The notes under the pieces: generated by a model
The model's input: the letters and a program-made list of their open reading frames with translations, nothing else
Databases searched by the model: none
What the model was told of the DNA's origin: nothing
From: Gongronella butleri
Lineage: Eukaryota; Mucoromycota; Mucoromycetes; Mucorales; Cunninghamellaceae
DNA: 64,000 nucleotides
Assembly: GCA_025201375.1 (NCBI GenBank)
Contig: JAIWZP010000006.1
Coordinates: forward strand, 682,001-746,000
Direction of reading: 5' to 3'
Shown here: positions 1-64,000 of the stretch, piece by piece
How the letters are laid out: each line of letters begins with the position of its first letter
Position numbering within the stretch: the first letter of the stretch is position 1
Made by a program: the position numbers and the translations under genes

Positions 1-1
1 T

Positions 2-112
2 TGCGAGATCGAGTGGTTCCACAACGAGTGTGTCGGCCTGACATCGCCGCCCAAGGGCAAATGGTACTGCAAGAATTGCATTCTCCTCATCAAAAACAAA
101 AAGAAGCTGTAG
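2..112 (+). CDS. C-terminus of an ING-family PHD-finger protein (5' end outside window)
   Basis: The reading frame enters from the left edge and stops at 110-112. Its 36 residues are the second half of a PHD finger, with the run [11 protein letters not shown] and then GKWYCKNC followed by a lysine-rich tail. The spacing of the zinc ligands (H and C in WFHNEC, the CxxC near the end) and the GKWYC block are the ING1-5/Yng/Pho23 signature. ING proteins read H3K4me3 and sit in histone acetyltransferase or deacetylase complexes in the nucleus. The N-terminal ING domain cannot be seen here, so the exact paralogue is open. It converges with the cyclin H gene; the stops are about 240 bp apart. Confidence 0.85.
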
Positions 113-352
113 CTCCTCTACACTGTCCCTTTTTTTGCATTTTTCCTTGTTTTTTATCGTCTCCATCGCCTCATCCCTTTCCCTTCCGCTTGACCCTGTA
201 CATATCGTAATATCCCCACGAGCGCTCTTATTTAAATTAAATTAGTCCACGTGCCGCGTCGCGTCTCTTTTCCTCCAAATTCCGCGTTTTTATCTTATTT
301 CCCAAGCCAACGACTTGTCTCTTCTTTTTTGGCACATTCAAAAAAAAACTTT

Positions 353-1585
353 TTATTCATCTTCCATGGGCGTGCTCTCGTCATCGTCATCGTCGCTGTC
401 CTTAACGGTGCGTGGCCGCTTGTGCTGGGCGTCATCCAATCCATCCAAATCGGCGGCGCGCTTTCTGTACATGGCGGATTCGGGGTTCTTGAGTGGGTTG
501 CGGCACAGGCGCAGTCTCTTGTCGATATCTTGCGCCAATTCCATCTTGACGGGCTGGTTCTCTTCGAGGAACTCATCCATCAGGATGGCCATGGTATAGA
601 GAGTGTTGACCAGCTCCTTGTCGAGCCGCTGCTCCAAGTAAGCGCGCATCTTGAGGTCGAACCCATTGTGCTTTCCAGCGATAACAAACGCGGCGACAGC
701 CAGCTGCGACGGCTGGTAGATGAGCGGTAAATCCGTCAACAACATGTTGTCTATCTTTTCTTGCGCCTTTTCATAGGTGCTCTTCAGCACATCCATGTCC
801 AAATCGCCGTCATTCGTGTGAAACGCGTGCTGCATGTCCAAAAAGTACCCGTACGCGGGTCTGTACGCGTGATGCACCATGTATTCAAAGCTCAGACCCT
901 GCGACACCACGAATTCGAGCCTCAAGATCATGTCGGTGTTTGGCAGCTGCAGGCTCTTGCCGAAATCTTCAATGGACATCCGCTGACTCTCACTCTTGGT
1001 ACTCAAAAAGAGACATGTCAACAAAATATCCTTGGGATGGTAATCCATGATGGAATTGCGCAAAAAGAACCGCTTCAAGTAGATCACCGCCGTTGCCTAA
1101 CAACAACAACAAAAAGAAACAAAATGACACTCGTCAATATGTCCATTGAAGCCATTGAGGGTCATTGAGAGCCATTGAGGGCCCATTGAGAGCCATTGGC
1201 CTTACCATCACGAGCACTGGCAATTTCAAATAGGTACAGATGCTCTGCAGCTGCTGCTCATAATATCGGCACAGCTTGACCTGCTCGTCTGCAGTGACAA
1301 ATTCGATGTTTTTCTCGTCGCCACCCTTTTTTGAGAAAAAAAAAAAAAAAAAGAAGAAGAAGAAGAAGAAGAAGAGAAGATATCATGTTATATTTTCGTC
1401 GGGATCGGCGTATTGAAAGCGTGTTTGCGATTGCTTACGTTTTCCTTGGCCAAGAGAGGTCGGATCCGTTGGATGGTCTGGCTGTTACACGTCTGACGCA
1501 GTTCCCACAGCTGTGGTGCGCTGAAACGCCAGTGTCGATACTGTGAAGACTCTTCAAAAAGAGGGGGAGGCCGTGTGTCTGACAT
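353..1585 (-). CDS. Cyclin H homologue (TFIIH/CAK cyclin subunit)
   Basis: Three exons on the minus strand, 1585-1439, 1325-1206 and 1096-353, join in phase to give 336 residues, close to animal cyclin H (323). The start MSDTRPPP is followed by SSQYRHWRFS, the conserved cyclin H N-terminus. The first cyclin fold carries VIYLKRFFLRNSIMDYHP and LTCLFLSTKSES. The tail is acidic and basic (DSDDDDDES). Cyclin H binds Cdk7 in the CDK-activating kinase module of TFIIH, which phosphorylates the RNA polymerase II C-terminal domain. Introns are 113 and 109 nt; the first contains a long A/GAA tract that reads as TTC/T on the coding strand. The exon phases fit exactly, so the model is firm. The likely yeast counterpart is Ccl1/Mcs2. 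Confidence 0.93.
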
Positions 1586-2129
1586 GCTGCCGACAGAAAA
1601 GAAAAAGAAAAGGCGAAAGAAAATGGGCAATTGGGCGTCGGCTCCGCTTTTTTCCTTTTGTGCTTTGCCACACGCCGCGCCGTGCCGCGATCGCCCTCGT
1701 GCCGTGCCTGGCCACTTTTTTCTCTCTATCTCTCTTTCATCTGTCACAATCGGCTACAGCAGCCGCCAAGGCCACCATTGAGATCAATGGCTGCGAAATG
1801 CGTGTCAAAAAGCAAAATTTCCTCGATAATCAACAGTTTTGGGTGCCACCCACAAGTCAACAGAAGAATCTCAGCATGAACACCCGCTTTTTTAAGACCA
1901 ACTTTTTTTTTCTTTTTTCAACAATCGAACAGGATGAACAGAGTGCTGAGGCCATGGAACAAGGAGATTCTCTCTTTTTGAGACAGTGCTTCGCCTCTAT
2001 TTAAAAGTTATACATCTGTTTGACAGACCAACGTTCTGCGCGTCAATCGTTGAGTCCCAATGGCTATATCACTGCTGAGCCAATTGGGAATTTAGAATTG
2101 GCACATCCACTCTGATAATTGTATAAACG

Positions 2130-2165
<36 letters not shown>

Positions 2166-2399
2166 TGGACAAGGAGGAAAAAAGTGCGACGCGACGCGCT
2201 TCCCTTTACAAACGCAGAGATTGCCATCGGTGGCAGCGTCCATTTGTCTCAAGGCTCTTTTTTGCTCTGCTGAATTGCATGCATATTAGAGCGGATGGAG
2301 GCGTATAGCGTGTCCCGCCCACATTTTGGCATTTTGACTCTCTCTTTCGCTTTTTTTTCATACTTCTTCTGCTCCTCGCTCAGCACCACGATTGATCGC
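1586..2399. other. Divergent intergenic region (cyclin H / F-box), no gene seen
   Basis: This space separates the starts of cyclin H (minus) and the F-box locus (plus), so it should hold both promoters. The open frames here are broken by homopolymers and match no family. It contains CT-rich stretches and one 34-nt adenine run at 2130-2163. No clear TATA box was found. Confidence 0.6.
2130..2163. repeat. Poly(A) homopolymer, 34 nt
   Basis: An uninterrupted run of 34 A in the divergent promoter region. Runs of 26-39 nt recur at several other sites in the window. Confidence 0.9.
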
Positions 2400-2492
2400 A
2401 TGTCAGGCGAGATCGTGCGCCTGATTTTGAGTCAATTGCCCAAGGATGATCAGCTTGAGAAGCGTTTTGAGGTGCGTCTTACTTTTGCATGA
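2400..2492 (+). pseudogene. Duplicated N-terminal half of an F-box (relic or alternative first exon)
   Basis: From the ATG at 2400 the frame reads a 24-residue F-box first half containing IVRLILSQLPKDD, then a GTGCGT that could be a donor, and stops at 2490-2492. It parallels the start of the next gene (LLLAILRGVPKDD), so it looks like a duplicated F-box start. If GTGCGT is used as a donor, the AG just before codon ATG in LLEMRLTSRS (about 2692) would restore frame and give a complete F-box from an alternative first exon. Otherwise it is a dead fragment. Sequence alone does not decide. Confidence 0.45.
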
Positions 2493-2620
2493 ATGGCGGA
2501 CATTAAATCAGGATCACCATCACCCACCTGTCCCCTCCTTTTTCATGTTGACCACTTTCTTTCGTCTTTTTTTCTTTTTACTTTTACTTGACTTTCTTCT
2601 TCTCCTTGTCGCAACTGCTG

Positions 2621-4462
2621 ATGACGAATTGCTTGCCTGATGAACTTTTGCTCGCGATTCTGCGCGGTGTGCCAAAGGATGACCTGCTTGAGATGCGTTT
2701 GACGTCGCGCTCCTTTTGCCGCGTCGCCACGGAGCTCTATTTCAGCCAAACCAAGGTGATCATCAATGAAGGGCACCAATTAATGCAACTATGCCGCCTA
2801 TTCGCGCATGCCGGCGCTGCGACACTGCCCATCCACTATCTCGTACTGGATTGGGAGGCCTGGAAAACGCACAATCGCTGGTTTAACGACAAGGACATCC
2901 AGATGCTCGGCCGTGTAACGCCATACCTGTCGCATGTGCGCTCTCTGTGTATCAGACTACCTGAAGAGATGATTCAAACCTTGAATTGCGTGAAATGGGG
3001 TGCTTTTCGACAATTTTTTACGTTGCCTCGTTTGTACCAGCTTAAGCTCTACTTGCCATACACCACGATGCTCCCAAATTATCCACTGCCGTCGACATTC
3101 TCGCCGCACCTCACCAATCTGCACTTGGGGGGTCACTTTGATCTTCGCGCCATCCTCATGTTTGTTGAGCATCTACACGAGTTGAAAATCCTGCACGTCG
3201 ACATGTATTTGCGCATAAATCTCGATGAACAGCTGCTTGATAAGATTGCCAATGAAAGACGCCACAAAATATCGCAGAATCGACGGGTTCAGGTGGTGTC
3301 GCTCTCGCTATGTGTGCGCGACCCTCAGGCCATCCATTTGATGCGACTCCTTTTCTTTTTTTTCTACGTCACACCGTGCTTGAGCACGTTATTCGTCTAT
3401 GTGTTCGCCGACGATCTGGTGTCGGGCCCTTTGGATCCTTCCACCCAGCCATTCGACGCAATAAACACGATCTGGACATGCATTGGCTTTCCCCGGTCCT
3501 TGTGCATTATCAACGATTCAGAGTATTCTCCTTCAGCATCTTCGTCCAATCTTCCTGTTTACACTGAAACCCGCCAATGCGATTTCAATCTCGAGCACGT
3601 CGCGCTAAAAGTGAATCCTCTGGTGGTGTTCCCGCTTTTGAGCTTTTTGCCACGCGACAGAATTGCGTCCCTTGTCTTTGATTATCCTATTCCCTATGAT
3701 GGCGATGAACGTGTCTGGCCAAACCTCTTCCGCGTCATGCCGTCCTTGCCACTATTGAAGAGTCTCAGGGTTGGTCATGATTTTCAAGATTCTACCTTTT
3801 TGGATGCAGATGACCTAAGTGCCCTGGTCCGTCATGATACACTCACACAACTGACGATGGCAGAAATTGCCTTTGACTCGCCGGCCACCTTTGAAACCTT
3901 CCTGCACGCGTTTCCGCAAATTCGTCAAGTTACGCTGCATTGGTGCTTTTGCATGCCAGTGGATGAGCCCGGTCTGACCGCCATGAACAATCCAATTGCA
4001 CTGAAGCTGCGATCCGTGTATATGAATATCAATCATGAGATATTCGAAAGATTTCACTGGTGGCCGCTCCCGGTGTTTGATCTGCAGCTTCAATTGTATG
4101 GAATTGGCTATGCAATGTCGCTGCACATAGTTCTACAGGATCCTTTGTATGCCCGTGGCGCTTCAACGCGTGTATGGGTCCTTCAACAAGCGGCTGATCC
4201 CGACCTCAAGTGTTATGAGCTCAATACGGACGAGGTGCAGCGCCTTTTTACCGTTCGTGACAATCCCCCTGCAGGTTTCTTTGAATTTGTCTCTCATATG
4301 GCTCACGCGGAAAGTCATCCTACCTTTTATCACGCTGCACACTGCCTACTTCAGAATCATTTATCCGTCTATTGTTGCCAATCGCTCGAATATTGTACTT
4401 TCACTCAGAAAGAATATGATTTCTATCGTGATTTTGACATCCAAGCACAAATTGACTTTTAG
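2621..4462 (+). CDS. F-box protein with long leucine-rich C-terminal region
   Basis: Single exon, 613 residues from the ATG at 2621, chosen because the F-box starts at once (MTNCLPDELLLAILRGVPKD, then LRL/MRLTSRSFCRVATELYF). F-box proteins recruit substrates to SCF (Skp1-Cul1) ubiquitin ligases. Residues after about 60 are leucine-rich and hydrophobic without clear repeat consensus, as in many fungal F-box/LRR-like proteins, and probably form the substrate-binding solenoid. There is no sign of introns, unlike most neighbours. The substrate cannot be told. A half F-box lies 200 bp upstream. Confidence 0.75.
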   Translation: MTNCLPDELLLAILRGVPKDDLLEMRLTSRSFCRVATELYFSQTKVIINEGHQLMQLCRLFAHAGAATLPIHYLVLDWEAWKTHNRWFNDKDIQMLGRVTPYLSHVRSLCIRLPEEMIQTLNCVKWGAFRQFFTLPRLYQLKLYLPYTTMLPNYPLPSTFSPHLTNLHLGGHFDLRAILMFVEHLHELKILHVDMYLRINLDEQLLDKIANERRHKISQNRRVQVVSLSLCVRDPQAIHLMRLLFFFFYVTPCLSTLFVYVFADDLVSGPLDPSTQPFDAINTIWTCIGFPRSLCIINDSEYSPSASSSNLPVYTETRQCDFNLEHVALKVNPLVVFPLLSFLPRDRIASLVFDYPIPYDGDERVWPNLFRVMPSLPLLKSLRVGHDFQDSTFLDADDLSALVRHDTLTQLTMAEIAFDSPATFETFLHAFPQIRQVTLHWCFCMPVDEPGLTAMNNPIALKLRSVYMNINHEIFERFHWWPLPVFDLQLQLYGIGYAMSLHIVLQDPLYARGASTRVWVLQQAADPDLKCYELNTDEVQRLFTVRDNPPAGFFEFVSHMAHAESHPTFYHAAHCLLQNHLSVYCCQSLEYCTFTQKEYDFYRDFDIQAQIDF

Positions 4463-5309
4463 CATGATCAGCTCTATCTTCTCCCTTTCGACTCTTTCTC
4501 TCTCTGCATAATGGGCGTGGCCTTCATCATCCTATCTTTAGTCTTTTCAATACTGATGTCCCTTTTTTCCTCGTTGTATGATACGGGCCCATAGTTGCTT
4601 TTCTTTTGCCCATCATCATTTGACAATCACATTGAAAAAAAAATAAATCCATGTACAGTACCTACTGTACAGTAACCCAATTTCCATCTCATAAAAATTA
4701 CCATCTTGTACCGGTAGCTAGACAAGTATGATACTGTATGTCATGTCAGTGGCATTGGACAGCAGGAAGAGTTGAGTGTCAATGGTGGGCTGTGAAACAG
4801 CCTATGTGCACGCTCTGTCAATAGAGTAGTGTGTGTCTGTGAAACAATGCGTATAGTAAATAGATTGTGTAACCCGCCCTGCTGGTGGCTAGCTGAATAC
4901 TGTAGTATAAGTAGACACCGGGTTTTCTACATAATAAAGAACCGCGCGCCCCTTGATCTCGTATCTCTCTCTGGTCCTGTACCGTATCCTCAATTTTTAT
5001 TTTTTTTAACCCGTGATCCCGTCTACAATCACATGATACTGTACCTACATTACAGTAAAAATAATGCATCAGACTCGCCATCAATATGTACAAAAAGTCG
5101 ACATTTTACTAATTAAAATACTGTACTGCTGTACAAAGTACAATACAGTATGCCATTCTCTGATAAAATGGCTGGAGTACAAAAATTGCAACAAAAAATG
5201 CAAAATTGATGTTTACGGTACGTATCATAAGAAAAGGTGCAGCGCCGCCTACGTCGTACCTTATGAGTTATGATACAGTAGAACGTAGTACCGGTACTTC
5301 TTCGCTTTG

Positions 5310-6610
5310 AAAAAGAAAAAGGCGTGCTTTCTGGACTTTGCCGGCCTGTTGTTGTGCCTCCAGAACTTTTTTTACAGTCTGCTTGATGGTTGATGCCTTG
5401 ATTGCTTGCCCGCTAATACAGTATAAATGAAACCCGCATCATGGGCTGCTGACATACTGTACCTTGATGATGATACAGTACCTAATAATTAACTACTACA
5501 GTATACTGTATCCCAGTAGTGTTCAAGCTTCTTCAACAAGTGAGTTCAAGACGAATGAACAACCCGCTCAATTTTCTTTGGACTCGAAAATGCCAACAAG
5601 CAAAAATAACCTACTGTACACGTGTACAGTATCATATTTGCACTATCATATTTTGCATTCATCTGTCCATCTGCATGGTCAACCCCGCTCAAAAATAGTC
5701 GCATCGAATTCAGCGCAAAATTTGCAACAAAAAAGCTTAAACCCCGCCCCAAAGCCTTACGACCACTTTTAAAAAATTCAGGGGTCACTCAGGGGTCACA
5801 CATTTCAATCTCAGACAATAACAAATTGGGAAATTTCGAACTCCGGATGATCAATGCGTCCCCAACAGGTAACTCCGACGATTTGCTATTGGCTGGCAAA
5901 ATGGCAAGTCGCGCTAACTTGAGAAAAATGCCCAAAGAGTGACGCATGAACGGCGATCGACTGAGAAAAGTGCTTACTTTGGGCTTTTTTTTTGCAAAAA
6001 TTTAAGGTTTGAGACTTCCAATAAGTGCGTGGATTGCATGGATTTTTTATTTTTTCATATTTTTTATTTTTTTATTTTGCACACTTCTGTGCGTTGAGTG
6101 GGCCGCAGCAGCCTGGTGAAATGGTCGAACATGCAAAAAAGTTCAAACCCAATCTAGGGCGCTGCAAGTTGTCCCATTAGGTGCTTTGCCACCATGTTTG
6201 TTAGTAAAACTGCAATAAAAATCAGAGGTTTATTAGACCGCTGTCGAGCAAGTCGCGACCAGAGATTTTGGTGAAAAAGTGGATTTTCTCTGCGAGTTTT
6301 AGCCATCCATCGATGAAACAACTGGTCTCATCATTCGATAGATATGCAAGAGGTGCATTCGATACGTACGACGTTAAAAGCACCGTGGGGTTTTTTTAGT
6401 TGTTGAGAAAAGTGAGTTTGAAAATTTATAATCCAAAATGTTTGATCATTGATCGACTTTTCATGCAAGAAGCGTGTACTGTATGATACAGTTAAATAGG
6501 TAAAGTTGGTACTTATTCATCATGCATCGGGCAAACAACAATCCGAAAATGACAGTCGGGTGTGCCTCTTTCGATTGATGTCATTTTCACCACGATCCAC
6601 AAAATACCGG
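5310..6610 (+). repeat. Dispersed repeat, segment A, copy 1
   Basis: Aligns by eye with 26100-27220. Shared blocks include GGCCTG-TGTGCCTCCAGAA (5350 / 26160), TCAGGGGTCACACATTTCAA (5790 / 26470), GGCGATCGACTGAGAA (5953 / 26630) and TATTAGACCG-TGTCGA (6231 / 26911). Copies have diverged by substitutions and small indels, and no conserved coding frame runs through them. The repeat class is unknown. Confidence 0.75.
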
Positions 6611-6904
6611 TACTACCGTACATACCGTACGGTGGTACAGTAGTTGTTGTACTGTAATTTGTAGAATTCAGGTTGCTGAATTGCCACGCCAATCACACTC
6701 ACACCCTGGCAGGTGGCAACCGGGCTACGTACTGTAAACACGTTCTGTTTATCGATAGAAATGAAGTAAAAATCTAGGGTTGACCATGTTGTGATTTTGG
6801 CGAAAAATGCAATTGGACTTTTCAGCCCAATCAAGGTCAACTCGACGAGGACAAGCTGCAGAGCTTTGAAACATGGGTCAGAGCACGAATTTCTGCGTCT
6901 ACGT

Positions 6905-6935
6905 ATGCATGATACTGTATCATACAGTATGAGTG
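6905..6935. repeat. TACTGTA/TACAGTA palindrome cluster
   Basis: At 6907-6930 ATGATACTGTA runs directly into TCATACAGTATGA, a nearly perfect palindrome. Similar head-to-head motifs occur at 4660-4740, 5615-5640, 6476-6490 and 12187-12210. They lie mainly in repeat islands, not in exons. Confidence 0.7.
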
Positions 6936-7139
6936 CTGGTGATCTGTAAAAAAATACTCTACTGTAAATGAACTTTGGCCGGAACAGATGCGATCAAGGC
7001 ATCAAGCGAATTTTGAACAGTTTACAGTAAAAATCGGGATATCACGCACGATAAATGAGCGGCGGTTAGCCTCATATCTTTGGACTTTGGCTATACAGTA
7101 TGACAGCCGTGTTATGATAGCGTCCCATTTTTTTGTTAC

Positions 7140-7450
7140 TGTAAAAGCGTGCATATTTTACCCTTTAAACACCAAAAAAGAACGTGTTTTGCAGACTTTG
7201 CCGGTCTGCTGTGCCTCCAGAATTTTTTTTTACAGCCTGCTCGCCCGTCATCACGAAATAAACTATTTAGCCCAGGGACCACCAGTTCTTAAGATAGACC
7301 CGCCCAATTTTGTTTTTTGGACTCGAAAACGCCAGAGGGCAACCTCATATCATATTTGTACTATATTGTATTCATCTCGGATCTCGCCATCTGCATGGCT
7401 GATGACCCCAATCAAAAACAGTTGCATCAAATTCAGGAGATCTGTGGCGC
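7140..7450 (+). repeat. Dispersed repeat, segment A, partial copy 3
   Basis: Matches the first 300 nt of segment A: CCTTTAAACACCAAAA (7160 / 26120), CTGCTGTGCCTCCAGAA (7208 / 26161), CCTGCTCGCCCG (7237 / 26191) and GGACTCGAAAA (7319 / 26273). It ends near 7450 and is followed directly by a segment C copy. Confidence 0.7.
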
Positions 7451-7454
7451 GTTT

Positions 7455-7700
7455 TCGCGATGGCATTCGCCTGGAAAGAAAAATTAAAAAATCTGCTCAT
7501 TGCTACAGTAGTCAACGAGCAGATGGGCCATACAGTACTCTTTTTGGACACTCATCTTGGTTTCTTCGCATGGCTTCATTGTGTGCGCAAGTTTGGTGCG
7601 TTTTTAAAAAATTCATTTTTTTTCTCGGATGCCTCCTGTCACTGCTCATTATTTGATTTGCGCGTTCTTCTGCGCCACATTGCCATGTAACCCCCCCCAA
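7455..7700 (+). repeat. Dispersed repeat, segment C, copy 1
   Basis: Shares GGAAAGAAAAATT (7473 / 62207), ATTGCT..GTCAAC (7499 / 62231), GTGTGCGCAAGTTTGG (7580 / 29122 with changes) and TTTGATTTGCGC (7650 / 29195) with the 3' parts of the repeats at 29.0-29.3 kb and 62.2-62.4 kb, and in reverse with 12.06-12.35 kb. Confidence 0.7.
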
Positions 7701-8281
7701 ATAAATCGTGCCCGTTTGGCTGAATACCTCCTGGTGGCCAGTTCACACTGTTCGGTGCCATAAAAATCGGGGATCAATCTGGTCGGACTCAAACAAGCGG
7801 TCCTTTCTGAATAACTTCACTTACAGTAATTCGCCGTTATTCCATTAGATTACGTCATATCGCCGCTGTGAAAATGCTTGCATTGACGCAGACCGCGAAT
7901 TGGCTACATTTGCTTACGCCATACCATTGCAGATTGTAATGTCCGTTGCCAAGCAATTCAGGTTTGTAAAGTTTAAATTCGATTTTGACAAGGGAAAAAA
8001 TCTACCAGGGCCCCATGCTCTGTTTTTCGGCAACTTTGGGCTTCTAAATTTGTTGGCGCATGCAGCGCATGTCAATATTTCGTGTTGCAACGGGGAAGGA
8101 GAGAGCGAGGCAAATGACTGGCGGTAGCATTACCTTTAATACATATTTTTGGCGAGAATAAAAGAGTAAACAATAATCATAATACATATAATGGGTGGTG
8201 CAAAGAGCATAAAAAAATGACCGATCATCATCATAAAAAAAAGGGATACATAAGAAAAAAAATACGAAAATAGAAAGGGAC

Positions 8282-10157
8282 CTAATAAAAAGCGTTTTCG
8301 GTGGGACGAAGCATAGGATCATAACGCTCAGTGGGGTAATCTGGGATGGGTCTAGGCGGCAGGGAGGCAGCCGACGGCATGGCGTGGCCCGCGGGCGGCG
8401 TGGTCGACGGTGCGGATGAGGGTGGCGGTGGCGACACAATATCCATCAGATCAGGCATGAATGGATTGGGGTACGGGTAATAAGGCTGTTGCTGCTGCTG
8501 TTGCTGCTGCTGTTGGTGTTGTTGGTGTTGTTGGTGTTGTTGTTGTTGGTGGTGCGGATGAGGGTGATGTGTCTGTTGATGGGGATGTGTGGGATGTTGA
8601 TGATGAGAATGGTGCATTGGCGCGGGTGGTGGCGAGAGCATAAAAGTGGCGTCGTCGCCTTGATGTGTGCCCTGGGAGGGAGGTGGCGAGAAGCGCATAT
8701 CAATGCGGAATGGCCTGGACGAAGATGAAGATGACGACGTCGGCGACGCGAGCAAGAATGCGCTATTTCCGGTGCTTGTATTGTTGCTGGTGGTGCCCAT
8801 GGCGGAGGTGATGATGTTTGGCACGCCTCCGGCGGCAGCCATGGGCATGGAGGACGACGACGCGGCCTGGACAGGCGGCGGGCTGCTGAGTGAGGAGGAT
8901 TCAGGCGAGCGCTGTTGCGGGGAGCGCGACGAGCGGACGTACAGATGGAACGATGGCACCATGACGGTCTGAACACCCTTCATGGTTGGCAATTTGCGTT
9001 TCTTGCTTGGCGATTCGTCGGAAGTGGCGACGACAGAGGATGACGCGGTGGAGGACGACGTAGAGGCGACCTGGGAGGCCACTGAGCGCGTCGTTACCTC
9101 GATGTTCTGGATACCATCCATTTGCAGGTCGCTGGCGGGCGCAAGATCGCCAATCAAACAAGTGAAATTGTCGACCATTCGTTGCATATCGCCCTGCACA
9201 CATTGTGCCCATTCCTCGTTCGAGGCGACAAGCGCGCACAGTTGCGCAGACAGGGACAAAAGACGGCGTGTGCGATCGACCGTGTATCGCTGGCGAATTC
9301 GCTTCCTTTCCTCGGTCAATCGATTGTAAAAACGCCTTTCATTCCACGTGATGTCCGGAAATCGTTGCTTGACGGCGTCGCGGATCTCGTGCGTCTGCAG
9401 GTGCTGCTGAGCGAGGTAGATGATCATGTCATTGACTTGCGCAGGCCACGCCTTGATCATCTCGCTTGGCGACATCATCTCGTGGTTGTGCTCGGAGGCA
9501 TTGGGATTCATGGACTTGCGAAATTCCCACTGGTGTTGCTCGTTTTCGGACAGTACGACGCGCCAGCGGCAATCACAGCGTTTCGAGGGGCGCTTGCGTT
9601 GAGGAGTGGTCTTTGGGTGGCGTTGGGAGTCCGGCAGGCCCTCTCTGGAGCAATAGACATAAATGTTCTATTGAAGCGCAGCAAGAGCAACAAGAAACAA
9701 GGAGTGTCAGCACGACAACGGAGTGAGAGAGAGGAGTGAAGAGGGCAGAGGGGGTGGAAGAGAGACGGAGGGAAAAAAAAAAAGACACGAAAAAGAAAAA
9801 AAAAATAGACAAAAGAGAGGGAAAAAAAATGGCACCCCTCGCCCCTCATTATTTTTTTTTCCTTTTTTTATTTTACTTACGCGATTGGCACTTGCTTCTT
9901 GCTTGACTGTGAAACCAAACTCGGCGCAAATCTTGCGACAGTGCTCAATGGCTGAAACGGTATCAGGAAAGGGGCGTTTCAACAGCTGGTCATACAATGG
10001 AGCCATCTAAAGAATGAATGCGCGCGAAGCAAAGCGAGCGAGCAAAAAGAGAGAGGGCACATGAAACACCTTTCAATTGTGGGGTAATACAAAGGAGAGC
10101 TGAGCTTACGGATGGTGCATGATTCAACGCGGGCTGATCTTGGGATAACGTCATCAT
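8282..10157 (-). CDS. FAR1-type DNA-binding protein (WRKY-GCM1-like zinc finger) with polyQ/His tail
   Basis: Exons 10157-10110, 10006-9881 and 9667-8282 join in phase to 519 residues. The FAR1 fold spans exons 2-3: a helix with FPDTVSAIEHCRKICAEFGF, a strand NIYVYCSREG, then KRCDCRWRVV, WEFRKS and the ligand pair HNHE. The pattern C-x(n)-C-x(n)-HxH is that of FAR1/FHY3 and transposase-derived DNA-binding domains. A basic region follows (RFYNRLTEERKRIRQR). The C-terminal half is low complexity, rich in Ser/Pro/His, with a polyglutamine tract encoded at about 8485-8560. No transposase DDE/D core is present, so it is probably a domesticated transcription regulator. The first 16-residue exon is tentative; translation could start at MAPLYDQ (10006). 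Confidence 0.8.
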
Positions 10158-10988
10158 CTTGGTCCAGATTGCAAACTTGATCACTTGGTACACATACAAT
10201 CAAGGAAAGAAAAAGAAAAAAAAAAACAAAAAAAGGAAAAAGAAGAGGGAAAAAATAAAACGATAAAAAAGAGTGGAAAGAGAGGCCAGAAAAAAAATGG
10301 GCGGGCAAGAACAGGGAGGTTGTGAAAAAGTAAACCTTTGTTCCTTTGCGGGTCTCCTTGCTCCTTCTGTCTTGCACAAAAACGGCAATTCGAGTCAGGG
10401 GGAAACAAAGAAAAAATAGGCTTGAGAGAACAATGAAACGAATTTGGGATGCAAAACAATGACCAGGAGGAGTGAGTGACGCGCGCCCTTTTTTTTTTTT
10501 CCCTGGGTCATTAGGATGAAGGCCAGGAAAAAAAAAAAAGAAAAAAAAACAAGGAGAGGAAGCGCGTCGCCAGCCAATTGAGTGGTTAAAAAAAAAACGA
10601 TCGACAAACATGGAGACAAAGCATGAAAAAAAAAAAAAGCATGGACGGATGATGTGCTGCTCACGCATCCATGGCACTTGTCAATCACACAACCCTCTGG
10701 TCGTCTCCTTGATTCAATTAAGGGCATTTTTTTCTCTCAACCCATTTTTGGCGCGTTTTTGGACCCTTGGGACGCACACACACTTCCAGCAGCGCCAATT
10801 GCCCACCCCCTTGTGCTCCCTTTCGTCCCCTTTCTGTCCCTTCCTCCTTAAAAAACAGGAGAAGGTGCCTCTCTCTTCTCTTTTGATCACTTTTTAAACG
10901 GATCTCCTCCTATTCATCTTGACTTGTGTCAGATGATACCGTGCTTTTTATGTTGTCTCGTGAGAAAAAAAAAAAAAAAACTAATTCA
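10158..10988. other. Intergenic region between SCOC and the FAR1-like gene
   Basis: It holds the 5' flank of the FAR1-like gene and the 3' flank of the SCOC gene. Sequence is dominated by A- and T-rich runs; the open frames translate to polyphenylalanine-like peptides and are not genes. Confidence 0.6.
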
Positions 10989-11517
10989 TCAGCGTGTCCC
11001 TGAGCCAGGTTTGTTCAATGACGCAGCGCCCCCTGTTGCTCCAAAGACAGCGGTCGACGTCAGCGAGTTGCCAATGTACTTTTGTAGCATCTGATTCTCA
11101 GTCATCAGCGAGTAATGATCTTGCCGGGCATTGTCAACGCGAGAAATCAAACCTGGAGTAAAAAAAAAAAAAGAGAGAGAAAATGAGCAAAGGCGAGGCG
11201 CATGCAGCTCGTGTGTCTTTTTTTTTTTTTTTTTACCTCGTAGCTCATTCTGCAGTGTCAACACGCGCCTAAAAACCAAAAAAATGTCAGTAATTTGAAT
11301 GCGTGAGAGGGCGTTTGAGGAGTGGCAGGGGCCAGAGGAAATGAGAACACACAGACCCTGCCAAGTAAAACGCTCTGCTTCTTGTCAAGCCTGACAAAAA
11401 CCAAGTTTTTTTTTTTGCCCTCCCCTAAAGCTCCGTTTCCTCCTTGTCCACTTACTCGACTAGCTCCTCGCGCTGCTGCTCGTCGGGCGTGGTATCAATG
11501 TCCTCGGCTTGTGACAT
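10989..11517 (-). CDS. SCOC-like short coiled-coil protein
   Basis: Exons 11517-11456, 11268-11237 and 11152-10989 give 85 residues, the size of the short isoform of animal SCOC (about 82). The coiled coil runs from REELVERVLTLQNELRGL through SRVDNARQDHYSLMTENQML to QKYIGN. In animals SCOC binds the Golgi GTPase ARL1/ARL3 and the autophagy regulator FEZ1. The tail STAVFGATGG parallels the SSVFQ tail of SCOC. The middle exon is only 32 nt, so the gene is easy to miss. Both flanking introns join exactly in frame. Confidence 0.87.
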
Positions 11518-12059
11518 GGTGAATGAATGGTATCGTGCACAAAAAAAGACGCAAAAAGAAAAGAGTGACGAAAAAAAAGCGATCAATTTGGCACCATGGT
11601 TGTCCAATTGGATCCCCGCTCGCATTTTATCATAAGCCTGCCACCGCACTGGATCCTGGTGTAACCATCCACTGGCATCTACAGTGTTTTATGGGCTGAA
11701 GTGCATTATGATACAGTAGTCTTGACTTTGCGCAGATCAGCAATCAATGTCTGCGCATCAAAAACGAGCAATTGATTAAATGGCATGTCAGCAATGGATT
11801 ACTTACATACCAAAATTGCCATTGTGTCCATCTTTTTGTTCTCTACGTATGATACTGTACGCGATGGTGTCTGGAGTCTGGACGGATTCTGCGCGCACTT
11901 TCCTAATAAGGCAAGTATGAGATTGGCCTGACGCTGGTCCTACTTGGTGACCTTCAGCAAAAGGAGGCCAACCTGTTATTTTACGTGGCAAAAGTCGCGA
12001 CTCATCAACGTGCAAAACACATGAACGGAACCAGCAAGAAAAATCAGTCCAAAACATTC

Positions 12060-12350
12060 GTTTTTAAAATGATTCCCATGATCTTGCCGGGCTGAGCGTA
12101 TGATACGTATGATACCACAAGAGTGGGCTCGCCGATCGCTGGTACTTCAAAGCTTGCAAACACTGGTGGACCTCCAAAACAGAAATACTGTACGTATGAT
12201 ACTGTACATAAAAAAACTGGGTCTTTAGAAATCCGCCAAACTTGCACACAAGATGAAGCGCTCGGAGAAAAACCACAAAAAAAAAAAAAAAGAGTGGGAT
12301 TCATCTATCATATGATAGTGGTTGACGAGCAATGGGTGATAAACCGAGCA
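12060..12350 (-). repeat. Dispersed repeat, segment C, reverse copy carrying a TACTGTA insertion
   Basis: Read on the minus strand it matches 29040-29230 and 62230-62400: CATTGCTCGTCAAC (12318-12331), then a CAAGTTTGG block, a GACCCA/AGTTTTTT block and CCAAAAC. Between CCAAAACAGAAA and AAAAAAACTGGGTC it carries about 23 extra bases made of two TACTGTAC motifs that the other copies lack. Confidence 0.7.
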
Positions 12351-12378
12351 ATGGGTGATAAACCGAGCAATGGGTGAC
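12327..12378. repeat. Tandem repeat, 19-bp unit, 2.7 copies
   Basis: The unit GAGCAATGGGTGATAAACC occurs at 12327-12345 and 12346-12364 without change, and its first 13 nt recur from 12365. Confidence 0.9.
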
Positions 12379-12589
12379 TTTGGTTTATCATAAACTTAAT
12401 ACGTGATTTGCGCAACAGAAACGTCTCTTGAAGCGAACACTGACGCGTCCATTAGCAAGAGACGACCCAGATGCATGTATTCGAAGAAGAACGAACGCGC
12501 GTAACTCGAAGTCTGACGCGCTTTTTCACGCGACAAACTTTTGTCTTTTTGTTTTCGCCCATTCTGTTGAAGCTCCCCCCTTTTTCCAC

Positions 12590-12639
12590 GGATCACCGGT
12601 GTCAAAGAACGCGCTAGATCATGCTCTTTCCGGTGATCC
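12590..12639. repeat. Perfect 10-bp inverted repeat (possible hairpin)
   Basis: GGATCACCGG at 12590-12599 and CCGGTGATCC at 12630-12639 are exact reverse complements with a 30-nt loop. It is isolated in non-coding DNA, with no T-run or gene next to it. Confidence 0.7.
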
Positions 12640-13533
12640 CTATTTCCAGGCTCTGTAACCAATTTTCGTCGAGATGACCTCGAAAGCCTCAAACGCAGAA
12701 AATTGCATTTTCTTTCCCCGAAACCAGTCAATGGATCGTTTTTTTTTATTGCATTTTTGACGGTGAATGCTGGGTGTTTACCACGATTGAATAGATTGGC
12801 GATCTGAGGACCTGGATTTCTCCACTTCGAATTCTTCGATTGTATGATACCCCTTGGCAAATTCGTGGTTTCGGAACAACGTCCCTGCGCGCCATCCAAT
12901 GATCGCGGCAGTGCATGGGTGGGCTCATTTGAACGAGGACTGGCCGGAGCACGATTTCAATGAACGAATTTCCTTGCAGCTTGTAAATCCATCAATGAAC
13001 GGCCACAAACCTTTAAAAATGGCCCAATATGATATTAATTTTCTCGACAAATCCTTGATCAGGGGCCATTTATGTTCACATCATGCGGCGACCAGAACCT
13101 CAATACATCTGTTGTAAATCGAAAAATGTGTGTCAGTCCAAGTTTCGATCGACAAAAGTCCCTTCAACGCGAGAACGAGTCAATTCACATGTTGCAACTG
13201 GCGTTTCCTTTGATTCGATCTCTTGTCAATTCTGCATCCTTTGTCCCTCATGACCCGCAATCGTCCTGCACAATGGTACGGGATAGTCGCCAGGTGAAGA
13301 ATCCTTGAAATCCTCAAAAAAACACAAAATTCTCATCGATGATCCTCTCTCTTTATGTTTTTTTTTCATCTGAGCTTCGTGTCGCACCCCCCACCACCGC
13401 ACGTTCACGGACAATTGATATCAAAAAAATAAGACGAGACGCGGGGCGTACGATGGGCGTCGGCAGCGCGTTTTTTTCTCGAATTTTAGTGTGTTTGGGA
13501 TATACATGGCTACAGTATATTTACAAGTAGGAA

Positions 13534-14940
13534 TTAGATGCTGTACTGGTCGGGCAGATTGAGGACCAGGGTGCGGACCTCGTACATGTCGTCATTGTCG
13601 TGGTTTGGGGTGGGATTGTCGTGGTCCATGGGCTCATTGTCGCTGTTTTCGTCGTTTTCGTCGTTTTCGACGATTTCCTCGGGGTCATTGTCGTTGTCAT
13701 CGTCATGGACGGGGTTGTCCTGGATGCGGAGAGCCATTTCATTGTCGTCGTCGTCGCTTGTGAGGCGGATGGCGGCGATTTCGTCATAGGCGAGGCTGAG
13801 GACGTAATTTTCGACAGTGGATTTTGCCTCTGGGAAGGATTGCACATGGAGTCTACATCCGTGGAGGCCGATCATCATGAGGTTTGGGCTGTAGCGGATG
13901 AGGCGGCGGACGCCAATGGCGGAGATGTGTTCGCTATATGAAATGTCGAGTGCATGCAGGTGTGGCAAGGAAGTTTGGATGGCGGCGAGGCTCGTGTCGG
14001 TCATATCGCACTGCAAGAGGTGCAGCTCCTGCAGGCGTGGGTGCGTGGCGATAAAAGCGGTGATGGCATAATCCTCCATGTCTGCATTGCCTGTGAGGGC
14101 GAAAAAGGTGAGATTGGGCAAGGGTATCGTGTGTGCGGCGGTGGTGGAGGCTGAGGCAGCGGAAGCAGCGGCACCAGAGGCGCCTGTCATGCCATTGGTA
14201 TAGTGGTGATGGTGAGAATGGTGCCGTGGAGGCGAATGGTGTGGTTGTGACGGTAAAATGGTGGCCGGACTGGGTGGCTGGGGCGTGGAAAGAAATTGCA
14301 AAAAGGAGGCACGAATGTTGCGGCAGCACATGAGCTCGAGATGGGTCAAATGGTCAAAGGGGACGAGGTCCATGGCGGTGTCGTCGGTCGTGAGCCATCG
14401 ACACCCACTCAAATCGAGGAATTGAAGCGGACAGCGAGCGAGTGGAAGAAGTGTAAAAGGCGAGAGATTGGGACACGTGCGCAGGATGAGCGTTGTGAGC
14501 CGTGAACAGTGTTGACCCAAGTAGTGCATAGAACGATGCGTCAAAAGCGTCGCATGCTCCAAATGAAGCTTTTTGAGCAATTGGCACGATTGTGCGAGAT
14601 GAATCATGCATGTGTCGGACGTCCGCATGGCGCGGCGGATCACCAATTCCTCCAAAAAGGGCGCGTGCGTGATGAACATGAGCAGCGTGTCGTCCGACGG
14701 GCTCTCGTCAAAGCATAATTGCCGCACAAAGTGGCCCAAAGGTGTCGGCGTATGGCTCATGCTCTTTACAAGTCGCACCGTCGACCCTTCGCTCTGCACG
14801 TTGGGCGCACGCCAGAGGACCGGGATAGTCGCAAGATAAAACCGCTTGTTCACAAGCGCACAGTGGAATAATTCGTGTGGCTCCACATGCCCAACTATCA
14901 ACGACAGCACCTCCGCGGGCAGATGGTCTATACGAAGCAT
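13534..14940 (-). CDS. F-box and leucine-rich-repeat protein
   Basis: Single exon of 468 residues from the ATG at 14940. It begins with an F-box (HLPAEVLSLIVGHVEPHELF, then VNKRFYLATIPVLWR). From about residue 95 it shows cysteine-containing LRRs of the FBXL2/Grr1/AMN1 type: LLKKLHLEHATLLT, LTTLILRTCPNLSP, LQFLDLSGCRWLT and LTHLELMCCRNI. A His/Ser/Ala-rich loop (about 225-265) interrupts the array before it resumes (LQELHLLQCDMTD, LHALDISYSEHIS, MMIGLHGCRLH). The tail is strongly acidic (Asp/Asn/Glu). It should act as the substrate receptor of an SCF ubiquitin ligase; the substrate is unknown. Confidence 0.85.
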   Translation of the reverse strand: MLRIDHLPAEVLSLIVGHVEPHELFHCALVNKRFYLATIPVLWRAPNVQSEGSTVRLVKSMSHTPTPLGHFVRQLCFDESPSDDTLLMFITHAPFLEELVIRRAMRTSDTCMIHLAQSCQLLKKLHLEHATLLTHRSMHYLGQHCSRLTTLILRTCPNLSPFTLLPLARCPLQFLDLSGCRWLTTDDTAMDLVPFDHLTHLELMCCRNIRASFLQFLSTPQPPSPATILPSQPHHSPPRHHSHHHHYTNGMTGASGAAASAASASTTAAHTIPLPNLTFFALTGNADMEDYAITAFIATHPRLQELHLLQCDMTDTSLAAIQTSLPHLHALDISYSEHISAIGVRRLIRYSPNLMMIGLHGCRLHVQSFPEAKSTVENYVLSLAYDEIAAIRLTSDDDDNEMALRIQDNPVHDDDNDNDPEEIVENDENDENSDNEPMDHDNPTPNHDNDDMYEVRTLVLNLPDQYSI

Positions 14941-15347
14941 CAAGAAAGAAAAAAAAAAAAGTAGAGAGAGAGAGAAAAAAAAAAGGGAGCAAAAAGCGTC
15001 GTTTTCCTTTTTCGGGGAAATTTTATAACTTTTTTTTTTAAAAAAAAGAAAAACACACCCTTTTACCCTTTTGTTTCCCGGCTCTTTTTTGCCTGCAAGT
15101 GCGTCACGACGTGTGTCAATCGTGTTTTATTTTTTTGAAAACCATTGGCCCGGGCTACGTCACGAAAAAGGTCCACGAAACGTGGAAAAAAGGTGGGAAA
15201 CAAGGGACAATGGGTGAGGGCGACTCGAGGTGACACAAGACGGACCCCTTGGCTTACATTGCCAAAAAGACAATAGGACTTCGATTGAGCTCCCGCTCTT
15301 TTTCTCTTTTTCTCTTCTCTTTTTTCCTTTTTTTTTTTTTCCTCATA
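14941..15347. other. Divergent intergenic region (F-box/LRR / Syp1-like), no gene seen
   Basis: About 400 nt containing both promoters, with several A and T runs and a CT-rich stretch just before the Syp1-like start. No clear TATA box. Confidence 0.55.
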
Positions 15348-18300
15348 ATGGCCGACGTCTCGTTTGACCGTGCGTTTCTGGTAAGACGCGGGACTATTTA
15401 TGCCATTTTCACGCGCCTTACGCTCCTCGGCTTCGAATTATCATAGACGAGTCACCCGAAACAGGGCTTGCAAGCCGTGCTGGACAAGCAGCGCCTGGGT
15501 TCCACGCTTGACGACGAGCTGGCTCAGTATTTTAAAGAACGGTGAGCACTTCACGCAGCGCACGGGGACTCTTACTCACGCCCTCTCTCTCTATCTCTCT
15601 GTCGCGTGTCAATTTAGAGCGGCAATTGAGGACCAATATGCGAAAAACCTGGTCAGAGCGTCCAAACGCCTCTTTGTCTTGGACAAGAGCGCCTTTGGGT
15701 AAGAAAGAAAATAGGCAAACGAGGAGCCGCTTCACTAACACTCCACACGTGCTTCTTGCCTAGTGCTTTTTTACCTGTTTGGGAGCTCTTACTGAACGAA
15801 TTGACAGAAATCTCTACAGCCCACGGCGTTCTCTCGTACAAGATCGTCGAGCAGATTGAACACGCACTCAAGACGCCTCCTTGCCCTGACGCCGACAAGA
15901 TCCGATCGGTAAGTTTATCTTGGGCAATTCGTTTTATATGCGCTTTTCCTCATTTTTTTTTTTTTAGATGGAGCCGTCGTTTCATCATCTTGCCAAGGAA
16001 TATGAATCGGCCAGCAAGGCCAAGACCGGCAAGGGCTCACTGTTCAAGTCGTCCAAGACGCAGCCGGACAAATTGATGGCCAAATGGACGCGCGACGCGC
16101 CGGCTTTTTTGCAATTGTGCGAAAATGTGGAACGCGCGCGCATGGAGCGATGGAAAGCGCTTGTCACGCAATTCGAGCAAGATGTCAAGGAGCAATTGGA
16201 CAAACGACAAGAGGTAAAAAAAAAAAAAAAAAAAAAACGACGCGAGAAACAAAGGGGCAGCAATGCGAAACAAATCCTTGTTTCTTTTTTTTTTTTTTTT
16301 TTAGATTGCCAGTGCAACATTGGCTGCTGCAACGTCGTACAACGTCGATGCGGACATTCAACAGTTCTGCGCCAGCCAACATTTTGCCACTGTGTCCGCC
16401 ACAGTATCATCTGCCTCGTCCCAACACACGGACCACCCACCTTCTGGTCCTGCACCGGCCGCAATCGCTCCAGCTGCCGCCTTGTCGCCAGCATCCACCA
16501 CGTCGCCCTCGTCGCTCATCTCCCCGGCGTCCGGGACGCCGCCACGCCGTCCTTCCACCGCGTCGTCACAAGAAACAGCCCCACAGCCCGCCAAATCAAA
16601 ACGTAAGGCGAATGGGCCCGTCATAGCCTCAATGGAGAGACACGCCATGGCGCTGAATTCCGTTTTTCCATCTAGTAAAATCCAGGTTCTCGCTTTTGCG
16701 CAAGGCCAAGCGGCCCATGTCCATGATTCAAAGGTAAATTTTTTTTTTTTTGCAAAAATCGCGCGTTTTTGCGATCCAATCTCATTTTTTTCTTTCTTGT
16801 CCAGAGATCCGTCCATTTCTGCCATTCCTGAGCATGAAGACGACGCTGTCGTGCCAGTTGCGTCCAGAAGCACGTCCACCAATGGCCATGCATCGCCCGC
16901 CGCTTTGTCACGCGACTCGGATGTACATGACACCGGCTTGGAGTCGCGCGTGTCACATGCCTCGCATGACGCCTCGACGCAGGCACACCATGTACGTTTA
17001 AATAGATGATGACAAGACCCATTGATCTCACGGATCCCTCTTTTTTTCCATTTTCCCCATTTTTTTGTTTTAGAGCCCTCCCGTGGACGCCGAGGGCTAT
17101 TCTATACCCTTCCCTGACCGCGGCCTCGGCGATGCACCCGCACAGGACATGGAAAATCACTCGGGCTTCGCGTCAATGTAACGACCATGCGCGTTATTTT
17201 CGAGAAAAAAAACGAGTCTCATGCTATTTTGTTCATTGTAGCACCCCGTCGACATCCTCACAGCGGTTCAAATTTGACATCAAGCACGAGTCAATTCGCG
17301 GTCATGAGCAGGAAAAGGAGACGGCCACATTGACACGCGTCTCATCCATGCTGCGCGAGGTAAAAGCGCGAAATTGCACGATTTAATGTCAATGTGCTCA
17401 TTTCCCCCCCTCTCTTTTTATTAGACAACGCCGACGATTTCGCAACGCCGACGTGGGCGACGACAGTGAGTTTTTCATGGAAAATACGTGAATTGAAGCG
17501 ATGTGAACACCTTTTTCGTTTTTTTTCTCTTAGAAACATGCGTGTTCAATCGGTCATGATCGATCAAGGTCCGCCGTCGCCCTTGTCGATTGGTCACGCG
17601 GACACGGTGAGCACGACAACGAGCACGGAATCGGCGTCTAATCCGTTCCGGCAGAGCACGACGCCAACGACGGCGACAACGGATCAATTCACGGCGTCGC
17701 CAAGCTCGACGACGGCCACATCGCTGGCGGGATTGCACGCGACGGTCCGCGAGGTGGTGACGGTGACGGCTGACCAGCAGGCGCATGTGCACGGGCAGAT
17801 TCTGTTGTCGGGCGGTCAGGGCACGAGTCCGGCATGGCATGGACGCATCCAGCACAATGGAAAACACGCACTCGCGCTTGAAACGATCTCTCCAGTGGCA
17901 TTCCTGCAGTCCGACGCGGAAAAGAGCACGGGCACAACTCTGTTTTCTGTGCCGTCTAGCGCGCTTTTGGCCGAAAAGCCGATGCCGATGTTTTCTTACC
18001 GATACGACATGCCGTTGGACGCGGCGGTCCCGCTCGTGCTGCGTCCGTCGTGGAAGATCAGCGATACGAATGTGATGCTGATGGTCAAGTACCACGTCGC
18101 GCACCCAACATTGCTCGAACACGGCCGATTAATCATCACGGTCAAACTCGAGAATGCGACGGTCCATCAAGCACAGAGCACCCCAGAGGGCATCTGGGAC
18201 CAACAACACGCCCAATTCACATGGCGTTCCAGCGAACTCGTGCCGTACGACCAGCAGCAAACCGCCGCCCTCGGAAATACTCATGCCCATCGCCTTCTCG

Positions 18301-18533
18301 CCAAATTCACCATCACACCCACCACTCAGCCCCCCGCCATCCAACCGTCCATCAGCCTAAAGTATGCCTGCCGCAACCACCTGCTCACATCGCTCTTTTT
18401 GGCCGCCGCGCCATCGTCTGTCTCCTCCAATTCCTCCAATTCCTCCATTTCCCCGAATCCCGTGCCAACAGACTATCAGCCATTGCTCGTCGACGAACAA
18501 TGGGTCAAATCCGAGGCCATCCTGCTGGACTAA
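15348..18533 (+). CDS. Syp1/FCHO-type muniscin (F-BAR + mu-homology domain)
   Basis: Twelve exons: 15348-15380, 15447-15541, 15618-15698, 15764-15908, 15968-16213, 16305-16602, 16676-16733, 16805-16991, 17074-17177, 17242-17359, 17425-17465 and 17534-18533. They join in phase to 801 residues (yeast Syp1 870). Residues 1 to about 260 are the F-BAR/EFC domain (GSTLDDELAQYFKERAAIED, WERWKALVTQFEQDV-like helices). A Ser/Pro/Ala linker follows, with a basic patch (FSLLRKAKRP) and an NPF motif at 505-507 that would bind EH domains of Ede1/Eps15. Residues from about 541 are the mu-homology cargo-binding domain (GLHATVREVV, VLRPSWK, ISLKYAC). Muniscins nucleate clathrin-coated pits at the plasma membrane. 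A 73-nt intron inside the linker is inferred from phase and from the basic patch it creates. Confidence 0.92.
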
Positions 18534-18651
18534 GATGTGCTTTGTCTCCTCAATTCTTGTTTTAATATGATTTTTGTTTTCATCGACTCTTAATAAAAAA
18601 AGAGCATGAGGGGATGTTTTTCTTTCCTTTCTTTTTATTTTCTTCATGCGA

Positions 18652-20110
18652 TTAAACGCCGCCAAAGCACGGCGTGTTGGGATCCATCATGGGCACCGTG
18701 TTGTTGCGCAGCGTGAAAGCGCGCCAATACTCGGGAATACGCAATTTGCGCAGCGCTTGCGGCACCTGCGATCGCAGATTGTCGTCCGTGAACGAGCGGT
18801 CAAAGCGCTGCAAGGTAGGAAATTAAAAAAAAAAGCAATGAGAAACCCAGAATTGACGTGCTATGACACTTTTTCTCTCTTTCTTACAATAGGCATTTTG
18901 GCGCCATGGAGACCGCGGACGTTGTTTTGGTACTTTTGGCGCCAGAGCAAGGGCACGGTGTTGCCATCCATGTAGGGCAGGTCGTTGTTGTAGCGCAGAG
19001 GCTTGGTCACGTAGCAATTGGCGCGGTCGACAGCCATTTCGTCAGGATTAATGTTGCCCATGCTAATGACATTGGGGTCAATGTCGCCGGCAGCGCCGAA
19101 TTTGTTGTGTGAGATGGTGAAATCGTGCGCGAGCGGCGAGATGGGCACGCTCTCGTTCCAGATGGGCGGCCGGATCGTGTAATTGAGACGTGCTGTCCAG
19201 AAATCAAAGAAAGTGATGCCCTCGTACAACCACCCGTCCAATGGCGGCTCAGGGTCCACATTGTGATCCAGGAATCGGTACAGGAAGTTGTCGTACACAA
19301 CCATATTGTCCATTTGCAAAAAGTCGGCGTGGTTCGCAACATACATCATCACCGCCGTGTTGGCAAGATAATTGCTCACCACGTACGAATCGACCTGGAG
19401 GGAAAAAAGGAGGGGGAGATGAGCACGCGAGTTACGCGTCACGCGTCACTATGTCGCTTGTACCGCGGACGTGAAGCGCACAGCGCCACCGAAATCGGCC
19501 AATTGCCAGCCGGCGACGAAATTCTGCAAAATGTACGTCTGATTGCTGCCGACGACGCTGATGCCGTGATCTTGCGCAATGGGCTTGGTGTCGGGGAACG
19601 TCGCGTTCTAAAGAGCGAGAGAGAATTTAGCACCTTTTTTTGTATGCGGTTTACAATTCGTTTTTTTTACAAGAATGTTTTGCTGGATAGTGATGTCATT
19701 GCTCATGTACAGCTGGACGGCTGAGGCCATGTAGCCTTGCTGGTTGTCCCACGTCTCATTAAGACACTTGAGCATGTAGTGCGCCAAATCAAGAGGACGC
19801 TGCATGCCCACCGACGCGTGCGGGTACAAATCGTCAAAGTGGCGCAGGTCCATGCTATAAATCACGATTTCCTCAGTCATTGACAGGTTAATTGCTTTTC
19901 TTCTTTACCCAAAAATGTTTTCAGAGATGATGCTGTTGGTTTGACTGTCAAACAAAATGCCGGTATCTAGGCAAAAAGCCACGTCAATGGCAGGAATCAC
20001 GCGTTTTTTTTTTTTTTTGCTTGATGAGAGGGACTTACTGGTCGTGTCGTACTTTGGAATCATTTCCGTGCCTGCGTGCTTCTCATCACGCAAAAACACA
20101 TTACTGTCTG

Positions 20111-20141
<31 letters not shown>

Positions 20142-20911
20142 CGGAGGGGGGGAGAATGAGTGATGATCACGCCAAATGGCGAGTTTTAGCCTTACCAACA
20201 AGCAGCTTGGTGCCAAACTTGGAGATGACGGAGCCACGGCCACCATTGAGGAACACGTTGCCTTGAATCATGGCCGTGTCCGTGTTTTCGTGCGGTTGGA
20301 TGTCAATGTTGACGTCATCCATCACAATATCCTTGATGAACCAGCCAGAGGCCGCAGCAGGCACTGAGATTGCATCAACAAAAAGAAAAAAAGGGGATCC
20401 GTTTCATTCCTGACGAGGGGGCGAGGCGCTCTGTTTTGCTTGTTGCCATTCTTGGGCTCTCTATTTCCGTATGCACGCTCCAATTGTCCCTTTTTTTTTT
20501 CTTTACCTTGGATAGTGGCGGGCTCCTTGTCATTTTCTGCAGCGTCGTGAATAGCGACAAAAACGGTAGGCGCGTCCTCGTTGCCCTTGAGCGACACGCC
20601 GGGCTTGAGCATGATCGGCTGACTCGCGCGGAGACCAAATCGGCCGGATTTCAGCAACAGCACGGGCTCACTGGATCATTCATGCAAAATTGGTCAGGCA
20701 CGCGCGCGCGCTTTTTTTTTTTTTTTTTTTCCATTGCTCATCGGATATTTTACCTCTGTTCGCTCGCCTTGTCGACAAGTTCTTGCAAGATGGCAGTGTA
20801 GTCTTGCAGTGGGCGCTTGTACACTTCGTTCAGATCCTTGCGGCACGCAAGCTCACCAAAAGCTGGCACCGCAATGGCAAAAATGGTCGCAATGGCAAAA
20901 AAGATCTTCAT
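18652..20911 (-). CDS. Secreted protein predicted to form a right-handed parallel beta-helix
   Basis: Nine exons, 20911-20754, 20670-20507, 20363-20196, 20107-20039, 19966-19909, 19854-19671, 19607-19464, 19394-18888 and 18807-18652, join in phase to 535 residues. The start MKIFFAIATIFAIAVPAFG is a clear signal peptide. The body shows the irregular short strands and Asn/Gly/Ile ladders of pectin-lyase-like folds: IMLKPGVSLKGNED, GNVFLNGGRGSVISKFGTK, GILFDSQTNSIISENIFG, GISVVGSNQTYILQNFVAG, NMVVYDNFLYRF and HDFTISHNKF. Several N-glycosylation sequons are present (NQT, NYT, NES, NNT). No catalytic set of a named polysaccharide lyase or glucanase could be assigned, so the substrate is open. It converges with the Syp1-like gene (118 bp between stops). 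Confidence 0.78.
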
Positions 20912-21169
20912 GCAGGCAAATGTAGCAGAAAAAAAGTAAATAAAAGAATGAAGAAAGAAAAGAAAAAACAAGAAAAACAAGGCACCAAACGAAGTCGCGG
21001 TCCATTTATTGTCACTCCTTCCTTGGCATTCCTCTCTCTCTCTCCCATTTTGATCTGATCACTTTTTGCTCCCTCTTCCAGCGCAATGTCGCTCAATTGT
21101 CGTCCAAACACCAATAATTTTTTCATATGGTTGATCAGTTTTAATGCAATTTTCAGACGATGTGCCTCA

Positions 21170-22172
21170 TTATGTTTCTTTTTTGACGGCTTGCATGATA
21201 TAATTGACCTCGAGGGCCTCGATGCCGGCGACACCGACGTGGTGATTGCGTTCGGCAAGGACCCAGCGGCGACCAATGGGGTCCCATGAGATCCCGCGCA
21301 CGTCCTTGACGGTCCACGCGTCATCAAATGCCTCGATCGCGTCGCAAAGCTCGCGACTCTTGATGTACTTGCTCCAATCGTGCGTGCCGTCGTGCACCAT
21401 GCCCAACACCTTTTCCGCAAGCACCACCGTCAGCGCGTATGCAAGCGGCGTCCGCGACATGGTCGACAAGAACATTGACCCGCCAGGACGCGTTAGCGAT
21501 GCACATGTTTCCAAAAAGTGCAGTGGCTGATTCACATGTTCAATGATCTCCATGGCCAACACCACGTCAAATTGTTCCTGCGCAGCTAGCAGATCCTCTA
21601 TCCACACGATAACACGACAACAGCAAAAAAAAAGTAAGCCTTCAGGGCTCAATCGCTTCTTTTTTTTCTAGTTTTACCTGCAGTCGTGTGTCTGTAATCC
21701 AGCGATCCAGGTCCGCGCCATAGCTGAGGGTCCTTTCGCGCATGCAATTTAGCCATTTTGATATTATTCTGCGATGCATCGGCGCCAACAACATGGCCAC
21801 CTAAGCGCACCAAAGACTAAAACGTGTCGCGTGAGCCCCCCTTTCGCTGAAATTCCTTGTTTTCTCGTGATTTACCTCTGACAACAGACCGCCGCCGCAG
21901 CCAATGTCGAGCATTCTGAGATTCTTGAATGGCAAGGGTGCATCGACGCCGAGCCGCTCGCGGACGTACGCGACGCGTGGCGGATTAAGCAGCTGCAGCA
22001 TACCAAACGCACCATGCGGGTCCCACCATTCTTCTGAAATGGCGCTGAATTTCTTGATTTCCGCCGCATCGATCGTCGTGACGCCTGCGCCGCTCGACAA
22101 GCACCGGGTCGCCGATCGCGACACGACCGACGGTCGCAGCACCGTCGCGCGTAACCTTGAGAGGGTGAACAT
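21170..22172 (-). CDS. COQ3: Ubiquinone biosynthesis O-methyltransferase, mitochondrial (Coq3)
   Basis: Exons 22172-21876, 21816-21678 and 21597-21170 give 287 residues. The N-terminus is rich in Arg/Ser/Thr with no acid ([20 protein letters not shown]), a mitochondrial presequence. The methyltransferase core follows: [20 protein letters not shown], typical of UbiG/Coq3, SAM motif [25 protein letters not shown], then [11 protein letters not shown] and [13 protein letters not shown]. Coq3 carries out both O-methylation steps of coenzyme Q synthesis on the matrix side of the inner membrane. Both introns fit in phase. Closest related alternatives lack the EWWD block, so confidence is high. Confidence 0.95.
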
Positions 22173-24139
22173 GAGACTGTATGAGAGAAAAAACGAGGGA
22201 TATCTACGAATTTATATTATATACAACGGGTCGGGCGCTAGATCTAGATAGACACGCAAAAGAAGTGTATGATAAAAAAGAAAAGACGCTGGGGACTCAA
22301 GGTCAACAAGAGGAGTAAAAGCAAAAACGAGAAAAAAAGAGGTCTTGTCAAAGGAAAACAGAGACCCCCTCTTGAATCCCCGCTCACCTGGGCATTACCG
22401 CGCAGCCCTGGCATGCTTTGATCACCTGTGGCACGGCATTTCCTGGTGCTGCCGTGGCGATTGGCCCTCACACTCAAAAAAAAAAAAAAAAAAAAAAAAA
22501 AGCCAATGGCGCGGACAGCTGCGCGTCTTGTGTGTGTCTCCATGGTGGTCATGCATTGCTCGCAAAAGACACGCACGTGCAACCTTTCTAATTGCCACGA
22601 CAACGCTTGACAAGCATGCAAAACCGCCTTTTGCCGCGATGCAGCTCATTTTAGAAGATTTTGGCATCCATTGCCACCACCCAAACTTTACCGCATTGTG
22701 TGGCAGAAGCTCGTGTCTTGTCGCGTCATCGCATACCAAAATTCATTTCAAGCAATAGTAAATCATTCTTTCCACATTCATTTTTTTTTTTTGGCCTTTC
22801 TTCCCCATGGCTGGCGGGCTGCCTGTCGTTGTTGCGCTGCGAACGCGACCGTTGCTGTCGGAGGGAAGCACAAGGACCGGGGACTCCTATAGAAAAAAAT
22901 TTTTGACTCGGGTCATGTTCTTGCCCAAATTAGGTTTGGACCGTGACTGAAGGCAAAAAAAATTTCTGGTCTTCCAAAAACTATAAAAGGAGGGCATCCT
23001 GGCAGCAAATTCCTTTTTTTTTTCTTTGTGCTCCTGTCTTGTGATCATTCACGTATAAATCTTTCGCCTTTTACTAAAGATTTCCGTGGCTGCGAGACAA
23101 TAAGGGAGCTACCCCAATTTTTTCCGCCCGCATCCTTTAAGGAAGCAACCTCTTAATTCTAAAATCTAAAAATGAAAAAAATCTGCTCTTCTGAGCCTGA
23201 GCGAGTATGATGTTTTTACTTTTCAATGGCTGTTTGGCTTTTTACATCCAATTTGAGATAATTCTTGAGCCCCAATTGGTGTTGCTTTGCGCTAGTTTGT
23301 TGGATATGCTTGTGCACTGTGGGTTTTGTTGCCAGGTTGCTGTCCAAAAAGGGTATTGTTAGTGTATTTGTCGCTTTGTCGTTTTTTGCGTCATAACATG
23401 CAAGATGGTTTGCACATGGGCATGATGGAGGAAGCGTGTTTGTGCAAGTGTTCCGCGCCGTCCGTTTGTGGTGATATTCCTTGGGCAATGGGTGCGTTAA
23501 AACAAAACAAAACAAAAAAAAAAAAAGTATCAACGTCTCCACGTTTTGGCAGACTGCAAACGTTCATTCAAGGATTTGTAGCCTTCTTTTTCATTGGCCA
23601 GATTGCCAAATGGCCGTTTGGTATCTTAATGCGGTTTTTTTTTTTTTTTTTTAATTTTGCGCAATGTTTATACAAAAAAAAAAAATAATTTTGCGCAATG
23701 CCAAAAATCGCTGTAGCGTGCTCACTCAACACTGATGCCTGTTTTTTACACCGTTTTCTTGAGAAACATGGAGCGGAGAACGCTGTGAACGGCGAAAAAA
23801 CCGACTTGCGATCAATTAGTGACGTCTAGCCTTGCTCATTGAGGTTTTACGATTAATAAGGACGATCACTGGGCATCTCATCTTGGCTCCCTCAATTTTG
23901 CCGCTTGCATCGGGCCGCGACGAGCACCGCAATGCCCTGCAATGCTGCAAATGCTATTTGGGCGCAATATTCCATTTTCTGATCCTTCATTGCATGCACG
24001 TAGGATTTTGCTGGAAGTTTCGCGCGATTTTGATGCACTTGGATACGGTCAGATGCTGGGTGAATTTCGCAGCTCGTTAGCGGTCAAACCACGGCTTCAG
24101 ATGAGCAAGTTTCCGAGGGAGCGCCAGATAAAATGGGGA
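22173..24139. other. Gene-free region, no coding signal
   Basis: Start of the largest gene-free block (to 29725). It contains the COQ3 5' flank, a 26-nt A run at 22476-22501, an isolated TATAAAAG at 22982 and T/A runs near 23640 and 23675. Open frames are short and without family resemblance. Confidence 0.6.
22982..22989 (+). promoter_or_regulatory. Orphan TATA box
   Basis: TATAAAAG in a context (CTATAAAAGGAGGG) like that of the PTR2 gene promoter (TCTATAAAAGCGGCG at 57658). No open frame or spliced gene was recognised in the next kilobase, so it may be a relic or drive a non-coding transcript. Confidence 0.3.
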
Positions 24140-25800
24140 TAAAAAAAACCATCTAGTCGCGTACCGCGGTAATGGCCCAACGTATCGATTCGCAAGTCGC
24201 CTCATATGAATCTGCAACCAAAAGCGATAAAAGCGCCTGTGTTTTGGAGAGATTGCGTTGAAGGCTCGACGAGTTTGCCTTCACGAGGTCGATTTGGCCC
24301 TGATTTCATACACAATGCAATTTCTCAGGCTCGAATGATCCGATAGCGAAAAAAAAACTTGGAATCATTGGAGCCTTGAGTCGACTTATCCACTGGTCTA
24401 AATTTGGAGTCATGCGGTCAGACTCATCGGGAGAAACGCGTAAAATGTTATTTTGGCCCTGGGCATTCACTAGCAAACACAGGCATCAAGATTTCTCAAG
24501 ACGGAGCGATCCGATTCGCGAAAAAAATTGGAATCATTGGAGCCTTGAGTCGAGTATCTACTGGTCTAATTTTGGCGCCATGCGGTCAGGCTCACAGGGA
24601 GAAACGCGCAAACTATTATTTTGGCGCTGGGTTTTCACTAGGAAACACAGACCTCGTAATTTCTCGAGACTGAGCGATCCGATTCGCAAAAAATAAAAAC
24701 ACTGTTAGAGAATTGCGTTTACCATCAACTGGTCCAAATTTGGGACCATATGAGTAATTTTCTGAGGTAGCGTCAGTTTCATGGGCGTGAAGGGGGTAAG
24801 ATCAGCAGCATTTGGACTCGTACAGCGGCAACGGCTGATGAGCGCCCCGGCGCGTGAGACACCTCAAATGAATCAGCGGCCAAACGCGGTAAAAGCGCTT
24901 GTGGTTTGAGGATATCGCGTCTGATTCTCGGCGAGTTAGCCTTCAGGAGTCGTTTTGACCCTGGTTTGATCCTGAAATTATGCAAATGCATTTTCTCAGG
25001 ACTGGGAGATCCGATCTTTGGAAAAACTTGGAATCATCGAAGTTTTGAGTCGACCCTCCACTGGTCTAAATTTGGAATCATGTGGTTAGGTTAATCGGGA
25101 GAAACGTGTAAAATCTTATTTTGCGCTGGGGTTTCACAACCAAACACGAATCTCGAGAGTTCTCAGGACTAAGCGATCCGATCCACGAAAAAAATTAACA
25201 CCGCTGAAGAACTGGGTCCACTATCAACTGGTCCAAATTTGGGACCAGATGAACGAGTTTCTGAAAAGCGCCAGGTTCATAGGCGTCGTAATAAAGCGGG
25301 TAGGATCAATACTTCAATAGCATTTTGTCTCGTACTGCGGCAACAACTGAGCGCCCCGACACGTGACTCACCTCAAATGAATCGGTCGTCAAACGCGGTA
25401 AAAGCACTTGTGGTGGTTTGGGGATATCGCTTCACGTTTTCGGTGACTTAGCCTTGAGGGGTCGTTTTGATTCTGGTTTGGCCCTAATTTTATAAAAAAT
25501 GAATGTTCTCAGGACTGACTGATCCGATTTGGGAAAAAATTGTCATCGCCGGCTTTTTGTGTTCAGCATCCTGTAGCTCAAACCTCAAACATACAGTAGG
25601 ACCCGATAATCAAGTTTCGGAGGACACGCCCAGCAAAAGGGTTTGTCCATTTTGGCGGCAGTACGTACGCGACAGCTGGAGCCCAACGTATCGACGCGAG
25701 AGTCACCTCAAATGAATCTGTGAACAAAGAAGGCGATACTGTAAAAGCGCTTGCGTTTGGAGACATTGCATTGAGATCTCGGCGAGTTGGTGTGCAAATA
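24140..25800 (+). repeat. Decayed satellite-like tandem array, about 168-bp period
   Basis: The landmark GATCCGAT (or a close variant) with a following A-run occurs at about 24337, 24508, 24676, 25008, 25175 and 25521, that is at spacings of 171, 168, 332, 167 and 346. Other landmarks repeat with it: CACTGGTCTAAATTTGG and its variant CAACTGGTCCAAATTTGG (24392, 24563, 24728, 25062, 25227), GGGAGAAACG (24430, 24597, 25098), ACCTCAAATGAATC (24861, 25371, 25708) and GGTAAAAGCGCTTG (24889, 25398). Units are well diverged, so the array is old. There is no coding frame. Confidence 0.8.
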
Positions 25801-26099
25801 CAGTTCTCTGAAAACTCGCATTTTCGATGTTCGTTTGGCAGACATGATACTGTACTAGATCGGCTCTGCTGCCTGCCTGTTCTGCTGTTCATATGATATT
25901 CACAAATATGACTATATGAGCTTCCGCAAGCGTGAAAAAAATCAGTCAGTATCTCAGCAAGTGACCGAGAAAATGCACAAAGGCACGGTTTTCATCTGTT
26001 TGGATTTTACGCACAAAAAATATCATACTACAGTATGATGATAAAGCGTTTGATTTGTCCATGTTTCGATCTCAGTAGGAAGAAACTACGTAACGTGTG

Positions 26100-27220
26100 C
26101 TGCAAAAACGTACACATTCACCTTTTAAACACCAAAAGAGTGTTTTCAGACTTTACCGGCCTGCTGTGCCTCCAGAAATATTTTGACAGCCTGCTCGCCC
26201 GCCAATGAAACATGCGTACTTACGGCGTAAACAATTGCCCAGTGTTAAAAAAACGAACCCGCCCGATTTTTTTGGACTCGAAAAAATGACAAAAACCTCC
26301 TACTGTATTTGTACTATTCTGCATTCATCTGTCCATCTGAATGGTTGACCCCGTTCAAAAATAGCTTCATCGAATTCAGTGCAAAGTTTGCAACAAAAAA
26401 GCTTAATACTGTTGTAAACCCCCAAAAAAGCGCTACTACGACCACTTTTGAAAAATTCAGGGGTCATTCAGGGGTCACACATTTCAATTTCAGAAATGCC
26501 TAATTTGAATTTTTCAAACTCCGAGTAATCAATGCATCCCAAACAGGTAACTCCGACGATTTGCTATTGGCTGACAAAATGACAGGTCGCGCCAACGCAA
26601 GAAAAAAGCCCAAAGAGTGACGCATGAACGGCGATCGACTGAGAAGAGTGCCTACTTTGGGCAAGGTTTTTTTTGCAAAAATTTAAGGTTTGACACTTCC
26701 AAATTAAGGTGCGGAAATTACATGGAATTTTTTTTCTGTACGTATTTTTTATTTTTTATTTTGCATCTTTTCGTGCGCTGAGTGGGCTCCAGCCAGGTGA
26801 AATGACCGATGCAAAAAGTTAAAACCCTAGCTAGCGCGCCGCAAGTTATCCCATTAGATGCTTTGCACCCTTATTTGCTAGTAAAACTGGAATAAAAATC
26901 ACACGTTTATTAGACCGTTGTCGAAAAAATTGCGATCAAAAATTTTGATGAAATAGTGAATTTTCTCTGCGAGTTTTACAGTATCACAGCCATCCATCGA
27001 TGAAACTGGTCTCATTCGATAGAGATGCAAGATGTTCCTTCGACACGTTAAAAGCGCCGTGTGTTGTTTAATCCGTTGCCGAGAACATCGACGTTGAAAA
27101 TTTTTGTAATGTTTGAACAGCTTGCACAAGCGTACAGAGGTCACGGCATCGACCAAAAACATTCCAGAAATGACATCCGAGCGTGTCTCTTTCGACTGGT
27201 TCAAGTTTCATCCCGATGAT
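26100..27220 (+). repeat. Dispersed repeat, segment A, copy 2
   Basis: Matches 5310-6610 nearly throughout and runs on without a break into segment B, so 26.1-29.4 kb may be the longest copy of one composite element. It carries extra TACAGTATCAC- and TACTGTTGTA-like bases at about 26975 and 26407 that copy 1 lacks. Confidence 0.75.
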
Positions 27221-29400
27221 CCACGAAATATTTCAAGAGCCACAGCTGAATTTGTGAAAATATCGATATTTTGAATTCATCTGAACAACAACTCGATCGA
27301 CTCCTGGTTTGAAAGTCTTGTAAAAAAGAGACGCGCATCGATGTAAATAACCTAATTTGAAGCTTTTTGGCAAACCAGCTATGAAATTCTTTATGTATAA
27401 AATGTCGACATTTCGAATTCATCTGCACAACTATCCAGTAAACTTCACTTTCTCAACGTCTTGTTGACACGAGGCGCGGCGAATAGGCAAAAGGCAAAGG
27501 CCGGGAGGCAATCGAATCAAGAGATATGTTGATCATCATTGGATTGCGATAATTCTTGAAAACGGTGCATACCTCGAAAACGGCCTGATCAACCTCTGGT
27601 TTTTTAATTTTTTATTCAAAGAGAGACGTTGCAATCAATAGCCAAGTGGCAAAGTTTGGCGATAATCGAATCATGATTTTACCGCGAAATGAATTTTACA
27701 AAAACGCGCTACAGCCAAATTTTCAACAATGTCGTGCTTCCCGACAAACCACATGATTGACCTTTGGTTTTTTATTTTTTTCTGAGAAGAGAGAGGCAAC
27801 ATCCACTACATGTAAAAGTTTCGTGGCGCTGCGACAAGTACTTGGTGACGAATTTTTTTTTAAATTTGGGGGAAAAAAAGGTGGGTCCGGTCAAAATGCA
27901 TCTGGAGTGTCCCCCCGCTTGAGAGGGTCAGGCTCAGACAAACATCTCAAATCCGTTTGGCAACCTACACGTTGGAGATCTGAGAGTCATTTCATTAGAT
28001 GCATTGATCCCATCTTTCTAAGCAAATCTGCAATAAAAATCGGGGGTCGATCGAGTCGTTGTCGAGGAAAGTGCAATCAAAGCCAGATTTTAGAAAAACA
28101 AATTTCGCCGTCAGTTTTGGTCGTACGCTGGTGAAACTGGGTTCACCCGACAGAGAATCGAATTTTACATCTACCATATGGTCACAGTTGCACGCCGTCC
28201 TTTGTCTTGTCCATTGTCGAGAAAAATGAAGTTGAAATGTTTGATTGGGCGGTGCAAGTGTACATGTGTTGTCCATCGATGCTGCCGGGCTGGTACAAAA
28301 TGATACCCTTGCATGCCTCTTGCCACTTGTAATATTTTAGCGTAATCGAATAAGAAACTGACGCGCTAGAGACAAAATAGTGAATTTACGCTGGAACGTC
28401 GATTTTCTCGTCAACGGTCCGATTGACCCCCGGTTTTTACTTTTGCCCTGAAAAGAGAGGGGATAAAGTGACCACATGTCAAAGTTTTGTGGAGCTGGGA
28501 GCACTCGATGGTGCCCCATGTCAAATTGAAAAAAGCACGATTTCCCATCGATTTCCAAAGGGGTACAGTCACGGATTTTTAATCAGTAAAAATCAGGTCC
28601 TCGGAGCGCCGCGACATTCAACCACATGGCGGAATGCACTCATTTAACAATGAAAATGCAATAAAACCCAGAGCTCCATTGACTGGGCTTCGCGAGAAAT
28701 GCAATTTGCTTCGTATTTTCGTCACAAGGCTAGCTCGACGAAAACTGGCCGCAGATTCACAAAACATAGCTCATCAGAAAGAGCACGATCTGTTGCGTAC
28801 GTGACCATTGATGATCACTTCAAAAATCGAATTCCGACGGAATCGGTGCGAACAATTTATTTGCGGGGCAACTTGGACGCGTGTAAAACCACGTCAGACT
28901 TTGATTTAGGCGCGCCTGTTTCTAGTCAAATCCATGCATCTGGGGCCTCTCTTGTTAGTGGACGCGTCGGGCGCGGCTCCAAGAACGCGTTTCCGCGCGC
29001 CATTCGTCAACAAAGCTTATTCTACAACCATGAATTGCTTGCCAACCAGCAGGCCAATCTCACACTTTTTTTTTTTTTTTTTTTTTTGGTAATTTCGTGG
29101 TTTCTCCGTGCGCAGCCTGTTGTGTGCAAGTTTGGAGGAATTCTGGAGACCCATTTTTTCGTTTTTGGTTTTGGAGCTCTGAGATGGCTACTTTTTGATT
29201 TGCGCTTTGCGCGCCACCAGGGGGTTTGTGCGGCTGTAATTCGGGATTTCTTGCTTGCCGTTTCACGTAAAGAGCACGTCCTGGGTCTTGGCGTTGCCCG
29301 ATTAATCATTTACATATTGCAATGGCTAAGATTCGTAAAATGTCAATTTTACTCGACACGTGAAGACGCGATGCCCAGATCTTTTACTGTTTTTATGCCA
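27200..29400 (+). repeat. Dispersed repeat, segments B and C, copy 1
   Basis: Aligns with 60400-62480. Shared blocks: AAGGCGCGGCGAA-like (27472 / 60674), GACCTTTGGTTTTTTATT (27759 / 60959), CCGTTTGGCAACCTACAC (27953 / 61158), GTAATATTTTAGCGTAATCG (28329 / 61529) and GAATTCTGGAGAC (29138 / 62321). Within B the motif GACC-CTGGTTTT recurs at about 27594, 27763 and 28426, multiples of about 166-169 bp, so B looks built from the same kind of monomer as the array at 24-25.8 kb. A 244-residue open frame at 28699-29433 is not conserved in the other copy. Confidence 0.75.
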
Positions 29401-29725
29401 AAAGCGGCTCTAAATGTATCTTTTTGTCGTTGATCCAAGCACTCAGGGCTCTAATTTGGCGTCAAATCGACGAAGTCAACGTCTGGTGGATTCAGGCACA
29501 CTAGTGGGTCTGCCTTTTTCGACGAGAAACTTGCCCTTTGATCTCACCCCAAGCAATAGGCATTTGAAAGACGTGTCTTTTATGCTCTTAAACACGGTGA
29601 TGATACGTGGTAAGACGACAGGGAATGTATTTTTATTGGAATTTTATTGATTCATGGCTGGGAGGGAAGGGTGCTCCAACGAACAAGAAAAAGAGAGGCA
29701 GGGAGATGCACACACAAAAGGTTGC

Positions 29726-31195
29726 TTAATACTTTTGGAGCTTGCAATTGCCGCCTTCGTAGATATCGACCTTGCTGAGCTTGTGCTTGCTGTTCAGGGT
29801 GGAATAGTGCTTTTTAAAGTTGACGAACCAGTCGATGTGGTTTCCGCCAAAGCTCCAGCTCTTGTCGTCGACGAGGAGGCAGCCATTGTGCTTTTTCGAG
29901 GAGCCTGGAATGGCCCATCCATCCATTTCGGGGACGTAGATCTTTGTGTTCCGCTTGATATCGTTTGCGGCGATGGTGATGAAGGGGTCGAGGGAGGTGC
30001 CATGGGCGGTGAGACCGTAGGGTTCGCTCTTGGGATCGAGTTCCATGAAGCAGGCGTAATTCTTGCACGCGCAGCTTCCGAGATTGACGACGGACGACTT
30101 GCTGACGACGCCGCTGCCCTCCATGACGAGGGCGTCGGCAAACGATTCGGCAACGCGTGCAATTGTCTTGCCGCCGCACGTCTTGATCGCGACCTTTTTG
30201 CCAGACGAGTAGTCCTCGGGATGCGCCGTCCAATAGTACGTCAGCTGCACGTTGCGCTTCAACACCTGACGCTGTCGCAAATTCGTGACCTTGGTTGTCG
30301 CGGCCGCCGCTTTTTCTGTGGTAGTAGTGGTGGTGGTCGTCGTTGTCGTTGTCGTGGTGCGTTCAGCTTCCTTGGTGGTGGTGGTGGTGGTGGTAGTCGT
30401 GGGCGCCGTCGTGGCCTTTGTCTTGCTAGGCTGCTTCTTTTCGTCCTTTTCATCATCATTGTCGTCATCATCGTCGTGGTGCTTCTTTTTGTCAGTGGGC
30501 GTCGCCTTCTTGGATGCCTTTTTGGCCGGTTTCTTGTCGTCGTCGTCGTCCTTGGCGGGGTTGCCGGCGTACTTTACGCAATAGCTGTGGCCAATGAACA
30601 GATTGTCGCACGAGCCGCGATTCACTTGGCTGTTCAGGTCGTAGAATTGGCCCACCGACAGGTCGTACTGCTTGGCCACTTTGGAGCAAGTGTCGCCCTT
30701 GGACACTACAATTTTAAGATTTAAAAAAGCGCGTCCGTCATGTGAGTTGTCGCGGTTTTTTTTTTTTTTTTCGATGCACTTGCGTGCCTACCTTTGTGGT
30801 ACAGCGCGCAGCCGCCGGTGTTGCTGTCGCCCGAGCCGCTCTTGCTGACACAATACTTTTTGTTGGGCTTGAGGTTGGTGCATTGGCTATTAACCTGGCC
30901 GTTCCAATCGTAAAACTCGGACAGATGAATGCCATACTTGTCGACAATCACGGCACAGGTCTCGCCCGAGCGGACTATTATTAGGCGACCATTGACATGA
31001 GTCCCCCTGACGAGCGCGCTTTGTAAAAACCTTACCTGTGTGATACTTGTGGCAATCCTCACCATAGCGGCTACGCAACTGGACCCAATGGGCCTCGGCA
31101 CCATTGTAATCGGTGGCATCCAATCCGCGGCTGTGCAAGGTGGCGGCGGCCTGGTGCATCAGGACCGCGGCAAGGCTAAAAAGAGAGACGCGCAT
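29726..31195 (-). CDS. Secreted protein with two LysM domains and a C-terminal 3D-type double-psi beta-barrel domain
   Basis: Exons 31195-31036, 30974-30792 and 30705-29726 give 440 residues. The start MRVSLFSLAAVLMHQAAA is a signal peptide. Two LysM domains follow (VRSGETCAVIVDKYGI..FYDWN and VSKGDTCSKVAKQYDL..FYDLN), each ending in a Cys-containing YCV. LysM binds chitin or peptidoglycan fragments. A Lys/Asp linker and a long Thr tract (residues about 190-225) lead to a C-terminal domain with LDPFITIAANDIKRNTKIYV, CLLVDD and GGNHIDWFV, which resembles the 3D domain of MltA/RlpA-like barrels with its three Asp residues. It is probably cell-wall located. Both introns are phase 1 and fall exactly at the start of a LysM unit. 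Confidence 0.85.
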
Positions 31196-31772
31196 TTGAA
31201 AATGGGGTTAAAAAAAGAATGGAAGGGGGGAGGAGATGTGTGTGTTAAAAGGGGAGGAAGGCGATGTGCTGGGACAAAGGGTGGGGTGGGCGTGCCAGCA
31301 GTGATCAATTGAAAGGCAAAAAAAGGGAAGAGGAAAAAAAAAGGGGTTTGAGAAAGATGAATAGAAAAAAAGCAACAAGCACGCCGTTTATATAGGAATG
31401 GCCATGTATTGCCATTTTCCACCTATTCCTTGAAGATCCACGCAGTATGCTTATTTGCCAGAACAACTAATTGCTGCATATTCTCTTGTTTCCATCAGGC
31501 ACACTCAGAGACTGCTCTGTCGTATCTCAGTTTTCCATCGCGCTCTGGATCGGAGTTGCCGGTCGCACAAAAAAAAAAGAGCATCACTGGCCCCAGGCTT
31601 GTCGAAAATCAAGCGCCGCCCGCACAGCTGGCTTTTCTGCATGTGTGACCCAATGTTTTTTTTGCTCACCCCTCTTTTTTTTTTAATTTTCTGTTTCTAA
31701 AAGAAGGGAAGCTGTGTGTACAATCCATCAAGGAGCATTTTGAAAAGTTTTCAATGTGGGGGAGGGGGGAAT
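31196..31772. other. Intergenic region, LysM-3D promoter and PHOX 3' flank
   Basis: Holds the LysM-3D 5' region with a purine-rich stretch (31200-31370) and the TATA-like site, and the downstream flank of the monooxygenase gene. No coding frame was supported. Confidence 0.55.
31387..31394 (-). promoter_or_regulatory. TATA box of the LysM-3D gene
   Basis: TATATAAA on the minus strand, about 190 bp upstream of the ATG at 31195. A long 5' leader would be needed, so the assignment is tentative. Confidence 0.4.
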
Positions 31773-34700
31773 TCATAGGGAATAAGCGTCTGCGACGAGA
31801 GAAGCTGCACTGGAAAAGTCGCAATGTGGGCGGAGAAAGGCGTCGAAATAATCGTCAAGGCGGTCCATGTCTGCGTCGTGCCTGAGTCGGATGCGAGCGG
31901 CAATGTAGCCGTCGGGGCGTAAGACAATGAGTGTTGGTGCGTGCGGATGCGACTTTGAGGGCAAGGCATTGAAGGCCGTGTGGCATTGCTTGTCGTGATC
32001 GACATAGGCCCTGTCGAGGCCAAAGGGGAATGCGGCCTGGATCAGCGTGGGCGGCGTCGTTTCGAGGCATCGCGCGATTTCCGGCTTGCTGGACGTCGTG
32101 ATATAAGCAAATGTGAACAATGGGTGTTCTGGGCGAGCGATTGTGGCATCGGGCATGTAGGTCGTCTCGTCGAGGCTCGCGCGACGCCATGATGGGCTTG
32201 TGGGCGACGTTGGTGGCGAACTAGGCGTCGATGACACGGATGTACGCGGAATGGAGAAGGACGATGACCGGAACGACAGTACCGAATATGATGAAAAGGA
32301 CGTGCGCGGGTTATTTCCATTGGCATTGGGATTGCCATTGGCCGCATTGGTGCCATTGCCATTGATGGTTTGTTGTGTGGAAACTGACAATGATGTGGAT
32401 GATGCGCCCAGATTGTCGGACGACGTGGACGACACGGGCAACGTGTAAAACGGCAAGGCCGTTGGCTGGTGCTGCTGCTGATGATTGGTTTCGTACCTGT
32501 GGATAAATGAATTGCTGCTATCCAGGTACCGCCTGATCTTGGCAAGCATGGCAAGCGACTTTGCAGGATTTTCGTGGATGTCACCGCAAAACACAAGCAC
32601 CGTAAAGGTGACGGCGACCTGGCGCGTCGTTGCGGTCGCCATTGGCGTCGCGGCATCGTTGTCACTTTTGATCTTGTCGAGCAAATAAAAGTAATTTTGG
32701 CGAATGACGCGCCATCGGTCATTTGGCGACACCGGGCGGTCATTGGACGCGGACGATGCGTGCGTTGCCGCGCCGCCTGACGATGGCATGTACAAATGGC
32801 TGAGCAGAGGCGGCGGCGAAGACGCTGCGTCCTTCTTTTTGGCGAATTTCGTCAACGAAAAGAGCGGCTTTGAAAAGGCCGACGTGTACCTGCGCGCAGC
32901 GCCACCCAATTGATTGGTTTGCGTGGGTCGCGGCGCGTGTTGTTGTTGTTGTTGAGCCGCGTCTGCGGAGCCATTGGAGCCATTGGCGACATGCGATGAC
33001 GCATTGGTGTGCAAATTTTGCTTTTTTGGAAAAAGCGTGGGATGAGCCAAGAGGATTTGAATCATGGTATAGGGTTTAAGTTTGGGATTGGGTGCGAGGG
33101 AGCCAACCGAGCCTGGTTCGTGCGCCACGGCATGCGGGATGGCGGAGGGTGGCAGCAGCATTTGCGATGCGGTGGTGACGGTGTGTGATGAGGTTGTGGT
33201 GGCCACTGAAAAGTTGCTTGGATTGTCCAGGTTGATGATATTGGCCTGGTAAGGTGTGTCCGGCATCAATGTCCTGCGTCCATCGCCCGTACTAGGCGTC
33301 GTGGCAATCAGCTTCATAAATGCCTTGCTTGCCGTCGACGCATCGATCCACTTGGACGCCGACTCGTCCGTGTACGTGTCCAACAGCAGTGGCGATGCGC
33401 GCTGGTGCAAGTGAAGATAGATCTTCCAACACAAATTGTGCGCTTGCTCCATGCCCACATTGGTCGAAAGGATCCCTGGAGGCACAAGACTTTGTGCGGC
33501 ATCCCCCACAAGGAAATACCGCCGGTCATGGCTATAAGCAGAAGCATTGGCATTCTCGGCTTTTTCCCAGGATGGCCAAGAACAAAAAAAAAAAAAAGAG
33601 TTAGAAAAAAGTGGATCACCTTTCTTTTTTTTTTTCTTTTCTTACCTTTCCAGCCATAGTACGCGTGTGTGGTGACGAATTCAATGTGATAGGGCTCGAG
33701 AATGGCCTTGATGTGGCGCTGGGCCTTGGCAATGGGGACGGGGTCCTGGATGGACAGGCCACTCCAACGTGGTTGATGTTCAAACACAAAATAGCGGCGC
33801 TTGCCATGTCCTAAAAAGCGAAATTGGGGGGGAGGTGGTTAAAAAAGGCTGACCGGTGGTACGACGCGACAAAGGGACACAAAAAAAAAACCTCATGATT
33901 TTCCCCAGAATGCGGAGGTCCAAATATGGGCATTTCTTACCGACGGTGAACAGCGCATGTGGCCCTTTGCGCACAACAGACATTTTGCCACTCGGAAAGG
34001 TGCAATTGGCCACGGTGGCCTCCATCGAATAAAAGGTGCCTGGCACCACTGGGTCCAATGTTTGGCGGATGTCTTGAAGTGGCGGAGAAAAAAACGAAGA
34101 TGAGAAACCAAAAAAAAAAAGGGGAATAAAAAGGGCGGGGCGCGCAGCATCCAGAACCAAAAAATGGCGGGCATCCTGTGTCCCCCCGCCCCCAATGGCC
34201 GACCGGAAAAGGCAATGTCCTCAGGGGCGGAGAGGGGCGCGCGCCGCGCATTCGTTTTTCTTTTGTTTTGCCTATTTTTTTTTTTTTTTTTTTTTACCAA
34301 GTTTTTGTCGAATGAAGCTTTGGCGGCCGTCGGCAGCAATGAGCATTCGGCACGTCCATTTTTCTTTTTTGCCTTTTGATTCAATGACGGTGGTGATGAT
34401 CTTTTGTGTGTGGTCTTCGGCGGTGGGCATGTCAATGTCGTCCAAGTGCGTCAATTCATGTTGGTAATCGACGTCGACGTTGGCTTGGCGCAGCGCCTTG
34501 ATGAGAGCATCACACAGCGAGTGACAGTCGTACAAGAGGGACCAATTGGCATCTGCGCCTTCGGATTCCCATACGTGGTGATGATCATGCGGCGAAAAAT
34601 GCTGCTGCTGGTGCTGCTGCTGCTGATTTTGCTGGTGTTGAGGGCTCGTGGTGGCCATGCCACCACCACTAACACCACCCAATTCGAAGCGCCACAGACG

Positions 34701-35222
34701 ATGTCCATCTTTGAGCATTGCCTCGGACACGCCCACCGACGACAGCAATTGAAGCGTGCGTGGTGACCAAAGAAACGATCGGTTCTTGGCCTTGCGGAAA
34801 TGGGTCAATTTGTCTTTTGCATGAAATAAGAGAGAGGGATCAATTTCGCATTGCATAATTGCCTGCACTGCTTTTGGATGCTCCTTCCGATCCGAAACAA
34901 GCAAATGGCTCCACAAAAAAAAAAAAAAAAAATAACAGCCAACCTTGGGCATTGGGCCAGACCACTTTTCTTATTTTTTACATAATCCCACTTTTTCTTC
35001 ATTCTTTACCAATCACACGAACGCGGATGCCCATCTTGGTCATTGTCAGCGCCGTGTATAAGCCCACGGGGCCTAGTCAGTTAAAAAAAAATAGACGACA
35101 TTACCCACTTGTGTCCTTCACATGCGTCAACAGGGCGATTGTTGGGTCAGCCGCCTTTTTTTTTTTTTTTTTTTACCTGCACCCACAATGAGGACATCGG
35201 AATCACACGAGATTGAATTCAT
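31773..35222 (-). CDS. PHOX-family FAD-dependent monooxygenase (phenol 2-monooxygenase-like) with thioredoxin-like C-terminus
   Basis: Exons 35222-35177, 35072-35010, 34813-34298, 34072-33941, 33810-33646 and 33559-31773 join in phase to 902 residues (typical PHOX about 650). The N-terminus has the Rossmann loop VLIVGAGPVGLY, then SPRTLQLLSSVGVSEAM, AADGRQSFIRQKLG (second FAD contact), and YFLVGDAAQSLVPPG at about 322-336. The C-terminal thioredoxin-like domain, without a CxxC pair, ends the protein (TLIVLRPDGYIAARIRL). Family members hydroxylate phenolic substrates using NADPH and O2. Oddities: low-complexity Gln/His and Ser/Asn inserts account for the extra length, and the usual H of GDAAH and the GGxGMN run are altered. 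The acceptor before AENANA is AAAAAG, fixed by phase. Confidence 0.85.
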
Positions 35223-35595
35223 GACGTCAAAAATGGGGAAAAAAGGGGCGGGGGGAATTGAGGGGGGGGGAGAATTGGGAGATCAAGAACAAGCCGCGAC
35301 TGCTTTTATTTTACAGTGGGAGGCAAAAAAAAAAGAAGCAAGAAGAAAAGAAAGGGACAGTGAGAACAAGAAGAAAAAAGGTGGGGGAATAATAAACAAA
35401 AAAAAAGAAAAAAAAAAGATGGAAATTACAAAAAAAAAAAAGGGGCAAACAACCACCTTTTAAAAGAAGACAAACGTTTTGTGCGACGCGGTGTCCATGG
35501 CGAGTGATACAAAAATAACAGTTGTAACCAAACGGGACGCGCCTGCTGTTTTCCGCCCCCATCCGTGCACGCTCACAAACAAAAGAAAAGCGGGG
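35223..35595. other. Intergenic region (ELO 3' end / PHOX start)
   Basis: About 370 nt, mostly purine runs upstream of the PHOX start (35223-35450). No gene seen. Confidence 0.55.
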
Positions 35596-36623
35596 TCAGA
35601 CCATGATGACCTTGCGCTGCTGGCGCGTCACGGGTGGGGAAGGGCCCTTTTGGTCGTACGTAACGGCAATGGAGGCCATGCTAATGTTGATGCACGCCGA
35701 CAAGAGTACACCATTGGATTGCGGGCAGTATACGCGCTGGTACACCGTCAACAGCAGGCCCGCAATCATCTGCACGGTCTCCAGCATCGTCACGGTCGTC
35801 ATCAATGCCTCCTAAAACAACCCATTGGTCCCATTTTTCTGCTTTTTTTTCTCAATCAATTGCACGTTTTTTTTTTTACCTTGGCAAAGCCATTGGATGA
35901 AAGTGACGTGACAAAGTAATAGCTGTAGCGCGACACTTGCACAAGGCTCATGATGGAGATGGCCGCCCTAAAAACCATCGTCCAATGAGCACACAGAATC
36001 ATAAAGAACAATGAAAAGCGCGTGATGATCCGGGTTTTCTTACCCGCCAAACACGCTCTGGTCGTCCAACCACGACCAGAGAATCAGCGGCGCAAACATG
36101 TGCTGGTACCAGTGCAAAAAAGGAATGGGTTTCTTTTTTTTTTTTTTTTAAAAAAAAAAAAGCAGGCGGAAATGAGTCACACGTGGCGCGTCGCGTCATG
36201 CAAAAAAAAAAAAAATGAATTTGGTACCTTTCGGAGGACAAGGACCAGCGTGTCGAGAAGGGTGACGTAGCGCAAAAGGTAACAAATGTAGATGCCATAA
36301 AAGAAGCGGCCTTTTAGTTGTAACGGGTGGCATTGCTGATCCCAGAGGGCGAGCTCGTAACGGTGATAGAGTGTCCATGCGCCGGTGCAGCACACAATCA
36401 TTTGCAACATGAGCATGCACCCATTGTACACCAAAATAAAGGCGTGGCCGCGGCCTACGCGATGGCGCTCGGCCATCATCCATCGCACGTAAATCATGCC
36501 GCCAAAATACAGCGACCACGCAATGTACAGCACACATACGTTGGACAGCGGCGTGCGTCCATATTGCCACTCGAATTCGTCCGCGCGAGACGGCAAGAGC
36601 TGTTCCCAAGCCCACTCAATCAT
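35596..36623 (-). CDS. ELO-family fatty-acid elongase-like protein with altered histidine box
   Basis: Exons 36623-36228, 36132-36044, 35967-35880 and 35811-35596 give 262 residues, near the usual 270-300. Family marks: FEWQYGRTPLSN, HNG-like YNGCMLMLQM, YLLRYVTLLDTLVLVLRKK followed by PIPFLHWYQHMFAPLILWSW, and five to seven hydrophobic segments. ELO proteins are ER membrane condensing enzymes (3-ketoacyl-CoA synthases). The catalytic HxxHH box here reads HWYQH, with Gln in place of the fourth-position His. The ATG at 36623 was chosen because a (AAGAAA)n tract lies just upstream; a hydrophobic frame at about 36740-36860 might be an extra first exon but no good acceptor was found. Confidence 0.82.
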
Positions 36624-36630
36624 TTCCCAC

Positions 36631-36679
36631 AAGAAAAAGAAAAAGAAAAAGAAAAAGAAAAAGAAAAAGAAAAAGAAAA
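36631..36679. repeat. Hexanucleotide microsatellite (AAGAAA)n, about 8 copies
   Basis: A perfect AAGAAA repeat directly upstream of the ELO start codon, reading TTTCTT on the coding strand, so it lies in the 5' leader or an intron. Confidence 0.9.
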
Positions 36680-37221
36680 CCGAAAATACAGATAAAGAAG
36701 AACAAGAAGGAATGAAAAGAATCAATAAACGGCAAGAGATCAACATCTTACGTAACGTCATTGTCGGCTTGGATTTCGGGTGAGCAAAGAGGGCAATGAT
36801 GATGACAGATCGCGATCCAGGCAGAAATACGACACTTTGGCCACCCAATGGCAAGTTCAAACATCCCCCCTTTATTTTATTTCTTTTGTTTTAGAAAATA
36901 AAAGAAAGAGACGCAAGAACAAGTGAAAATAGGGGGTGGGGGGAAGGGAAAATGGCCGGGCAGCGCCCTTTTTGGTCAGCAAAGGATGGCCGAAATAAAG
37001 AGGATGACCGATCAAGGGTGCCTGGCATTGAAGGAAGATTGATGTATCAAGAAAGAAATAATAATAATAGACATGGAAGGGGGAAAAAAGGGACGAGGCA
37101 AGATTTATCAAGGTACGGCATGAAAAAGAAAAGAAAAAAAGAGCGAGGGGTGGCGATAAAACGAGGGGGCTACAAAGGAGGAGGAGCGCAAAAATGGGGA
37201 GAGAAAGAGGGGAGGGGGAAT
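36680..37221. other. Intergenic region (YPT1 3' end / ELO 5' flank)
   Basis: A/G-rich 3' flank of YPT1 (36890-37220) and ELO upstream sequence. No gene supported; see the ELO entry for a possible extra exon. Confidence 0.5.
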
Positions 37222-38341
37222 TTAGCAGCATCCGCCGGCTTGCTTGGGCTGGACAGACGCGCCTTGGCCAACCTTGACGGTGCTCTTTGGCTGCTGCTGC
37301 TGCATGGTGGAGCCCATTCTATCCTTGATTTGCTTGGCCATGGTCAAGAACGCCTGCTCCACATTGGTCGCGTCCTTGGCGGACGTCTCGAGCAGGGGGA
37401 TGGACAGCGAGTCGGCCAATTCCTGGAAAAAAAAGGGCACAATTGAGCAAAACGAACGCGTTTGATAGATTTTTCTCATTTTTTTTTCTTTTTTTTTTTT
37501 TTTCTCTCTTCTTTTTTACCTGAGCCTGCTCGGTGTCGACGACCTTTTTGTCGGTCAGATCGCTCTTGTTGCCGACCAACAGCTTGTTGACGCCCTCGGC
37601 AGCGTAGCGCTCAATTTCGCTGAGCCATTGCTTGACATTGTTGAACGAGTCTTGGTCCGTGACGTCGTAGACGACAATGATGCCGTGCGCGCCGCGGTAG
37701 TACGACGACGTGATTGTGCGGAATCGCTCTTGACCGGCCGTGTCCCACTAATTCGATAAAAATTGAAATAAAATTAAAAAAAGCGAAAATTGGATGAGCA
37801 CCCCTGTCGCGCGCGCTTTGCATTGCATTGCCTTGCTCTTGCCCTCTCTCCCCATGATCATGCCCACACTCTCGCAGCCGCACCACCTACAATTTGCAGC
37901 TTGACAGTCTTGCCTTCCAGCTCAATGGTGCGAATTTTCTACAAAAAAGAAAAGAAAAGAAAAAAAAAAAACAAGCGAAATTGTTGGTCAACGTGGTCCA
38001 AGGGTTGTTGGCGACGTGTTTCTCATCATCTTTTGCATACAAAGTCGACACCAATAGTGGAGATATAGCTTTCAGTGTAAGTGTCGTCGGCAAAACGAAG
38101 CAGCAAGCAGGACTTGCCCACGCCAGAGTCGCCAATAAGCAAAAGCTTGAAGAGATAGTCGCTATCAAAAAGGACAATTGAGATGAGAATGGCGTCATTC
38201 TTTTTCATCTTGGCACCTGTCCACTCCTATTTATCTTTTTCAAACTCTTGTCGTCTTGGCCGTCCAGACAAAACCCGCTCTTTCGCCCTTTTCCCCCCGC
38301 TAATAGTCGCTTCGTGTCGTCACTTACTATTCGGGATTCAT
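37222..38341 (-). CDS. YPT1: Rab1-type GTPase Ypt1
   Basis: Exons 38341-38328 (14 nt), 38161-38041, 37938-37891, 37747-37520 and 37422-37222 give 203 residues (yeast Ypt1 206). All G motifs are intact: GDSGVGKS (P loop), effector [28 protein letters not shown] and ETSAK. The C-terminal GGCC is the double-geranylgeranylation signal. Ypt1/Rab1 drives ER-to-Golgi transport and autophagosome formation. The first exon encodes only MNPE and part of Y; the phase and the conserved [18 protein letters not shown] fix it. Fungal Ypt1 genes often have such a tiny first exon. Confidence 0.97.
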
Positions 38342-38997
38342 AGTGTAAAGCAAAAAAAAGGAGAAAAGAGAGACAAAGAAACAAAGGAAAGGAAAAAAAC
38401 ACACAAAAAGCAAGAAAAATCCGCCATGTGATCCCCTTTTTGGCCCAGCATTTTTTTTTTTTTTTCCCTGAGTCGTTCCCCCTGCCCGCTCCCCCATCCC
38501 AACGCCCTTTTGCCCTTGTGTTGCTTTGCGATGAACAATGGATTCCACGTGAGCTTGCGCTTGCTTGACTTTTTTTTCTCTTTTTTGCCTATCGTGCGTC
38601 ATCCATGTGCTGTCCTTTTTTTTTTTTTTTTTTTTTTCTGGCGCTGGAAATGCATGTCAATAAAGTTCTCTCCCCCTCTCCTTGCCTTTATTCGCTCACG
38701 CTTGTTGGTCAACTCAGATTTTACCCTTTTTCGAAGCCAAAATCGAGATGCCATCGTCCCACACTTTGGCTCCCTCTTCTTTTTCCTCTTCTTCTCTTTT
38801 TTTCTCCCGTCGTTTGCTCTTTTATTTCGCTTCCTTTTGCACTCTAATTTTTTTGCTCATAGACTCGGCTCTCATTTTTCTTTCTTTATTCGCTCTTTCT
38901 TTCATTTTTATTATTATTAATTGGCCCTTGTCGCTCCATACGCGGCTCCACTCCCCCCTTTTTTTCGTTCGAGTCGCACAGCGTTCTGTCTCTCGTT
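38342..38997. other. Divergent intergenic region (YPT1 / globin), no gene seen
   Basis: About 650 nt of pyrimidine-rich DNA on the plus strand with T runs at 38452-38466 and 38618-38638. It should contain both promoters. A long CT-rich stretch precedes the globin start, as is common in fungal promoters. No TATA box stands out. Confidence 0.55.
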
Positions 38998-39729
38998 ATG
39001 AACAAGCCTGTCTCTGGCGAGCCGAGTGTGCCTGCGGTGCCCGACCAGGGCGATATTGACCTTATTAGAAGTAGTTGGCAACGCGTTTTGGACAAGCCTG
39101 TTTCCCCCAGCGGCCAAAATCATGCGGCTCCCAATGGCCATGGTGGTGGTGCCACGTCGGCGGCGCAGGCGTTTGGTCTCGCCTTTTATGGCGCCTTGTT
39201 CGACCTGAATCCCTCGGCGCGTGCACTCTTTGGCGCCAATGTGATAAAGCAGGCCAAGATGCTGACGGCTGTCATTGCGTATATAGCGCGTGCCCCGATG
39301 CTCGCGCCGCCCGATTCCTTGCGCACACGCAGCATGTCCATCCGCGAGATCAATGCATTGCGCGAGCTGCAGAAGCAGCAATTGCAGCAAAACGAGCAAA
39401 ACGAGCAAAAAAGCGGTGAAAACAACGAAACAACAGAAATGGACGTTGGCGACGCGACACCCGAGCTGGATTCATCATGGCTCATTGCATCGCTGCACGA
39501 ACTTGGCGCGAGGCATGCTTTATATCGTGTCAAGCCAACCGATTTCAAGGATGTATGGCCGGCCATTGATGTTGCACTAAAGACGCAATTAAAGCAAGAT
39601 TATACCCAAGACGTCGCTGACGCATGGCGCAAGACCGTTGTGCACGTGACCTACTACATGGCTGAGGGTTTGCGCGACGAACAACGCGCTGCAAAAAAGA
39701 AAACAGGCGGCACATGCCGGATGCAATAA
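38998..39729 (+). CDS. Single-domain globin with a loop insertion and C-terminal CaaX motif
   Basis: Single exon, 243 residues. Helix A IRSSWQRV, helix B FGLAFYGALFDLNPSARALFG (Tyr64 at the B10 place), helix E NVIKQAKML (Gln85), and F helix ELGARHALYRVKP with proximal His173, then DFKDVW and DVADAWRKTVVHVTYY for G and H. The match is to single-domain and flavohaemoglobin-type globins, without a reductase domain. A Gln/Asn/Glu-rich insert (about 108-158) lies between the E and F helices. The last residues are a basic KKKTGG followed by CRMQ, a CaaX box, so the protein may be prenylated and membrane bound. Function could be O2 or NO chemistry; this is an inference. Confidence 0.82.
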   Translation: MNKPVSGEPSVPAVPDQGDIDLIRSSWQRVLDKPVSPSGQNHAAPNGHGGGATSAAQAFGLAFYGALFDLNPSARALFGANVIKQAKMLTAVIAYIARAPMLAPPDSLRTRSMSIREINALRELQKQQLQQNEQNEQKSGENNETTEMDVGDATPELDSSWLIASLHELGARHALYRVKPTDFKDVWPAIDVALKTQLKQDYTQDVADAWRKTVVHVTYYMAEGLRDEQRAAKKKTGGTCRMQ

Positions 39730-39943
39730 CAAAAAAAAAAAAAAAACAAGAAAAATCCAATAAATCTCGCTTAGAGACGTTTTTCTTTCGATCCCGTTCG
39801 TCGTGGTGCATGGCTGTGTGCCATTGGCTGACGTTGCACAGGAATCTTTGGCTCAAACAACCTGCGTAGTGGATTTTTTTTTTGTTTGCGGGGCCCAGAC
39901 GTCAAATCGGGTTTTGTTCTCCTTCCCTGATTCTTGTCATTCC

Positions 39944-40942
39944 ATGCCTTCCCGCTTGTTCACGCCCACCAAGATCCCCTTTTCACCGGCGAATGCCTAT
40001 TTTAAGGAAGGCACCGTGGCCCTGCGCGCCTATTGGCTGCAGCGCGACCATCAAGGCGATTCACTCGTCATTCAGCAAGAAGCCGCCGCCCTGGCAGAGT
40101 AAAAACACCCCTCATGGCCTTCTTGGTTCGTTTTGCTCACCCTAGTCGCTTAGATCATATACACCAGAGCCAATTTATTGCCAACTTGCAACCTGTGTTC
40201 AGAAAAACAGGCACCAGCCCGTTTCGTTCCCGTCCGTCACCGCATACGAGCTGCACTACGAGACACACCACCGCCACACTTGCTCAGCATGCAATCGCAC
40301 CTTTCCCAATCAGCGATGGCTTCAATTGCACTGTGACGAGCTACACAACACGCTCAACAAGATTAAAAAAGATCGTGGCGACAAAATTGTAAGCGAAAAA
40401 CCTCAATTAAAAATGCTGTGCTCAATTTCCCCCCCTTCATCCAGTATGCCTGTTTTGTCGAAGACTGCGGCAAATACTTCAAGGAGCCACGGACGCGCCG
40501 GTTGCATCTGATTGACAAGCACAAATACCCGTCTTTTTTCCCATTTCGCATTGTTGTCACGGGCACCATCGCGTACGAGGAGCAGCGACAATACTATACG
40601 CGCCAGCGCCACCGGCGGCACCAAAACCAACTTGACACAAAGACCATGGACCTCGATCCGCCTCGCAGTGCTTCGCATGACGCGTCAGATGACGAAAATC
40701 GCGATCACGACGGCGCGACAGACGGCATTGAACGCGGCAATGATCCATCGCACACAACCACGAGCAAGAATGACGCGTCGTCGTCGTTGGGCCACGCGGA
40801 CAACGACATGGAAATAGATGCACTCGCGTCACAACTGTCGCGCGTGCGCCTGCCACCATCCATCTCCTTTGGCCGACGTAAAAAAGCCATGTGGCACGCT
40901 CCTCACGCCCCGTCGCGCCCGAAAATGGACACCGACCCATGA
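39944..40942 (+). CDS. ZNF511-like C2H2 zinc-finger protein
   Basis: Exons 39944-40098, 40154-40388 and 40445-40942 give 295 residues. Order of elements as in ZNF511: FKEGTVALRAYWLQRD start, a first finger-like block with CQLATC and YELHYETHH, a second finger (HTCSACNRTFPNQRWLQLHC, ELH), and after the last intron a third (YACFVEDCGKYFKEP, RRLHLIDKHKYP) ending in the KYPSFFPF box. The acceptor at 40153 was preferred over the TAG at 40145 because only it opens the zinc-finger frame. The tail is acidic and unstructured. The function of this conserved eukaryotic family is little known; a nuclear role is likely. Confidence 0.85.
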
Positions 40943-41035
40943 CGTGACGAAAAAAAAGGAAAAAAAATCCCACGAAAAACAATAAAAATCGTACGATACC
41001 CTCTTTTTTCCTATTTAATCATTCATTGATGCGTG

Positions 41036-41894
41036 TCAGAGTCGTTGGTGCTGGTCCTGTACAACGCGCATGAGCTGCCTCATGGCGGTCTGATCGCCGT
41101 AGCCGGCACGTCGATCGAGCCAAAAGCGGCCGGGCTTGGAATGTGGATGTTTCGCCATGTATTGCGGCGAGCATGTCCACGTGAGCAGCGACCGTGTCGA
41201 TGGCCGCAAATCGCGCAATTGCAGCGTGGTCGTGCGCGTGCGCGCCAAAATGTCCGTGGTGTCGATGCTGATTGTTGTGTTTGGCGTGATGGGCGCCAAC
41301 ACCGACGCGTCTGCCGCGTCACGCGTGCTATTGGTGGTATCGAGGATGCTCTGCTTGGGCGTGTGGAGATGGATGCGGCTAATGAACGGCGACAACAGGT
41401 AGTGGAGCGACCCTGTTGACACGGCACTGCATGCCAATGCTGAATAAAGCAATTGCAGCACAACGAACCGCGTCGTCGATTCTGAACACGTTAATTGCCA
41501 TCATTAAAAAAAAAGAAGAAAGCGACGCGCGCATGCAGTTCTTCTTACCTGCCAAAAACATCGATTCCTGCACACCGGCTGCTTGCACTATTTTTTTTAA
41601 AAAAGAAAAATCAGCTTTTGAACCCTTTTTGCCGCATTTCGTGCCCCTCTCATGCGCTGCCCCGAGAACCAACCTGCGGGCGAGTCCCAAAAGTACATGA
41701 GTGCCGGTGTCGACACGGACGAGATCTACACGAGAAATTAACAAAAGCAACTTTTTAACTAAAACTTGGTGAATTGGCGGCCTTGGCAAGCTTACGCCCA
41801 AGGTGGACACCGAAAATAGCTTGGCGAGCTTGACGAGCAAGGCGTTTGGCGTCGTGTATATGAGCTTCAAGGGAGCCGCTGCTGGTGGAACCAT
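41036..41894 (-). CDS. TMEM70/TMEM186-like mitochondrial inner-membrane protein
   Basis: Exons 41894-41796, 41725-41674, 41587-41549 and 41481-41036 join in phase to 211 residues. The start of the fold LIYTTPNALLVKLAKLFSVSTLG and two hydrophobic hairpin segments (ISSVSTPALMYFW and FVVLQLLYSALACSAV) resemble the TMEM70 family pattern: IYxxPLxxxVKxxKxFSLxT, two transmembrane helices, then a matrix tail. TMEM70 helps assemble the ATP synthase c-ring and complex I. Upstream in other frames lies MRTLSSRIKGFGAPRG, which looks like a mitochondrial presequence, but I could not splice it in frame, so the true start may lie upstream. Assignment is by pattern only. Confidence 0.6.
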
Positions 41895-43668
41895 GGAATG
41901 GAAAGAAAAACAAAGTTTAGCAGATGACGGCGCCTATCCACCCTTGAATCTTGTCTTTCAAGCCCCGCGGCGCGCCAAAACCCTTTATCCTGCTCGACAG
42001 AGTGCGCATTTATTATAAATACAGGAAAGATGGAAGAGATTGGGGATGCAAAAGTGAAAAAAGAGAGAGAAAAAATGAAAAAAAAAGAAGAGGGGATATC
42101 ATCGGATGGGGGGAAACATGGCAACGTGGGGTGTATGTGTGTCTGAGGTTGGTGCGGAGTGGGGCAAAAGGTCGATTACATGACGGTGCAGCATTTCCAT
42201 TTACTGTTCAACGGCGTGAATGGATCTTCTTTGACATGACCCCAGACAGATGGCAGTAGAGGATCTTGTGTCGCTTGACAATAATCAATCAATCTGTATT
42301 GAACAATGGACTGTGAGACAAGATGACACTTTTTGTTTTCTTTTTTTCTCTTTTTTATTTGATTTGGGCGTACGATTGAGCCGCTTGACTGACAGGCACA
42401 CGCGTGGTGTCAAGGTGCATCTTGAGATTTTGATTCTGTGTCAAGAGACGACGCAGCTTAAATTCGGCCAATTCTTCGCGTGTCCGGCGTGTCATCGTTT
42501 CCCTAGTCATCGTTTTTTAAAAAAAAGAAAGAAAGCAAAAAGAAGGAGGAAAAGGAACCAGACCTCGAAATTTTTTTTCCTTTGCATGCGCTACTTTCTT
42601 GGTCGTGACCATCTTGTGTCACAATTACACTGCATTTGGTTTGGCCCCCAGTTGCAACTCCCCAACTGGGCATCAGACGCGTATCATGTGATGAAGGACC
42701 AAGATCTATTGTTCTCCCCCTTTTTGCTCTTTTTTTTTTTTTTTTTGCCAAAAAAGCACTGCCATGCGTCTCGGTGGCGTCCCACCGGCGTAATGGCCAT
42801 AAGGCCAGATGCCATATCTAATTTGAGTGCTTGCCGTGGCGTGCTGTTCACCCAGAGCAACACACTTTTTTGACAGAGGAGCTGGAAATGCTGTTTTTGA
42901 TTATTTGATCTGAATTGAACTGGACAAACTTCATTGGGCGACGCGTCAAAAAGTAGCGAATGGCCTTCGAATATCTTTTGGAGCAGATCAGTCCGTAATT
43001 TACCTCGATTGTGCAAGGTGCTAATATGCGACGTTGCCGATTTTTCGCGCAAAATAATAGAAAACCGAATTTCTGGTCATTGGCTGGGCCCAAACTCGCG
43101 CATGAGGGTCATTTACGCCTAGTTTGACAGTAAAAATGGAATATAGAAGCATGGTTTACCAGTTTAAATCTGCACGAGGCGCAATTGAAGATTTTTTTTC
43201 TCGGTTCCAACTAGTTTGACGAAAGCACACTGTAAAAAGAGCTTGCAGGCACCTATGCAAGGCTCTACACGAAGTACTACTACATTGCTACGAAAAACCA
43301 ACATTGCCGCGCTCTAGTCCATCGTACAGAGGGTTTGCCTGCAGCCAATGGAGGGGTATGTCACTTTTTCCATTGGCGGCGTGGAGAACATTATAACAGT
43401 GAGAACAAAAAAAATGATAAAATGTGCCATCACGCCACTTTTTATTTTCTTACGCACAGGGTGGCCGCGCACCCAGTTGTACGACGTCACGCACGCATAT
43501 TTCGTTGATTTTAGGGTGGTCCACAAAAGAAATTGGATAATACAACAACAAAATTACTTTTTTTTTTAATTTACAGTGAGGAGAGAGAGAGAAACACAAC
43601 CGGTATTTACATGAGTGATGAGCTAGCATAGACACTGGAAGGATAAAAAAACAACAGACCAAACAAAT
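41895..43668. other. Gene-free region, about 1.8 kb
   Basis: Between the TMEM70-like gene start and the 3' end of the YL1 gene. Open frames (for example 42250-42873) are broken by poly-T/poly-A and match nothing. The stretch 43080-43240 (ACAGTAAAAATGGAATA and flanks) faintly recalls the dispersed repeats but was not aligned firmly. Confidence 0.55.
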
Positions 43669-44861
43669 TTAGGCCTTTACTTTGCGTGTGCCGCGCTTGG
43701 GTTTAGGTTTTGGCGCGTCAATTGCATGTTTTGGCGACTCTTTGTCTGCTTCAGTCATGATGGTGTCTTCTGGTGGCGTGGCAGGCGTGGGTCCGTTCCG
43801 GATCAATGTGGCCCAATTGGCGGGGACGCCGTGTGCGCCGTTTGCGTCTGTTTCTTGGTGATGCGTGTACACGCCATGTGCCGGTGACCACGTGTACTTG
43901 TTGCGTGTGAGGTCCTTGAGCGTGGCATACGCGTGTACGTCGTGGTAGGGTATCTTTGTGACAGGATCTCTGTATTTTGCGGGTTTGCCGGTGAGTGGGC
44001 ATAGGATGGGCTGCACAGGGCGCGGCGGGCGATGTGCCCAGACGGCCAGCGACGGGATCAGGTCCAATTGGTCGAGTTGTTGATCCGACAGGCCGGCCGT
44101 GTCGATTTGCTTTGTCGGATGTGGGTGATCGTCAGATTTGTCGAGTGGGGGTAGCCCATTTGTGAAAAAGGTGATCAAATTGCGAGCCTGCATCTCGCCG
44201 GTGCGATTGGAGTGGAACGGCGCTTCCATGGCGGCGTCAATGTCATTCATTTCCGTGGCGGTGTTTTTGCCGTGGGCGTCGTCAGAGATGAGGATCATGC
44301 GACGCTCCTTTGGCCGCTCGGAGCCTTCGGTGAACGAGTGGAATCGCACAACAGGGCCTTCAATCTGCTTCTTCACCTTGACCTTGGCCTTGGATTGTCG
44401 TTCTTCCTCCAGACGCTGCCATTGCTCCAAAGAAGCACGATTTTCTTCCTCGGTCACTGCCGCTTCTGCAAGCAGCTCCTCTTGCGTCAATCGCTCCACC
44501 ACTCGCTTCGCCCGCTTCGGCTGCTGCGCCTAATAAATATTGGGGGGAGGGGATTTTGAAAAAAAAAGAGATTGTTTATTTCACTTGTGACCGTGTCCTC
44601 ATGCGGCGCACCCGCAAACGTGGCGCTTTCCTGACCTTGCGTTCTTTCTCTTGTCGGAGCTGTGCTTGCACCGCCATTCGATTCAGCATCGTCTGCGCGC
44701 GCAGAGACTGTCTGCTGCCGCTGAATTCCGCAGGTGGCGCAGCCTCAGGCGCGGTTCGTGTTGATGATTCCGTACGTTTCGGTGTCTTTTTGGGTTTGGG
44801 TGCTGCCGGCTTTTTGATTTTGCCTGCTGCCACAGGCGCTGCTTTGGACGGGCCGCGGCGA

Positions 44862-44908
<47 letters not shown>

Positions 44909-45371
44909 AAGTGTGAATGGGAGTCCAATTGAGGGTTCAATGGATCGTTTTGAATCAAAAATCCAGTTTTACCTCACGTTCTTGGCGCTGGATCTGCTTT
45001 TCCTCTGCAGCTGCCTGACGCGCGTGCTCCTCCTCGCCCTCGGAGGCCTCCATATCAAAGTCAGAATCTAGGGTATCCGGTGCCTCGCCTGCATAAACGT
45101 CAAATTCAAGGAAAACACGTGTCGTGAGCAACTTTTTATCATTTCTGCGCGTCTTTTTCTATCATTCTCGTTCGGACCTTCGTCGGTGAACTCTTCGTCA
45201 TCTGATTCATCGTCAAATAGCTCCTCCATGTCAATTTCTTTGTCGATGAGCGCTTGCATTCTAAAAAAAAAAAAGGGCCCGGCTTGAGCGCTTTCTACGG
45301 GGGTCAGCGCATGTTCCTCTTTACCTGTTGCCAGCATTGGCACGCCGCGAGCGTTGAAGAGCAAACGACAT
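43669..45371 (-). CDS. YL1/Swc2 (VPS72) subunit of the SWR1-type chromatin remodeller
   Basis: Exons 45371-45325, 45260-45178, 45088-44973, 44863-44636 and 44529-43669 give 444 residues. The N-terminus MSFALQRSRRANAGNRM and the acidic block EELFDDESDDEEFTDEG form the H2A.Z-H2B binding region. A coiled, Gln/Glu/Lys-rich middle and a VKKQIEGPVVRFHS motif follow. The C-terminal YL1_C motif is CPLTGKPAKYRDPVTKIPYH. YL1/Swc2 recognises nucleosome-free DNA and H2A.Z for SWR1/SRCAP. Intron 2 uses a weak GTCCGA donor, required by phase. Intron 3 ends in a 36-nt homopolymer that reads as poly(A) just before AAG. Confidence 0.92.
44865..44900. repeat. Poly(T) homopolymer, 36 nt, in a YL1/Swc2 intron
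   Basis: On the coding (minus) strand this is poly(A) ending in the acceptor AG of exon 4, so the branch-acceptor region has no polypyrimidine tract. Confidence 0.9.
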
Positions 45372-45674
45372 GTCAGTGGTGATTTGGGGGGGGGGAAGAA
45401 AAAAAGAGTGAGAAAAAGAGAGAAAAATAAAAAAAGGGAAATGAGGAGGTGCACGACAGTCAAAAAGAGGGCTCCTTTTTTATGTTTTTTTTTCGTGTCT
45501 CATAATTCGCCGACCGCCCGTGCACGCGCTCTTTCCTTGCCAAATCATTTTCTTTCTTTCTTTCTTTTCAAACCAAACATAAGCAATCTAAATTCTGCTA
45601 CCATTTATAATGCGAGTCTATGATGCCATACAATGGATCGTTTATTTATTTATTATATTAAGATTTAAAAGGGG
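45372..45674. other. Intergenic region (YL1 start / HTH protein stop)
   Basis: About 300 nt with purine-rich DNA above the YL1 start and AT-rich DNA towards the stop of the HTH gene. Nothing else seen. Confidence 0.55.
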
Positions 45675-46979
45675 TCAAATCAGAACGACAAAGGGGATCT
45701 CGTCCAAAAAAGTAATGTTCTTATGCGTGATGGCACTAGTGATTGCGTCCCTGTGTTTTTCTCTGGGAGGCAAATTGAGTCGTATTCTCGTCTTGTTGAC
45801 GGTCGTGGAAGAGACACCACAAAATTTGGCTATTTTACGATGGCTCATGTCTGTATTCATAAGGAGATGCGCGATGTCGTCCCTTTTTTCAGACGTCAGG
45901 CTCCAGGGACGGCCGTCATTGTTCTCGCGCTGCGTCTTCTTTTGCACCTGGTACTCCATTGTGTTTCTCTTGACGCCCGTGGCAGCCACTACCTGACTAA
46001 CCGTCATGCCTTGCATAAGGAGCTGCTTGATCTCACTTTGTAGCATCGGATCACAGCGTCGGCGAATCCGCCCTGGAAGCTTGTCGATGCCGTACTTGTG
46101 GAAGACCTTGGTTGCGTTGTTCAGCGAGACATCGGCCGCCTCTGCGGCCTTGGCGACGGTCGCGCCCTTAAGGAGAAGCTTTCTGATCTGTTCCGTCTTT
46201 GCAGGGGTCAGCGGGCGATTGAAGCGCCTGGGGATCGCCTCGGGGATTTGGTGGTGCGCGCGTCGTCTTGTCACCGTGGCGGCCGAAACACCCGTGATCT
46301 TGACAATTTCTTTGGATGGCACGCCTTGCTTCAGTAGACGATGGATGAGCTGGCCCGTCTCAGCGCTGACGGTCGGCTTTAGGCAAGGGATGTTGAGCTT
46401 ATTGCGAGTGTGGTAGACAGTGTGGACGCTGACATTGCATTCTTTTGCAATTTCCACCATTGGCTTTTCTGTCATGAGAAGAAGTTCCTTGACTTTATCC
46501 TTGGCCTCCTTGCTGTATCTGGTGCTGGTGCTGGTCACGACATTGCCTATTTTCTTCTTCATTTTCACCACGGTTGCTGTGCAGACATTGCATGCCTTGG
46601 CGATCGCAATTGATGACATGCCATCAAGCACCAGCCTTTTGATCTTGTCGTCCTTGTATTGCTTCAATTTGTCCATGGCAATCACATATTTCTTGCGCTC
46701 CCGACCAAGCTGTTTCGCAGACAAGCCAACCAGAGGTGCAATGCTTTCGATCGACATGCCGCTGAAAAAGAGGTCCCTGATTTTTTTCTCTGTCTGTGCG
46801 TCGACACCAGCGCCAGAAACGCCTTTTTGCGGAAACAATTGTTCAGTGAGGATGTCGAGCACCTCGTCCCTGGTGATCTGACAGGTCTCCGCCACAGTGG
46901 ATATGTCCTCTCCACTTTCAAGAAGTGTCTTAACCTCTGCATACTTGAGACGTGCAGCGGTCATGGTGTCTCGGCCCAT
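45675..46979 (-). CDS. Protein of eight tandem helix-turn-helix units, function unknown
   Basis: Single exon, 434 residues from the ATG at 46979 (MGRDTMTAARLKY), chosen because the frame upstream translates a poly-A tract. It consists of eight repeats of about 50 residues, at about 7-50, 59-101, 105-148, 153-200, 203-245, 257-300, 309-350 and 359-403. Each follows the plan K-I-x-x-L-L-x-x-G-x(2-4)-A/I-x-x-x-G/N-V-S-x-x-T-V-x-x-x-R-x-K, for example IHRLLKQGVPSKEIVKITGV and IRKLLLKGATVAKAAEAADV. This is the trihelical HTH fold of Hin-type recombinases and transposase N-termini. No recombinase, DDE or other catalytic domain is present. It probably wraps a long DNA site. Neighbours have introns and this gene has none. 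I know no named family with eight such units. Confidence 0.8.
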   Translation of the reverse strand: MGRDTMTAARLKYAEVKTLLESGEDISTVAETCQITRDEVLDILTEQLFPQKGVSGAGVDAQTEKKIRDLFFSGMSIESIAPLVGLSAKQLGRERKKYVIAMDKLKQYKDDKIKRLVLDGMSSIAIAKACNVCTATVVKMKKKIGNVVTSTSTRYSKEAKDKVKELLLMTEKPMVEIAKECNVSVHTVYHTRNKLNIPCLKPTVSAETGQLIHRLLKQGVPSKEIVKITGVSAATVTRRRAHHQIPEAIPRRFNRPLTPAKTEQIRKLLLKGATVAKAAEAADVSLNNATKVFHKYGIDKLPGRIRRRCDPMLQSEIKQLLMQGMTVSQVVAATGVKRNTMEYQVQKKTQRENNDGRPWSLTSEKRDDIAHLLMNTDMSHRKIAKFCGVSSTTVNKTRIRLNLPPREKHRDAITSAITHKNITFLDEIPFVVLI

Positions 46980-47096
46980 GTTGACATGAATGAACAAAAC
47001 AAAAAAAAAAAAAAAAGAAGCGCAGCGCGCCCTTGAACAATTGCCTTTTGAATTGATTTCAGTCTCCGCAGGACGCGAAACGCGCCGAGCGCTTGA

Positions 47097-47315
47097 ATGG
47101 ATATTGATGGAGAAGCATCTGGAGGTAACAATGGCAGCGGCAGTCAATTTTTGGCTTTTGACACGTCCGTGCCCGACCAAATCGCGTCCGCGATGGAGAT
47201 CAAGCACCCTTTTCAAACGGCGGGACACGCGCCGTCCAAAAAGGCTCCAGCCAAGTCCGCCATGCGCTCAAACAGATCCACCGTATCAGCCAAGCGCGTC
47301 AGATTTTTCGGATAA
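47097..47315 (+). CDS. Small protein with RVxF-like PP1-docking motif (uncertain gene)
   Basis: An open frame of 72 residues, MDIDGEASGGNNGSG..., starts 118 bp from the divergent HTH gene. Residues 45-72 are basic (SKKAPAKSAMRSNR) and end in AKRVRFFG; KRVRF fits the RVxF motif by which regulators bind protein phosphatase 1. The stop follows at once. Just before it, another frame opens and stays open to 47592 with strongly coding-like Ser/Thr/Gln composition, so the gene may continue after a frameshift or an intron I could not place. No homologue recognised. Confidence 0.4.
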   Translation: MDIDGEASGGNNGSGSQFLAFDTSVPDQIASAMEIKHPFQTAGHAPSKKAPAKSAMRSNRSTVSAKRVRFFG

Positions 47316-47592
47316 TGCATCCGATTCGCCATTGACAGCGTCCTCATCGAAATCGATCGCCTCGTCGTCCAAATTAGACGAATCTCATACCAAGTCATCC
47401 ACGTCTCAAGCCAAATCGACAGCAGCTGCCTCCCAGTCCCAATTGAACGCGTGTCCATCTCATTCAACCGCGTCGTTGTCCATATCGACCACTCCTCAGC
47501 ACGATTCAAGCGCGTCTTCTCCCAATACCGGCGCATTTCAAGCCAACCCGAGCTCAAGTCAAGACCAGTCATCCACGACAACTGGTTCCTAA
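47285..47592 (+). other. Ser/Thr-rich open frame, possible continuation of the preceding gene
   Basis: In the frame +1 relative to the RVxF ORF, from about 47285, the DNA encodes a low-complexity Ser/Thr/Ala/Gln stretch (SDFSDNASDSPLTASSSKSI and on) stopping at 47590-47592. The wobble bias looks coding. No splice pair joining the two frames was found. Confidence 0.3.
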
Positions 47593-47922
47593 AATCCTCC
47601 TGGCTATACTATCCACGACAATCCACGCAACACCATGACGGCCTTGATCCTGTTCGTACTTTGAAGCATTTTTAACCCAAATTCGTAAATTGAGCCTTCC
47701 TCTTTTGCTTCTTCTCCCCCCTCCCCCATCGTCTGTCTAGCATGTCACACGCTCTTCATTGAGTTCGAATAAAAAAAAAAATAAGCGCAATTGCGCCCGA
47801 TTCAGAGAAAAATTAAGAATTGACAAATATGTGCCATCCGACAGTGCCAAAATGAAAAAATGGGCGTCGTCCGCATATTCCAACAAAATAAAGTGATAAT
47901 TTATGGATTTAATGTCCGTTGC
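47593..47922. other. Intergenic, convergent with AFI1; no gene seen
   Basis: 330 nt between the end of the Ser-rich frame and the AFI1 stop. An A run near 47771 and AT-rich DNA suggest poly(A) signals. Confidence 0.5.
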
Positions 47923-50600
47923 TTAGGCGCCCACAGCTACGGAACGCGCCAATGTCTCTGACAGGCGGTCAAAGGTCATTTTATGGTATCTTGACAAGCT
48001 TTGCACGAAGCGACGGCCCGTCTACATGGAAAATAAAGAGAAATGAGATCGTCCGTGCGCAGAATCAGGGCAAAAGCACGCCATTCTTACCGGATTGCGA
48101 TCCAGTCGCTGGAACAATTCCACTGTATATTGCCTAACAATAAACGAGGAGTGGAAGAGGCCAACGGCCAAGGGACTTAGGCCTCCATGCTGTTGTGGCA
48201 GATACGAGAGAAACTTTAAAAAGAAGCGGCGCATGAGCCGGCGTCCAAGAAGCACGCATTTTTCTTATTTTTCGTTCATTTTTTTTCTTTTTCTTGGGAC
48301 CTACCTCGATGATTTGGCGCTCGGTGACCACGTTGTTGAGGAATGCCTCGTAAATGACGAGGACCTCCTTCTCGGGCAGGTTGCGAAGCAATTTCAGCTT
48401 GGCGACCTGGCGATGGATGTCGACATTTTTGAGGCTGGATTGCTGGCGCCATTGTACGAAATCCTGTAAATGCAAATATACCCCACCATTGAAAAGAAAT
48501 AAGCTTTTTTGATCCATTCTTTTGGATCGCAGGTTTCAGATTGCCAATGTATCAGCAATAACACGTACCTTTTGATAATAATTGTACGACAACGATTGTC
48601 GCCAACCTTCAAATCTGCCAGCATTGGCGAGCAACTCGCGTTGTTTGGTGGCCTCGTCCGGTAAAACGTAGCCAATGCCTAGCAAGCCAGTCGGATCGGC
48701 GTCTTGGTCGCGGGGCCATTCAGTCTTTGTCTCTTGGTACACGCTTTCCTCATATTGGGACGCCAACCGCACAAAGCGGTACACATAATCTTGGAATTTT
48801 GCACGAATGGCCGTCTCGCCATAGTGTGCCTGGATCGCTTGCAGCACCTGCAATAAACAAAAAAAAAAAGACACGATGAGACCATGGCGAGAGTCGTGAT
48901 GCGATGCAATGGCGTCTTACATCATTCATAAATTCAGTGTCATAGTCCTTGCTCGACTTGTCGTCAGAGCGAGACGCCGAGCTGGCGGATGCACCCGTTG
49001 CGCGGCTGATGGATCGCGCCGCAAAGCCGTCTTCAAAGTAGCCAAGCGATGTTTTGCGATTGCCAGCGCCGACCGTGTTCTGGATGTCCTTGCTGACCGT
49101 GATTTTGCCCGTTTCAATATTGCACAGAATATCCCACCACGCCGTGTGTTCCTCGTATGTTGGGTTTGTCACGCCAGCAATGAATCCAGGACTGACGCGT
49201 ATAAAAAAAAAAGAGTCAGACGCGCGCAATTCGATTTTTTTCTCCATTTCTCCATTTTTTTTACCACTGCAGCAGGTCGTCGACGCTTGAGAGATTGGTG
49301 TAGGGGAATGCACGCTCTGTGAATCCGCGCAAGACGGTGCCGGATCCGCTGCCCATGGCACAGGCCGCGAGGACGTAATTGGCGACCTCGCCGGACGGAT
49401 GACCATAGCCGAGAAACACGATGCGCTTTTGTGTCAGCAGGCCATTGAGCAGGATCATGATAGGGTGCGTCGACGCGCCGGGCGAATCAAGGTGTGGATG
49501 ATGTGGATTTGCGCTGCTAGCCTGATTCTGCGGCGCAAACGTCGTGATCAGCTTGATCAATGAGAACTAGGATGAAAAAAAAATGAGCCCATGATGCCCA
49601 ACCGCAGCAATAAAAAATAACTTACATCGCCGACTTCCTCGTCATTCATGGTCAATGGCACGCGAATGGGCAGCTTGATGCCGTCGTAGACAATCTTTGT
49701 TTCGTAAAAATGTCTGTCCTTGCCGCCGAGGGACGTGAGCAGCTTTTGTTGGCCCGACGTGAGGTCGATAAAGGTCCCACGGCGCAGCAGGTGCTTTTGA
49801 TCGATTGTCTGCTGCTCGTACGACGCGTCGTCCGCTGCAGGCGACTCGGGTTCCTCCATTTGGAACATCTCCTCAAACATGGACTTGTCGTCCGTCGCAC
49901 GGAGCACCTGTCGCTCGTGCCAGCTCAGCAATGGCATCTTGCTCAGATCCATCGCGTTCACAGCCTCGTACAGCGACACGAGCACGTCCTTGGATGGCGT
50001 TTGAAAGTACTTTTCCATCGCAAGCAGCAGCGCAGGCTAAAAAAAAAAGGGGGAGAAAAAGTGTGAATTTAGTGTGCGTTGCCTTTTTTCTCGATTTTTT
50101 ACCTTGTAAATGTGGAGAAAGCGATGCTGAGTACAAATGGCCATTGCTTTGACATGCGCACCTCTATGCAAAAAAAGACGTAAAATAAGAGATCAGCATC
50201 TTTTTGGGTCTTTTTGTGCCATTGAGTAATTTTTACCGTCTTGCGCTGGCGTCGTGTTGCGTGCGGACCAAATTGAGGACATAGAGCAATGGCTTGTCCT
50301 TGTCGGACCGCTCAATTTGCTTTTCGTTGGTCATATCCGGGATCATCTGGTTTAAATAAAAAATGGTCCAGTCCTCGGACCGCAAGTGCGCGCCATCGGG
50401 CAACATGAGCTCGGAAAGCACACTGTAGCAGTAAAGAGGGACGTCAGGTGGGTAGGACGGGGTCATCAAGAGGCCAATTATTATTACCTTTCATCGGTGC
50501 CTGTGTCCTTTGGGTATTGATACGCCAGCGAGGCGCCTTTATCAATGTTGAATTCTGCCAGCAGAATGAATTGGACGTGCTGCTGTGCGCCGTCTGTCAT
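47923..50600 (-). CDS. Afi1-like Arf3-interacting protein (DENN-related, polarity/vesicle traffic)
   Basis: Ten exons, 50600-50488, 50422-50237, 50163-50103, 50036-49626, 49566-49265, 49191-48921, 48847-48569, 48463-48305, 48213-48091 and 48021-47923, join in phase to 667 residues. The N-terminal Afi1 domain reads [51 protein letters not shown] and [15 protein letters not shown]. The DENN-like core has [36 protein letters not shown] and [16 protein letters not shown]. The end carries TGRRFVQSL. In yeast Afi1 binds the GTPase Arf3 at the plasma membrane and helps set polarised distribution. Every splice join keeps the family reading frame, including [14 protein letters not shown] across an intron. 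Confidence 0.93.
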
Positions 50601-51578
50601 CGTAACGTCGTTTGGGGGGAGGAAAAAGGACGGGCGGGTGCAAGGAGAGCGAGCAAAAGGGAGCAAAACGACAAAAAAAGGGGGGGAGGAAACTAATTTG
50701 GGCGTCATGAAATTCCAGCACTTTGGGTGGCCTGTGTAACATCACCAGTATGATCCTTGGGTTGCCAGGGAAAGTTGTCCCGACGCGCTATGGTCCATCT
50801 TTTTGCCTTTTTTCCACGCTGTATTTTGTGTTTTTCTTTTTAGTTTTGCTTTTAATAATGGTCATTGGGATGCTTTTTTTTTAAATGAATTTCATAGAAT
50901 AGCCTAGGCACGGGACGCGACAATGAAGCAATTCCCGCTGGATCCATAAAAGGTGATTCTTGCCTCCGTCTAGAGCGCGCGATCCATGGCTTTTCATCAA
51001 GTTGAAAGCTTGTCTCATCGTGAATTGATTAATCTCATTGTTGTACACCCCCCTTGGGCGTGATTTTTTGCTCGGCGCGGTGTCGCCTACCACATTAAAA
51101 AAGAAAAAAGACACAGCCTGGAGCACTGGTTCCCTCATTTGTCGTCAATTTGTAAATCTCGTCAGATTTGATGCTAAACCTAAAGATGCAGTGGCATTGG
51201 CGATCGTGTCATGGTATTTCAACCTTCTGTGGCTCGACAAGTGAGGTGGTGCAGTCTCAGAAAGGCAACGTCAAGAGCGGGGCGGGGAAATTATCGGCTG
51301 TCAATGACAACCTGAACGGGGACACAAGGAATGCGGCTTGAAATCCGCCACCAATTCTATTCTATTCTTCGTCGTAGACTCACTAATTCTCCCACATTAT
51401 ACCTTGAATAGCAACGGGGGAGACGTACCCGTGCTCATTGCTCTGCAATTTTCGTCACAAGCTCTCTCTTTATTTTTTTTAATCTCTTTTCACTCTTTCT
51501 CTCTCTCTCTCTCTTTTTTTTTTATTCTGTTTCATCCTTAAAAATAATCTCTATTAGACTGGCCAGAGTCTTTGCGCA
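50601..51578. other. Divergent intergenic region (AFI1 / NoxR), no gene seen
   Basis: Nearly 1 kb containing both promoters. No supported open frame. A CT-rich stretch (51460-51540) lies just upstream of the NoxR-like start. Confidence 0.55.
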
Positions 51579-51962
51579 ATGGATATTAAAGTACATGTTC
51601 CCTGTTTTGGTGTAATTCACTTGACTGACGCGCATTTTTTGTCTTTTTTTTTTTTACCATCTTTCCAGCGTGAATTTCGGCGCTGGCAACTTGCCTGCAA
51701 TGCACTCAGCAACAATGAATACCAGCAAGCCTTGGGCGCCTTTTCGGTAAGCGGAATGACCGCGACTTTGGAACGTCCAGACGCGTTAATTGAAAATCTC
51801 ACTTTTTTCGTGCCAACGTCGTCCATGATTATAGGCTTGCCAGTCAAGTGCCAAGCTACACTTTAACATGGGCATGATACACGCCATCCTTGGCCAGTAC
51901 AGGCACGCTGTAAGTTAAAAAAAAAACTTTTGTTGCAAAAAAATCGCGCGGAACTGACAGGC

Positions 51963-52006
<44 letters not shown>

Positions 52007-53737
52007 GGTGGGGGCTGACGGGGTTCAGCTAGACGAATTTGCCAAGGCGGTTGAATTGGACCCGTATTTCTCGATTGGGTATTTTCAAGCTGGTGTTTGC
52101 CACTTTTTGATGAACAATTTTGTCAAAGCGCGTGCCTGTTTTGACAAGGCGTACAATGTAAGCAATGACAACGCGCACGCGTGCGATAAAAAAAAAAAGG
52201 GCATCCCGCGGTCTCCCGTGGTTACACGACAGACCGATTTTTTTCACGATTGCCAAGGCTCACGTTTCTGTTCTAGTGCCTGCGAGGCAACAAAATGATT
52301 AATTATGGGCAATTGGGTCTGGACTTCATGCTTTATGCGTGCGAAGTGTTGTACAATCGTGGGGTATGCCATTTGTACCTTCGCAACGAGATTGGCGGCA
52401 TGATGGATTTCTTCGAGGCGCAACAATTGAAGATAAATCGACAGCACGACCTGATTGACGATGCAATTCAGACACGGTCCAAGAAGATGGGCATCTACTC
52501 TGTGCCGCCTGGCGTTATTTTCCAATTGACGGACTGCCAGCGGCAGATCATTGATGGCTCGTCGGACTTGACCACCACGTTTTACAAAATGTGCTACAAG
52601 GCCGCCCAAAAGGTGGCGCTGGCCACATCCGCGGCTAAATTCCGCCAGCCTGCCGTCAAGGCCGGCCAGGTGTCGGCCTTTGTCCGCGACAAAGACCAAT
52701 ATTCGCCCATGGTTACCGTCCCTGCACGTTCGTCATCGCGCGACAGAGTGCAAAATCGTCAGTACCAGTCGCAACCAATACCAAAACCCACCGACGCGTC
52801 ACGTGTCGATATTGCGGCACGCAGCACCAGCACCCATTACGGCCATTTGCGCCCGTCAAAGTCGATGCACGATAAAAAAAAGCAAAAACGAGCTTCGCGC
52901 ACCTCGGACACCAAAAGCGATTGTTTAAAAAAGCCATTGCCATCATCTCCAACATCTGCCACGCCCTCTTCCTTGCCATTACCCGCATCATCGACGCCAT
53001 CCACGTCTCCACAGCCGCCATCCACGTCTTCACAGACGCCATCCACGTCTTCACAGACGCCATCCACGTCTCCACAGACGCCATCCACGTCTCCACAGAC
53101 GCCATCCACGTCTCCACAGACGCCATCCACGTCTCCACAGACGCCATCCTCATCTGTGCAGATGCCATCCTCGACGGCGCAATGCACGACACGACAATTA
53201 CCACGGTCGCGGTCCGTTCCATCGCTTCGCTCGCATAATTTGCCGCCCATTGTGACAACGTCACCTGCATTGCATTGCCCGCCACTCTCTTTTAGCCATA
53301 TTAGCAGCTCATCCTTGTCTAGCATGGCTAGCATGGCTAGCATGGCCAGCAGCTACAATACCCAGGCTCCCACGACCCCTGACGAGCAGGCCTCGCCTTG
53401 TGATGATCACCCATTGCCGCACGCCAATACCTCCAGCACAAGCCTCTCCCTCAAAATCAAAGTCAAGCTACATTACAAAGACACTCGCGTCATCAAGCTT
53501 GCTCCCACCACATGTTATCAAGATTTAGTGCAAAAAGTGCATGAAAAGCTCGATATTGCGCCAAACGATGCGTCCGCAGCCTCATTGGCACTGAGCTACA
53601 AAAACAAGCAGCAGTCGCTAATCATCCTCGTCAACCCCGGACCGAATTGGTGCATTGCCGATCTCCTCGGGGTCTCTTTTCAACGCAATCCTCTCGTCGT
53701 TGACAAGATTGAGCTCTGGTGTAAAACCCATGTGTGA
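51579..53737 (+). CDS. NoxR/p67phox-like regulator of NADPH oxidase (TPR + activation motif + PB1)
   Basis: Exons 51579-51590, 51669-51746, 51835-51909, 52029-52157 and 52277-53737 give 584 residues. The first exon encodes only MDIK. TPRs follow (REFRRWQLACNALSNNEYQQ; HFNMGMIHAILGQY; AVELDPYFSIGYFQAGVCHF; ACEVLYNRGVCHLYL), then the conserved GLDFMLYACEVLYN and the activation motif YSVPPGVIFQL. A Ser/Thr/Pro linker contains a 21-bp minisatellite. The C-terminus is a PB1 domain (IKVKLHYKDTRVIKL, LVQKVHEKLDI). Human p67phox uses the TPRs to bind Rac-GTP and the activation motif to switch on the flavocytochrome; fungal NoxR acts likewise with NoxA/NoxB in hyphal growth. No SH3 domain is present. 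Confidence 0.92.
51967..52005. repeat. Poly(T) homopolymer, 39 nt, in a NoxR intron
   Basis: A 39-nt T run inside the intron between exons 3 and 4, 23 nt before the acceptor at 52028. It serves as the polypyrimidine tract. Confidence 0.9.
52994..53161 (+). repeat. In-frame 21-bp minisatellite, 8 units (TSPQTPS)
   Basis: Unit ACGCCATCCACGTCTCCACA plus G, repeated eight times in the NoxR linker with a few substitutions (TTC for TCC, and two diverged end units). It encodes seven-residue TSPQTPS repeats, each with possible Ser/Thr-Pro phosphorylation sites. Confidence 0.9.
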
Positions 53738-54407
53738 CCCGGTTGGCTCCCCTTTTGACACTCCTTTTTGTCCTTTTCTTTTTTTTTTTTTTTTTTTTAC
53801 GCGCTACGTGCATATCTTTTACCCCATCATCCTAATAACAATTATTTATACAGTCTCTGTGTACTCTTTTGTTCTTTTTTTGTTTGTTCCTTGCGGCAAT
53901 TTCTGGACAGTGGCTACTGATCCGTTCTAGACGCGTGTCATGCACATATTTCATAGAACTTGCGTCAAAAAAGACCTCTTTTCTCCTTTTTCTATGCCTC
54001 TTTTTTCACATCATGGTGATTAAAAAAAGAAATCAGGAGTGGAGGTAAAGCAATGTAGGAGCACAACAATGTGTAAAAATAGGAGTGGGGAAAAAAAAAG
54101 CCTGCGCATAGAAATGGGAGACAAGATGGGGGAAAAGGAGTCAAAACACATTGAGCACGCAAGCTTGAGTCTATTCTTTATGCCCCCTCCTTTTTTTGCA
54201 CCGGTTGAATTTAGCCATAGGCAACAATTGACCATCATTTTTGTTTCTTGCTGTTGCTCTGGACGCCGGATTTTTTTCTTTTGACGTGTTTTTGGGTCAT
54301 TTTCATCCCCCTTTTCTCTCTTTTTCCCTCTTTTTCCCATTTTTATTTTCTTTGCTTTTTTTTTTGTTCAGGTCATTTTATTTTATTGTATTGGTGTATT
54401 AGAAATT
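53738..54407. other. Intergenic region (NoxR 3' end / MAG-like promoter)
   Basis: T-rich DNA with runs at 53777-53799 and 54356-54366. No coding frame supported. Confidence 0.55.
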
Positions 54408-55622
54408 ATGCGATTCTCATACGAATTGGTAGCACTGATGCTATATGCAAGTGGACGGATTCACGCGCTTCCTACAGGCTTGATTCGCGCGCGTGACGAC
54501 CTGCCGCCGATGATGGTGGGTCCTGGGATGCCCATGATGATGCCCGGGATGATGATGGGCACGAGTGGCGACGATTCCAATGATTCCAGTGACTCGTCCA
54601 GCGAGGAAAGCGAATCCGAGAGCGGCAGCAGTGCGATGCCCATGTTTATGCCGTCGCCCATGGCATCCATGGCGGGAATGATGCCTTCGATGGCGCCAAT
54701 GTCGTCGTTTATGCCTGCAGGCGCGTGGCCATCGACGCCCATGGGCATGCCGCCACAAACACCACAACCTGCGGCCATTGACCCTCCACAGGCCAATCTG
54801 CAGGCCGCCGCAGCCGCTGCACAGCCAATGGGCCAACCACAAATGGCCCAGGCCGCCATGCCCACTGCACAGCCTGCACAAGACGCGCCCACCCCGGCCA
54901 CAGACGCGTCCAAAGACGATGAAAATCAAGAAAAAGACCAAAATGCCGAAAAACCGGATTCTGACGATGATGATGCACCGCCTGCACCTGCACCGCCCGT
55001 CGCGCCATCCACACCGCCAGCACCTGCTCCACCTGCTGCTGCTCCACCTGCTGCTGCTCCACCTGCAGCCGCCCCACCTGCTGCACCTGCTGCTCCACCA
55101 CCCGCGGCTGCCTCATCTCCACCTGCACAAAATGCAACAACGCCTAAAAAACAAGAAAAGCCATTGCCTGAGCCAGACGAATCTGGCCATGGCGGCGTGC
55201 CCATCAATTTGCACTCGGAATCAGCATATTGCTTCTATTTGCCGCCGAGCCCTGGGCTGGATGTCGCTGTGACCGAGAAAGAAGGCATGCCATTCTGCAC
55301 AGATGTCAGTCTTGCGCCGCACGCGCAGGTTTTCCCAGATGGCTTTGTCACTGCGGCCCATTACCTTACAACAGCCACTTACACCCAAGTCACAGGCACC
55401 ATCAACCCGGCCGCATATAGCTTGGACACTTCTCAGGGCGGCGGACAGTACGACCAGCGCGATTTGCCGCGTGGATCATGCAATGGCATGCGTTATTTCG
55501 TCAATCTTGTCGAACCCGACTCTAGTACCTTTTGTATTCGCTGCTGTCAGAACAAGGCCGATTGTAACATTGGCAGGTCAACGTATGGATGCAGAAATGT
55601 CGTCGAGGGCGAGTACCCATAG
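54408..55622 (+). CDS. Secreted macrophage-activating-glycoprotein-like surface protein
   Basis: Single exon, 404 residues. The N-terminus MRFSYELVALMLYASGRIHA is a signal peptide. A Met/Gly/Pro, then acidic Ser, then Pro/Ala-rich middle (about 30-255; the APPAAAPP stretch is encoded at 55000-55130) is unstructured and probably O-glycosylated. The C-terminal domain (about 265-404) has conserved cysteines: YCFYLPPSPG, FCTD, FPDGFVTAAHYLTT, YTQVTGTINPAAYSL, QGGGQYDQRD, CNGMRYFVNLVEPDSSTFCI, CCQNKADCNIG and STYGC. This resembles the conserved domain of fungal proteins annotated as macrophage-activating glycoprotein. Biochemical role unknown. No GPI signal is evident. Confidence 0.78.
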   Translation: MRFSYELVALMLYASGRIHALPTGLIRARDDLPPMMVGPGMPMMMPGMMMGTSGDDSNDSSDSSSEESESESGSSAMPMFMPSPMASMAGMMPSMAPMSSFMPAGAWPSTPMGMPPQTPQPAAIDPPQANLQAAAAAAQPMGQPQMAQAAMPTAQPAQDAPTPATDASKDDENQEKDQNAEKPDSDDDDAPPAPAPPVAPSTPPAPAPPAAAPPAAAPPAAAPPAAPAAPPPAAASSPPAQNATTPKKQEKPLPEPDESGHGGVPINLHSESAYCFYLPPSPGLDVAVTEKEGMPFCTDVSLAPHAQVFPDGFVTAAHYLTTATYTQVTGTINPAAYSLDTSQGGGQYDQRDLPRGSCNGMRYFVNLVEPDSSTFCIRCCQNKADCNIGRSTYGCRNVVEGEYP

Positions 55623-57753
55623 GCGTCATTCCTCGAGAAAAAAAAAAAAAACGAAAAAGCACGCGTTTGCCCGCCGTTTCCCCCCTCCCCCCGCTTTCCT
55701 CACACTCCTATCTTGCTTGTTTACTCATCATCTAATCTTTTTCTGCAATAAAATACAAAATGCAGCCCAATTGTTCTAATGTTGATAGCCGGGCAACGAC
55801 GGCCGAGAAAAAAAAAAATAGGGTTTCAACCTTGATACCCCCTTTTTCATATCTCGTTGTGAGTGTGAATGATGAATTGCCTTTTATTCGTCTTTTAGAG
55901 ACAACTCATCTCCTTGGTGAAGGAGTGCTTGATGATGTGTCATGGCAAATGACAAAAAAAGGGAGATTTTACGCGCATAAAAAAAAAGGGAGGCCATGGC
56001 AATGGTGTTTGCGCATTTCTCCTCCCGTTTCTGGATGGGGGGAAGGGCGCCAGACATTTTTTTTTTTTATCCCTGTTACAGCCGCGCCTCCTTTAGAAAA
56101 TCTCTCAAGATGATGTAATTTTGTGGCTCCTTGGTTTCGTGTTGTTCACAAATGTTATTTTTTTTTACCCCTCACCGCACTTGCGCGCAATGAATTTGTT
56201 CTTTTCGCTCCGAGATTGTCACTCATGGCTCAGGAATTGAAGAAATGTAGCACATGTGGCACGCCAGAAGGTTCAAATGGAAAACAAGCAAGGTTCAAAC
56301 GAAATGGACGTGGGGAGAAGCTGAGAAATCATCAACCCTTGTGATTTACCGCCGCGGCCCGCGCCGTGCATCCTCGTCCCCCCACTTGTCGCCAGTCAGA
56401 TTCTCTATGCCCCCCGCAGCCTCCTTTTTTTTTATTTTTCTTTTTTGCGCCATTCGTGTCCTTGTCGCGTGGCAATGCATGCCCCACGATGGATGATCTT
56501 GAGTTGGTCAAAAAGTGCAATCGCCGGGGGCGGCTACAGATTCACCCGGGAGCGGGATGGAAGCATGGAACGTCGAGACGGGCGGGGTGAAGCGAACAAA
56601 AGCGCGGGGGCCAAGCACTTTATTCGTATGATTTCGCTCCAATTTGCTTGCTCTGACACGGGTGCGCACCCCACCCCCCTTGCTTTGAAAAAAGAGTAAA
56701 AAAAGGCACTTAATAAGGTTCTAAATCCTTCGAATTTATTTTGTTTGTCTCAGCAAACCATCCATCAATGGCATGCGCGCTGCCCAAACGAGGCGACAAT
56801 GGCCAAACCCAGGGACCCAGGGCATGGGGTCACGCAACGAAAATAAAAGATGCCTGTCACGCCATCCATGGATCCACCCAACAGGCACATCTTTTTTTTT
56901 TGTTTTCTTCGCCACCTGGTGATTCCGTAATCACTTTTGGCGATTTTGGAGATCGAAAGAGATTGATTTTCCTTTTTCAGCAATATGCTATCGATTACCA
57001 GCTATTTTTTGCTGAGTTTTCTGAGAGGAAGGAAAAAAAAAAATAAAAGTGGGCCACAAAACTGACGGGAATGGCAAAAATGAGGGGAACACTGGGCCAT
57101 CTCATCATCCCATCACCGGCTCCGCTTGGAAAAAAAATGCTTTCCACGCACGCTGATTCGCTGGAGTCCCTTATCATTGGCTGTGGACGGCTCTGTTTCC
57201 CGTGATTCAAGAGCCAGGGATTTGCCCTATTAGGGTTGTTTTCTTTTTTAAGCTTTGCATCGCGCATCCTCTTTACCCTCGTGAGAAAAACCTTATCTTG
57301 TGCCTATTCTGCAACAAAGGCAAGGTTAGAAGCGTGGGCAAAAAGGGTCCAAAAATGCTCCTGGCAACTACAATGTTTTTTCGCACGGACGAAAAGGGTT
57401 TACATTTGCAGAAAATTTTCAACAAGTAAGGAAAGAAAGTTACAATACTTGTCCCTTTCCATGTTTCTCGTCCCTGCAAGGTGTTTGACCTCAAACGCAC
57501 ACAACCACACCAATAGGAAGCATTCTGTCCCTTTCGGCTGGGGGCGACATCAATGGGACGAGAAAAAGGACCCCAGGACATTAAGTTTCCACGGATTGGT
57601 GCAACCCATTTCAATGCCCGGTGTATCATCGAAAGAAAAAAAAAATTCAGCTCGTGTCTATAAAAGCGGCGTTTCTTTGCCAGGATCTTTTTTGTTTGGA
57701 CTTCTTTCCTTCCTCTTTTTTTTTCTTTTTCACCTCTTGCATTATACGTCTTG
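55623..57753. other. Gene-free region, about 2.1 kb, ending in the PTR2 promoter
   Basis: Short open frames at 55760-57050 (one contains CSTCGTPEGSNGK) have no family match or splice support. The last 100 nt are a strong-looking promoter: TATAAAAG at 57659, then a CT-rich leader to the PTR2 start. Confidence 0.55.
57659..57666 (+). promoter_or_regulatory. TATA box of the PTR2 gene
   Basis: TATAAAAG 95 bp upstream of the ATG at 57754, followed by a pyrimidine-rich leader. Placement and the gene's biased codons suggest high expression. Confidence 0.65.
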
Positions 57754-59622
57754 ATGTCTAATCCCGAGAAGACCGAGATTTCCAACGTCAAGGAGGAGTA
57801 TGACCAGGTTGTCGCTCACACATACGAAGCTGACTCTACTCGTCCTGAGCCCACCGAAGAGGAATGGAAGACGTTGCCCCAGGTGTCCGACGTCTTGCCC
57901 AAGGCCGCTTACCTCGTCGTCTTGATTGAATTGTGCGAGCGTTTCACGTACTACGGTCTGTCTGGTCCTTTCCAAAACTACATCCAGAACCCCAATCCCC
58001 CTTCGTGTAAGTTTTATCCATTTTCTGCTATTTTTTTTTCTGCCGACATGTGTAACTGATTTTTTTTCTCTTTTCTCCCCTTCCAGACCCCGCTGACCAG
58101 CCTGGTGCTTTGGGCAAAGGTCAACAGACGGCCACTGCCTTGACCAATTTCTTCACTTTCTGGTGCTAGTAAGTGACAATGAGGAGAGATTGGGTGCCAA
58201 TTGTCCATTTGCTGACCCTTTTCTCCCCTTTCTAGTATCACTCCTATCATTGGTGCTGTGATTGCTGATCAATACCTTGGCAAGTACAAGACAATTGTCT
58301 TGTTTGCCCTCATCTACATGGTTGGTCTCTTGGTCTTGACGTTGACGTCGATCCCCTCGGCCATTGAAAGCGGCGCCGCCTTCCCTGGTTTCATTGTTTC
58401 CCTCATCATCATTGGTCTCGGCACTGGTGGCATCAAGTCCAACGTGTCCCCCCTCATTGCCGAGCAGTACACCAACCGCCACGCCTTTGTCAAGACCACC
58501 AAGAAGGGCAAGCGCGTCATTGTTACCCCGCAAGCCACATACCAGCGCATTTTCAACTTGTTCTACTGGTCTGTCAACATTGGCTCGCTGTCTGCCATTG
58601 CCACCACGGAATTGGAGAAGAACGTCGGCTTCTGGTCCGCCTACTTGCTTCCCACCGCCATGTTTGTCCCATGTATCATTGTCGTCATCCTCGGTCGCAA
58701 GCATTACATCGAGGTGCCTCCCCGTGGCTCCGTCTTTGTCGAAGCCGGTCGCCTGTTTGCCATGTCCTGGAAGGTCAAGGGTGGTATGGATGCGTGCAAG
58801 CCCTCCAACTTGGTGCAAAACTACCCTCACTTGGTTGCCAAGGCCACCTGGGACGATGTGTTTGTCGATGAATTGAAGCGTGCGCTCCGTGCGTGCATCG
58901 TGTTCTGCTGGTACCCCTTCTGGTGGCTCTGCTACTCTCAAATGACCAACAACTTGATCTCCATGATTGGCACAATGTTGACCGGCAACGTGCCCAACGA
59001 CATTATGCAAAACATCGATCCCCTCGTCTTGATCATTGCCATTCCCATCATGGACCAGTTTGTCTATCCCTTCTTGCGCCGCCACGGCTTCCCCATGGGC
59101 CCCATCACCCGTATCTCCATTGGCTTCTTCTTTGGTGCGTGCGCCATGGGCTACTCGGCCGGTATCCAATACTTGGTCTACCAAACCCCCCCTTACTATG
59201 ACAACCCCATCGGCCAAAACTGGATCTCTGCCGCCTACGTCATCCCCTCGTACGTCCTCGTCGGTCTTGGTGAGGTGTTCTGTTCCATCACTGGTCTCGA
59301 GTACGCCTACAAGAAGGCCCCTCAATCCATGAAGTCCATGGTCACCGCCTTCTTCTTGTTCTCCAACTGTTTCGCCTCCATTCTTTCCTTTGCCCTCGTG
59401 CCCGTCACCGTCAACCCCAAGATGGTCTGGCTGTACTCTGGCATTGGTGTCGCCGCCTTCATTTGCTCCGTGCTCATCTGGATCATCCATCGCAAGCAAG
59501 ACAAGACTGATGTTGAAGATGATGCCATTGGCCGCGAACCCGAGCAAGTCATTGCCTACCAAAAGGAAAACAACCATACCCGCAACATCGCCGAGTACCA
59601 GTCTGAGAAGGCGGCTGTCTAG
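57754..59622 (+). CDS. PTR2: Proton-coupled di/tripeptide transporter (PTR2/POT family)
   Basis: Exons 57754-58006, 58087-58168 and 58236-59622 give 573 residues (yeast Ptr2 601). Family motifs: IELCERFTYYGL in helix 1 (ExxER), WCYITPIIGAVIADQYLGKY, GLGTGGIKSNVSPLIAEQYT, RIFNLFYWSVNIGSL, and further down FCWYPFWWLCYSQM and GLEYAYKKAPQSMKSM. Twelve hydrophobic helices are expected. It imports small peptides with protons at the plasma membrane. Third codon positions are strongly C-biased compared with neighbours, and introns are short and clean, both signs of high expression. The bias also opens a 474-codon antisense frame that is not a gene. Confidence 0.95.
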
Positions 59623-60237
59623 AGTGCTCGACGTCCCCCTCCCTCAACAAACGATTTAATTAGATTCGAAAAAAGGACGCGCGCTTTCCTAAAGCTGTGC
59701 TTTTTGCATTGCCGCGCGTCTCTTGCCATGTATTTTATAAATAAAAAGGATTTAATATACTATTAAACTCAGTGTCTCTTGATGCGATTGAGGATCATTA
59801 GTAATAAGCGTGCTGGAAAGCAACAGGGCACCAGAAAAAAAAGAAAAGATCCGGGCCGATGAGATTTCCGGATAACCTGAGCGGACATCCGCGGATGGTG
59901 AATCGTATGCATCTTTCCAGCATCAACATCATCTTTTTTTTTTTTCATGATTCGCTGGCCATCTGTATGTCAAAACATGATGCCATCTGCGTAAAAAATG
60001 CCCTGATTTTTGTGCGCATCTCTTGTCATCAAAATGAAAAGCCACTGGACCTAACTCGAACGCAGAATCACTTTTTTATCACCATTTCCCGGCAGTGTCT
60101 AGTCAAAACACTTTCTGCGGTGTGAATGCAGCGAAGTATGTTTTCTGCACTTGCATCTGAGTGGCATATCATACCCGTTTGAATAGCGGAAAACCAAAGC
60201 TTGCAATGCTTTTAGAGCCAATTTTCAAAGTTTCTAT

Positions 60238-60280
<43 letters not shown>

Positions 60281-60399
60281 GTTTCCATGTCATTCCGAGC
60301 AAATTTCTCAAAAAAAAAAAAAAAGCACCGCGCTGAGCTCCTTACTAGCAAGGGGCGAGTAAACAATGGAAATGTCGTCCGCGTGCATCTCTATCGATC
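59623..60399. other. Intergenic region downstream of PTR2
   Basis: Contains likely poly(A) signals (TTTATAAATAAAAAGG at 59735) and a 39-nt T run at 60240-60278. No gene seen. Confidence 0.6.
60240..60278. repeat. Poly(T) homopolymer, 39 nt
   Basis: An uninterrupted 39-nt T run just upstream of the second large repeat island. Confidence 0.9.
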
Positions 60400-62480
60400 G
60401 GTGCCAATTTCACCGTGATCCAGTATTTTGAGAGACCGTCGTGCTGGATTTGTGGAAATGTCAAGATTTTGGATTCATCTGCACAATAACCCAACTCCTG
60501 GTTTGAACGTCTTGTCAAAAAGAGAGACCTAATCTACAGTAATGTGACGATTTTGGGCGATCCAACATTAATGTCTTGTGGTGTTTAATTCTGTTTTTGT
60601 AAAAATATCGAGATATTGAATTCATCTGCACAACGATCCGATCGACCTCTGGTTTTCAACGTCTTGTTGAAACAAGGCGCGGCGAAACAGTCAAAAGCAA
60701 AGGTTGGGAGGCGATCGAACCACGAGTTGTGTTGGTCATCATTGAATTTGCGGCAATTCTTAAAAACAGCGCATTTCTCGAAAGCGGCCTGATCAACCTC
60801 TGTTTTTTAATTTTTCCTTCAAAGAGAGTCGTTGAAATAGTCAAGTGGCAAAGTTTGGCGATGATCGAATAATGATTTTACCGTGAAATAATTTTTACAA
60901 AAACGTGCTTCAGCCAAATTTTCAGCAATGTCGTGGTTCCGGACAAACCAACTGATTGACCTTTGGTTTTTTATTTTTTTCTGAAAAGAGAGGGGCAACA
61001 TCCACCACATGAATAAGTTTCGTGGCGCTGTGATAAGTCCTTGGTGACGAAATGATTTTTTTTTAAATTTAGAAAAAAAAATGGGTGGGTCAGGACAAAA
61101 TCCATCTGGAGGGTCCCCCGCTTTGAGAGGTTCAGGCCCGGACAGATTTCTCAAATCCGTTTGGCAACCTACACACTGGCCATCTGAGAGTCATCTCATT
61201 AGATGCATTGACCCCCTCTTACTAAGCAAATCTGCTATAAAACTCGGAGGTTGATCAAGCCGTTGTCGAGAAATGAGCGATCAAAGCCAAATTTTAGAAA
61301 ATGAAATTTCTCACTCAGTTTTGATCGTACGCTGGTGAAAGTGGGTTAACCCGACAGAGAACCGAATCCTGCAACATTTGGTCACCGCATCACACTATCC
61401 TTTGTCTTGTCCATTGCTGAGAAAAATGAAGATGAAATGTTTGATTGGGTGTTGAAAGCGTGCAAAAGTTGCGCATTGGTGTTGCCGGGTAGGGACAAAA
61501 TAACGTCCTTGCGTGTCTCTTGCCACTTGTAATATTTTAGCGTAATCGAATAACAACTTGACGCCCCAGAGACAAAATTGTGAATTTACGAGGTAAAGTT
61601 GATTTGCTCGTCAACGGCCAGATCAATCCCCGGTTTTTATATTTGTTCTGAAAAGAGAGACGTAAAAATGCCTATGTGTCAAAGTTTCGTGCATCTGAAA
61701 GCTCTTGATGGCGCCCCATGTCGAATTGAAAAAGCACGATTTTCCACCGATTTTCCAAGGGGTACAGTCACGAATTTTAAACCGGTGAAAATTTGGTCCT
61801 TGGATCACCGCGACATTCAACCACAGGGTAGAACGCAGCAATTTACAGATGAAAAAGCAATAAAACCCAGGGCTCCATTGACCGGTTTCTGCGCAAAACG
61901 CAAAAAGTTGCGAATTTTCATCTCAAGGTGAACTCAACGAAAAATGCCTGCATCTCCGAGTAACACGCACCATCAGAAAGAGCAAGGCTCGCTGCGTACG
62001 CGGACATCAATGTTCAATGACAAAAGTGAATTTTTGGCATTTTTGACACGGTTTGAAAATCATTATAGTTTTTTGACGCGTGATAAAACGCGCCACGTCC
62101 GTGGTACACGCTCCTTGTCCGCTTGTAATTCATGCATCTGGTGCATATCTAACCAATGAATGTGCTAGTGGAGCTCTGTAGCACATTCTAGCGATGGGAT
62201 GCACCCGGAAAGAAAAATTTAAAATTGGCGATTGCTCGTCAACTGGCAGATGGATCGCCTTCGTTTTTGGCGTTTTCCGTCGTTTCTCCATGCCCTTGCT
62301 CTTATGGGAGAGTTTGGTGGAATTCTGGAGACTCATTTTTGGGATTTTGGCTTGGGGCGCCCGCAACGCTTGGATCTTGATTTGCGCGTGGCGCGCCCTA
62401 TTGGCGTTTGACAGCTGCAAAATAAAGCCACTGGTGGTTTCTAACTTGCATATCATGGCCGGGACGCGTTTCAGGGTGTA
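60400..62480 (+). repeat. Dispersed repeat, segments B and C, copy 2
   Basis: Colinear with 27200-29400 at an offset near 33.2 kb for most of its length (landmarks listed there), so the two copies are equally long and neither is heavily rearranged. They differ by scattered substitutions and short indels and share no reading frame. The island lacks segment A, whereas the copy at 26.1 kb has it. Confidence 0.75.
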
Positions 62481-62679
62481 TAGTGCGTGATTGCCAAGTG
62501 AAAACCTTGATTCGCCATTAAAATCACTGTATCGTCGAGGCTAGCGGATTAAAATAGTCCAAATGTTCTCAAAATTGATACCGTGCGTTGCTGGACATCG
62601 ATATCTGACGCTTGTGTCCTCAACACAACTTCATTTGCTATATGTTCTATGATCATGCCAGGCTATTTTTTATTATTAT

Positions 62680-63565
62680 TTACAGCTCGCGCTTCATATA
62701 GCGCATGTTTTCAATGTCCACATGGATGCGATCGCCCTCGTGGACAAACTCGGGAACTTGCAGCTTGGCGCCGTTGGTCAGCGACGCGGTTTTGTACACG
62801 GTGCCCTTGGCTGCCTGGCCGGCGCGCTCGACGACAGACGCGACCGTGAACACGTGGTGCTGCGGCAGCTTGAACGTGACGGGCTGGTTGGTCACCTCGG
62901 CCGTGGTCAGCAGGCTGACCGTCAATGGCATCCCGTCTACCAAAACACAAGGAAAAAGAAAAGGGCGCGTCAGTCGCAGGAATTTTCCATTTTTTCGCAT
63001 TTTTTTACCCTCAAGCATAGCCAGAGCGCGTTCGCCGCCCTCACACATCTCATTTGTCAGGACAATCTGGTCAAACGTCTCATTGTTCAAGACATGGATT
63101 TGCTCGCCGTCGGCATAGAGGAATTGATACGATTCTTCTTGCATGTTCAGCACTAAAAGCGGTGGCGTCAGCGTGTGCTCCAATGCGCGCGCCCCGCAGT
63201 GCGTGTGGACTTTTTTTTTTTTTTTTTACCTTCCAGGGAGTCGTTGGACCGGAAGCGCTCGCTCAGCTTGTTCAGGGTCTTGATATCTTGCAAATCGACC
63301 TACAAATGCCGCAGAAATGAAGATTTTGAGCGATTGAGTGCGCTCCGCGTGTGTTTTGCCCTCCTACCTTGATAACGGCGCCTCCGCGGCCGGACGACGA
63401 CTGGTCACGGTTCAGGACTCGCCACACCTTGTCCTTGTATTCGACAATTTGGCCCTTTTTGACGGCACCGGCGGCAAGTTTATATTGTCTGCGGCACGCG
63501 GCGTTGAGCAAGGGGCGCGACAGAGCGGCGTGACGCGTGAACAAGCTAGTCGTATGTCTGTACAT
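62680..63565 (-). CDS. Mitochondrial elongation factor P-like protein
   Basis: Exons 63565-63368, 63299-63230, 63152-63009 and 62936-62680 give 222 residues. The first 30 residues are Arg/Ser/Thr-rich without acid, a mitochondrial presequence. Domain I carries AGAVKKGQIVEYKDKVWRVL and the tip loop SSSGRGGAVIKVDL; domains II-III follow (EESYQFLYADGEQIHVLNNETFDQI; MPLTVSLLT; LTNGAKLQVPEFVHEGDRIHVDI). EF-P relieves ribosome stalling at proline stretches. The tip residue that is lysine in E. coli EF-P is arginine here. Start codon chosen at the first ATG of the presequence. Confidence 0.93.
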
Positions 63566-63795
63566 GAAGAAAGAAAAACGAATGGAGAATGAAAAAGAAC
63601 CAGGGGGGACGAAAAATATGAAAAATCGCGCATTTCGTGCCCCATTTTGCTTCACTGCTTCCAATTGCCTCAAATTTGCTATGAATGTCATCGTTTTTAT
63701 TTTTGATGGACGGAATCTAGGAGGACGAAAACAAGGATTCTAACTGTACAAGAGGGGTTGGGATGAAGATTTTTGAAAAACAAGAGGGGGTAGAT

Positions 63796-64000
63796 CTACA
63801 GACGACGGGCCTTTTTTGGTCGGCAGCCACCAAAGGGCGTAGGGGTGGCATCGGTGATGCGGCGGACGCTCCAGGTTTGTCCGGTGGTGAGGGCCTTGAA
63901 GGCCGCGTCGCGGCCAGGGCCAAAGCCTTTGAGGATGATGTGGATGTTTTGGATCTGGAGGTTCTTTGCGTTCATCTTGTCGAGCAATTGGACGGCGGCC
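63796..64000 (-). CDS. C-terminus of mitochondrial ribosomal protein uS11m (5' end outside window)
   Basis: The frame enters from the right edge and stops at 63796. Its 68 residues read VQLLDKMNAKNLQIQNIHII, LKGFGPGRDAAFKAL, and RITDATPTPFGGCRPKKARRL, the C-terminal half of uS11/S11, which ends in xDxTPxPHxGxRPxKxRR across bacteria and mitochondria. It contributes to the platform of the small ribosomal subunit near the decoding site. The N-terminal half is not visible. The usual H of TPxPHNGC is F-G-G here. Confidence 0.88.
   Translation of the reverse strand, partial: AAVQLLDKMNAKNLQIQNIHIILKGFGPGRDAAFKALTTGQTWSVRRITDATPTPFGGCRPKKARRL

Follow-up and report, generated by a model that had tools for sequence, protein, structure and literature searches.

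Tandem helix-turn-helix arrays with a constant C-terminal tail: a candidate DNA-binding multigene family in Gongronella butleri

The window analyzed here is a stretch of 64,000 nucleotides (C67:682001-746000) from the genome of the soil fungus Gongronella butleri (Mucorales; 33.0 Mb in 110 contigs). Positions are given in window coordinates unless a contig handle precedes them. The gene studied is made up of one open frame of 434 codons, in agreement with an earlier note on this DNA that had described it as uninterrupted (Table 1). An ORF carrying a YL1_C domain (43672-44298, minus strand) adjoins it downstream in the same direction; this ORF is probably the 3' end of the VPS72/SWC2 gene. No clear terminal inverted repeats surround the array gene, as the 25 longest of the 74 inverted pairs are nearly all poly-T/poly-A. 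That the window copy might be a transposon remnant is not supported, given the open frame and the lack of clear flanking terminal repeats.

Table 1 Features of the window and of the related loci. Positions refer to the window unless a contig handle (C) is given
Feature	Position	Strand	Residues or content	Basis or remark
HTH-array protein coding sequence	45675..46979	(-)	434 aa	Single open frame, stop TGA; ORF listing, Pfam, leave-one-out profile
HTH unit 1	46836..46964	(-)	6-48	AlphaFold2 helices and leave-one-out profile
HTH unit 2	46689..46799	(-)	61-97	AlphaFold2 and leave-one-out profile (weakest unit: 6.6 bits)
HTH unit 3	46536..46676	(-)	102-148	AlphaFold2 and leave-one-out profile
HTH unit 4	46398..46511	(-)	157-194	AlphaFold2 and leave-one-out profile
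HTH unit 5	46251..46364	(-)	206-243	AlphaFold2 and leave-one-out profile
HTH unit 6	46092..46205	(-)	259-296	AlphaFold2 and leave-one-out profile
HTH unit 7	45918..46049	(-)	311-354	AlphaFold2 and leave-one-out profile
HTH unit 8	45780..45893	(-)	363-400	AlphaFold2 and leave-one-out profile
Constant C-terminal tail	45678..45719	(-)	421-434; NITFLDEIPFVVLI-COOH	Form common to 22 other ORFs
Overlapping AATAAA-type poly(A) signals	45641..45654	(-)		Just past the stop; read by eye
Dispersed-repeat copies in the window	12212-13019, 28551-29268, 61750-62493			blastn
Uninterrupted family ORFs (24)	C1, C22, C31, C34 (2), C44 (3), C45 (3), C46, C52 (3), C54, C67 (6), C94, C99		C1: 11 units	C67 includes the window gene
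Broken or remnant family loci	C34 710-712 kb, C44 108-109 kb, C45 692-694 kb, C46 131 kb, C52 225-227 kb, C78, C85, C93 (two), C99 20.6 kb, C100

The earlier note had read the protein as a row of eight HTH domains, and both the profile searches and the structure prediction bear this reading out. In Pfam, the best match is HTH_7 (1.1e-25, in six separate stretches), HTH_23, HTH_38 and others being matched as well. The 25 families listed out of 50 are mostly HTH types, and among these 25 there is no catalytic domain (DDE or resolvase), no Myb family, no C2H2 zinc finger and no KRAB domain. When the unit profile is derived from the remaining family members alone (leave-one-out), it recovers exactly eight units, at residues 15-40, 65-100, 111-145, 161-197, 212-245, 263-298, 316-342 and 373-403 (whole-protein E = 1.5e-56, in a search of this one sequence with filters off). 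None of 2000 shuffles of the protein, run with the HMMER default filters, contains a row of units. The AlphaFold2 model, based on a three-sequence alignment, has 24 helices that fall into eight triplets and cover residues 6-400. The ten-residue means of pLDDT are mostly 66-84 within the units and below 50 at residues 407-434, and the pTM of 0.21 implies that the mutual arrangement of the units is not predicted. A second family member, P0003, is also modelled with eight three-helix units.

An iterated unit profile, applied to the open frames of the matched loci, places the protein in a family with no fewer than 24 uninterrupted members, which have 4 to 11 units each and lie on 12 contigs; eight units are present in five of the 24. 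About 11 additional loci are broken or remnants, and with these the family extends to 16 contigs. All these totals are lower bounds, for the number of units counted varies with the threshold set for the profile, and only the best candidates are scored when the genome is searched. Searches of the same genome gave 41 matches with the window protein and 53, 35 and 24 with three further family proteins. Four ORFs with a single HTH were also matched. Two of them, C44:38382-39455 and C27:477918-478898, are Tc1-type transposase ORFs according to Pfam, and their HTH resembles the array units. The Pfam matches of the third, C2:450011, are all HTH-type families except for one N-terminal domain model; the fourth is C22:202757.

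The earlier note had also held that the protein contains nothing besides its HTH domains. This proved wrong, as it ends in a strongly conserved tail of 14 residues that is shared with paralogues. The tail is found in 23 of the 26 near-intact ORFs, mostly as xIxFLDEIPF(C/V)(I/V)LI at the very C-terminus; at C34:310748 just its last eight residues retain the usual form. The three ORFs that lack it are a divergent open one (C45:617300) and two others, on C78 and C93, whose frames end before the tail. In pairwise comparisons among the 23 tailed ORFs (253 pairs), median identity is 0.71 in the tail versus 0.24 in the rest of the protein, the tail being the more conserved part in 252 pairs. The differences among tail codons (pS = 0.61, pN = 0.19) indicate a constraint on the protein. 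When the whole genome was searched with a degenerate DNA pattern representing the last eight residues of the tail and the stop, allowing up to two mismatches, 51 matches were obtained versus eight with the reversed control. Twenty of these matches are exact and eight have one mismatch, and 27 of these 28 fall at family genes, broken copies or remnants, the lone exception being C56:747737. Because the tail is short, is modelled without confident structure and is conserved while all else diverges, its sequence fits a docking peptide. Its residues fit the loose patterns of a SUMO-interacting motif, of an export signal or of an Atg8-binding core. A psi-K-x-E motif, which is SUMO-site-like, occurs 41-45 residues before the C-terminus in nine of the 13 uninterrupted CILI members (e.g. 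C44:105480) and in none of the ten members of the VVLI subfamily (last 90 residues).

Several loci show how the family grows. Five genes stand head to tail at C67:92972-99824 and match one another including their flanks, the third of them having one extra unit. The row at C52:219869-226781 comprises two open genes and one broken one, with gene and flanking repeat alternating. The gene at C1:580541-582379 has eleven units, of which neighbours are near-identical (self-matches of up to 87% over 813 bp), and has apparently undergone a recent duplication of units. A diverged dispersed repeat of ~700-950 bp is found genome-wide (1285 first-look candidates, 40 of them scored). Counted from coordinates, 12 family loci have a copy in the same orientation 313-600 bp downstream; for the broken C44 copy at 108 kb, the gene end used in this count was taken from the blastn alignment. 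Copies in the opposite orientation or upstream are present at C1, C45:956001, C54, C52:94707, the C67 cluster and C99. The twelve downstream repeats are most simply accounted for by the co-duplication of genes and their flanks. The repeat was considered as a shared element or target of the family and set aside, since it is genome-wide and its three copies in the window lie away from the gene.

The paralogues were compared unit by unit on the 36 positions of the unit profile, in five sets of genes. Helix 3 opens with positions 24 and 25 (in unit 5 of the model, the helix at 233-243 starts at position 24), and HTH proteins usually contact bases through residues 1, 2, 5 and 6 of this helix. Positions 24 and 25 rank first and second in variability in the five-gene cluster of C67, in a trio from C94 and C52, in a six-gene set and in a four-gene set; the C1/C54 pair has position 24 tied first and position 25 tied third. 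Their comparison with the other non-core positions gives permutation p <= 0.0055 in all five sets, p-values that are not fully independent because positions 24, 25, 28 and 29 were picked after family-wide entropy. The six-gene set, made up of CILI members, shares genes with the trio and with the four-gene set, the four-gene set includes the open part of one broken copy, and the C1/C54 set consists of two genes. None of the five sets shows increased variability at exposed helix-1 positions (p >= 0.75); at exposed helix-2 positions, two sets show a slight increase (p = 0.03 and 0.046). Within the C67 cluster, the variability of the fifth and sixth helix-3 residues (positions 28 and 29) is ordinary (0.32 and 0.20), which leaves residues 1 and 2 as the ones that stand out there.

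The array had been described in the earlier note as old and under selection. This agrees with the fast change of recognition-helix positions among paralogues and with the overall dN/dS of 0.33-0.51 (Nei-Gojobori counts) in the five paralogues of the C67 cluster (ten pairs), a set outside which the much more diverged window gene lies. At positions 24 and 25, dN/dS in this cluster is 1.01 when calculated locally and 1.25 (95% interval 0.74-1.95) against the gene-wide dS. The ratio is 0.96 (0.57-1.53) with position 28 added and 0.73 (0.44-1.13) with both 28 and 29; once positions 24, 25, 28 and 29 are left out, the rest of the unit gives 0.32 (0.24-0.41). Positive selection at the recognition positions is thus possible from these counts, but since their dN/dS is not above 1 with confidence, relaxed constraint is possible too. 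Contact residues would in any case vary in every HTH family with members of differing specificity. In the C67 cluster, unit 4 is nearly frozen, with a mean difference of 0.09 versus 0.22-0.34 in the other five units; some units therefore look fixed and others changing.

Relatives were sought in protein, prokaryote and viral collections, G. butleri being the one fungal genome searched, and no relative bearing the tail was found outside this species. The window protein has no match at E <= 1 among 5.8 billion proteins (7996 candidates scored). A search with an alignment of 26 members, in which 7993 candidates were scored, retrieved at E <= 10 the metagenome protein P0002 and a single protein of G. 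butleri. The same search missed P0003 even though this protein is part of the alignment, so true members are lost when candidates are selected, and a missing match says little. P0002 has 501 residues and five HTH units and is devoid of such a tail. The tail region retrieved only its own gene from the large protein database (11 candidates); the other tailed members are absent from these matches and are thus probably not in that database. In viral contigs, the protein search produced six pattern stretches, none of which was confirmed. A tail pattern that is one residue longer, and stricter at one residue, has no exact match in prokaryote or viral contigs, and tblastn of the window protein found no relative in phages and plasmids. 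Foldseek gave no match at E <= 0.001 in the PDB and 25 at this threshold among viral models (12-25% identity, many unnamed), which serve as a lead only given the pTM of the query model. The unnamed viral proteins Q2XUW5, Q2XUW6, Q2XUW9, A0A141HSI2 and A0A141HSI3 are among the best of these matches. They form two accession groups, which may be HTH-array families of a virus; nothing was found in the literature on four of these accessions. No description of the fungal family was found among the matches listed in the open-licence literature, and the portions consulted of PMC10386755 and PMC4133162 contain nothing on it.

It seems likely, with a probability of about 0.62, that these genes constitute a modular DNA-binding multigene family in which arrays of changing specificity share one docking tail and which grows by tandem and unit duplication. 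By their predicted fold and their pattern of change, the units fit DNA binding. With its recognition helix, each three-helix unit would read a small number of base pairs, and an array of eight would read or cover one long composite site. If the array behaved like the archaeal protein Cbp1, whose repeat is roughly 24 bp long, each unit would account for ~8 bp. The constant tail would dock all members to one shared partner, the array providing the address and the tail the action, and the outcome could be the regulation of promoters or the repression of repeats and mobile elements. The family would expand by tandem gene duplication and single-unit duplication and lose copies as pseudogenes, with the recognition-helix residues free to change and the scaffold and the tail fixed.

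Two scenarios share this mechanism and differ on the outcome only. One possibility, which we regard as credible if short of an even chance, is that the members are ordinary lineage-specific transcription factors. In that case, each array would address its own host genes, the tail would be a common activation or repression motif and no conflict with mobile DNA would be involved. The same data that suggest the modular family can be explained in this way, and the proximity of the window gene to the YL1_C-domain ORF speaks for it. So does the statement, in the part of PMC5415576 consulted, that fungal transcription factor sets have expanded mainly within the Zn clusters, C2H2-like fingers and homeodomain-like families. 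Nevertheless, in our judgement, the tandem clusters, the ~11 broken loci and the fast change of recognition residues suit a changing target better than stable promoters of the host. Alternatively, the family could be a KRAB-like defence against repeats or mobile elements, in which the arrays would recognize repeat families and the tail would recruit a silencer. The birth-and-death pattern, the tandem clusters and the fastest change at recognition residues would be congruent with this hypothesis, and the abundant dispersed repeat is a conceivable target. Yet the repeats beside the 12 family loci are better explained by co-duplication, blastn detects no repeat copy at 40001-52000 around the window gene, and we consider this defence role doubtful. 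Overall, the silencing of repeats or transposons is in our view no more likely than plain gene regulation. Rather unlikely is the complete scenario of a Mucoralean HTH counterpart of the KRAB zinc-finger system, which would combine arrays of 4-11 units, a DNA code in helix 3, C-terminal docking to a common silencing machine and an arms race with repeats.

The remaining explanations depart from the modular family. The genes could be, or have been, the cargo of a mobile element with which they spread; their distribution over 16 contigs (counting broken loci), their single ORFs, their frequent position beside repeats and the resemblance of their units to the HTH of Tc1/IS630 transposases would be in line with such a history. 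It is nonetheless improbable, because catalytic domains are absent (from the 25 listed of 50 families for the window protein and from the full Pfam lists of the C1 and C99 members), clear terminal inverted repeats are missing at the window copy, neighbouring copies look like segmental tandem duplicates and the C67 cluster is under purifying selection. Least probable of all is a structural coat on one class of repeat (centromere, telomere or other), comparable to archaeal Cbp1 on CRISPR repeats: Cbp1 (NF040595) is the best NCBIfam match of the window protein (1.7e-15) and a Foldseek search of the PDB ranks the entry 2lvs, titled CRISPR repeat binding protein, second (E = 0.086), but the 57.1 bits of the NCBIfam match stay below the equivalog cut-off of 140, and the recognition residues differ among the compared paralogues, as would not be expected if all had a single structural target in common.

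If the arrays of the modular family read DNA unit by unit, they would offer a natural library for working out an HTH recognition code; such codes have been worked out for zinc fingers and TALEs. The constancy of the tail over strongly diverged arrays points to one cofactor, which could be looked for in a single pull-down. Should this reading be true, an early-branching fungus would possess a clustered, fast-changing DNA-reading family, and the family does look like a home-made, evolvable DNA-reading toolkit.

The architecture of the window protein had appeared unfamiliar in the earlier note, an impression that holds only in part, since HTH-only arrays already exist with three units in Cbp1 and six or seven in ORF18 of Bacillus phage PM1. 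Cbp1 of the Sulfolobales resembles the fungal protein in its tandem HTH units derived from domain duplication. According to the sections consulted of PMC10883916, its three HTH domains are aligned 5' to 3' along the CRISPR repeat, and these sections mention neither a constant tail nor a large paralogue family, both of which exist in the fungus. Cbp1 is archaeal and has three units, whereas the fungal proteins have 4-11 (eight in the window protein). The PM1 protein (AB711120, 364 aa; L064:9461-10555) was reached from a Foldseek viral match and was equated with the entry listed there because the lengths agree (364 aa). Like the fungal protein, it is a row of HTH units and little else, with six stretches detected by the fungal unit profile (several of them marginal) and seven by eye. 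In contrast to the fungal protein, it is a phage protein annotated as hypothetical, lacks such a tail and matches the unit profile weakly.

The KRAB zinc-finger proteins share with the fungal family a variable DNA-reading array joined to a constant part, an organization in clusters and fast-changing DNA-contact residues. Positive selection is stated for their zinc-finger array in the part consulted of PMC5363842; in the fungal family, an excess over neutrality is possible only. The fungal units are HTH and not C2H2 domains, and the constant part is a C-terminal peptide of 14 residues and not a KRAB domain. Thus, the likeness, drawn by analogy, is one of logic and not of parts, and the fungal family is not a member of that group. 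Transposases of the Tc1/mariner and IS630 groups carry an HTH unit of the same kind (HTH_23, HTH_7), and it is possible that a Tc1-type HTH was the source of the array unit. The Tc1-type ORFs of this genome have, however, one HTH followed by Tc3_2, with DDE_3 in addition in the C44 ORF, and both domains are absent from the lists of the array proteins (for the window protein, 25 listed of 50 families). Myb-repeat proteins, SNAPc and Reb1 resemble the fungal arrays as eukaryotic proteins with tandem three-helix units, and their entries appear in Foldseek, none of them at E <= 0.001. Pipsqueak proteins also have such tandem units, and all four types have fewer of them. Myb repeats are characterized by conserved tryptophans, which are missing from the consensus of the array units. 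HTH-only arrays are therefore not unique to this fungus, and the family, for which DNA binding is predicted, may be filed among the tandem-HTH DNA-binding proteins as a large group of eukaryotic members whose tail stays constant.
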